A DNA stretch of 36,314 nucleotides from an uncultured Ignavibacteriales bacterium (GTDB lineage: Bacteria > Bacteroidota > Ignavibacteria > Ignavibacteriales > Ignavibacteriaceae). The notes under the pieces were generated by a model that saw only the letters and a program-made list of their open reading frames with translations, ran no database searches and was not told the DNA's origin. Location: positions 1 to 36,314 of the forward strand of contig CALLZX010000439.1 in NCBI GenBank assembly GCA_937858935.1. Direction: 5' to 3'. A program made the translations under genes and the position numbers. How positions within the stretch are numbered: position 1 is the first letter of the stretch; each line of letters begins with the position of its first letter. Of the stretch, positions 1-36,314 are shown one piece after another.

Positions 1-182
1 TATCTTCCGCCTAATTCCTCAAGCTGAGAGTTTGATCTTGTCCAAGCGTATCTTCCGCCTAATTCCTCAAGCTGAGAGTTTGATCTTGTCCAAGCATATC
101 TTCCGCCTAATTCCTCAAGCTGAGAGTTTGATCTTGTCCAAGCATATCTTCCGCCTAATTCCTCAAGCTGAGAGTTTGATCT
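1..182 (-). repeat. 48-bp in-frame tandem repeat, 3.8 copies
   Basis: On the reverse strand, full copies lie at 182-135, 134-87 and 86-39, with a partial copy at 38-1. The copies are identical except for one silent TAT/TAC difference at position 48. The 48-bp period equals 16 codons, so copy-number change would keep the reading frame. The near-perfect DNA identity points to recent expansion or continual homogenisation. The array continues past the window edge. Confidence 0.97.
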
Positions 183-353
183 GTTCTGTAAAATCAAATT
201 ATCAGTTGATTCATTAGAATTTGAAACACTAACTTGCTGCTCAACCAGAGTTGCATCGCCCTGAACTCTGTATCTAACTGCTTCTTCAACCTGTGCGAAT
301 GAAGTTGCAATTAGGGTAAACAGCAAAACAAACATGAATATAGATTTTTGCAT
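1..353 (-). CDS. Secreted tandem-repeat protein, 5' part (runs off left edge)
   Basis: The reverse strand is open from an ATG at 353 to the window edge, giving about 117 residues without a stop. GGGAG lies just upstream of the ATG. Residues 1-21 form a signal peptide: MQKS, then a hydrophobic stretch, ending in a likely cleavage site at SFA-Q. A linker of about 36 residues, rich in N, Q, E, S and V, follows. Then a 16-residue unit, SNSQLEELGGRYAWTR, repeats in frame with no amino-acid change. Only the first 3.8 repeat copies are in the window. A perfect -24/-12 sigma-54 promoter sits about 100 bp upstream, and the sigma-54 activator gene is the next gene upstream on the same strand. I recognise no family. 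The LEELGG in each unit resembles a double-glycine processing site, but no C39 peptidase is visible here. A repetitive surface or matrix protein is equally possible. The coding call is firm and the function is unknown. Confidence 0.85.
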   Translation of the reverse strand, partial: MQKSIFMFVLLFTLIATSFAQVEEAVRYRVQGDATLVEQQVSVSNSNESTDNLILQNRSNSQLEELGGRYAWTRSNSQLEELGGRYAWTRSNSQLEELGGRYAWTRSNSQLEELGGR

Positions 354-410
354 AGCTCCCACCATGTAACTGATGAAATAATTATTATAACACTGAATTC
401 ATATTAAATT

Positions 411-432
411 TAACTCCGCATAACTGGAGTTA
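411..432 (-). other. Hairpin in the predicted 5' leader of the repeat-protein mRNA
   Basis: A 7-bp perfect inverted repeat, TAACTCC / GGAGTTA, encloses an 8-nt loop. It would lie about 15-36 nt after the start site predicted from the sigma-54 promoter and about 58 nt before the ATG. No T-run follows in the leftward direction, so it does not look like a terminator. It may affect mRNA stability or translation. Its role is inferred only. Confidence 0.4.
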
Positions 433-456
433 GCCCTCTAATAAGTGTTAAAATAA

Positions 457-472
457 GGCAATGAAAGTGCCA
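457..472 (-). promoter_or_regulatory. Sigma-54 (-24/-12) promoter for the repeat protein
   Basis: The reverse strand reads TGGCACTTTCATTGCC. This matches the RpoN consensus TGGCAC-N5-TTGC, with the GG and GC dinucleotides exactly 12 bp apart. It faces the secreted repeat gene. The start site would be near 446, giving a leader of about 93 nt. A sigma-54 activator gene ends at 615, about 140 bp upstream, which strengthens the call. It is intergenic. Confidence 0.85.
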
Positions 473-516
473 CATAAGACTGTTAATAATTGAAAATTTT
501 TGATGATTTATTAGAT

Positions 517-539
517 AAATCGGTCATAATTACCGATTT
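517..539. promoter_or_regulatory. 23-bp dyad, candidate activator binding site (UAS)
   Basis: AAATCGGT-N7-ACCGATTT is a perfect 8-bp inverted repeat. Its centre (528) lies about 82 bp upstream of the predicted sigma-54 start site, within the usual range for enhancer sites of Fis-type activators. The likely ligand is the activator encoded just upstream (615-2000). The alternative is a weak terminator for that activator gene: the stem could form in RNA, but no clear T-run follows it on the reverse strand. Confidence 0.5.
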
Positions 540-614
540 TGAATGGGAATTAAGTTTTTTTTGTAAAAAATATTTACTTTAAAAATGAGTTACAAGGAAA
601 AGAAAGTATATTAG

Positions 615-2000
615 TTATTTCTTTTTTGCGACCAGAGTATCAAGTTTTGGTCTGGAGATTCCTAAAAGTTTTGCAGCTTGAGATTTGTTTCCACCCACCT
701 TTTCCAGTACTTGAAGTGCATAATGTTTAGATAATTTCCTAAGATCTGTGGTACCATAATTTAAATCCATTCGAATAACATTTTCAGGAACTTCTCCATT
801 ACCTGAATTTAATTGCATTACTGCAGGTACAGAGTTAATAAGATTAGAAAAATCGTTTAGAGTTAATTCCCCATTTTCTGATAGAAGAACCGCTCGTTCA
901 ATAACGTTTTTTAATTCCCGAACATTTCCAGGCCAGGGATATCCCAGAAAAAAATATCGCAATTCTTTACTTATTTTTTTTACTGACTTATTAAAAGTAA
1001 AATTAAATTCTTCAATAAAATGATCAGCCAGACTTACAATATCTTCACTTCTTTCATTTAAAGGAGGAAGTTCTATTGTAACTACATTTAATCGATGAAA
1101 TAGATCTCTTCTGAAAGATCCTTCTTCAATCATTTGTTCAATATTTTTATTAGTTGCAGATATTATTCTTGCATTGACAGGAATATCAACAATACCGCCT
1201 AATCGTTTTATAACTTTTTTTTCAATTGCTCTTAGAAGTTTTGCTTGTAAATTTAAACTCATATCACCAATTTCATCGAGGAAAAGAGTTCCATTTTCTG
1301 CAATTTCAAACAATCCAAGTTTTCTAGTTCTTGCACTAGTAAAGGCTCCCGCTTCATACCCAAATAATTCTGATTCAAGAAGATTTTCGGGAATAGCAGT
1401 ACACACAATATCAACAAAAGGATCTTTACGATTCTTTCCATAATTATGGATCGCTCTAGCAAATAAACCTTTGCCGGTTCCTGTTTCGCCCAATAAAAGA
1501 ATATTTGACGAACTTTGCTCAGATACTTTTTTTGCGAGATCGATAGTCCGAGAAAATTTTGGAGAACTGCCAATTATTCTTGCAAGATTATATCTTATGC
1601 TATCATCATCTCTTCGGGTAGTTGCAGAAGTCTTATATAACCCATTAGTGATAAGCTCTTTTATATAGGATGTAAACTTTACTATTTCATACGGAAATAC
1701 AAATATATCGTGCAGACCCATTTTCGCAATTGTACTAACTAGTAATGCATTGTTGTTTCTAATTACAATAATAATTTTGTTAAGAATCTCTTTTTTAACT
1801 AGAGCAACTTCTGCTAATAGTCCTGAGGCCAATGAATCGATTTGCAATACCAATATTGTATCTTCTTCAGCTGAAAATAATTTGGGATTTGTAAACGCAA
1901 TTGGAATACTTTCTAACTCAACCTGTCTTAAACCGGAGTTGATAGCACTGATATCATCATTATCAGAATATATTTTTATATTAACTTTTTTGGTATTCAT
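615..2000 (-). CDS. Sigma-54-dependent transcriptional activator (NtrC-like) with degenerate receiver domain
   Basis: This 461-residue protein has three parts. Residues 1-120 look like a receiver fold: an acidic patch at D13/D15/D16 and a possible D55. The conserved Thr/Ser and Lys are missing (VFPYE where a KP is expected), so ordinary His-Asp phosphorelay control is doubtful. Residues about 140-370 are the AAA+ domain, with Walker A GETGTGK (171-177), the sigma-54 contact loop as GAFTSA (218-223, where GAFTGA is usual), Walker B GTLFLDEIG (237-245) and arginine-finger region FRRDLFHRL. Residues 425-459 are a Fis-type helix-turn-helix (GGNKSQAAKLLGISRPKL). The ATG lies 20 bp inside the end of the upstream kinase gene, so the two are translationally linked. 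The likely target is the sigma-54 promoter at 457-472, just downstream of the gene. Family call is secure; target and input are inferred. Confidence 0.93.
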   Translation of the reverse strand: MNTKKVNIKIYSDNDDISAINSGLRQVELESIPIAFTNPKLFSAEEDTILVLQIDSLASGLLAEVALVKKEILNKIIIVIRNNNALLVSTIAKMGLHDIFVFPYEIVKFTSYIKELITNGLYKTSATTRRDDDSIRYNLARIIGSSPKFSRTIDLAKKVSEQSSSNILLLGETGTGKGLFARAIHNYGKNRKDPFVDIVCTAIPENLLESELFGYEAGAFTSARTRKLGLFEIAENGTLFLDEIGDMSLNLQAKLLRAIEKKVIKRLGGIVDIPVNARIISATNKNIEQMIEEGSFRRDLFHRLNVVTIELPPLNERSEDIVSLADHFIEEFNFTFNKSVKKISKELRYFFLGYPWPGNVRELKNVIERAVLLSENGELTLNDFSNLINSVPAVMQLNSGNGEVPENVIRMDLNYGTTDLRKLSKHYALQVLEKVGGNKSQAAKLLGISRPKLDTLVAKKK

Positions 2001-5000
2001 TTAACTGAGTTTGATTGCCGATTAGAATTAATTTTTCTATGGCTTTTTTTCTTTCGGGATTATTAAAATAAGCTGTTCTTATTTTATTATTAGTAATATT
2101 TTCACCGATCATATTTACCAATTCATAGGCATAGTGTCGTGGTTTTTTCGCTTTATAAAAATTACCTCGCTCCCAATACGTTTCAGCAATGGTAAAAAGA
2201 ACTTTCCAGGTCAGTTCGCTAATACTTTCTTCTTCAATCAAATTATATGCGCTCTCAAAATACTCTAGCGGCGATTTCAAATTTTCATTTTGTGTAAAGT
2301 ATGCAATCCTTCCAAATAAATATTCTCGTTGTGCCTTGAATATAACATTTTGTTCAACATATTTTATAAAATCTTTATCAGAAAGATAAAACAATGCTTT
2401 ATCAAATTTTCTTATATTTATTAAATGTTCCGATATTTTAATAATAGCATCTACATAAATACTTACTTCCGGTATTTTATTTGCTATTTCTAAAAGCGAA
2501 GACATTTCAGTATTCAATTCAGGCGATTTAGGTTTACCTATTCTTAGTAATAATTTTAAATAATTAAAAATTAAATTATTTCTTTCAGAATTATTTTCGT
2601 CAGTAAATAAGAAATATTCATATTGATTTATAATTCTTTCTAATTCTTCAGTATTTCCGATAGCAAACCAAAATATTCCCAATAAGTAAATATCATTAAG
2701 AGCTTCTTCTTTATTATTTAATTGATTAAAAATATTTAGTGCTTTATTAATATTATCATATGCACTTTGATAGTCACAAGTGTGCAGATAAACTTCACCA
2801 AGATTACTTAGCGATAAACCTATTCCATTCTGATTTCCAAGGGCTGTAAATATTTTTTCAGAACGCAACCAACTTTCACATGCCCTCTCGAAGTCATTAT
2901 TTCCCTGATAAAAAACCCCATAATTTATGAGGATTAAAGCCTCTTGTTCTAAATTACCAATAGTCTGATTTAGTTTTATTGCTTCTTGCCAATATTTTGA
3001 GGCTGTATTCTTATCTCCAAGTATGTTATAAATAGTGCCAATATTTACTTTTATACGTGCGATTCTATCAGTCACCTTTCTTTTAGGATAACTTTCTTCT
3101 GCAAGAATAAAATTCTTTAAAGCTTGGTCCGGGTTGTTTCTAAACTGAATTTCAATAAGACCTAAAAGATTAAAACACTTTTCTTTTTCTTCATCCATTA
3201 AATTTTTGTCTTCAAGCAATTTTTTACAATAATCCTCAGCCTCACTAAAATTATTCAAATCAAATTCAGCATAAGCTATCTGAATCAGAATTTTTTGCTT
3301 AAATACAATATCTTTTACTGATAAGTGTAATTGAAGTAAAATGCTTTTCCCATCTTCAAGTTTTCTTAATCCAATCAGGCAAGTCCCTTTAATAAATTGC
3401 ATCTGATTTTTATCCTCATCAGACATTTTTTCAAAATTTAGCTTGTAAATATTTTCTAAGGCAAGTTTAAAATCACTTAGCTTATAAAGAGTTTTTACAA
3501 GTTCATATTTGAATGATATTAGTAATTTTTCATTAATATTAAACTGCAATACTTTTTCTAAAAGGGATTTTTTATATGCGTAAGCACTAATTTCTTCAGC
3601 CTGAGTAATCTCCTTTTTAAAAAATTCAACAGATTGTTCGTACTCATTTGCAAGCTCAAATTGTCTTGCTAATTCCATTGTGTTAAAATCAGCGAACAAT
3701 TTTTTAATTGAGTTAGCGAGAACTATATGAAATTTAATTCGGTTGTTGATGGTTGAGTATATGTATTTCTTAAAGTTATAAGAATTGATTCTAGGTGCAT
3801 TACTAAGACTTAATGGATCAATAATGTTTTTTTTCTCCAGCTCATCAAGTATGGATTTTAGAATTTCATGTTTAACATCCAGTAATGCTGCAAGCACGGT
3901 TTGCTCTATGGATATTTCAAATGCTGATATTATTTGGGCTAGTTTTAATTCAAGACTGTTCAAATTACTAAGACGCATGCGGTATAATTCTTCGTGCGAA
4001 CTTTGGAGTGCAAGAATTATATCTTCAGTTGATTCAAATGTGACTATAGCATTATTAAACTGAATTACCTTTAGAAGTATTAAATCTTTAATAAACTGTT
4101 TAATATTTCCAGGTTGCAGATCAGAATAGAGTAAAATATATTTTTTTAACTCTGCTTTAGGAAAAGATGGAGAATAGCTTAAATCCAAAAACTCTGTGAG
4201 CTGATGATCAGTAAACTGATTAAGCTGAATAACACATAAATTATTTAACGACGAGGAAGAATGATCAAAATCAGAAGATTCGGTTAAAATTACTTTTATT
4301 CCCTTTACCTGGAATATTCTTATAATCTCAGTCAATGATTCTTTCGTAAATTCATCATACATGTTATAGTCATCTAAAAGTAGGGTAAGCTCTATGCCCG
4401 TGGGTAAAGTATTAAATATTCTTTTTACTGAATCGAAAAAACTATTTGAAGAGTTATCAAAGAAATCAATAATAATATCCGCATACTCTTTTTCCTTTTC
4501 ACGATATATAACTTCAGATAGTATAATTTTTCTAAAAATATACTTTACCGCTTCAAATCCTGATTTGATTTTAGTGTTTTCAATAAATAATGAGTAATGC
4601 TTCTGACGGTAAATTTCCTGCATTAATGTTGTTTTTCCTGAACCATCAAATCCGGTAACCGTGAAAACTTCATTACTTGTTTTGTCTTTTAGATAAGTGC
4701 TTAAAATGTTGAATGCATCTTTTCTGTCACTAAAGACTTTAGCAGGGATTAAGTCTTTAATAACTTCAAAATCAATCGATATCTCTAAATCTAAAAGGAT
4801 TTGTAATGCATTTTCATACCGCTCTAAAGGGTTTTTCTTAATTAATTTTGAAATAACCTTTATTAAACTATCAGAATAATTTGACGGGCCTAATTCAAAA
4901 TCTTCTTCAATGTGAGCTTTATATATTTCAATTTCATTTTGACCAACAAATGGGAAATTTCCATATACAATTCGATAAAGCAGAATTCCCAAAGAATAAA

Positions 5001-5583
5001 AATCAACTCTATAATTATGTTGTTCGTTTTTTAAAAGTTCTGGTGCGATGTAAAATGCAGTGCCTTGAATTTCTTTTTCATATTCAGCCATTGTGTAGCG
5101 TGCCAACCCAAGATCGATGATTTTAATAACAGGATTGCCATTTGTTTCAGAGACAAGAATATTTTCAGCTTTAAGATCGTAATAGATATAATTGGTTTGA
5201 TGCAGATAATAAAGAACGGAACAAATTTGCTTGATAATTAAATTTAGTTTTTTTTCATCTTTCAATCCGCTATAGTTTAATAACAGATTGGATGGAAAAT
5301 ATTCCATAGTTATAAAAGAAGAGAATTTTTCTATTTCAAGATCTTCATCTTCATCTTTTATTAAAACCTTACAAAGTTCAAATGACTTTATAATATTAGG
5401 GTGATCAAGTTTTTGAAGTATAAAATATTCTTCTCGAAACAATTCCTGTTCTTCATTTGATGCTGCTGGGGGTAAAAATTTAGCAGCTACTTCTCTTTCA
5501 GGAAATTCAGTATCTATTACATTAAATACTTTACTTCTTCCTTCGCCTAATTTTTTACTAACAATGTATCGTTTATTAATCAT
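1981..5583 (-). CDS. Ser/Thr protein kinase fused to STAND-type ATPase and TPR repeats
   Basis: This is a 1200-residue cytoplasmic signalling protein with no membrane segment. Residues 5-265 are a Hanks-type kinase: glycine loop GEGRSK, VAAK with K35, catalytic loop YYDLKAEN with D136 (YYD replaces HRD), DLG at D157 and APE at 180-182. The key catalytic residues are present, so it is probably active. Residues about 285-500 form a P-loop NTPase: Walker A GFDGSGKTT (K317) and LLLDD near 401-405. From about 640 to the C terminus come helical TPR-like repeats. This architecture resembles PknK/MalT-like proteins, but without a DNA-binding domain; that role may be taken by the overlapping sigma-54 activator gene. 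Only 3 nt separate it from the upstream dppC-like gene. The signal sensed is unknown. Confidence 0.92.
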   Translation of the reverse strand: MINKRYIVSKKLGEGRSKVFNVIDTEFPEREVAAKFLPPAASNEEQELFREEYFILQKLDHPNIIKSFELCKVLIKDEDEDLEIEKFSSFITMEYFPSNLLLNYSGLKDEKKLNLIIKQICSVLYYLHQTNYIYYDLKAENILVSETNGNPVIKIIDLGLARYTMAEYEKEIQGTAFYIAPELLKNEQHNYRVDFYSLGILLYRIVYGNFPFVGQNEIEIYKAHIEEDFELGPSNYSDSLIKVISKLIKKNPLERYENALQILLDLEISIDFEVIKDLIPAKVFSDRKDAFNILSTYLKDKTSNEVFTVTGFDGSGKTTLMQEIYRQKHYSLFIENTKIKSGFEAVKYIFRKIILSEVIYREKEKEYADIIIDFFDNSSNSFFDSVKRIFNTLPTGIELTLLLDDYNMYDEFTKESLTEIIRIFQVKGIKVILTESSDFDHSSSSLNNLCVIQLNQFTDHQLTEFLDLSYSPSFPKAELKKYILLYSDLQPGNIKQFIKDLILLKVIQFNNAIVTFESTEDIILALQSSHEELYRMRLSNLNSLELKLAQIISAFEISIEQTVLAALLDVKHEILKSILDELEKKNIIDPLSLSNAPRINSYNFKKYIYSTINNRIKFHIVLANSIKKLFADFNTMELARQFELANEYEQSVEFFKKEITQAEEISAYAYKKSLLEKVLQFNINEKLLISFKYELVKTLYKLSDFKLALENIYKLNFEKMSDEDKNQMQFIKGTCLIGLRKLEDGKSILLQLHLSVKDIVFKQKILIQIAYAEFDLNNFSEAEDYCKKLLEDKNLMDEEKEKCFNLLGLIEIQFRNNPDQALKNFILAEESYPKRKVTDRIARIKVNIGTIYNILGDKNTASKYWQEAIKLNQTIGNLEQEALILINYGVFYQGNNDFERACESWLRSEKIFTALGNQNGIGLSLSNLGEVYLHTCDYQSAYDNINKALNIFNQLNNKEEALNDIYLLGIFWFAIGNTEELERIINQYEYFLFTDENNSERNNLIFNYLKLLLRIGKPKSPELNTEMSSLLEIANKIPEVSIYVDAIIKISEHLINIRKFDKALFYLSDKDFIKYVEQNVIFKAQREYLFGRIAYFTQNENLKSPLEYFESAYNLIEEESISELTWKVLFTIAETYWERGNFYKAKKPRHYAYELVNMIGENITNNKIRTAYFNNPERKKAIEKLILIGNQTQLNEYQKS

Positions 5584-5586
5584 TGA

Positions 5587-6861
5587 CTAATTAATTGTGG
5601 GATTAAGAAATTTATTTATCTCTCTGCCGATTTCATTAATACTCAACAAGGAGATTATTAAAGTAAATCCGGGAAAAAATATTAACCACCATGATTGTGT
5701 TATATATTGTTGCCCGGCTTCAATCATGGAACCCCAGGATGGATATTCAGTTCCAGTGCCTATACCTAAATAACTAAGAGCTGATTCTGCCAAAATCACA
5801 TTACTGAGTTGAAAAATTAAATTGACAGTTACAGGAACAATAATAACAGGTAATATTTCTCGTATCAACAGTTTGATATTTTTTAACCCAATTAATTTAG
5901 CAGATAAATAATACTCTTTATTTTTTATGGATAGCATTTCACTTTTCGTTACTTTAAATAGACTCATCCAACCTGAAAACCCTAAAACAATTATGATAGA
6001 AATAATACTATTGCCAAACAAAGCGATTATAAGTATAACTAAAAATATAGCTGGAAATGAAAGAAACAAATCTGTTAATCGACTTAAAAATAGATTTGCA
6101 AATCCACCTTGTTCAACTGCGATGAAAGCAAATGTTAATCCTAAAATAAATGAAACCAAAACTGCCCCAAATCCAACCAACAAGGAGATTCTTGATCCAT
6201 ATACAATTCTTGTAAAAACATCTCTACCAAATTCATCTGAACCCAGTAAAAATAACTTGGATTCAATTACCGGCTTATTATTAATACTTACTAGTGAATT
6301 TTTATCAACATTAAACTGAAAACCTGACTGGTAATATATGATTGAAGAATCAACTTTCAGACTATCGATAAATATAATATTTTCATTATACGATACTGGA
6401 ACAACTTTGTTAATTAATTTCTTTACATCATTATCATCATTCTTATTTGATCGATTCTTTAATTCTATATAATCTACCAATGAAAAGGGCGGGAGTATTT
6501 TTGTTACCGAAATGTTTTTTTGAAAATCAGGATGCTGAAGGGTTATAACTGGTGCGAAAATAAAACATGCTAACAGCAATATTAATAATGAATCAGCTAT
6601 TTTTAATCTACGCGAAAGTAATTTTTTAATTTTGCCTGACCTTAGAATTGTTATAGGTAAACTTATAATAAGTAATAATGAGATTATATTATCAATCAAT
6701 GATATATCGATAACTGCGGATAAATTAATATTCCCTACAAAAAGCGATTGAATAAGCGACAATAATAAACTTAGCAAATTGAATAAATGTGTATACCTTA
6801 TTACAGCTATTGTTAAAAGAACAAATAGAATAAAATGCCATATTTTTATTTTATTTAACAT
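5587..6861 (-). CDS. dppC: Peptide/nickel-type ABC transporter permease, DppC-like, with N-terminal extension
   Basis: This inner-membrane permease is 424 residues long, against about 300 for the family. The C-terminal two thirds is typical: GSDEFGRDVFTRIVYGSRISLL opens the BPD_transp_1 domain, and an EAA-type loop (LSAKLIGLKNIKLLIREILP) would contact an ATPase. The extra length is N-terminal: about 95 residues with two or three additional hydrophobic helices before the usual OppC_N helix (near ADSLLILLLACFIFAPV). A polar insert of about 85 residues, probably extracytoplasmic, follows. Its ATG overlaps the dppB stop by 1 nt (TGATG), and the kinase gene follows after 3 nt. Peptide-type family membership is clear; the real substrate is not. 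Confidence 0.9.
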   Translation of the reverse strand: MLNKIKIWHFILFVLLTIAVIRYTHLFNLLSLLLSLIQSLFVGNINLSAVIDISLIDNIISLLLIISLPITILRSGKIKKLLSRRLKIADSLLILLLACFIFAPVITLQHPDFQKNISVTKILPPFSLVDYIELKNRSNKNDDNDVKKLINKVVPVSYNENIIFIDSLKVDSSIIYYQSGFQFNVDKNSLVSINNKPVIESKLFLLGSDEFGRDVFTRIVYGSRISLLVGFGAVLVSFILGLTFAFIAVEQGGFANLFLSRLTDLFLSFPAIFLVILIIALFGNSIISIIIVLGFSGWMSLFKVTKSEMLSIKNKEYYLSAKLIGLKNIKLLIREILPVIIVPVTVNLIFQLSNVILAESALSYLGIGTGTEYPSWGSMIEAGQQYITQSWWLIFFPGFTLIISLLSINEIGREINKFLNPTIN

Positions 6862-7847
6862 CAGTTGATTAATTCTTTTAAATATCTCTTATCCATTTTT
6901 ATCTTTATAAGATCAGCAGCCAAATTTGAAAGCACCATCATTAAGCCAGCTATAAAAGTGCATGCAATTACAAGAGGGAAATCACGATTTAAAATTGCAG
7001 TTACTGTTAATCGCCCCATACCTGGCAAAGAAAAAATGACTTCGGTAAGTAAAGCACCCCCTAGTAATATTCCAAACTCAATTCCTGCAATAGAAATTAA
7101 AGGCTGAATTGAATTTGGGAGTAAATGCTTTTTAAATATTTCTTTTTCGGTAAATCCATTGGCTCTTAAGTTTAGGATGTACGAACTACTTTTAACAGAA
7201 TCAAAATTATCTCTTAGGTACTTATAAAAAACTGCAATGCCAGCTAATGATAGTGTAATCATTGGTAACACTAAATGGATAAAAAAGTCTGTAAGTTTTT
7301 TAATTGAATCAAGATCATCATGATAAATAGATTTGATTCCAGATGTTGGCAAAACATCAAGCTTAACTGAAAATATGTAAACTAATATTAAACCAATAAC
7401 AAATGTCGGCACAGAAAACAGAATAATGGAGAGTTTTGATAAATATTTATCAATCGATTTTCCATGTTTTCTAAATGAATATTTGGCAAGTAAATATCCC
7501 AGCAGCAATTGTATTATAAAACTGATCGAGGAGAATATAAGGGTAAAAAGAAAATAATCTTTTATCACTGTAAATACAGGCTGGCGATAGTTATAGGAGA
7601 TTCCAAAATCCCCAGAAAATAAATTAAGCACAAATGAACTATATTGAACATAGATTGACTTATCTAATCCGAATGATCTGGTTACACTTTCCGCTAATTG
7701 AGGACTTAATTGTGGAGAAAGGTATTTTTGAGTCGGATTACCGGGAGCTAATCTTATAAGTAGAAAAATAAAAGTAACTAATAATAAAAGAACAAGTATC
7801 GAGCTTGCAACTCTTTTTAGTATTGCCCAATAAAAATCTTTTTTCAT
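6861..7847 (-). CDS. dppB: Peptide/nickel-type ABC transporter permease, DppB-like
   Basis: This 328-residue inner-membrane protein is of normal family length. The first helix is followed by the diagnostic RLAPGNPTQ, then the extracytoplasmic segment with FGLDKSIYVQY, and further helices. An EAA-like loop (LRANGFTEKEIFKKHLLPNS) should dock onto an ABC ATPase. It is the first gene of a leftward run into dppC, the kinase and the sigma-54 activator. The two ATPase genes are divergent from it across a gap of about 73 bp. No substrate-binding protein gene is in the window, so substrate and even direction of transport are open. Confidence 0.92.
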   Translation of the reverse strand: MKKDFYWAILKRVASSILVLLLLVTFIFLLIRLAPGNPTQKYLSPQLSPQLAESVTRSFGLDKSIYVQYSSFVLNLFSGDFGISYNYRQPVFTVIKDYFLFTLIFSSISFIIQLLLGYLLAKYSFRKHGKSIDKYLSKLSIILFSVPTFVIGLILVYIFSVKLDVLPTSGIKSIYHDDLDSIKKLTDFFIHLVLPMITLSLAGIAVFYKYLRDNFDSVKSSSYILNLRANGFTEKEIFKKHLLPNSIQPLISIAGIEFGILLGGALLTEVIFSLPGMGRLTVTAILNRDFPLVIACTFIAGLMMVLSNLAADLIKIKMDKRYLKELIN

Positions 7848-7920
7848 AGTAAGTAGAATTAAATGCTAATAAATCTTTGGTTAATTTATTATTTTGATAA
7901 ACAAATACAAAAGTTTAATA

Positions 7921-8670
7921 ATGCTTAAAGCCAAAATTAATAAAGTTGTCCTCACCAATAATAATACAGACAGAGAAGTTCTGCGTAATATTAATTTTAG
8001 CATCAGCAATAATATGATTTATTCTGTGCTTGGGAAAAATGGCAGCGGCAAATCCACACTTATTAAATCGCTTACTAGTTTATTAAATAGTGATCTTTAT
8101 AAAGTTGATGGTAAGGTTCTTTGGTTTGATGAAAATATTTTTGAAATGAAGAAAGTGAGATTATTATCCCTGCGCAAAACAGAGATTAAATATGTTATGC
8201 AGGATTTGACTTGGAATTTCGATCCTTTGAAAACTATAAAATATTATTTTGATTATACAGGATTTAAGGAGAAGACTATTTCACTCCAATTAAAAAGTTT
8301 TTTGCTTCCTGATTATCAGATAATTTCTAATCTTCATTCTTATGAGCTCAGCGGTGGTATGGCACAGAGAATAAGTTTAATGATAGCGATGCTTTCAAAT
8401 CCAAAACTTTTAATATTGGATGAGCCAACTTCTGCTATTGATTATGCTAATATTAATCTTATTAAACTAAAACTATTAGAATTTAAGAAAACAGGCGGAT
8501 CGGTTTTAATTGTTACTCAGGATATTGATTTTGCAAAAGAAATTTCTGATAAAATTGCTTTTCTACATGATAACAAATTAAGTGAGTTTATAGGAATGGT
8601 TGATTTTTTTAAAGATTCTGATCTTCCGCTTCACAATACTTTTCTTCAGTCTTATAAAGAACTGCAATGA
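7921..8670 (+). CDS. dppD: ABC transporter ATPase, DppD-like, short form
   Basis: I place the start at ATG 7921 (249 residues); an in-frame TTG at 7894 would add nine residues. It has Walker A GKNGSGKST, Q-loop Gln (YVMQDLT), signature ELSGGMAQR and Walker B LLILDEPTSAID. The switch (H-loop) histidine is replaced by Gln (IVTQDID), so this site may hydrolyse ATP poorly, as in asymmetric ABC ATPase pairs. The length is well below typical DppD (about 320), because the C-terminal oligopeptide-transporter domain is absent. Its stop overlaps the next ATPase start by 4 nt (ATGA). It probably pairs with that ATPase under the divergent DppBC-like permeases. Confidence 0.88.
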   Translation: MLKAKINKVVLTNNNTDREVLRNINFSISNNMIYSVLGKNGSGKSTLIKSLTSLLNSDLYKVDGKVLWFDENIFEMKKVRLLSLRKTEIKYVMQDLTWNFDPLKTIKYYFDYTGFKEKTISLQLKSFLLPDYQIISNLHSYELSGGMAQRISLMIAMLSNPKLLILDEPTSAIDYANINLIKLKLLEFKKTGGSVLIVTQDIDFAKEISDKIAFLHDNKLSEFIGMVDFFKDSDLPLHNTFLQSYKELQ

Positions 8671-9476
8671 AAGATATTATTCTAAAAGCTGAAAAGATTT
8701 CTTACTCCATTGAAAACAAGAAATTATTTTCCAATAATCAAACTACTGAGATATTAAAGGATGTTTCTTTTGAAATTGAAAGGGGTAAAGTACTTGGAAT
8801 TTCCGGTCAGTCAGGCAGCGGTAAATCTACGCTTGCAAAAATATTAAGCAGAGTTTATTTCCAAACCTCCGGTACAATTCTTAATCATTTCGTAAAAGAT
8901 TGGAGTGACTCTCTGTCAAATCCAGTGCAAATATTATTTCAAAATGATGGTGAATTGTTAAATCCATTTAGAAAAGTGAAAGATGTTTTGAATGAAGCCT
9001 TTGAATTGAAATTTAAGAAAGACAAGAACTATGAGTCTGAAGTTGATGAAATTATTAAAAAGTTTAATCTTAACCCGAGTTTAAAAGAAAGTAAAGGGTC
9101 ACAATTAAGCGGTGGCGAAAAGCAGCGTATTGCTCTTGCAAGAATTGTTATTGTGGAGCCTGAAATTTTAGTTTTGGATGAACCATTTTCTTCACAGGAT
9201 GTTGAAGCTCAGCTTAGTATTATTAAACTAATTATTAAATTAAAATTGGAGCTTAATCTTACAATAATTTGTATCTCGCACGATCTTAACATCTTAAAAC
9301 ACATTTCTGATGAATTAATAATTATGTATAACGGGAAAGTTGTTGAGTATGGGGAAACAAAAGCTTTAATTGATAAGCCTACAAATGAATACACTAGGTT
9401 TTTACTAAGAGCACAGGCGTTAAATTTAACTGAAGAAGAAATTCAAAAATTCCACAACACATATGAGCAAAACTAA
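8667..9476 (+). CDS. dppF: ABC transporter ATPase, DppF-like
   Basis: This 269-residue protein has Walker A GQSGSGKST, Q-loop (ILFQNDGELLNPF), signature LSGGEKQRIALAR, Walker B LVLDEPFSSQD and an intact H-loop (CISHDLN). It therefore keeps all catalytic motifs, unlike its partner. The NEYTRFLLRAQ tail is typical of Dpp/Opp ATPases, but the long C-terminal domain is missing. It overlaps the upstream ATPase by 4 nt and the downstream ybaK gene by 14 nt, so all three are probably one transcript. It is the likely energising subunit for the DppBC-like permeases across the divergent promoter region. Confidence 0.9.
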   Translation: MKDIILKAEKISYSIENKKLFSNNQTTEILKDVSFEIERGKVLGISGQSGSGKSTLAKILSRVYFQTSGTILNHFVKDWSDSLSNPVQILFQNDGELLNPFRKVKDVLNEAFELKFKKDKNYESEVDEIIKKFNLNPSLKESKGSQLSGGEKQRIALARIVIVEPEILVLDEPFSSQDVEAQLSIIKLIIKLKLELNLTIICISHDLNILKHISDELIIMYNGKVVEYGETKALIDKPTNEYTRFLLRAQALNLTEEEIQKFHNTYEQN

Positions 9477-9930
9477 CGCAATAAGAATTCTCGAATCCCA
9501 CAAAATCATATTTGAAACAATTTCATATAAAGTTGATGAAGATGATTTAAGTGGAGAATCTGTTGCATTAAAAATTGGAGCCAATCCAGAATCAGTATTT
9601 AAAACACTTGTTTGCGTTGGAGATAAAAGTGGTCATATTGTGTTTTGTATTCCTGTTACTCAAGAACTTAATCTAAAAAAAGCTGCTGCTGTAAGTAAAA
9701 ATAAAAAAGTTGAAATGATTAAACTGAAAGATTTATTTCCGCTTACAGGTTATATACGTGGCGGATGTTCACCAGTTGGAATGAAAAAACTTCTCCCAAC
9801 GTATATTGATGAAACTGCACAATTATTTGAAAGCATTTATGTTAGCGCAGGTGTGCGCGGATTACAAATAAAACTTTTTCCAGATGATCTTATTAAACTT
9901 ATTGATACCGGTTATAAAGATTTAATTTAA
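9463..9930 (+). CDS. ybaK: Cys-tRNA(Pro) deacylase, YbaK/EbsC family
   Basis: This 155-residue protein has the usual family length. It belongs to the trans-editing INS superfamily, which hydrolyses mischarged Cys-tRNA(Pro). The conserved catalytic Lys lies in SVFKTLV (K47), and GGCSPVGMKK is the family signature near the C terminus. It overlaps the preceding ABC ATPase gene by 14 nt, suggesting it is read as part of that transcript although its housekeeping role is unrelated. An 80-bp gap separates it from the xdh genes. The family assignment is strong; exact tRNA specificity within the superfamily is inferred. Confidence 0.92.
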   Translation: MSKTNAIRILESHKIIFETISYKVDEDDLSGESVALKIGANPESVFKTLVCVGDKSGHIVFCIPVTQELNLKKAAAVSKNKKVEMIKLKDLFPLTGYIRGGCSPVGMKKLLPTYIDETAQLFESIYVSAGVRGLQIKLFPDDLIKLIDTGYKDLI

Positions 9931-9998
9931 GACTTAAGCTCTGTTTGTAATTATACTTTATTGAGGTTAATAAAATATAGTTTATTTTAGCACTCAAG

Positions 9999-10003
9999 AA
10001 GGA
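9999..10003 (+). promoter_or_regulatory. Ribosome binding site fixing a TTG start for xdhA
   Basis: AAGGA lies 7 nt before the TTG at 10011. The reading frame has no ATG upstream of the conserved ferredoxin fold, and the first residues (KTKINFICN) are the expected first beta strand. Together these support TTG as the real start codon. Confidence 0.7.
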
Positions 10004-10010
10004 AACAGAA

Positions 10011-11435
10011 TTGAAAACAAAGATTAATTTTATATGTAACGATTCTGAAATCGAAACTTCGATTCATCCCGGAACAACACTTCTCGACTTCATTCGAAAA
10101 CAACTACATCTGACTGGAACAAAAGAAGCTTGCCGTGAAGGCGACTGCGGAGCTTGTACTGTGCTCATAGGTGAATTATTCGAAAACTCTGTACGATATC
10201 AATCTGTGAATTCATGTCTTTTTCCGGTTGGTGATATTAATGGTAAACATGTAGTTACTATTGAAGGACTAAACTCTAATGAGTTAAATACAATTCAAAA
10301 AATATTTATAGAAGAAGGGGCATCTCAATGTGGTTTTTGCACACCTGGATTTATTATTTCTTTAACAGCATATTTATTATCTAACTCAAAATATGATTCT
10401 GCTGAAGCAGTAGAATCTTTAAGCGGCAATATTTGCAGATGTACAGGTCATTCTTCGATTATTAACGCAGCTAGAAGCGTTTTAAAGTATGTAATAAAAA
10501 GTATTACCCAAGATGAAGCACACATAAAAGAATTAATTCATGCAGGAATTATCCCAAATTACTTTTTAACAATTGAGGACCGACTAAAGAAACTTAGAAA
10601 ATCAAAGTCTATTGAAAATAAAAACAATTACGCAGTTCTAAACATTTCGGGTGGCACTGATTTATTTGTGCGAAAGTGGGACGAAATATTAAATAAAAAT
10701 ATTAATCTCTTATTTTCACATAACTTACCTGATCATATTTCTGAAGAGAATGGAAAGGTTGTAATTGGTGCACGTGCTTCTATAAGTGCTTTTATTAATT
10801 CTGCATTAATTCAAAAATATTTTCCTTCACTTAAAAGTAAATTAAAACTTTTTGGTTCATTACCAATAAGAAATCGTGCAACTATTGGTGGTAATATTGT
10901 AAATGCTTCCCCTATTGCAGATATGGTTAATATTCTTCTTGTACTCAACTCAACAGTTGAGATTAAAACTGATAGCTCAGAAAGAATTATTCTCTTAAAA
11001 GATTTTTACAAAGGGTACAAGCAAGTGGATTTGAATCCAGGAGAACTAATTCATTCAATCAGCTTTAATGTCCCACAAGAGAAATACTTCTTCAACTTTG
11101 AAAAGGTATCTAAACGCACTTATCTAGATATAGCCAGTGTGAACTCATCTGTTTATTTGACGATTCAAGATGATGGGATTAAAAAAATAAATCTATCTGC
11201 CGGTGGAGTTGCCCCAATCCCATTGTGCTTAATTAAGACCTCAGAATTTTTGACTGGAAAATTGATAAACTCTAAAAATATTTTTAATGCTTATAATGTT
11301 GCTCTTTCAGAAATAAATCCAATTAGCGATGCAAGAGGTACAAAAGAATATAAAGTACTATTATTGAGGCAATTGATCTTCGCTCACTTTATTTCTTTGT
11401 TTCCAGACAAAATCAGTGTGAGAGAGATTGCATGA
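10011..11435 (+). CDS. xdhA: Xanthine dehydrogenase small subunit (2x 2Fe-2S and FAD)
   Basis: This 474-residue electron-transfer subunit is a ferredoxin/FAD fusion like bacterial XdhA. Residues 1-75 are a plant-type ferredoxin domain with cluster ligands C41, C46, C49 and C69. Residues 80-160 are the helical 2Fe-2S domain with C107, C110, C142 and C144. Residues about 200-370 are the FAD domain (NISGGTDLF; LPIRNRATIGGNIVNASPIAD), followed by the CO-dehydrogenase-flavoprotein C-terminal domain. It passes electrons from the molybdenum subunit, most likely to NAD+. It starts with TTG and overlaps the next gene by 4 nt. A related purine or aldehyde oxidoreductase is the alternative. Confidence 0.93.
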   Translation: MKTKINFICNDSEIETSIHPGTTLLDFIRKQLHLTGTKEACREGDCGACTVLIGELFENSVRYQSVNSCLFPVGDINGKHVVTIEGLNSNELNTIQKIFIEEGASQCGFCTPGFIISLTAYLLSNSKYDSAEAVESLSGNICRCTGHSSIINAARSVLKYVIKSITQDEAHIKELIHAGIIPNYFLTIEDRLKKLRKSKSIENKNNYAVLNISGGTDLFVRKWDEILNKNINLLFSHNLPDHISEENGKVVIGARASISAFINSALIQKYFPSLKSKLKLFGSLPIRNRATIGGNIVNASPIADMVNILLVLNSTVEIKTDSSERIILLKDFYKGYKQVDLNPGELIHSISFNVPQEKYFFNFEKVSKRTYLDIASVNSSVYLTIQDDGIKKINLSAGGVAPIPLCLIKTSEFLTGKLINSKNIFNAYNVALSEINPISDARGTKEYKVLLLRQLIFAHFISLFPDKISVREIA

Positions 11436-13687
11436 AAAATTATGACATCTTACAGCATGTTAAAGGAGAATCACTATTTGTTGATGATACTTTAGTACCT
11501 GAAGGATTGCTTTATGCAACAGTCTGCTATTCTCAAATTGCGCATGGAAAGATAATTAGTATTAGTATAGATAAAGCTGAGAAGGTAAAGGGGGTCAAAT
11601 CGATTTTTACTTCAAAAGATATTCCTGGTGAAAATCAAATTGGAGGAATAATTCAGGATGAAGAACTTTTAGCAAAAAATATAGTCAAATTTGTTGGTCA
11701 GCCGATTGCAATTGTGGTAGCAGATAGTCAATTGATCGCAAAAGAAGCAGCACGCTTGATTGATGTAAAAGTAGAAAAACTTCCGGAAATTTTTGATGCT
11801 CGTGAGGCAGCAAATAAAAATCAATTAATAACTTCTTCGCGAACATTTGTTTTCGGTAACACTGAAGATTGCTGGGCAAAATGTGATTATGTCATTGAAG
11901 GACAAACTGAATCCGGAGCACAAGAACATCTTTACCTTGAGACCCAATCTGCCATAGTTTATCCTGTTGAAGGTGGCGGAATAAAAATAATTTCTTCAAC
12001 ACAATCGCCCACAACTGTTCAAAAAATTACAGCAAGAGTTTTAAATCTTCCTATGCACAAAGTTGAAGTTGATGTACTGCGAATAGGCGGAGGGTTCGGT
12101 GGTAAAGAAGATCAGGCAACAACCTGGGCTGCGATGACAGGATTAGCTGCATTCAAATTAAAAAAACCTGTTAAACTCATTCTACCAAGACAAGAGGATA
12201 TGAGAGTAACCGGGAAACGCCATCCATATTCATCTGACTTTAAAATTGGTTTAATGAAAGATGGGAAAATAATTGGATACGAAGTTACATTTTATCAAAA
12301 TGCTGGTGCATCTGCTGACCTTTCCCCGGCTATTCTTGAACGTACTCTTTTCCATTGCACTAACAGCTACTATATTCCTAATGTTAAAGCTACTGCAATA
12401 AGCTGTAAAACTAATCTGCCTCCCAATACTGCATTTAGAGGTTTTGGTGGACCGCAGGGAATTTTTGTAATTGAATCTGCCATATTTAAAGCAGCAGAGG
12501 TAATGGGTATTGATTCCGCTGAAATACAAAAAAGAAATTTATTAAATGAGAACGATGAATTTCCGTATGGACAAAAAGCAGAAAACTGCAATACAAAAAA
12601 AACGTGGGAAAAAGCAGAGAGACTTTATTTAATAGATAAAATCAGATTAGATGTTCAATATTTTAATGATACCAATGATATCTATAAAAAAGGTATTGCA
12701 GTTATGCCAATCTGTTTTGGAATATCATTCACAAATACATCAATGAATCAAGCAAGTGCATTAGTACATATTTATAACGATGGAAGTGTAAGTTTAAGCA
12801 CTGCAGCAATTGAAATGGGACAAGGCGTAAATGAAAAGTTACGACAGATTGCTGCAGAAATTTTTTCAATTGATAAAAGGAAAATTAAAACCGAATCAAC
12901 TAATACGACACGAATTGCGAACACATCTCCAACAGCAGCAAGTAGTGCTGCCGATTTAAATGGTAAAGCAACCGAACAAGCTTGTAACAATATTCTTTTA
13001 AGGCTCAAACAAACTGCAGCAGAGATTTTAAAGAAAAATAATTTAGATGCAATTGAAATAAAAAATGAAATGGTGTATAATGATAGCATAATAACAGATT
13101 TAAGCTGGACTGAACTAATTAAAACAGCAAATCTTAAAAGAGTAAATCTCTCCTCGCACTCGTTTTATGCTACACCAAATATTCATTTTGATCGCACAAA
13201 AGAAAAAGGCAAACCATTTGCGTATCATGTATATGGAACAGCAATCGTTGAAGCAACTGTTGATTGTTTGCGTGGAATCTATAAGTTAAATTCAGTAAAA
13301 GTTGTTCACGATTTCGGTAAATCATTCAATCAGATTATTGATAGAGGACAAGCAGAAGGAGCAATTGTTCAGGGTTTAGGATGGATGACTATTGAAGAAA
13401 TAATGCATAATGAACTTGGCCAGGTTTTAACTGATACATTCTCAACATATAAAGTACCAGATATTCATTTTACGCCTGATATAGAAATTGATTTTTTAGA
13501 AGATGCAGAAAATCCATTTGGAATATTTAAATCAAAAGCTATTGGTGAGCCGCCATTTATGTATGGTATTGGTGGCTACTTTGCAATAATGAATGCAATG
13601 AAAGCTTTCAATCCAAAATTAAAATGTATATTTAATTCTCCATTAACACCTGAAAAAGTACTGATGAATTTATACAGGAAATCTTGA
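11432..13687 (+). CDS. xdhB: Xanthine dehydrogenase molybdopterin-binding subunit
   Basis: This 751-residue subunit carries the molybdenum site, which hydroxylates hypoxanthine and xanthine. Motifs: GGGFGGKE with E226, AFRGFGGPQ with R336, MGQGVNEK, and the catalytic base GEPP (E706). The Glu after GGFGGK and the Arg in FRGFGG correspond to the purine-orienting residues of known xanthine dehydrogenases, which favours a purine over an aldehyde substrate. It is coupled to xdhA by ATGA and to xdhC by TGATG. The length is normal for a stand-alone bacterial large subunit. Purine specificity is inferred from these motifs. Confidence 0.93.
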   Translation: MKNYDILQHVKGESLFVDDTLVPEGLLYATVCYSQIAHGKIISISIDKAEKVKGVKSIFTSKDIPGENQIGGIIQDEELLAKNIVKFVGQPIAIVVADSQLIAKEAARLIDVKVEKLPEIFDAREAANKNQLITSSRTFVFGNTEDCWAKCDYVIEGQTESGAQEHLYLETQSAIVYPVEGGGIKIISSTQSPTTVQKITARVLNLPMHKVEVDVLRIGGGFGGKEDQATTWAAMTGLAAFKLKKPVKLILPRQEDMRVTGKRHPYSSDFKIGLMKDGKIIGYEVTFYQNAGASADLSPAILERTLFHCTNSYYIPNVKATAISCKTNLPPNTAFRGFGGPQGIFVIESAIFKAAEVMGIDSAEIQKRNLLNENDEFPYGQKAENCNTKKTWEKAERLYLIDKIRLDVQYFNDTNDIYKKGIAVMPICFGISFTNTSMNQASALVHIYNDGSVSLSTAAIEMGQGVNEKLRQIAAEIFSIDKRKIKTESTNTTRIANTSPTAASSAADLNGKATEQACNNILLRLKQTAAEILKKNNLDAIEIKNEMVYNDSIITDLSWTELIKTANLKRVNLSSHSFYATPNIHFDRTKEKGKPFAYHVYGTAIVEATVDCLRGIYKLNSVKVVHDFGKSFNQIIDRGQAEGAIVQGLGWMTIEEIMHNELGQVLTDTFSTYKVPDIHFTPDIEIDFLEDAENPFGIFKSKAIGEPPFMYGIGGYFAIMNAMKAFNPKLKCIFNSPLTPEKVLMNLYRKS

Positions 13688-14652
13688 TGAAAGAAATTGA
13701 GATCTGGAAGTTTATCAAAACTATCATACACAAAAATAAGAAGGTCGCATTACTTACTGTTGTTGAATCCACAGATTCTTCGCCAGGCAAACAAGGTTTT
13801 AAAATGGCTGTGGATGAGGATGGAAATATTATTGGAACCATCGGGGGTGGAATCATGGAGAAAAATTTAATTTCTGAGTCTTTAACCTATGTTAAAGCCA
13901 GAGAAAAATATTTCATAAAAACTCTTTATCATAATCCAGAATCTGCAAAAGAAAAAAGCGGCCTAATATGCGGTGGTAAACAAATAGTTGCAATAAGTGT
14001 TTTAGACTATGCTGATAAAATTATTGTTGGAAAAATATTATCCTCATTAGAAACTCAATCGGAAGTTATTTTATCAATCTCACAAAATGGACTTTCTCTA
14101 AATTCGAAAGTGAATAGTGTACCTAGATATACATTTAAATTTGAAAATGAGTTAAACTATGAGTACAAAGAATTATATGGAAATTCAGACACAATCTATA
14201 TTATAGGCGGTGGGCATGTTGGTTTGGCTATCTCAAAAATATTAGCAAACCTTGATTTTTATATAATTGTAATTGATCATCGTGAAGATATAGTTACAAT
14301 GAGGAATAATATCTATACTCATAAAAAAATAATCTGCTCTTACGATGAGGTTGGAAATTATATCAAAGAAGGTGGAATGTCATATGTTGCAATTGTTAGT
14401 CCTCAGCATACTGGTGATGAAGCTGTATTAAAATCAGTAATTAACAAAAACTTGAAATATCTCGGAATGATGGGAAGTAAAAGAAAAATAAAAACCATCA
14501 GAGATAATCTGATTCTTTCTGGAATTGATCCCGAATTATTAAGTAAAGTGCATATGCCTATCGGGTTGAAAATTGGTGCGCAAACCCCTGATGAAATAGC
14601 TATAAGTATTGCTGCAGAAATAATTAAAGTGAAATATAGAAAGATTATCTAG
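13687..14652 (+). CDS. xdhC: XdhC-family molybdenum cofactor maturation factor
   Basis: This protein of about 321 residues matches XdhC, which binds molybdenum cofactor, helps its sulfuration and delivers it to the XdhB subunit. The N-terminal half has the XdhC/CoxI motifs (VESTDSSPGKQGFKM, GTIGGGIMEK, CGGKQ). The C-terminal half is a Rossmann domain (YIIGGGHVGLAISKIL) with YLGMMGSKRK. The ATG at 13687 overlaps the xdhB stop as TGATG and is preferred to the TTG three bases upstream. The 3' end overlaps the convergent ispD gene by 8 bp, so no space is left for an intergenic terminator. Its position after xdhAB supports the role. Confidence 0.92.
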   Translation: MKEIEIWKFIKTIIHKNKKVALLTVVESTDSSPGKQGFKMAVDEDGNIIGTIGGGIMEKNLISESLTYVKAREKYFIKTLYHNPESAKEKSGLICGGKQIVAISVLDYADKIIVGKILSSLETQSEVILSISQNGLSLNSKVNSVPRYTFKFENELNYEYKELYGNSDTIYIIGGGHVGLAISKILANLDFYIIVIDHREDIVTMRNNIYTHKKIICSYDEVGNYIKEGGMSYVAIVSPQHTGDEAVLKSVINKNLKYLGMMGSKRKIKTIRDNLILSGIDPELLSKVHMPIGLKIGAQTPDEIAISIAAEIIKVKYRKII

Positions 14653-15322
14653 ATACTAATTTTTTGAAAAGTTGAATATCTTCTTTATTGGTAATCTTAA
14701 AATTAAAAACAGAACCTTCAACTATATTTATCTTTTCCCCAATTCTTTTAACAAGCATTGATTCATCAGTTCCAAAAAAATTTTCTTTTTCTGCTTTTAC
14801 TAAGGCTTTGTATATATTTTTATGTTTAAATATCTGTGGTGTCTGCACATAATAAACCTCATCACGATTCAAATACTCACCAACAATTTTCTGTCCTTTT
14901 ATAAGAGTATCTTTAGCTTTAATACAAACAAGTGCATTCCCTTTTTGCTTCGCAGTTTCAAATGCCCTTGTTAAAACATGATCAGGTAATAACGGACGTG
15001 CAGAATCATGGACAACTAATAAATCATTCGGATCAGCACCGGAGGAGAGCACTGCATTGTAAACTGAATCCTGCCGGGTATTTCCACCTTCAACAATAAG
15101 AGCAACCTTATTTAGCTTGTACTTTTTTATTATTCGTATAAGAAGTTTGAAATATTCAGGTTCAGCAGCAATAATAATTTTATCAATATGACTGTTTTTC
15201 TGAAAAGTCAGGAGTGTGTATACAATTATTTCTTTACCATTTACTTTTAGATATTGTTTAGGAGTGGCTAAGCCACTCCGTAAACCTTTTCCTCCGGCAG
15301 GAATAATTGCTATTGTTGTCAT
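14645..15322 (-). CDS. ispD: 2-C-methyl-D-erythritol 4-phosphate cytidylyltransferase
   Basis: This 225-residue enzyme catalyses the third step of the MEP isoprenoid pathway, joining CTP to methylerythritol phosphate. The nucleotide-binding start is PAGGKGLRSGLATPKQYL. The conserved VVHDSARPL, VCIKAKDTL, VQTPQIFKH and GTDESMLV segments are all present. The length is typical. Its ATG overlaps the queA stop by 4 nt, so queA and ispD are probably co-transcribed. The 3' end runs 8 bp into the convergent xdhC. IspD is far more likely than a CDP-ribitol-forming relative, given the complete IspD motifs. Confidence 0.94.
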   Translation of the reverse strand: MTTIAIIPAGGKGLRSGLATPKQYLKVNGKEIIVYTLLTFQKNSHIDKIIIAAEPEYFKLLIRIIKKYKLNKVALIVEGGNTRQDSVYNAVLSSGADPNDLLVVHDSARPLLPDHVLTRAFETAKQKGNALVCIKAKDTLIKGQKIVGEYLNRDEVYYVQTPQIFKHKNIYKALVKAEKENFFGTDESMLVKRIGEKINIVEGSVFNFKITNKEDIQLFKKLVSR

Positions 15323-16353
15323 ACAATCATCATAGCATCGCCATAGCTTAAGAAGCGATACTTTTCTTTTAATGCCTTCTTATATGCTTTCATAACATTT
15401 TCTGTTTCACCAAGCGCACTTGTAAGCATAAGCAAAGTAGATTCTGGCGCATGGAAATTTGTTATAAGTTTTTGTGTTACCTTAAAAACATAAGGCGGAT
15501 AAATAAATTTATCAGTCCAGCCTCTGCCCTGTTTTAAGAAACCATCTGCAGTAGTACTTGTTTCCAAAGCACGGCATGCACTTGTACCAACAACAACAAT
15601 ATTGTGTTTGTTATGCATTGCTTTGTTTACAACATCGGCAGTGTGTGCAGATATTTCATAGTACTCAGAATCCATTTTATGTTTTGTAAGATCTTCAACT
15701 TCAACTGGTCTAAATGTACCTAACCCGATATGAAGAATAACCGGAACTATGTGAATTCCTTTCTTCTCGATTTTTTCAAGCAGTTTAGTTGTAAAATGTA
15801 ATCCTGCAGTTGGAGCAGCAACAGCACCATCAACTTTAGCGTAAACTGTTTGATAATTCTCTTTATCCTTTGGTTCCGGATCTCTTTTGATATATGGAGG
15901 AAGCGGAGTTAAACCGATTTTCTCAACTGCTTGAAATACATTTCCAGGTTGATTAAATCTTACGGTTCTTCCTCTTGATGTTGTATTATCAATTACTTCA
16001 CACCAAAGATTATTATCAAAATAAATCTTATTGCCAATTCTAACTTTTCTGGCCGGATCAACAATTACATCCCAGATGCAATCATCTTTATTTAGTTCTC
16101 TCAAAAGAAAAACTTCAATCTTAGCCTGAGTTTTTTCTTTCTTTCCAAACAATCGTGCCTGAAACACTCTTGTTTCGTTTACAACGAGTACATCGCCTTT
16201 TTCCATATAATCAATTACATCAGTAAACTTTTTATCTTCCATCTCGCCGGTTTCTTTATGAATAACCAACAATTTAGATTTATCGCGCGGACTAACCGGA
16301 TACTTCGCGATGGAAGTTTTGGGTAAGTTGTACTTGAAATCTGATAGCTTCAT
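15319..16353 (-). CDS. queA: S-adenosylmethionine:tRNA ribosyltransferase-isomerase
   Basis: This 344-residue cytosolic enzyme transfers and rearranges the ribose of SAM onto preQ1-modified tRNA to form epoxyqueuosine. Family motifs run throughout: FKYNLPKTSIAKYPVSPRDKSKLL at the N terminus, VVNETRVFQARLFG, AAPTAGLHFTTKLL, HIGLGTFRPVE and TNFHAPESTLLML. The length is normal. It leads the two-gene queA-ispD unit. queC and queF, which make the preQ1 precursor, lie in a separate rightward cluster at 32843-33966, so queuosine genes are split over two loci in this window. Confidence 0.96.
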   Translation of the reverse strand: MKLSDFKYNLPKTSIAKYPVSPRDKSKLLVIHKETGEMEDKKFTDVIDYMEKGDVLVVNETRVFQARLFGKKEKTQAKIEVFLLRELNKDDCIWDVIVDPARKVRIGNKIYFDNNLWCEVIDNTTSRGRTVRFNQPGNVFQAVEKIGLTPLPPYIKRDPEPKDKENYQTVYAKVDGAVAAPTAGLHFTTKLLEKIEKKGIHIVPVILHIGLGTFRPVEVEDLTKHKMDSEYYEISAHTADVVNKAMHNKHNIVVVGTSACRALETSTTADGFLKQGRGWTDKFIYPPYVFKVTQKLITNFHAPESTLLMLTSALGETENVMKAYKKALKEKYRFLSYGDAMMIV

Positions 16354-16390
16354 TTATCTCTACCTTCTCTTATTATTTTAATTTTCATTT

Positions 16391-16458
16391 ATCATCCAGA
16401 GCGAAGTTTAAATATATCTGAACAACAGATTCTTCTTTACTTCGCTCATCGGAATGAC
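16391..16458. repeat. Intergenic palindromic repeat element (REP/MITE-like)
   Basis: On the reverse strand the element starts GTCATTCCGATGAGCGAAG. It continues with AAGAATCTGTTGTTCAGA and ends with a degraded inverted copy of its start (CTTCGCTCTGGATGAT). The GTCATTCnGAGCGAAG...GAATCT type is, from memory, a common short dispersed intergenic repeat in many bacterial genomes. It fills the ppdK-queA gap and could form a hairpin in ppdK read-through RNA. Only one copy is in the window, so the dispersed nature is inferred. Confidence 0.6.
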
Positions 16459-16470
16459 TTATGAAATCAT

Positions 16471-19293
16471 TTATTTCTTCTTAGATACTTTTTTCTTTAC
16501 AACAACTTTCTTTTTAGCTACAGCTTTTTTAGCAACTGTTTTTTTTGATGAAGATTTTGCTGGTTTAGCTTTCTTCATGTCTTTAACAGCAGCCTGGGCA
16601 GCAGCTAATCTTGCAATCGGAACTCTGAATGGTGAACAGCTTACATAATTTAATCCTATCTTATGACAGAACTCAACTGATTTTGGTTCGCCACCATGTT
16701 CGCCGCAGATACCAATCTTTAAATCAGGTCTGGTTCCACGTCCGCCTTCAACTGCAATTTCCATCAACTTGCCAATTGCATCCTGATCAATTGACTGGAA
16801 TGGATCTTCAGGTAGAATTTTCTTTTCAAGATATTCAGGTAAAAATCCACCTATATCATCTCGTGAAAATCCAAATCCCATTTGCGTTAGGTCGTTCGTA
16901 CCAAATGAGAAGAACTGTGCTGTTTCTGCAATCTTATCAGCGGTTAAACATGCACGTGGAATCTCAATCATTGTACCTGTTAAGTGGGCAATTTTCTTCA
17001 ATCCAAATTTTGTACAAACTTCTGCATGAACTTTTGTTACTATTTCATACTGATGATTGATTTCATTTACATGACATGTAACAGGAATCATTATTTCCGG
17101 GAAAGGTTTCTTTCCATCTTGTAATAACTCTGCAGTAGCTTCAAATATAGCACGAACCTGCATCTCAGTAATTTCAGGATAAGTAATTCCTAATCTAACA
17201 CCACGATGCCCCATCATTGGGTTGTTTTCATGCAATGCATCAGCTCGTTTATTCAATTCTTCAAGCGAGATACCCAAACTTGATGCAAGTTTTTCTCTTT
17301 CATCAACTCTTGTTGGAACAAATTCATGAAGTGGTGGATCGAGTGTTCTGAATGTTACAGGATATCCATCCATCGCAGCCATTGTTCCTTTAACATCGTG
17401 CTTAACGTGTGGGAATAATTCGTTAAGAGCATCAATTCTTTCAGCTTCGCTCTTTGAGTGAATCATCTTACGAAGTTTGAATAATGGTTCTTCAGAATTT
17501 TTACCGTAGAACATATGTTCTGTTCTGAACAGCCCGATACCTTCTGCACCAAACGCTCTCGCACGTGCTGCATCTTCAGGAGTATCAGCATTAGTTCTAA
17601 CTTTTAATTTTCTAACATCATCACATATTTTCATAAATGCCTGGAAGTCAGGATTTTCTTCAGCGGCTTTAATCATAGGTAACTCACCTAAGTAAACAGT
17701 TCCTTTAGAACCGTTAAGCGTAAGCCAATCACCTTCTTTAATAGTAACATCACCAACCGTAAAGTATTTTGCATCGTAGTGCATTTTAATTGTACCGGCA
17801 CCAACGATACAGCATTTGCCCCATCCGCGTGCAACAAGCGCTGCATGTGAGGTCATTCCACCACGAGCTGTTAATATTGCCTGTGCAGAACGCATACCTT
17901 CAATGTCTTCGGGATTTGTTTCTTCACGAACAAGAATTACTCTTTTACCTTCTTTTGCCCATGCAACTGCATCATTAGCTGAGAATACAACTTGTCCTGA
18001 TGCACCGCCAGGACCTGCCGGCAGACCTTTAGCTACAGCTTTGGTTTTTACTTCAACCGCAGGATCAATAATTGGGTGTAGTAGTTCATCAAGCTGTGAA
18101 GGTTGAACACGCATTACTGCTTCTTCTTTTGTAATAATTTTTTCTTTGTACATATCAAGAGCCATCTTTACGGCAGCAGGGCCATTACGTTTTCCAACGC
18201 GGCACTGTAACATATAAAGAGTCCCATCCTGAATTGTAAATTCAATATCAAGCATATCGTGATAATGTCTTTCCAACATTCTCTGGATCTTATGAAGTTC
18301 GCCATATGTTTTTGGCATTGCCGTTTCAAGTGATTCAAGATGTTCTGTGTGCTCACTCTTGCCAACTTCGTTAATTGGATTTGGAGTTCTGATTCCTGCA
18401 ACCACATCTTCGCCTTGAGCGTTGGTTAACCATTCACCGTAAAAATAATTTTCTCCGGTTGCCGGGTTACGTGTGAATGCAACACCTGTTGCGGAACTAT
18501 CACCCATATTTCCAAACACCATTGATTGAACGTTTACTGCTGTTCCCCATTCATCAGGTATTCCTTCAATTCTTCTGTAAGATATTGCGCGTTTTCCCAT
18601 CCAGCTCTGGAATACTGCAGAAACAGCGCCCCAAAGTTGTTCCATTGGATCTTCAGGGAAAGGTTTTCCTAAAACTTCCTGAACTTTTGCTTTATAGATT
18701 TCTATCAATTCTTTTAAATCATCGGCAGTTAAATCTGTATCTGCATGAGCACCGCGAGCTTCTTTCATCTTGTGAAGTTCTTTTTCTAATTGTTGTCTTA
18801 CGCCTTTACCTTCTTCTGGTTCGATTCCGGCAGCTTTTTCCATAACCACATCGCTGTACATTTGAATTAAGCGGCGATGTGAATCATAAACAAATCTTGG
18901 ATTGCCGGTTTTTTTAATTAATGCTTCACGGGTTTCGTTATTCAACCCAGCATTAAGAATTGTTTCCATCATACCCGGCATCGAGGCGCGTGCACCGGAA
19001 CGAATTGACAGCAATAATGGATTTTGTAAATCACCAAATTTAGCACCCATCTGTTTTTCAACCTTAGCAAGCGCATCTTTAACTTGTTTCTCAAGTTCTT
19101 TTGGATATTTTTTCTTGTTCTTGTAGTATGCCGTACATACTTCTGTTGTGATTGTAAATCCTGCAGGTACAGGAAGTCCAATGTTAACCATCTCAGCAAG
19201 GTTTGCACCTTTACCGCCAAGCAAAGATTTCATCTCTGCTTTGCCTTCTGCTTTTTTACCACCGAAGTAGTAAACATATTTTGTTTGGGCCAT
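16471..19293 (-). CDS. ppdK: Pyruvate, phosphate dikinase with lysine-rich C-terminal tail
   Basis: This 940-residue enzyme interconverts pyruvate + ATP + Pi with PEP + AMP + PPi. The N-terminal ATP-grasp domain starts at YVYYFGGGK-like residues with GGKGANLAEM. The phosphohistidine domain has GGMTSHAALVARG (H483). The C-terminal PEP/pyruvate barrel has FRTEHMFY, FGTNDLTQM and GICGEHGGEP (C863). Homologues usually end near FRVPIARLAAAQAA at about 875-905 residues. Here 35 more residues follow, 17 of them Lys, with repeated AKK/VKKK units. The reverse strand has GAAAGG before the ATG. A 48-bp gap follows the upstream lpxK gene. The core assignment is very strong; the tail's function is unknown. 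Confidence 0.96.
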   Translation of the reverse strand: MAQTKYVYYFGGKKAEGKAEMKSLLGGKGANLAEMVNIGLPVPAGFTITTEVCTAYYKNKKKYPKELEKQVKDALAKVEKQMGAKFGDLQNPLLLSIRSGARASMPGMMETILNAGLNNETREALIKKTGNPRFVYDSHRRLIQMYSDVVMEKAAGIEPEEGKGVRQQLEKELHKMKEARGAHADTDLTADDLKELIEIYKAKVQEVLGKPFPEDPMEQLWGAVSAVFQSWMGKRAISYRRIEGIPDEWGTAVNVQSMVFGNMGDSSATGVAFTRNPATGENYFYGEWLTNAQGEDVVAGIRTPNPINEVGKSEHTEHLESLETAMPKTYGELHKIQRMLERHYHDMLDIEFTIQDGTLYMLQCRVGKRNGPAAVKMALDMYKEKIITKEEAVMRVQPSQLDELLHPIIDPAVEVKTKAVAKGLPAGPGGASGQVVFSANDAVAWAKEGKRVILVREETNPEDIEGMRSAQAILTARGGMTSHAALVARGWGKCCIVGAGTIKMHYDAKYFTVGDVTIKEGDWLTLNGSKGTVYLGELPMIKAAEENPDFQAFMKICDDVRKLKVRTNADTPEDAARARAFGAEGIGLFRTEHMFYGKNSEEPLFKLRKMIHSKSEAERIDALNELFPHVKHDVKGTMAAMDGYPVTFRTLDPPLHEFVPTRVDEREKLASSLGISLEELNKRADALHENNPMMGHRGVRLGITYPEITEMQVRAIFEATAELLQDGKKPFPEIMIPVTCHVNEINHQYEIVTKVHAEVCTKFGLKKIAHLTGTMIEIPRACLTADKIAETAQFFSFGTNDLTQMGFGFSRDDIGGFLPEYLEKKILPEDPFQSIDQDAIGKLMEIAVEGGRGTRPDLKIGICGEHGGEPKSVEFCHKIGLNYVSCSPFRVPIARLAAAQAAVKDMKKAKPAKSSSKKTVAKKAVAKKKVVVKKKVSKKK

Positions 19294-19341
19294 AATTACC
19301 TTTCCTTCGTTATAAGATTATCTATTAATCAAATTTTCTTT

Positions 19342-20394
19342 TTACGAAGCGTTTTTTAGTTTATTAATTAAATACTGTTTGAATGATTCTTCATCATCCA
19401 TACATAAGTTTATTTTAAGATAAAAAATTTCAATGTCGTCAAATTCCCTTTTAAATCTTGAAAGCTTAACTGCATCCTTTTCTGTTGTAACAACAGAATG
19501 CGAATTTGTTACATAAAACTGCTTTCTTATTTGCTGAACCTCTTTTAATGTATAATTCTTGTGATCACTAAAAATCAACTTGTTAAGAGTATTAACATGA
19601 ACTTTATTCAATATATTCAAGAACGATTGTGGATTAGCAATTCCAGACACAACCAGACTTTCCTGTCCTTTAAAATCATCAAGATCATATTCTATCTTTT
19701 TAACCGCATCTACAAAACTTATAGCTTTATAATAAGATGTAAAGATTTTTTTTCCTTCAAAACAATTTTTCATTTCAGATTTAATTTCTTCTTTTTCAAG
19801 AAACTTTCTGTTAAGGATTATTGCATCAGCTCTATTTAAAGATCTAAATCCTTCCCTCAAATCACCTAAAGGTAAAAGATTGTGTGTAAAGAAACTTTGG
19901 TTATTCACAAAACTCTGATCAATAACCACTAGATCAACATCACGTCCAATCCATCTGTGTTGAAAAGCATCATCTAAAACAATTGAATTGACTTTAGTTT
20001 CTTCAATTAATCTTTTTGCACCTTTAACGCGATTTTCAGAAACAGCTGCAGGTACTTTACATTCCAAACCAGTATGGTAAATTTCATCACCGCATTCTTC
20101 CACTGAAGTTAAAATATCTTCTCCTTTAGAAACCAACTTGTAACCGCTGGATTTTCTTCCATACCCTCTGCTTAAAACTCCGACTTTATAACCAGAGTTT
20201 TTTAGAAGATTTGTTACATAAATAACTAATGGTGTTTTGCCAGAACCACCAACATTTATATTGCCAACAGAAATTACTTTTGCATTAACTTTTTCAGATT
20301 TAAATACAGACCTATCAAAGAACAAATTTCTTATGGAAATTATTATTCCATAAGAAAGCACAAATGGTGCTAATAATAATTTTACGAATTTCAT
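19342..20394 (-). CDS. lpxK: Tetraacyldisaccharide 4'-kinase (lipid A synthesis)
   Basis: This 350-residue membrane-associated kinase phosphorylates the 4' position of the lipid A disaccharide. It has an N-terminal hydrophobic segment (LLLAPFVLSYGIIISI), then the P-loop in NINVGGSGKTP, then LSRGYGRKSSGY, GDEIYH and LDDAFQHRWIGRDVDLVVID, all diagnostic. The length is normal. It is the last gene of the long leftward envelope run, after the DUF374 protein. Its substrate is made by LpxB, whose gene two positions upstream is interrupted as read. This intact lpxK argues that lipid A synthesis is, or recently was, functional. Confidence 0.94.
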   Translation of the reverse strand: MKFVKLLLAPFVLSYGIIISIRNLFFDRSVFKSEKVNAKVISVGNINVGGSGKTPLVIYVTNLLKNSGYKVGVLSRGYGRKSSGYKLVSKGEDILTSVEECGDEIYHTGLECKVPAAVSENRVKGAKRLIEETKVNSIVLDDAFQHRWIGRDVDLVVIDQSFVNNQSFFTHNLLPLGDLREGFRSLNRADAIILNRKFLEKEEIKSEMKNCFEGKKIFTSYYKAISFVDAVKKIEYDLDDFKGQESLVVSGIANPQSFLNILNKVHVNTLNKLIFSDHKNYTLKEVQQIRKQFYVTNSHSVVTTEKDAVKLSRFKREFDDIEIFYLKINLCMDDEESFKQYLINKLKNAS

Positions 20395-20405
20395 CTAATC
20401 GTTAC

Positions 20406-21062
20406 CTAAAATTTTTCGGCTTCTTTTTGAAGCTCATTTAATTTCTTCTCACATTCTTCAATAACTTTTGAAGTCTCATCATAACTTAATTTTGCATCAA
20501 CAGATACAGCGTCAGAATAAATCACTTTAACACTTGAAAATGGATTTGGAACCTGAAACTTATCCCAGCTTTTCAATTTTTTTTTAGATTTTATTCCAAC
20601 TCCCAATAGCACAATCGGGACACCACTTTTTTTTGCAGTGATAACTGCGCCTGCTTTAAACTCATGTTCCGGTCCACGCGGTCCATCTGGTGTAATGGCA
20701 ATTGAGAAACCATTTTTTGCGTGATCAACCATAATTCCAAGTGCAACATCTCCGCCTTTACTGCTTGAGCCGCGAACAACTTTATATTTCCAATGCTTTA
20801 ATTGCCTTGCAAGTAAATCGCCATCTTTGCTTTTACTTGTAAGTGCTGCAAATCCATCATTTCTATGTAAGAACCAAGGCAGCAACATTGTGCCGTGCCA
20901 AAAAGCCAAAACATAATTTTGTTTTTTCTTCCTTAGTTCATCAATAACTTTTTTATTCTTATAACTAACGCGCAAAGTTTTACAAAGAGCATCAAGGCTG
21001 TGCTTTAGGATAAAACTTCCTAAAAATCTCAATGTATCCTGTTTAACTTGTTTTGTGTTCAT
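20406..21062 (-). CDS. DUF374 family protein, probable lysophospholipid/lipid A acyltransferase
   Basis: This 218-residue protein carries the DUF374 signatures: YVLAFWHGTMLLPWF (with an acyltransferase-like H-containing motif), SKSKDGDLLARQL, ITPDGPRGPEHEFKAGAVITAKKSGVPIVLLG. The family is related to LPLAT acyltransferases and is often found beside lpxK/kdtA-type genes. A role in acylating lipid A or its precursor is therefore plausible but not shown. Its start overlaps the end of lpxB by 20 bp, and lpxK follows after about 11 nt, so all three are one transcription unit. Confidence 0.85.
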   Translation of the reverse strand: MNTKQVKQDTLRFLGSFILKHSLDALCKTLRVSYKNKKVIDELRKKKQNYVLAFWHGTMLLPWFLHRNDGFAALTSKSKDGDLLARQLKHWKYKVVRGSSSKGGDVALGIMVDHAKNGFSIAITPDGPRGPEHEFKAGAVITAKKSGVPIVLLGVGIKSKKKLKSWDKFQVPNPFSSVKVIYSDAVSVDAKLSYDETSKVIEECEKKLNELQKEAEKF

Positions 21063-22203
21063 TGATTAAAGAATAAATAATTTTTGCTGCATTCTTTGGA
21101 GCATCTTTATCTCCAAGTACTTTTTTAATTCTACTTAATCTAAGTTTTATATTATTTAACAGATCTTCATCAGACAAAATATTCTTTGCCTCATCATAAA
21201 TACTCTCAGCATTTGCTTCTTTTTGAATTAGTTCAGGAACAACTTGTTCACCTAACACTATGTTTGCCATTCCGATATTTTTAATCTTAACAAGTGATTT
21301 GCCAATTGTATAAGTAAGCCAACTAGTTTTATAAATTATAACCATCGGAAGTTCCAACAGTCCGGCTTCCAGTGTTGATGTACCTGATTTTACAATTCCA
21401 AACTTTGCATGTTTTAACAAATCATAAGTATGATCTTTGATCACTTTAAAGTTTTTATGATCAGTTAATTCATCGAATACCTTTACATCAAGATTACTGG
21501 AACACGCGACAACTATTTGCATATCAAATTCATCAGCCAGCTTTGAGGCTGCATGAATCGCTTCAGGAAAAATACTTTTTACCTCCTGCTTTCTGCTTCC
21601 AGGTAAAATTAATAAAATTTCTTTTGCAGGATCCAAATCAAATTTATTATCTAAGAGATTTCGAGAAACAAAATTGTAATTGTCTATTTCCTGTATCAAT
21701 GGATGCCCAACAAACTCGGCATTTACATTTTTTTCTTTAAAGAATTTTTCTTCAAACGGAAAAACAACTAAAACTTTTTTGAAAAGTTCTCTAATCTTAT
21801 ATACTCTGCCTTTGCCCCAAGCCCAAACTTGCGGAGTGATGTAATAAATGAGTTCAAGTTTTAATTCAGGTTCAAGTTTTTTTAGTTTTTTTGCGATACT
21901 CAGATTAAACCCCGGATAATCTATCAATACAATTTTGCTGACTTTCCTCCTCTTTACTTCTGCTATCAAATCACGCTGAACTTTTTTAATAAACGGTAAA
22001 TTTTTTATCACTTAAACAAACCCAAGAAAAGCCTTTTTGTTTATGTAAAAAATTAATTCCATACCTTCGTTTTTCTTTTTATCACCGCCGATTCCAAAAA
22101 TTTTCAAAGAACTATCCAAATTTTTCAACTCACGAATCAACGAAGCACCATGTAAATCACCAGATGCTTCACCCGCAATCACCAAAACGTTTTTACTATC
22201 CAT
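21043..22203 (-). pseudogene. lpxB: Lipid-A-disaccharide synthase interrupted by one in-frame TAA
   Basis: The reading frame from ATG 22203 gives the LpxB N terminus (VLVIAGEASGDLHGASLIRELK, FGIGGDKKKNEGMEL) and reaches KKAFLGFV, then TAA at 22014-22012. The same frame continues directly with VIKNLPFIKKVQRDL, LIDYPGFNLSIAKKL, YYITPQVWAWGKGRVYKI, LPGSRKQEV and KSGTSTLEAGLLELPMVI, all LpxB. E. coli LpxB reads GIVEVLG here, so the stop replaces a Glu and needs only GAA to TAA. No frameshift or other damage is visible. The segment at 22011-21043 could restart at the GTG immediately after the stop. Options: recent null mutation, read-through or split protein, or a base-call error. The enzyme joins UDP-diacylglucosamine and lipid X. 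Confidence 0.85.
22012..22014 (-). other. In-frame TAA inside lpxB
   Basis: The reverse strand reads GGG TTT GTT TAA GTG ATA AAA. Flanking codons on both sides encode conserved LpxB sequence in one frame. A single G-to-T change from GAA would restore the expected Glu. Confidence 0.9.
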
Positions 22204-22799
22204 CACAAAATATTATTTAAACTTAAATACCACTTAATGATTATTAATAAGACTGTTGTGCCAAAAGCTTGTAATGTTCTTGTTTCAGATTTTAGGCCAG
22301 CACTTATTTTATAATCCGGTTGTGGAATTGAACTATCTTTGTACTTTGTAAGTCTTGGAAAAAATCTTGGAACATTTTGTAAAAACTTTTGGTAATCACT
22401 GCCAAATTTCTTTTCCAAAAATCCTTCTTCTTCTTTAACAATAAAATCGTATTGAAGAATAAAGAATAAAATCGCTACAATTTGCAAATAAGGAAATAAT
22501 GCCATCGACATAATTCCAAGTCCCAGGTACATTAAAATATTTCCAACATAAAGAGGGTTACGAACGTGAGCAAATGGTCCGCTAATTACCAGATAAGTAC
22601 CGCCGACTCCACCTGTTGTTCTGGTTTCACTACCTGCCCAACTAACACCCCAAAATCTTATAAGTTCTCCAATTAAAGCGATAAAAAATCCAACAATTAA
22701 ACTTGTAACTGTTGCATTTTCAAACACAAGCATAAGTATAACAAATGGGATTGGTGTATAACTTCTGTATTTAAATATTTTTGTTGCTATGCTGCTCAT
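22203..22799 (-). CDS. Isoprenylcysteine carboxyl methyltransferase-like membrane protein
   Basis: This 198-residue protein has about four or five hydrophobic helices. The C-terminal half has the ICMT/phospholipid-methyltransferase (PEMT-like) signature: GPFAHVRNPLYVGNILMYLGL, then a helix, then EEEGFLEKKFGSDYQKF, where the E/Y-rich segment helps bind SAM. In bacteria such proteins methylate lipids or unknown small molecules; the substrate here is unknown. Its stop overlaps the lpxB ATG (TGATG), and it follows the phosphatase gene after 2 nt. Its place among envelope genes suggests a lipid substrate, which is inference. Confidence 0.82.
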   Translation of the reverse strand: MSSIATKIFKYRSYTPIPFVILMLVFENATVTSLIVGFFIALIGELIRFWGVSWAGSETRTTGGVGGTYLVISGPFAHVRNPLYVGNILMYLGLGIMSMALFPYLQIVAILFFILQYDFIVKEEEGFLEKKFGSDYQKFLQNVPRFFPRLTKYKDSSIPQPDYKISAGLKSETRTLQAFGTTVLLIIIKWYLSLNNIL

Positions 22800-22801
22800 T
22801 T

Positions 22802-23524
22802 TTACTCCGCCATATAGGCTGATTTTCTTTTTAACTGTGCTTGATGTCTTTTTCTTAAATTCTTTTTATTTACTAACTCAGTTATTTTATTTTGAATATC
22901 AATAAAGTTATTAAATGGATAAAAACTAATTCGTTCCATAGAACAAAATCTCGCTAATCCGTCTTTTGCAAAGATAAAATCACAGTACTGAGCTGCCTCT
23001 TTATCGGAATTACCATCACCAATATAAATTGTATAATCATCTTCACTGCTGTGGTTTATAATATGATTCTTTTTGCAGTTTGCAGAAGTTGGAGAATCAA
23101 CATCAAAGTAAGGATACTCTGCTTTCAAAATTCCTTTGGTGTCCACAAAAAGTTTATTAGAATAATATTTTAATCCAGCTAAGCCCGCTTTATTAAAAAG
23201 TCTATCAATGTAATAATCAAAACCATCGCTAAGAACAACCATCTCTATTTCATTTTGATTACAAAATTTTACAAACGAAATAAATGTTGGATCAACATCA
23301 AGCAAATATATAAATTCATCAAGCTCACATTTATTAATAAAATTAACTGAATCACAAAGTTCATCCCAGCATTGGCGTGAGGATATCTTATCACTTAAAA
23401 GATCGTCTATTATTCTTTTTACTTTTTCTGCGTTACCAAATCTTCTAAAGATAGCCTCACCAACATCTTCAAGTGTAATCGTTCCATCAAAATCCACAAA
23501 TACTTTTATTTCCCGCCTCTTCAT
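22802..23524 (-). CDS. MtnX-like HAD-superfamily phosphatase
   Basis: This 240-residue protein has HAD motif I VDFDGTIT (D11, D13), motif II VVLSDGFDYYID (S/D) and motifs III/IV in YTIYIGDGNSDKEAAQYCDFIFA. The pattern is that of the phosphoserine-phosphatase/MtnX branch (subfamily IB). MtnX acts in methionine salvage on a methylthiopentenyl phosphate, but no other salvage gene is nearby. The actual substrate could differ. Its ATG overlaps the stop of the T9SS-protein gene by 1 nt (TAATG), so it is translationally coupled to it. Confidence 0.82.
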   Translation of the reverse strand: MKRREIKVFVDFDGTITLEDVGEAIFRRFGNAEKVKRIIDDLLSDKISSRQCWDELCDSVNFINKCELDEFIYLLDVDPTFISFVKFCNQNEIEMVVLSDGFDYYIDRLFNKAGLAGLKYYSNKLFVDTKGILKAEYPYFDVDSPTSANCKKNHIINHSSEDDYTIYIGDGNSDKEAAQYCDFIFAKDGLARFCSMERISFYPFNNFIDIQNKITELVNKKNLRKRHQAQLKRKSAYMAE

Positions 23525-25494
23525 TATTCAGCTATAATCATTTTTTTTACATCAACAAATTTCCCTACCTTAAGACGATAGAAATAAATTCCAGGAGGTA
23601 AATTTTCCGCATCAAATACAATTTCATTTTTCCCTGCAGGATACTCTACATCTTCGATCTTTTTAACTGTTTCGATATTGCTGTTAAAAAACTCAAATGT
23701 TATTTGATCTTCTTCTGGTAAATAAAAACTAATTGTAGTAGTAGAAGAAAATGGATTAGGAGAATTTTGTCCCAGCATTATTGATTCTATATCACGGAAG
23801 TAATCCACTTTTTCCACAGTAGAATACTGGGGTTGTGTTTTTTCATTTTTCTGTACAACTCTATAATAGATTGAACCATTTAAATCAGGCCAATCATAAA
23901 ACTCATAATAATTAGTCTCACTTTTATTATTCTTTTTCAGTGATCCGGCAATCTTCCAATCGTTTTCTTTAGCATTTTCTATACCCGTTCTGAAAATACT
24001 ATAAGTTGTTCCATCATTTTCATTTGCAGCATACCAAAAAACTTTAACGGAATCTCTGACAACCTGAGCATTAAATCCAAGTATCTGCGATGCATAAGTA
24101 CCGGTGCTAAATATTTTTTGTCCATAAATATCATTACGTTTATCGCTCGTGCCTTTAAATACTGCAATTGCTCCGCCATCACCATCGGGAATAAGATTAA
24201 GATAACTCTTCTGCATATTTTGCGATGATGAAATCATTACACCGGAAGAATCCCAAACAAAATTTCCTTTAAGATCAACTTTTTGAATGTATAAATTTGC
24301 ATTAGGATTATTTTCACGTTTATCAATCCAAGCAAGCACTACACCGTTTTTCATATCATAAACGATACGCTGACCAAATTGATTTCCCTTAATATTAATA
24401 ATCCTCTTCCCGTTATTTCCCCACAAATGATTTCCCTTAACATCAAATCTCTGGATAAATACATCTTTTTGTTTTTCAAATTCATTAGTCCAGCTTACAA
24501 CAACACTGGAATCAATAAAAGAAAATTGCGGATTTGTCTGACTGCCCTTTTGATATGTAAGCAGTTTGCCTTCATTTCCCCAAAGGTATTTTCCTTTATC
24601 TGATATTAAATTCTGATAAACAATTTTATTAGTTCCCTGATAAGTGATTGCCACATAAATACTGTTACCAAGTTTACCAACGGAATAGCTTATAACGTTA
24701 CTAGTAGTTTTAGAAATCGTTAATGGTTTTTTCCCCCATTTCCTCGATCCTGTTGAATCTACATATTGACCACAAAGCAGTGTTTTTTGATTTTGATTTT
24801 CCAGCCAAAATACAAACGAGCCGCTTTTTCCATCAGGGATTATTTCTGTTTCACTAATAGTATTGTTAGAACTATATAAATTTCCTTTTAACGAATCGCT
24901 TAAAAATTTCCCGCTTGGAGTTATAGCCTGATATCTTACAGAAAATTTATTAGAAGAATTAAGATTTTTCGTAATATAACTTATATGAGCGTATCCCCTT
25001 TTATCAGCACGTAAAGAATAATCAACTTTTTCGAGTCTACTTTCAGTAAGCTGTATTCCTTCATTCTGCCAAAGTCTTAATCCGTTCTTACTTAACTTTT
25101 GAATATATAATTCGGAATTTTTCCTTTTGTCATACCCTTTCCATAGAACAATTGAGTTGCCCGAAGGTTCCACAAATGCAATAGGATTTTCTTTCACTCC
25201 GCTTCTTGTAGAAACAGCTTTGCCATCAGCTCTAAAACTTACATCACCATTCTCATTAAAATGGATAAAGTAAATATCACTTTCGAAACTACCTTTTTTG
25301 TCTTCCCAAAAAACATAAGCACCGCCATTAAAATCCTTTAGTGCAGATATGTTAATCGGGTCAACTGGATCAATAACTAGTTTAGTGTTTGAAGAAGGAT
25401 CGTTAACCCATTGGGTAAACGCATTATCATACAATAATAAAAACAATATTAAACTGACAAGTAATGTTTTTATATGTAAATACCCTTTATTCAA
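23524..25494 (-). CDS. Secreted protein with type IX secretion C-terminal sorting domain
   Basis: This 656-residue exported protein has an N-terminal signal peptide (hydrophobic VSLILFLLLY, ending near AFTQ). Residues about 30-470 hold several degenerate repeats around a Trp/Gly strand pattern (for example ISALKDFNGGAYVFWED, GSFVFWLEN, GVVLAWIDKRE, GGAIAVFKG), suggesting a beta-propeller-like fold. Residues about 475-565 look like a fibronectin-type domain. The C-terminal 80 residues are a Por/T9SS type-A sorting domain: NSPNPFSSTTTISFYLP, GIYFYRLKVG, KKMII. The protein is probably released or anchored at the cell surface; binding partner unknown. It lies 15 nt after smc and is coupled to the phosphatase gene. 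Confidence 0.88.
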   Translation of the reverse strand: MNKGYLHIKTLLVSLILFLLLYDNAFTQWVNDPSSNTKLVIDPVDPINISALKDFNGGAYVFWEDKKGSFESDIYFIHFNENGDVSFRADGKAVSTRSGVKENPIAFVEPSGNSIVLWKGYDKRKNSELYIQKLSKNGLRLWQNEGIQLTESRLEKVDYSLRADKRGYAHISYITKNLNSSNKFSVRYQAITPSGKFLSDSLKGNLYSSNNTISETEIIPDGKSGSFVFWLENQNQKTLLCGQYVDSTGSRKWGKKPLTISKTTSNVISYSVGKLGNSIYVAITYQGTNKIVYQNLISDKGKYLWGNEGKLLTYQKGSQTNPQFSFIDSSVVVSWTNEFEKQKDVFIQRFDVKGNHLWGNNGKRIINIKGNQFGQRIVYDMKNGVVLAWIDKRENNPNANLYIQKVDLKGNFVWDSSGVMISSSQNMQKSYLNLIPDGDGGAIAVFKGTSDKRNDIYGQKIFSTGTYASQILGFNAQVVRDSVKVFWYAANENDGTTYSIFRTGIENAKENDWKIAGSLKKNNKSETNYYEFYDWPDLNGSIYYRVVQKNEKTQPQYSTVEKVDYFRDIESIMLGQNSPNPFSSTTTISFYLPEEDQITFEFFNSNIETVKKIEDVEYPAGKNEIVFDAENLPPGIYFYRLKVGKFVDVKKMIIAE

Positions 25495-25509
25495 TAAACT
25501 TCAATCACT

Positions 25510-28500
25510 TTAATTATTAACAAAATCGAGATCATCATTAAACCTAACGCTCACTAACTTAGAAATTCCTTCTTCCTGCATTGTAACACCATAAAGTGTG
25601 TTTGCAGCCTCCATCGTTCTCTTGTTATGAGTTACAACTATAAATTGTGTGTCTTTGCTAAAATCATCCAATATTCTTGTGAAACGATCAATGTTGGCAT
25701 CATCAAGCGGTGCATCAATTTCATCAAGGATACAGAACGGACTTGGTTTAACAAGATAAATTGCAAACAACAAAGCAATAGCCGTTAAGGTTTTTTCTCC
25801 GCCGGATAAAAGCTCGATTGATGTTGGTCGTTTACCTTTCGGTTTTGCAATTATTTCAATCTTTGCTTCAAGCGGATCAGCATTTTCTTCTATCTTTAAA
25901 TCCGCTTCATCGCCAGGGTTAAAAAGTGTTCTGAATATTCTTACAAAGTGACCACGGATTTTTTCAAAGGTTTCTGAAAATTGTGCTTGTGCTGTATTAT
26001 TAATTTCTTCAATTGTTTTTACAACATCTTTTTCTGATTCAACAAGATCATCTCTCTGCTTATGAAGAAAATCCAATCTTTCTCTTTCTTCTTCATATTC
26101 AGAATGTGCAACAAGATTTATTGGTCCCAGATTTTTAACTTTTGTCTTAAGGTCCAGAACTTCATCAGATCTTTGTTTGAAGTCGAAAGACTGTAGATCT
26201 TCAAATTCTTTTTTCTCAAGTGTAAGTGAATAATTTTCCTTTATATGATCGATTAGGTTTGCACTTTTGATATCAAGTTCTTTAATGGTTATTTCCATTT
26301 TATGAATAATATCGGATACAACTTCTCTTTCTTTACGTAAGGATCTTAAGTTAGTTTCTTTTTCGTTAACATCGTTTCTAAGACTTAAATGACGGGCTTC
26401 GATATCATCTAATTGAGTATTTAATACTTTTCTTGCATCTTCTAATTCATTAAAATTTTGCTCCTGCGTTACAAGCTGTTCATCTATTTGCTTGATCTCT
26501 AATTCAGCAGCTTCAATATCTTCTTTTCTTTTAGAGATAGAATTACTTATTGCAACAATTGATTCTTCTGCACGCTTAATTGCATTTTCAGTATTGCGTT
26601 TCTCTCCGACTAATCTTTCTATTCTAACTTTTAATTCATTTCTTTCAGTAAGTATCTGATTATAGTTTTTTTCAAATTCAGAAAATTCTTCATCTAGAGT
26701 TTGTTTTTTTCTTTCTTCTGAATCACGAAGTGCAATCTCTGTATTAAGTAAAGATTCAAGTTTATTTTTTTTGTTATCAAAAAGATTTGATTCAGCTGCA
26801 TGCTCTTTTATTTCGTGCTGAATTTTTTCAATTTCATCATCTGCTTTTTGCTTCTCAAATTCAAACTGAGCAATTTGTTTATCAACATTTGCAAGATCAT
26901 TTACGAGCAATCTGCCCTGTTCGGAAATAATTTTAAGATCAATTTCGGAAAGAAGATTATCGATATTTGTAATTCGATTCTGAGTTTCTAAAAGAGCTTT
27001 TTCATGATTTGGAAATTCAGTGCTAAGATTTTCCAGTAATTGTTTTCTGCCAAATAAAGAGTCATCTAAACGCGGAACAGAACCTGCTTCAATCACACCA
27101 TCTCTTGAAACAAAATCACCATTTAAGGTTGCAAAGCTAAAACTTCCGAACTTGGAATATAGTTCGAATGCTTTATTAAGATCATCAACAATACAAACAT
27201 TTTTCAAAATTTTTCCAAAAAATGGTTTCCACTTCTCCTGGGTTTGTATACTGCTGCTTGCCCAGCTTACAAATCCATTTTCTTTTTCAAGTTTTTTTGC
27301 TTTTCGTTTTTCAATAAAATTTTGAATTTTATTCAAAAACCCTTTGCTGTTAAACTCTTCAAAATGAGGAAAATAAAACGAGGCTTTTCCAATATCATTT
27401 AGATTTAAGTATTCTATTCCTCGTTTAAGATCTTCTAAAGATTCAACAAGAACATTATTAAGGTTATTCTTTAATGCTGCTTCTACAGCAAATCTAAACT
27501 TTTCATCAGAATCACCTATATGAGCAAGTATTGTACTTCCATTTTTTGCCCAGTCTTTATTATCAAGAAGTGCTTTTGCGCCTTTAGATACTCCTTCAAG
27601 ATTATCTATAAGATTTTGTATAAAAGTAATTTTATCTTTAATAGAATTAATAAGACTTCGCTGTTCAAGCTCTTTTTCTTTTAATTTATTTAATTCGAGT
27701 TCAAGTTTCTCTTTTTCACTTTGTTTCTTTAAGTATAAAGATTCTTGTTCAGCTATTTTTTTCTGGATTTCCTCTTTATCATTACCAAGCTCTTCAATAA
27801 ATCCGACTGTCTTAGCAATGTTGTTTGTAAGAGACTGAATTTTTTCATTCAGTTTTTTAATGTTTACTTGCTTTGATTCAAGAATTGCAATTGTATTTCG
27901 TAATTCATTTTCTCTGCCAGTGATCTCTTTAAACTTTTCAAGTAAAATTTCTGATTGTTCTTTTAGAATATTTTTCTTCTGCTCTAAAAATTCCACCTGT
28001 GTATCAACATTATGATCAAGAGTTTTCTTCTCATGTTCTTTTTGTGCGATTTGATCTGCAAAATTAGATAGTGATGCCACTCCTTTTTCAGATACGTTTT
28101 TAGCTTCATCAAACTGTGCACTTAATTCCTCAAGATCAGTTGTATATCTTTCTTTGTTGCGTGTAAGAGAATTCTTTCTTTCATTATTGAGTGATAAAGA
28201 ATTCTGAACATTAAAAATCTTTTCAGTCTGAAGAGTAATTTCGTTTCTTTTGTCCTTTAGTTCATTTTCTATCTCAACAAGTTTTTCACGTGCTGCTTTA
28301 ATTTCGTCTTCAAGCTTTGCAATATCAGATTCATACTGAATTTTTTTCTTAAAATTTTCTTCTTTGCTAAGCTTTGATTCATCAATCCGGAGTGTAAACA
28401 AAGCTAATTCCCGTTCCGATAGATCAATTTCCAACTCACGTAATTGGGATGTTAAAACATTATACTTATCAGCCCGTTTAGCTTGTCTTTCAAGCGAAGC

Positions 28501-29106
28501 GACTTTTTTCTCAACTTCGGAAACAATATCGTTAACACGGGTAAGATCTGATTTAACCTCATCAAGTTTTCTCAGCGCAAGTCTTCTTCTCATTTTATAC
28601 TTATTAACGCCGGCGGCTTCTTCAAACATTGTACGGCGTTCTTCAGCTTTATTGCTAAGAATTGTTTCAACCATTTTTAGTTCGATAACAGAATAAGCAT
28701 TTGCACCAATTCCCGTATCCATAAAAAGATTGGTTATATCTTTTAAACGGCAAATGTTTTTGTTTAAGAGATATTCGCTTTCGCCGGAACGGAAAATTCT
28801 TCTTGTTATTGTAACATCTGTGTATTCTGTTGGAAGAATTCCTTTTGTGTTTTCAATAGTCAGCGATACTTCTGCCATTCCCATTGGTTTGCGCTGTGCA
28901 GTCCCGTTAAAAATAACGTTTTCCATTTTATCACTTCTAAGCGTTGAACTTTTCTGTTCACCCAAACACCAGCGAAGTGCATCAACTACATTTGTTTTGC
29001 CGCAGCCATTCGGACCAACGATAGATGTGATACCCTGATTAAAGTTAATCTGGGTTTTCTGCGCAAAAGATTTGAAGCCTAATATTTCTAATTTTGATAA
29101 ATACAA
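25510..29106 (-). CDS. smc: Chromosome segregation protein SMC
   Basis: This 1198-residue condensin ATPase is of full family length. The N-terminal head has Walker A GPNGCGKTNVVDALRWCLGEQ. Long coiled coils, rich in K, E and L, occupy about residues 170-500 and 680-1020. A hinge lies between them at about 510-665 (SKGAKALLDN, SRDGVIEAGSVPRLDDS). The C-terminal head has the ABC signature LLSGGEKTLTAIALLFAIY and Walker B PFCILDEIDAPLDDANIDRF, then VVTHNKRTM. It organises and segregates the chromosome with ScpA/ScpB, which are not in the window. It begins only 6 nt after the upstream membrane-protein gene, so it probably depends on that gene's promoter. Confidence 0.97.
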   Translation of the reverse strand: MYLSKLEILGFKSFAQKTQINFNQGITSIVGPNGCGKTNVVDALRWCLGEQKSSTLRSDKMENVIFNGTAQRKPMGMAEVSLTIENTKGILPTEYTDVTITRRIFRSGESEYLLNKNICRLKDITNLFMDTGIGANAYSVIELKMVETILSNKAEERRTMFEEAAGVNKYKMRRRLALRKLDEVKSDLTRVNDIVSEVEKKVASLERQAKRADKYNVLTSQLRELEIDLSERELALFTLRIDESKLSKEENFKKKIQYESDIAKLEDEIKAAREKLVEIENELKDKRNEITLQTEKIFNVQNSLSLNNERKNSLTRNKERYTTDLEELSAQFDEAKNVSEKGVASLSNFADQIAQKEHEKKTLDHNVDTQVEFLEQKKNILKEQSEILLEKFKEITGRENELRNTIAILESKQVNIKKLNEKIQSLTNNIAKTVGFIEELGNDKEEIQKKIAEQESLYLKKQSEKEKLELELNKLKEKELEQRSLINSIKDKITFIQNLIDNLEGVSKGAKALLDNKDWAKNGSTILAHIGDSDEKFRFAVEAALKNNLNNVLVESLEDLKRGIEYLNLNDIGKASFYFPHFEEFNSKGFLNKIQNFIEKRKAKKLEKENGFVSWASSSIQTQEKWKPFFGKILKNVCIVDDLNKAFELYSKFGSFSFATLNGDFVSRDGVIEAGSVPRLDDSLFGRKQLLENLSTEFPNHEKALLETQNRITNIDNLLSEIDLKIISEQGRLLVNDLANVDKQIAQFEFEKQKADDEIEKIQHEIKEHAAESNLFDNKKNKLESLLNTEIALRDSEERKKQTLDEEFSEFEKNYNQILTERNELKVRIERLVGEKRNTENAIKRAEESIVAISNSISKRKEDIEAAELEIKQIDEQLVTQEQNFNELEDARKVLNTQLDDIEARHLSLRNDVNEKETNLRSLRKEREVVSDIIHKMEITIKELDIKSANLIDHIKENYSLTLEKKEFEDLQSFDFKQRSDEVLDLKTKVKNLGPINLVAHSEYEEERERLDFLHKQRDDLVESEKDVVKTIEEINNTAQAQFSETFEKIRGHFVRIFRTLFNPGDEADLKIEENADPLEAKIEIIAKPKGKRPTSIELLSGGEKTLTAIALLFAIYLVKPSPFCILDEIDAPLDDANIDRFTRILDDFSKDTQFIVVTHNKRTMEAANTLYGVTMQEEGISKLVSVRFNDDLDFVNN

Positions 29107-29112
29107 ATTGTG

Positions 29113-31710
29113 CTATCCAAAAATGTTGAATTGTTTAAGAGCCAGTTTCAGATATTGAAATACAGAGTTATTCACTTCATAATAAAGCAAGAAAATTATT
29201 TTCAATATCAAAATAGAAAGCAAACCATAGAAATATATTCCACCGGCATTAACATCAAAGATTACCGAGATACCTTTCAGAAGTCTATATAGAAGCCAGA
29301 TTACAAACGCGACAAGAAATAAATACATATAAATATTTCCAACGCCAGCATTTAATAGTCGGTATAGAACAATTCCAACTGGAATTAGCAGTACAACCGG
29401 AAGTAGCGCCCAGACTACTGTGAAGAAAACACTGGATAGATAAACTTTTGTTCTAACAAAGAATGAAGAAGCTGTTATGATTATGGTTAGTAGAATCATA
29501 ATTATAATTGCTAAAACAAAAAGCCAAATCAAAGCTTTTACAGGATTCCATGCCAGATAACTTATTCCAGAAATTAAACCTGGACTTCCAAACGCTAGAA
29601 GAATTTTTTCAACAAGTACATTGTTTTTAATGTAGTAAAAAAGATTTGCGAATATCAGCGAACTGACTAATGCAACTATTAAAGCAAGAAATAATGAATG
29701 ATATGCTGAGATTATTCTTTGATCCCGAACATCTGCAAAAAAGTTGTACGGACGAAGCAGTGCACGTGAGGCATCTTCTCTAAACTTTCTTCCTGAATTA
29801 ACCAAAACACCCATCAACAATGCCAGAACTAATCCTGTAATAATAAATATCATCGGTGCATCGTCTTTATCGCTGCCGATAGGTATTGTAACTTTCTCAG
29901 TATTTCTCATTCTTGCAGAAAGAACTTTGTATGCAAGTCTATCCTGACTTCTTTCTTCGCTAACTAAACCGAGGTTGTAAATGTTTTCATCCTTATAACC
30001 ACTTATAATTGACGGAAAATCTCCGCGTAAATCAAACATTGTGTTTGCAAAAAAACCCGAAAGATTGTTGCTCTCATAAAAGCTGAACATATCATCAAAA
30101 AACTTTGCTTGTGCCTCGTATGAAAACTTATTTACATAACCATCGGTTTGTCCAACGTTTACAGTGTAAGTTGCTTCTCCGATAAATAATTTTCCTTTAC
30201 CAGCGGCTTCAATAAAATTTGTAACTTCACTTTGTTTATCAGCCGGGGTTTGATTTAAGAATTCAATACCATAAAAATCAAGATTATTTATTTGCTGATA
30301 TTCAAAATCAAAAAAAGAAGCGTATGTTAAAATGCTTCTGCTCTTTTTTACTTGTGATGCAAGTTCACTTAATAGCGCACGATGAGCATCTGAACTAAAC
30401 AGATAAGATGAGCCAAATCCAATTCCACCGACAGCAGAAAAATCCTGATAGGCTTTTAACAAACTTGAAAGATAATTTTTACTGCGCACTACGAAATTCT
30501 GAGAACCCGCAAGTCCTTCCGGCAAATTTGCGATTGGCAGTTCAACAAAAGCTAAAAGACCAATCTGTTCACACAATCTTAAATAGTAGGGATTTGGAAG
30601 TGACTTTGAAAATCTAACTGAGTTAAAACCGGCTTGTTTTATTTTTTCTAAATCGCTTTCCATTCTTTCAAAAGAAGTAAGACTTCCGTACTGATAGAAA
30701 GATGGAGTATACGTAACACCGTATAGATTAAACTCTTTTCCATTTAAAGAAAAATTATCCTTTGATGATTCTAATCTTAAAAGTGCAACACTTTGATCAT
30801 GTCTATCGATCAATTGATCGCCGCGCCAAAGTTCTATTCTTACAATGTAACTCTCGGGATTTTCAGGACTCCACAAAATTGGCGATACAATTGAGATTCC
30901 ACTTTTTATTTCAATCTGTTTGTTCTGCTTAAGTATGAATTTGTTATCATCTATTGATGAACTTGTCTTCCCATCAGGATAAAATATTTGGGTCCTTAAT
31001 GTAAAATTTGATTGTGTACCAAGCGTATCGTTTATCTTTTTAAATTCTTTGTTATCAATAACAGATTTTAAAGAAATTACAGCCTTGTTCAATTTTAGAT
31101 CAACATCTGTTTTAAAGGTAAAATCTGAAATACTAACATTAGGAGTTAGATGTAAATAAACATCACGAATTACACCGCCGAAATTCTGCGGAAATAAAAA
31201 TCTTTGCTTAAGCGGAATCGTATTTTGTGAATCAAGTTCATACGAAAGTTTAACGGAAATAATATTGTCTTTATCTGATCGAAGAATATCTCGCGGTAGT
31301 GAAACTGTAAATGGAAATTCTCCACCGGGATGGCGATAGATAATTACTTTGTTAACGGAAATATCTGCTGAGTAGTTTAATCCAAAAAAGTTTAAGGATA
31401 TTTTATGATTGTTTAGCTGTGCGTTGGTAAGTGGAAAACTCTTCTCAAAAACGAACTCGCCTTTTCCTTCAAAGATTGATGGAACGCGAACACTAACTTT
31501 TTCTTTTTTCTCATCATCAGAAGGATAGACTTTCCAGTTTCCGTTTAGAGAAATTACATTACGAGTGTCTGTAATATCAAAAAAAAGCTGGTCTGAAGTA
31601 TTTATTTTATAATTAGGTAGATCTCTGAATATAACCTGCGAAAAAGTTACCTGGGAGAAAATTATTGCGGCTATAAACAGATTGTAAAGTAAATTTTTGA
31701 GGGAAATCAT
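29113..31710 (-). CDS. Glycoside hydrolase family 2-like protein fused to a multi-helix membrane domain
   Basis: This 865-residue envelope protein has an N-terminal signal or anchor (LLYNLFIAAIIFSQVTFSQ). Residues about 30-190 resemble the GH2 sugar-binding beta-sandwich (ISLNGNWKVYP, LNFFGLNYSADISVNKV, FGGVIRDVYLHL). An Ig-like domain follows, then at about 325-610 a TIM-barrel-like region (LNGKEFNLYGVTYTPS, LEKIKQAGFNSVRFS, GLLAFVELPIANLPEG). The usual acid/base Asn-Glu after strand 4 is not seen; GGIGFGSS stands in its place. A GE (FIGEATYT) is a possible nucleophile. After about 640 come six or seven hydrophobic helices resembling a Yip1-type domain. It may bind rather than cleave glycans. 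It leads the smc-lpx run. Confidence 0.75.
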   Translation of the reverse strand: MISLKNLLYNLFIAAIIFSQVTFSQVIFRDLPNYKINTSDQLFFDITDTRNVISLNGNWKVYPSDDEKKEKVSVRVPSIFEGKGEFVFEKSFPLTNAQLNNHKISLNFFGLNYSADISVNKVIIYRHPGGEFPFTVSLPRDILRSDKDNIISVKLSYELDSQNTIPLKQRFLFPQNFGGVIRDVYLHLTPNVSISDFTFKTDVDLKLNKAVISLKSVIDNKEFKKINDTLGTQSNFTLRTQIFYPDGKTSSSIDDNKFILKQNKQIEIKSGISIVSPILWSPENPESYIVRIELWRGDQLIDRHDQSVALLRLESSKDNFSLNGKEFNLYGVTYTPSFYQYGSLTSFERMESDLEKIKQAGFNSVRFSKSLPNPYYLRLCEQIGLLAFVELPIANLPEGLAGSQNFVVRSKNYLSSLLKAYQDFSAVGGIGFGSSYLFSSDAHRALLSELASQVKKSRSILTYASFFDFEYQQINNLDFYGIEFLNQTPADKQSEVTNFIEAAGKGKLFIGEATYTVNVGQTDGYVNKFSYEAQAKFFDDMFSFYESNNLSGFFANTMFDLRGDFPSIISGYKDENIYNLGLVSEERSQDRLAYKVLSARMRNTEKVTIPIGSDKDDAPMIFIITGLVLALLMGVLVNSGRKFREDASRALLRPYNFFADVRDQRIISAYHSLFLALIVALVSSLIFANLFYYIKNNVLVEKILLAFGSPGLISGISYLAWNPVKALIWLFVLAIIIMILLTIIITASSFFVRTKVYLSSVFFTVVWALLPVVLLIPVGIVLYRLLNAGVGNIYMYLFLVAFVIWLLYRLLKGISVIFDVNAGGIYFYGLLSILILKIIFLLYYEVNNSVFQYLKLALKQFNIFG

Positions 31711-31742
31711 TCTTTGCTAAAAAACTCCTGAAAAATAAGTTA

Positions 31743-31773
31743 CAAATATAACCTCAAATCGAAGGGATTGCAA
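31743..31773 (-). promoter_or_regulatory. Bacteroidota-type housekeeping promoter for the GH2-like/smc/lpx run
   Basis: The reverse strand reads TTG (31773-31771), 20 nt, then TATATTTG (31750-31743). This matches the Bacteroidota primary-sigma pattern with TTG at -33 and TAnnTTTG at -7. The start site would be about 20-25 nt before the ATG at 31710, and AGGAG is available in that short leader. It lies just after the tpiA terminator, as expected for the first promoter of the next unit. Confidence 0.6.
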
Positions 31774-31780
31774 TGAAATG

Positions 31781-31811
31781 AAAGCCCGATTTAAGCTAAT
31801 AATCGGGCTTT
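31781..31811 (-). terminator. Rho-independent-type terminator after tpiA
   Basis: A perfect 11-bp inverted repeat, AAAGCCCGATT / AATCGGGCTTT, encloses a 9-nt loop. It starts about 20 nt after the tpiA stop codon. In the leftward direction GGGC is followed by TTT and then a T-rich stretch. It is the strongest hairpin seen in the intergenic parts of the window. Confidence 0.8.
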
Positions 31812-31830
31812 TGAAAAGAAAATAAAATAT

Positions 31831-32586
31831 TTACGCGCCTTTTATAATTCCTATGAAAGAATCAGCTTTTAAGCAGGCACCACCAACCAATGCACCATCA
31901 ATATCTTTTTGGGAAAGAAGTTCTTTTGCGTTGTCTGGTTTTACACTTCCACCGTATTGGATTACTAAATCGTTTGCAACTTCTAAGGAGTAATCAATTT
32001 CAATTAAGTCACGAATAAATTCGTGAACTTCCTGCGCTTGAGCAGGGCTTGCAGTTTTTCCTGTTCCGATAGCCCAAACTGGCTCATAAGCAACAATAAT
32101 ATTTTTCATTTCATCAGCAGAAATTCCATCTAATCCTTTTAGCACCTGTCTTTTAACAACATCATTGGTTGTTCCGTTCTCTCTTTCTTCAAGAAGTTCA
32201 CCAATACAAAAAATTGGTTTTAATCCTGCAGCTAAAGCTTTTTTGATTTTCTTATTAATCATTTCATCACTTTCACCAAAGATGTGTCTGCGTTCTGAGT
32301 GACCAAGTATTATATATTCACATCCAACGGATTTTAACATTGATGCAGAAATTTCCCCGGTAAACGCACCATTTTCTTCAAAGTGCATGTTCTGCGCTCC
32401 GAGTTTAATCGAACTTCCACTAACAAGTTTTGATGCTTCTGATAAAGAAGTGAAAGGCGGGCAAACAATAACATCACAATTTGGTTTTTCATTCTGTAAA
32501 AGATTTTGTAATTCAACGATAAGTTTTTCTGATTCTTTTAAATCGTTGTTCATTTTCCAGTTACCGGCAATTACTACGTTACGCAT
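31831..32586 (-). CDS. tpiA: Triosephosphate isomerase
   Basis: This 251-residue glycolytic TIM-barrel enzyme interconverts dihydroxyacetone phosphate and glyceraldehyde 3-phosphate. Active-site motifs are complete: GNWKMN (Lys), ILGHSERRHIFGE (His), VAYEPVWAIGTGK (Glu and the flexible loop), QYGGSVKPDN and GALVGGACL for phosphate binding. The length is normal. AGAGGA precedes the ATG. A clear terminator follows, and the gene points away from queC across a shared 256-bp region, so it appears to be a single-gene unit. Confidence 0.97.
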   Translation of the reverse strand: MRNVVIAGNWKMNNDLKESEKLIVELQNLLQNEKPNCDVIVCPPFTSLSEASKLVSGSSIKLGAQNMHFEENGAFTGEISASMLKSVGCEYIILGHSERRHIFGESDEMINKKIKKALAAGLKPIFCIGELLEERENGTTNDVVKRQVLKGLDGISADEMKNIIVAYEPVWAIGTGKTASPAQAQEVHEFIRDLIEIDYSLEVANDLVIQYGGSVKPDNAKELLSQKDIDGALVGGACLKADSFIGIIKGA

Positions 32587-32842
32587 TTTTTTCCTCTAAG
32601 GTTTAATAAAATTTCTTTGTAAAATTAAGAAAGAAATCTCTGGATTTAAACTTAGCGTGCTTTGCGTGTTTTAACTTTGCTTTCTTTTGGAATAGCTATT
32701 CTTTGGGAACGTGAAATATCTTAAAGTTTCTCTCTATAAGACAACAAAGATATTCATCAGGATTGCCAATAATCATCCCAAAAATCTTTTAATCCTTTTT
32801 AGTATTTTAGAACAGAAATTTTTAATCAATAAAACTTCTTTT
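32587..32842. other. Divergent tpiA-queC intergenic region
   Basis: This 256-bp AT-rich stretch must carry promoters for both genes. On the forward strand TTTG (32676) followed by TATTCTTTG 17 nt later loosely resembles a Bacteroidota promoter for queC, but spacing and core are imperfect. A TTAGCGTGCTTTGCGTGTTT segment near 32651 has an internal near-duplicate (GCGTG-CTTT-GCGTG) and looks like an intergenic repeat remnant. I find no convincing preQ1 riboswitch fold upstream of queC. Confidence 0.35.
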
Positions 32843-33535
32843 ATGCAGTCATCTAAAAAAAATATTGCTGTTATCGCTTTAAGCGGAGGAATGGATAGCT
32901 GTATTACTGCAGCTATTGCAAATCTTGATTACGAACTTGCCTTTGCACATATCAATTATGGCCAGCGAACTGTAAACAGAGAATTAAAATCGTTCGATGA
33001 AATTGCAGATCATTACAGAGTTAAAAAAAGATTAATTATTGATTACACACATCTCGCAAAAATCGGTGGTTCATCTCTTACAGATAAAAATATTGAGGTG
33101 ACTAAAGCAGATTTGAGTAATCTGGAAATCCCATCATCTTATGTTCCGTTCAGAAACGCAAATATACTTTCTGCTTGTGTTAGCTGGGCTGAAGTATTAA
33201 CTGCAACTGCTGTTTTTATTGGAGCAGTTTATGAGGATTCATCTGGTTATCCTGATTGCAGACCAGATTTTTTCTCTGCTTATGAAAAAATGATTGATCT
33301 CGGCACAAAACCAGAAACAAAAATTAAAATTGTTACTCCAATAATAAACTTATCAAAGGCAGAAATTGTTAAGAGAGGAATTGAACTTGATGCTCCGCTT
33401 CATTTAACCTGGAGTTGTTATCAAAATGAAGATGAAGCTTGTGGAGTTTGCGATAGCTGTGCGTTGCGTTTACGCGGTTTTCAGCAAGCTGGATTTGAGG
33501 ATCCAATAAAATATAAGATTAGACCAAAGTATTAA
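32843..33535 (+). CDS. queC: 7-cyano-7-deazaguanine (preQ0) synthase
   Basis: This ATP-dependent enzyme converts 7-carboxy-7-deazaguanine to preQ0 for queuosine. I place the start at ATG 32843 (231 residues, the normal length), because the PP-loop ALSGGMDS should lie near the N terminus; a GTG at 32711 would add 44 unlike residues. Other motifs are YGQRTVNRE and [20 protein letters not shown]-terminal zinc site uses four Cys in [20 protein letters not shown]. queF follows after 17 nt and performs the next step. Confidence 0.94.
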
Positions 33536-33552
33536 AAATCATCAGAGGACAA

Positions 33553-33966
33553 ATGAGCGACAATTTAAAACTTGTAAATAACAAATTAGCTTTGTTAGAA
33601 ACTTTTGAAAATAAATATCCAAACAGAAACTACACGGTAACACACATAGCGCCAGAGTTTACTTCGCTTTGTCCAAAAACCGGGCAGCCTGATTTTGCAA
33701 CGATTACATTAGAATACATTCCGGATCAGCTTTGCGTGGAATTAAAATCTTATAAGTTTTATCTTCAATCATATCGTAACGATGGAATTTTTTTTGAAAG
33801 TGTTACAAATAAAATTCTTGATGATCTTGTTGAGGTTACTAAACCGCGATATATGAAGATTACAGCAGAGTTTAACACTCGCGGTGGTATTTCTTCGGTA
33901 ATAGAAGCCGAGTATGAAAACGAAGATTTTCCGTTTGATGAAGAAGACGACAACTTATTTAATTAA
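33553..33966 (+). CDS. queF: NADPH-dependent preQ0 reductase
   Basis: This 137-residue T-fold enzyme reduces preQ0 to preQ1 using NADPH. The catalytic Cys lies in [12 protein letters not shown] (C40), with Asp47 in the same motif. The QueF signature follows as [21 protein letters not shown]. The short length fits the single-domain (unimodular, YkvM-like) type. GAGG precedes the ATG. The pairing with queC directly upstream matches consecutive pathway steps, and the QueA enzyme that uses the product is encoded at 15319-16353. The C terminus is acidic (EEDD-rich) beyond the usual end. Confidence 0.94.
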
Positions 33967-33978
33967 CTTAAACTAATT

Positions 33979-36314
33979 ATGCTGCGTTTGCTTGAAATAA
34001 AAAAAGGATTCCTTAAAGAAAGAGAAATTCTATTTGCTGAATACAATGGCAAATCCGATGCCTTTGAGTTCAGCAAGAATTATAGTGTACTTATCGAAGA
34101 CACAATCAGAATTATTTTAGCTGATAAAAAATTCAATTTTGCATTAGCCTCAGCAGGTAGCTTTAGCAGACGTGAACTTTCTCCTTACTCAGATATTGAT
34201 TTAATGATTATTTCTGAATCGATTGAAAAAGATGACACGGATATTAAAGAAGTAATTACAAGTTTATGGGATGGAGGAATTGAAGCCTCTCATACAGTTC
34301 GTGAATTATCCGACATTAAAAAATATTTATCAACTGATCTTCACACTTTCACTCAATTTTTTGAAACAAGGTTTATTAATGGCGACGTTTTACTTTATAA
34401 CAAATGGAACACACAGCTTTTAGATTCAATTAATGATGATTCAAAAAAATTACTAATTACCAATTTTGTTGAAGATGTTAGACAACGCCATGAAAAATAT
34501 GGTGACTCACCTAAAATGCTTGAACCTAACGTAAAAATGTCTGCGGGCGGTTTACGTGATTTTCAATCCATTGAATGGATGATGATGATAAGCAATAAGC
34601 AGTTGTTAAACTCTCAACACGAATTAACCCAGGCAGAAATTTTTATAAATCATCTAAAGAAAAATAAGCTTACTACGCCAGCCGAATGTAAAAGATTGCT
34701 CGAAAGTTATAAACTAGTTCTTTCCATCCGGCATTTTCTTCATATCATAACAAAATCTAAAACAGATAGATTTGAGTTTTTAAACCAGATAAAACTAGCA
34801 TCAGTATATGGGTATGAAGAAAACGACTTAATGTCTTTTATGAAAAACTATTTTGCTGCAGCTAATATTATATTCCGCGTAAGTCATTCAATTATAAAAA
34901 AGTTTAAAGTTGAGTTTATAAATCCTGTTCCGGATTCACTTTCTTATGATCTTGACGAGGATTTTTACATTAAGAACAAAGTGATTTTCTTAAAGAAAAA
35001 TGAACAACTAACTCTTTCAGATATTTTTAGGGTTTTTTACTATCGAGCTTACCACAATGCAGGATTTGATGATCATCTCCGGACAAAGATTATTGATGCC
35101 ACTGAAGATGCTGAGGAAAATAATTGGTCGCAGCCCGATTCATCCGTTTTTTTTCGCGAGATTCTAAAGTTCCCTCGTAATGTTGGCGCTACCCTGTCAA
35201 TTATGAATGAACTTGGAGTGCTTGGAGCATTTCTTCCGGAGTTCGGCGATTTAAATGGTTTTATGCAGCACGGTGTTTATCATTGTTACACAGCTGATGA
35301 GCACACTTTGATTACAATTAAAAATTTAGAAAAACTTTCAAATCAAAACTCTGCTTACAGCAAATTATATAATTCAATAAAAGATAAAGAGATATTAAAT
35401 CTTGCTTTGCTGCTCCATGATATTGCTAAACCGATTGATATTTCTGGTCACGAAATTATTGGCGCTGAAATGACATCATCAATTATGATAAGACTTGGTT
35501 ACGAAGAAGAAGAAATTGATAAAGTAAGTTTTTTAGTTAAGAATCATTTAATGATGGAACAAGTCGCGTTCAGAAGAAACTTGAATGATGCTGAAACTTT
35601 AAACTCATTCGCTCTAAAGTTTAATTCAATTGAAGAACTTGATTTATTATACTTGATAACATATGCAGACCTTTCTGCTGTTAATCCGGCTGTCTGGACT
35701 TCTTGGAAAGCTGAATTGCTTTCAGAGCTCTACCGTAAAAGTAAAGCGATGATCCTGGATAAAATTTCAGGAGAAGAACTTCTTTACTCGACAATTTATT
35801 CTGCTCCAAAAGATATTTCAAAACATTCTGATAAGATAACTGAAAATCATGTGCAGGATCATTTTGATTCTTTGCACGATGATATGGGTTATGTAAATCA
35901 TTTTTCAGATGAGGAAATTGCTTTGCACGTAGAAGAAATATTAAAAGGTGATAGTGTTTCCGTTCTCTTTAAAGAACTTGATGATTTTACAAATGTAACA
36001 GTAATTACTAAAGATTTCCCTTCACTTCTATCAAAACTTTGCGGTGTATTTGCAATTAATGATTCTAACATTCATTCTGCAAAAATATTTACACGTAAAG
36101 ATGGTATTGTAATAGACACCTTTCTTGTCACTGATTTCAGGACTCATAAACGAGTTGATACAGCAAAGTATGAAAAGATAAAAGAGGATTTTTATTCCGT
36201 GATAAACGGATTCTTAGAACTTCACCAGGAAGTTGCTAAGTTAAAATCCCGCTGGTGGCGCATTGAGAATAAATTATTTAAGCGAAGCGGGCAAATTAAA
36301 ATTACTTTCGAAAA
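33979..36314 (+). CDS. glnD: GlnD-like uridylyltransferase/uridylyl-removing enzyme, 5' part
   Basis: The frame is open from ATG 33979 to the window end (778 codons) and is cut at the 3' side. The nucleotidyltransferase core is GSFSRRELSPYSDIDL with D72 and D74, followed by DLHTFTQFFETRF, then the GlnD signature VRQRHEKYG, LEPNVKMSAGGLRDFQSIEW. An HD domain has LLLHDIAKPID (H480, D481) and VKNHLMM. An ACT domain begins near residue 670 (VTVITKDFPSLLSKLCGVFA). GlnD modifies PII proteins according to glutamine level; no PII gene is in the window. It starts 12 nt after queF, so it may be co-transcribed with it. The ATG has no clear ribosome site, but no better start is visible. Confidence 0.92.
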   Translation, partial: MLRLLEIKKGFLKEREILFAEYNGKSDAFEFSKNYSVLIEDTIRIILADKKFNFALASAGSFSRRELSPYSDIDLMIISESIEKDDTDIKEVITSLWDGGIEASHTVRELSDIKKYLSTDLHTFTQFFETRFINGDVLLYNKWNTQLLDSINDDSKKLLITNFVEDVRQRHEKYGDSPKMLEPNVKMSAGGLRDFQSIEWMMMISNKQLLNSQHELTQAEIFINHLKKNKLTTPAECKRLLESYKLVLSIRHFLHIITKSKTDRFEFLNQIKLASVYGYEENDLMSFMKNYFAAANIIFRVSHSIIKKFKVEFINPVPDSLSYDLDEDFYIKNKVIFLKKNEQLTLSDIFRVFYYRAYHNAGFDDHLRTKIIDATEDAEENNWSQPDSSVFFREILKFPRNVGATLSIMNELGVLGAFLPEFGDLNGFMQHGVYHCYTADEHTLITIKNLEKLSNQNSAYSKLYNSIKDKEILNLALLLHDIAKPIDISGHEIIGAEMTSSIMIRLGYEEEEIDKVSFLVKNHLMMEQVAFRRNLNDAETLNSFALKFNSIEELDLLYLITYADLSAVNPAVWTSWKAELLSELYRKSKAMILDKISGEELLYSTIYSAPKDISKHSDKITENHVQDHFDSLHDDMGYVNHFSDEEIALHVEEILKGDSVSVLFKELDDFTNVTVITKDFPSLLSKLCGVFAINDSNIHSAKIFTRKDGIVIDTFLVTDFRTHKRVDTAKYEKIKEDFYSVINGFLELHQEVAKLKSRWWRIENKLFKRSGQIKITFE

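Follow-up and report, generated by a model that had tools for sequence, protein, structure and literature searches.

Transcription of a secreted tandem-repeat protein, here called rep, appears to be switched in the Ignavibacteriaceae by the sigma-54 activator (EBP) encoded beside it, and rep itself looks like what is probably a signal-peptide precursor. On comparative sequence grounds the promoter, its enhancer and the regulator-target pair can be regarded as established, with very little room for doubt, and the comparative evidence for the EBP-rep pair is about as strong as such evidence gets. The DNA analysed (the window) is the whole of contig C439, 36,314 nucleotides from an uncultured Ignavibacteriales bacterium whose assembly comprises 472 contigs and 3.46 Mb; the named relatives used for comparison are MAGs of the Ignavibacteriaceae. 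A preliminary description of the window had recognized the promoter and the adjacent activator; the probable precursor nature of the exported protein, the enhancer and the wider circuit go beyond it.

The predicted -24/-12 element, TGGCACTTTCATTGCC, occupies positions 457-472 on the minus strand, within a 249-nt, A+T-rich intergenic spacer, and would direct transcription from about position 446. It is of the TGGC-N8-TGC type with GG and GC 10 bp apart, so that the exact spacing, strand and intergenic location first described are as read in the sequence. The element lies 92 nt from an ATG at 365; its distance to the ATG at 353, which it was originally said to face, is 104 nt. Alignment favours the latter: relatives lack the ATG at 365 and keep the second ATG together with a Shine-Dalgarno-like GGTGGG, and 353 is therefore the likely start of rep. 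Two-mismatch matches to the element number 12 in the window against 13.3 expected, and the exact core occurs twice in the 3.46 Mb genome, as does its reversed control, the second copy lying within an open reading frame (L101, 805-1692). The hexamers alone were dropped as promoter evidence because these counts are no higher than chance; for the 249-nt spacer itself, about 3e-5 exact cores are expected. It is conservation that places the match far beyond chance. TGG[CT]A[CT]-N5-xTG is the best site in all 22 EBP-adjacent spacers scanned in the Ignavibacteriaceae, with shuffle P values mostly below 0.02 (worst, 0.06) and a distance to the start codon of 29-103 nt as scored. The preliminary description had also asked for relatives that retain both genes and have lost the element; no EBP-adjacent target without it was found. 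Sister-family genomes that carry rep in the absence of EBP lack a good -24/-12 element.

Upstream of the promoter lies a palindrome of the TGTAAA-N5-TTTACA type (562-578), a predicted enhancer located 106 bp from the -24 element. The sequence is invariant in an alignment of the host genus and one neighbouring genus, and the distance to the -24 element is 106-110 bp in 32 of 36 loci, a count in which one genome was entered twice. Searched as a composite enhancer-promoter pattern, the arrangement matches 45 times across 80 whole genomes, where the reversed control matches 3 times, and only once in the host genome (C439:459-577). Between enhancer and promoter, at 521-535, there is another dyad, weaker than the first, CGGTCATAATTACCG (GGTAATNATTACC in relatives), which is probably a second EBP site. 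As expected for a sigma-54 promoter, there is an upstream enhancer and the genome carries rpoN, sigma-54 being encoded by one gene. Rfam gave no match on window positions 1-2100.

EBP (615-2000, minus strand) carries a pseudo-receiver at its N-terminus, a Sigma54_activat AAA+ domain with Walker A (GETGTGK) and an L1 loop (GAFTSA), and a Fis-type HTH; the neighbour is thus a sigma-54 activator, as had been claimed, and one of the NtrC type. The likeness to NtrC-type activators extends through the AAA+ domain, Walker motifs, GAFTxA loop and Fis-type HTH to the palindromic enhancer about 100 bp upstream. Unlike them, EBP has a pseudo-receiver without the conserved phospho-Asp or Lys, is paired with a Ser/Thr kinase-AAA-TPR protein, and has one target in most genomes. 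In a by-eye alignment to NtrC, the phospho-Asp is unconserved and the strand 5 Lys is replaced by F, L or I; control by Asp phosphorylation is therefore unlikely. EBP orthologues adjoin like targets throughout the family, and a peptide carrier (rep or the lipoprotein considered below) accompanies EBP in 22 of 22 EBP-positive family genomes versus 2 of 15 EBP-negative ones (Fisher 3e-8); one of the two exceptions, G004, reflects a contig break. At two loci, L086/L118 and L122, rep and the kinase are retained in the absence of EBP, and both the element and the palindrome are missing. Together with the conserved element and enhancer, this co-occurrence upholds the regulator-target pair originally proposed. 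No targets other than rep or lipoprotein were identified. A second EBP paralogue occurs in G021 (L202, 2614-4833) with its own lipoprotein (ending SRYAFII), a TPR gene and a TGTAAA-N5-TTTACA palindrome 97 bp upstream of its -24 element, and may represent a parallel channel.

The rep gene (3-353, minus strand) encodes a signal peptide, a conserved leader of the type NVEEA-x-RYRV and tandem 16-residue units, SNSQLEELGGRYAWTR, and is incomplete at the contig end. The exported repeat protein first described is therefore real in its signal peptide and repeats but is not wholly contained in the window: the array continues on contig C155, where the C-terminus, ...GGRYAWTR-stop, was found. Each unit ends in a heptapeptide, GRYAWTR in this genome and usually SRY-x-[WF]-x-[RK], and in complete rep genes the end of the array is nearly always in phase with the stop codon. 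The units have become homogenized inside each genome and are different between species, and within arrays synonymous differences outnumber replacements. In its anatomy, and in that respect only, rep matches the RRNPPA propeptide definition of a secreted protein with a C-terminal or tandem peptide of 5-10 residues. An intrinsic-terminator-like hairpin stands directly 3' of rep here and at five other loci, which makes a separate rep transcript probable. The 48-bp tandem array (window 1-182) is where the contig breaks off, as happens in many relatives. A search of the 80 family genomes left 47 without a rep, an absence from MAGs that may be partly an assembly effect, because contigs break inside the array. 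Neither Pfam nor NCBIfam holds a family for rep; NCBIfam matches of longer rep proteins to phosphatidylserine decarboxylase are repeat artefacts, and the last match of a narrow rep-alignment scan, L133, is a chance hit to an unrelated protein. The 16-residue period may resemble that of ice-nucleation proteins.

A second class of protein carries the same heptapeptide. In other genera the EBP-adjacent target is a lipoprotein of about 185 residues with the C-terminus ...HFS-R-Y-x-[WF]-x-[RK], and such lipoproteins are also found away from the locus, many with a -24/-12 element of their own. The heptapeptide of rep recurs as the lipoprotein C-terminus in the same genome, odd residues included (SRYAFAH, SRYAFAQ, SRYIFAK, SRYGWAT, ARYGFTR). 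Over 28 genomes the two agree at 119 of 140 positions when five residues are compared, 16 genomes matching exactly; the mean is 67 when genomes are permuted freely and 103 when they are permuted within genera, and in each case none of 20,000 shuffles reaches 119. The within-genus permutation rules out common ancestry as the source of the matching. Position 7 of the heptapeptide agrees in 28 of 28, including the rare T, H and Q. Codons agree at only 62 of 161 identical residues, with Ser encoded as AGY in most rep genes and as TCN in lipoproteins, so that gene conversion between the two genes is ruled out and no DNA copying lies behind the matched peptides. The match is poor in genus g1, which includes the host genome (GRYAWTR vs SRYAFVR). 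Matched C-termini also occur among the several lipoproteins of the rep-less genomes G025, G027, G072 and G076. A search across genomes with a degenerate C-terminus pattern was abandoned, as it returned many chance matches and little over the reversed control.

Two further observations concern the lipoprotein C-termini. One subclade of genus g4 (G008, G069 and G073; loci L080/L269/L314) shows a mismatch, S[VSE]YGYSK in rep versus SRY[TGN]W[AG]K in the lipoprotein, and perhaps has one signal split in two. A second lipoprotein class ends in GFVN, GFIN or GFLN rather than R/K (L194, L198, L199, L200, L201, L197); often each such protein has a single R/K-class partner, and two TPR genes lie alongside.

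Structure prediction suggests how the lipoprotein could give up its terminus. AlphaFold2 (AF2) models it as a confident beta sandwich (pLDDT 85), and the predicted structure has the ZU5/GAIN fold, with Z scores of 10.5 to the ankyrin ZU5, 8.8 to the BAI3 GAIN and 7.8 to UNC5b; the ankyrin and BAI3 matches cover the same residues, 52-185. Pfam gave no match on the lipoprotein. The heptapeptide forms the last, well-ordered strand of the model, right after HF, and HF immediately precedes it in 77 of 80 lipoproteins; the other three, all from G018, read G|ARYGFTR, a junction identical to that in the rep of G018. PIDD and Nup98 cleave themselves at an HF/S motif, in which Ser attacks the preceding bond (PMC3210808), and a self-processing role has been proposed for ZU5 domains in bacterial surface proteins (PMC3482391). 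By analogy, the lipoproteins may cleave themselves at HF|S and, since this site abuts the heptapeptide, self-cleavage would free exactly the shared seven residues. Release would not be automatic, because the heptapeptide is an ordered last strand in the model. The lipoproteins resemble the known ZU5/GAIN autoproteolytic domains of PIDD, Nup98 and adhesion GPCRs (PMC3210808, PMC3482391) in fold, in the HF/S motif and in having the post-cut peptide as last strand, comparable to the tethered agonist of the GPCRs; they differ in being bacterial lipoproteins with a predicted cleavage whose C-terminal product would be just 7 residues.

The order of the genes around rep (importer-STK-EBP-[promoter]-rep-metallopeptidase-histidine kinases) is rigid. 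STK (1981-5583, minus strand), whose gene overlaps that of EBP, joins a Ser/Thr kinase, with catalytic residues retained, to AAA and TPR regions and is the proposed cytosolic receptor and transducer. Beyond it are two peptide-type ABC permeases, DppC-like (5587-6861) and DppB-like (6861-7847), both on the minus strand, and the divergent plus-strand genes for the importer ATPases ATP1 (7894-8670) and ATP2 (8667-9476), for which synteny is conserved. Beside the ATPases in most loci is a 155-residue protein (9463-9930 here; 56-78% identity among relatives). An oligopeptide-binding protein is usually encoded upstream of EBP across loci; it is mostly absent from the locus in the host genus, and in the host genome it adjoins a lipoprotein-TPR cluster on contig C85. 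Downstream of rep are a large secreted HExxH protein with weak beta-propeller repeats and then two histidine-kinase genes. HExxH is invariant in 12 of 12 homologues, and where the contig extends far enough the metallopeptidase gene adjoins rep with few exceptions. Stand-alone TPR proteins of cytosolic type adjoin the lipoproteins in 24 of 31 loci, three of which also have an oligopeptide-binding protein; their similarity to RapF (E 1.2e-7) is of a generic TPR kind. In a sister family (G048, L087 1903-12828; G047, L089 1-11951) rep is accompanied by a subtilase, an OPT oligopeptide transporter and a TPR-CHAT protein, as well as an ECF sigma factor and a zinc-finger (zf-HC2) protein resembling anti-sigma factors. 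Rep is thus found with two peptide transporters that are unrelated to each other, with TPR proteins in each case and with two different alternative-sigma switches, which points to an imported peptide signal. The sister-family loci may hold a TPR-CHAT/ECF version of the circuit.

A model can be proposed in which EBP switches the rep promoter by binding to the palindrome at 562-578, the dyad at 521-535 being a probable further binding site. The signal peptide would export rep, and cutting, for which the outer-envelope HExxH metallopeptidase of the downstream gene is the probable enzyme, would yield many copies of the species-specific heptapeptide, with the C-terminus of the ZU5-fold lipoprotein, just behind its HF|S site, as a second source of near-identical peptide. 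The oligopeptide ABC importer of the locus would take the heptapeptide back up, and the TPR half of STK, along with the stand-alone TPR proteins near the lipoproteins, would bind it. EBP would then be activated by STK, and rep would in this way feed back positively on its own expression. As a whole, an autoinduced, re-imported peptide signal made from rep under EBP is the reading we favour, at a probability that leaves considerable doubt; the separate steps of release, import, TPR binding, kinase-EBP relay and autoinduction are held about as likely, or a shade less so. The heptapeptide may serve in population sensing.

The main rival is surface assembly, in which rep would be a beta-repeat fibre or coat that the lipoproteins anchor or nucleate through the identical strand, by strand exchange or amyloid-type homotypic pairing in the manner of CsgA/CsgB, with sigma-54 controlling matrix production. 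Homotypic pairing would likewise give matched sequences, the peptide forms an ordered final strand in the lipoprotein model, and AF2 models rep as beta strands, albeit at low confidence; at pLDDT 60 this model was too uncertain to arbitrate between fibre and peptide. Curli CsgA/CsgB and amyloid signalling motifs (PMC8086366, PMC7889193) similarly place one short repeat both in a secreted repeat protein and in another protein; there is no homology, and here the repeat is coupled to peptide importers and TPR proteins. However, the rep-less genomes keep their matched lipoprotein C-termini, the other 9 residues of the unit are absent from the lipoproteins, and two unrelated peptide transporters and TPR proteins accompany the carriers. 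The dedicated outer-envelope peptidase gene beside a secreted repeat protein counts toward assembly, which overall we consider unlikely, though it deserves to be taken seriously.

That peptidase gene adjoins rep with few exceptions and the carriers are exported, as would be expected if the heptapeptide were a sorting or processing tag, matched because both carriers share a recognition site for the metallopeptidase or another export or processing enzyme. Tags for sorting, however, are as a rule conserved, and the heptapeptide varies among species of one genus yet stays matched; in addition, no metallopeptidase adjoins the lipoprotein-only loci. A tag is thus quite improbable. Still less probable is that the promoter pair is real while rep serves for storage or nutrition and the importer operon detects peptides from the environment: the importer is Dpp-type, but species-specific heptapeptides matched in trans under sigma-54 would be left unexplained. 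A chance -24/-12 match scarcely merits consideration, for although the hexamers by themselves are not rare, all 22 EBP-adjacent targets keep the element and the enhancer distance is fixed.

An autoinduced peptide signal, by comparison, has a close parallel in layout. RRNPPA systems of the Rap-Phr type with tandem propeptides (PMC11343458) share with the predicted circuit a secreted repeated-peptide precursor with a C-terminal peptide, extracellular proteolysis, an oligopeptide importer, cytosolic TPR proteins and a precursor gene beside a TPR gene; the circuit would work as they do but from unrelated components, the homology seen being that of generic TPR similarity. In contrast to those systems, the host belongs to the Ignavibacteria (Bacteroidota) and not the Bacillota, rep carries up to about 20 homogenized copies rather than 1-4, a ZU5 lipoprotein is a second carrier, and the output is a kinase and a sigma-54 activator. 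The literature searched, from outside subscription journals and preprints, yielded no paper describing peptide signalling in Ignavibacteria.

Peptide signalling with re-import is hardly known outside Gram-positive bacteria. We see roughly an even chance that the heptapeptide is a previously undescribed pheromone of a Gram-negative phylum, produced by rep proteolysis and by HF|S self-cleavage of lipoproteins, re-imported, sensed by a TPR-kinase and amplified by sigma-54. The locus provides a clean sigma-54 activator set of regulator, enhancer, promoter and target, and a complete candidate peptide-signal circuit in Ignavibacteria, gene by gene, with a signal sequence that is predicted for each species and can be synthesized. 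If the model is true, bacteria would be using ZU5/GAIN self-cleavage for the release of a short signal, a counterpart to the tethered agonist in adhesion GPCRs.
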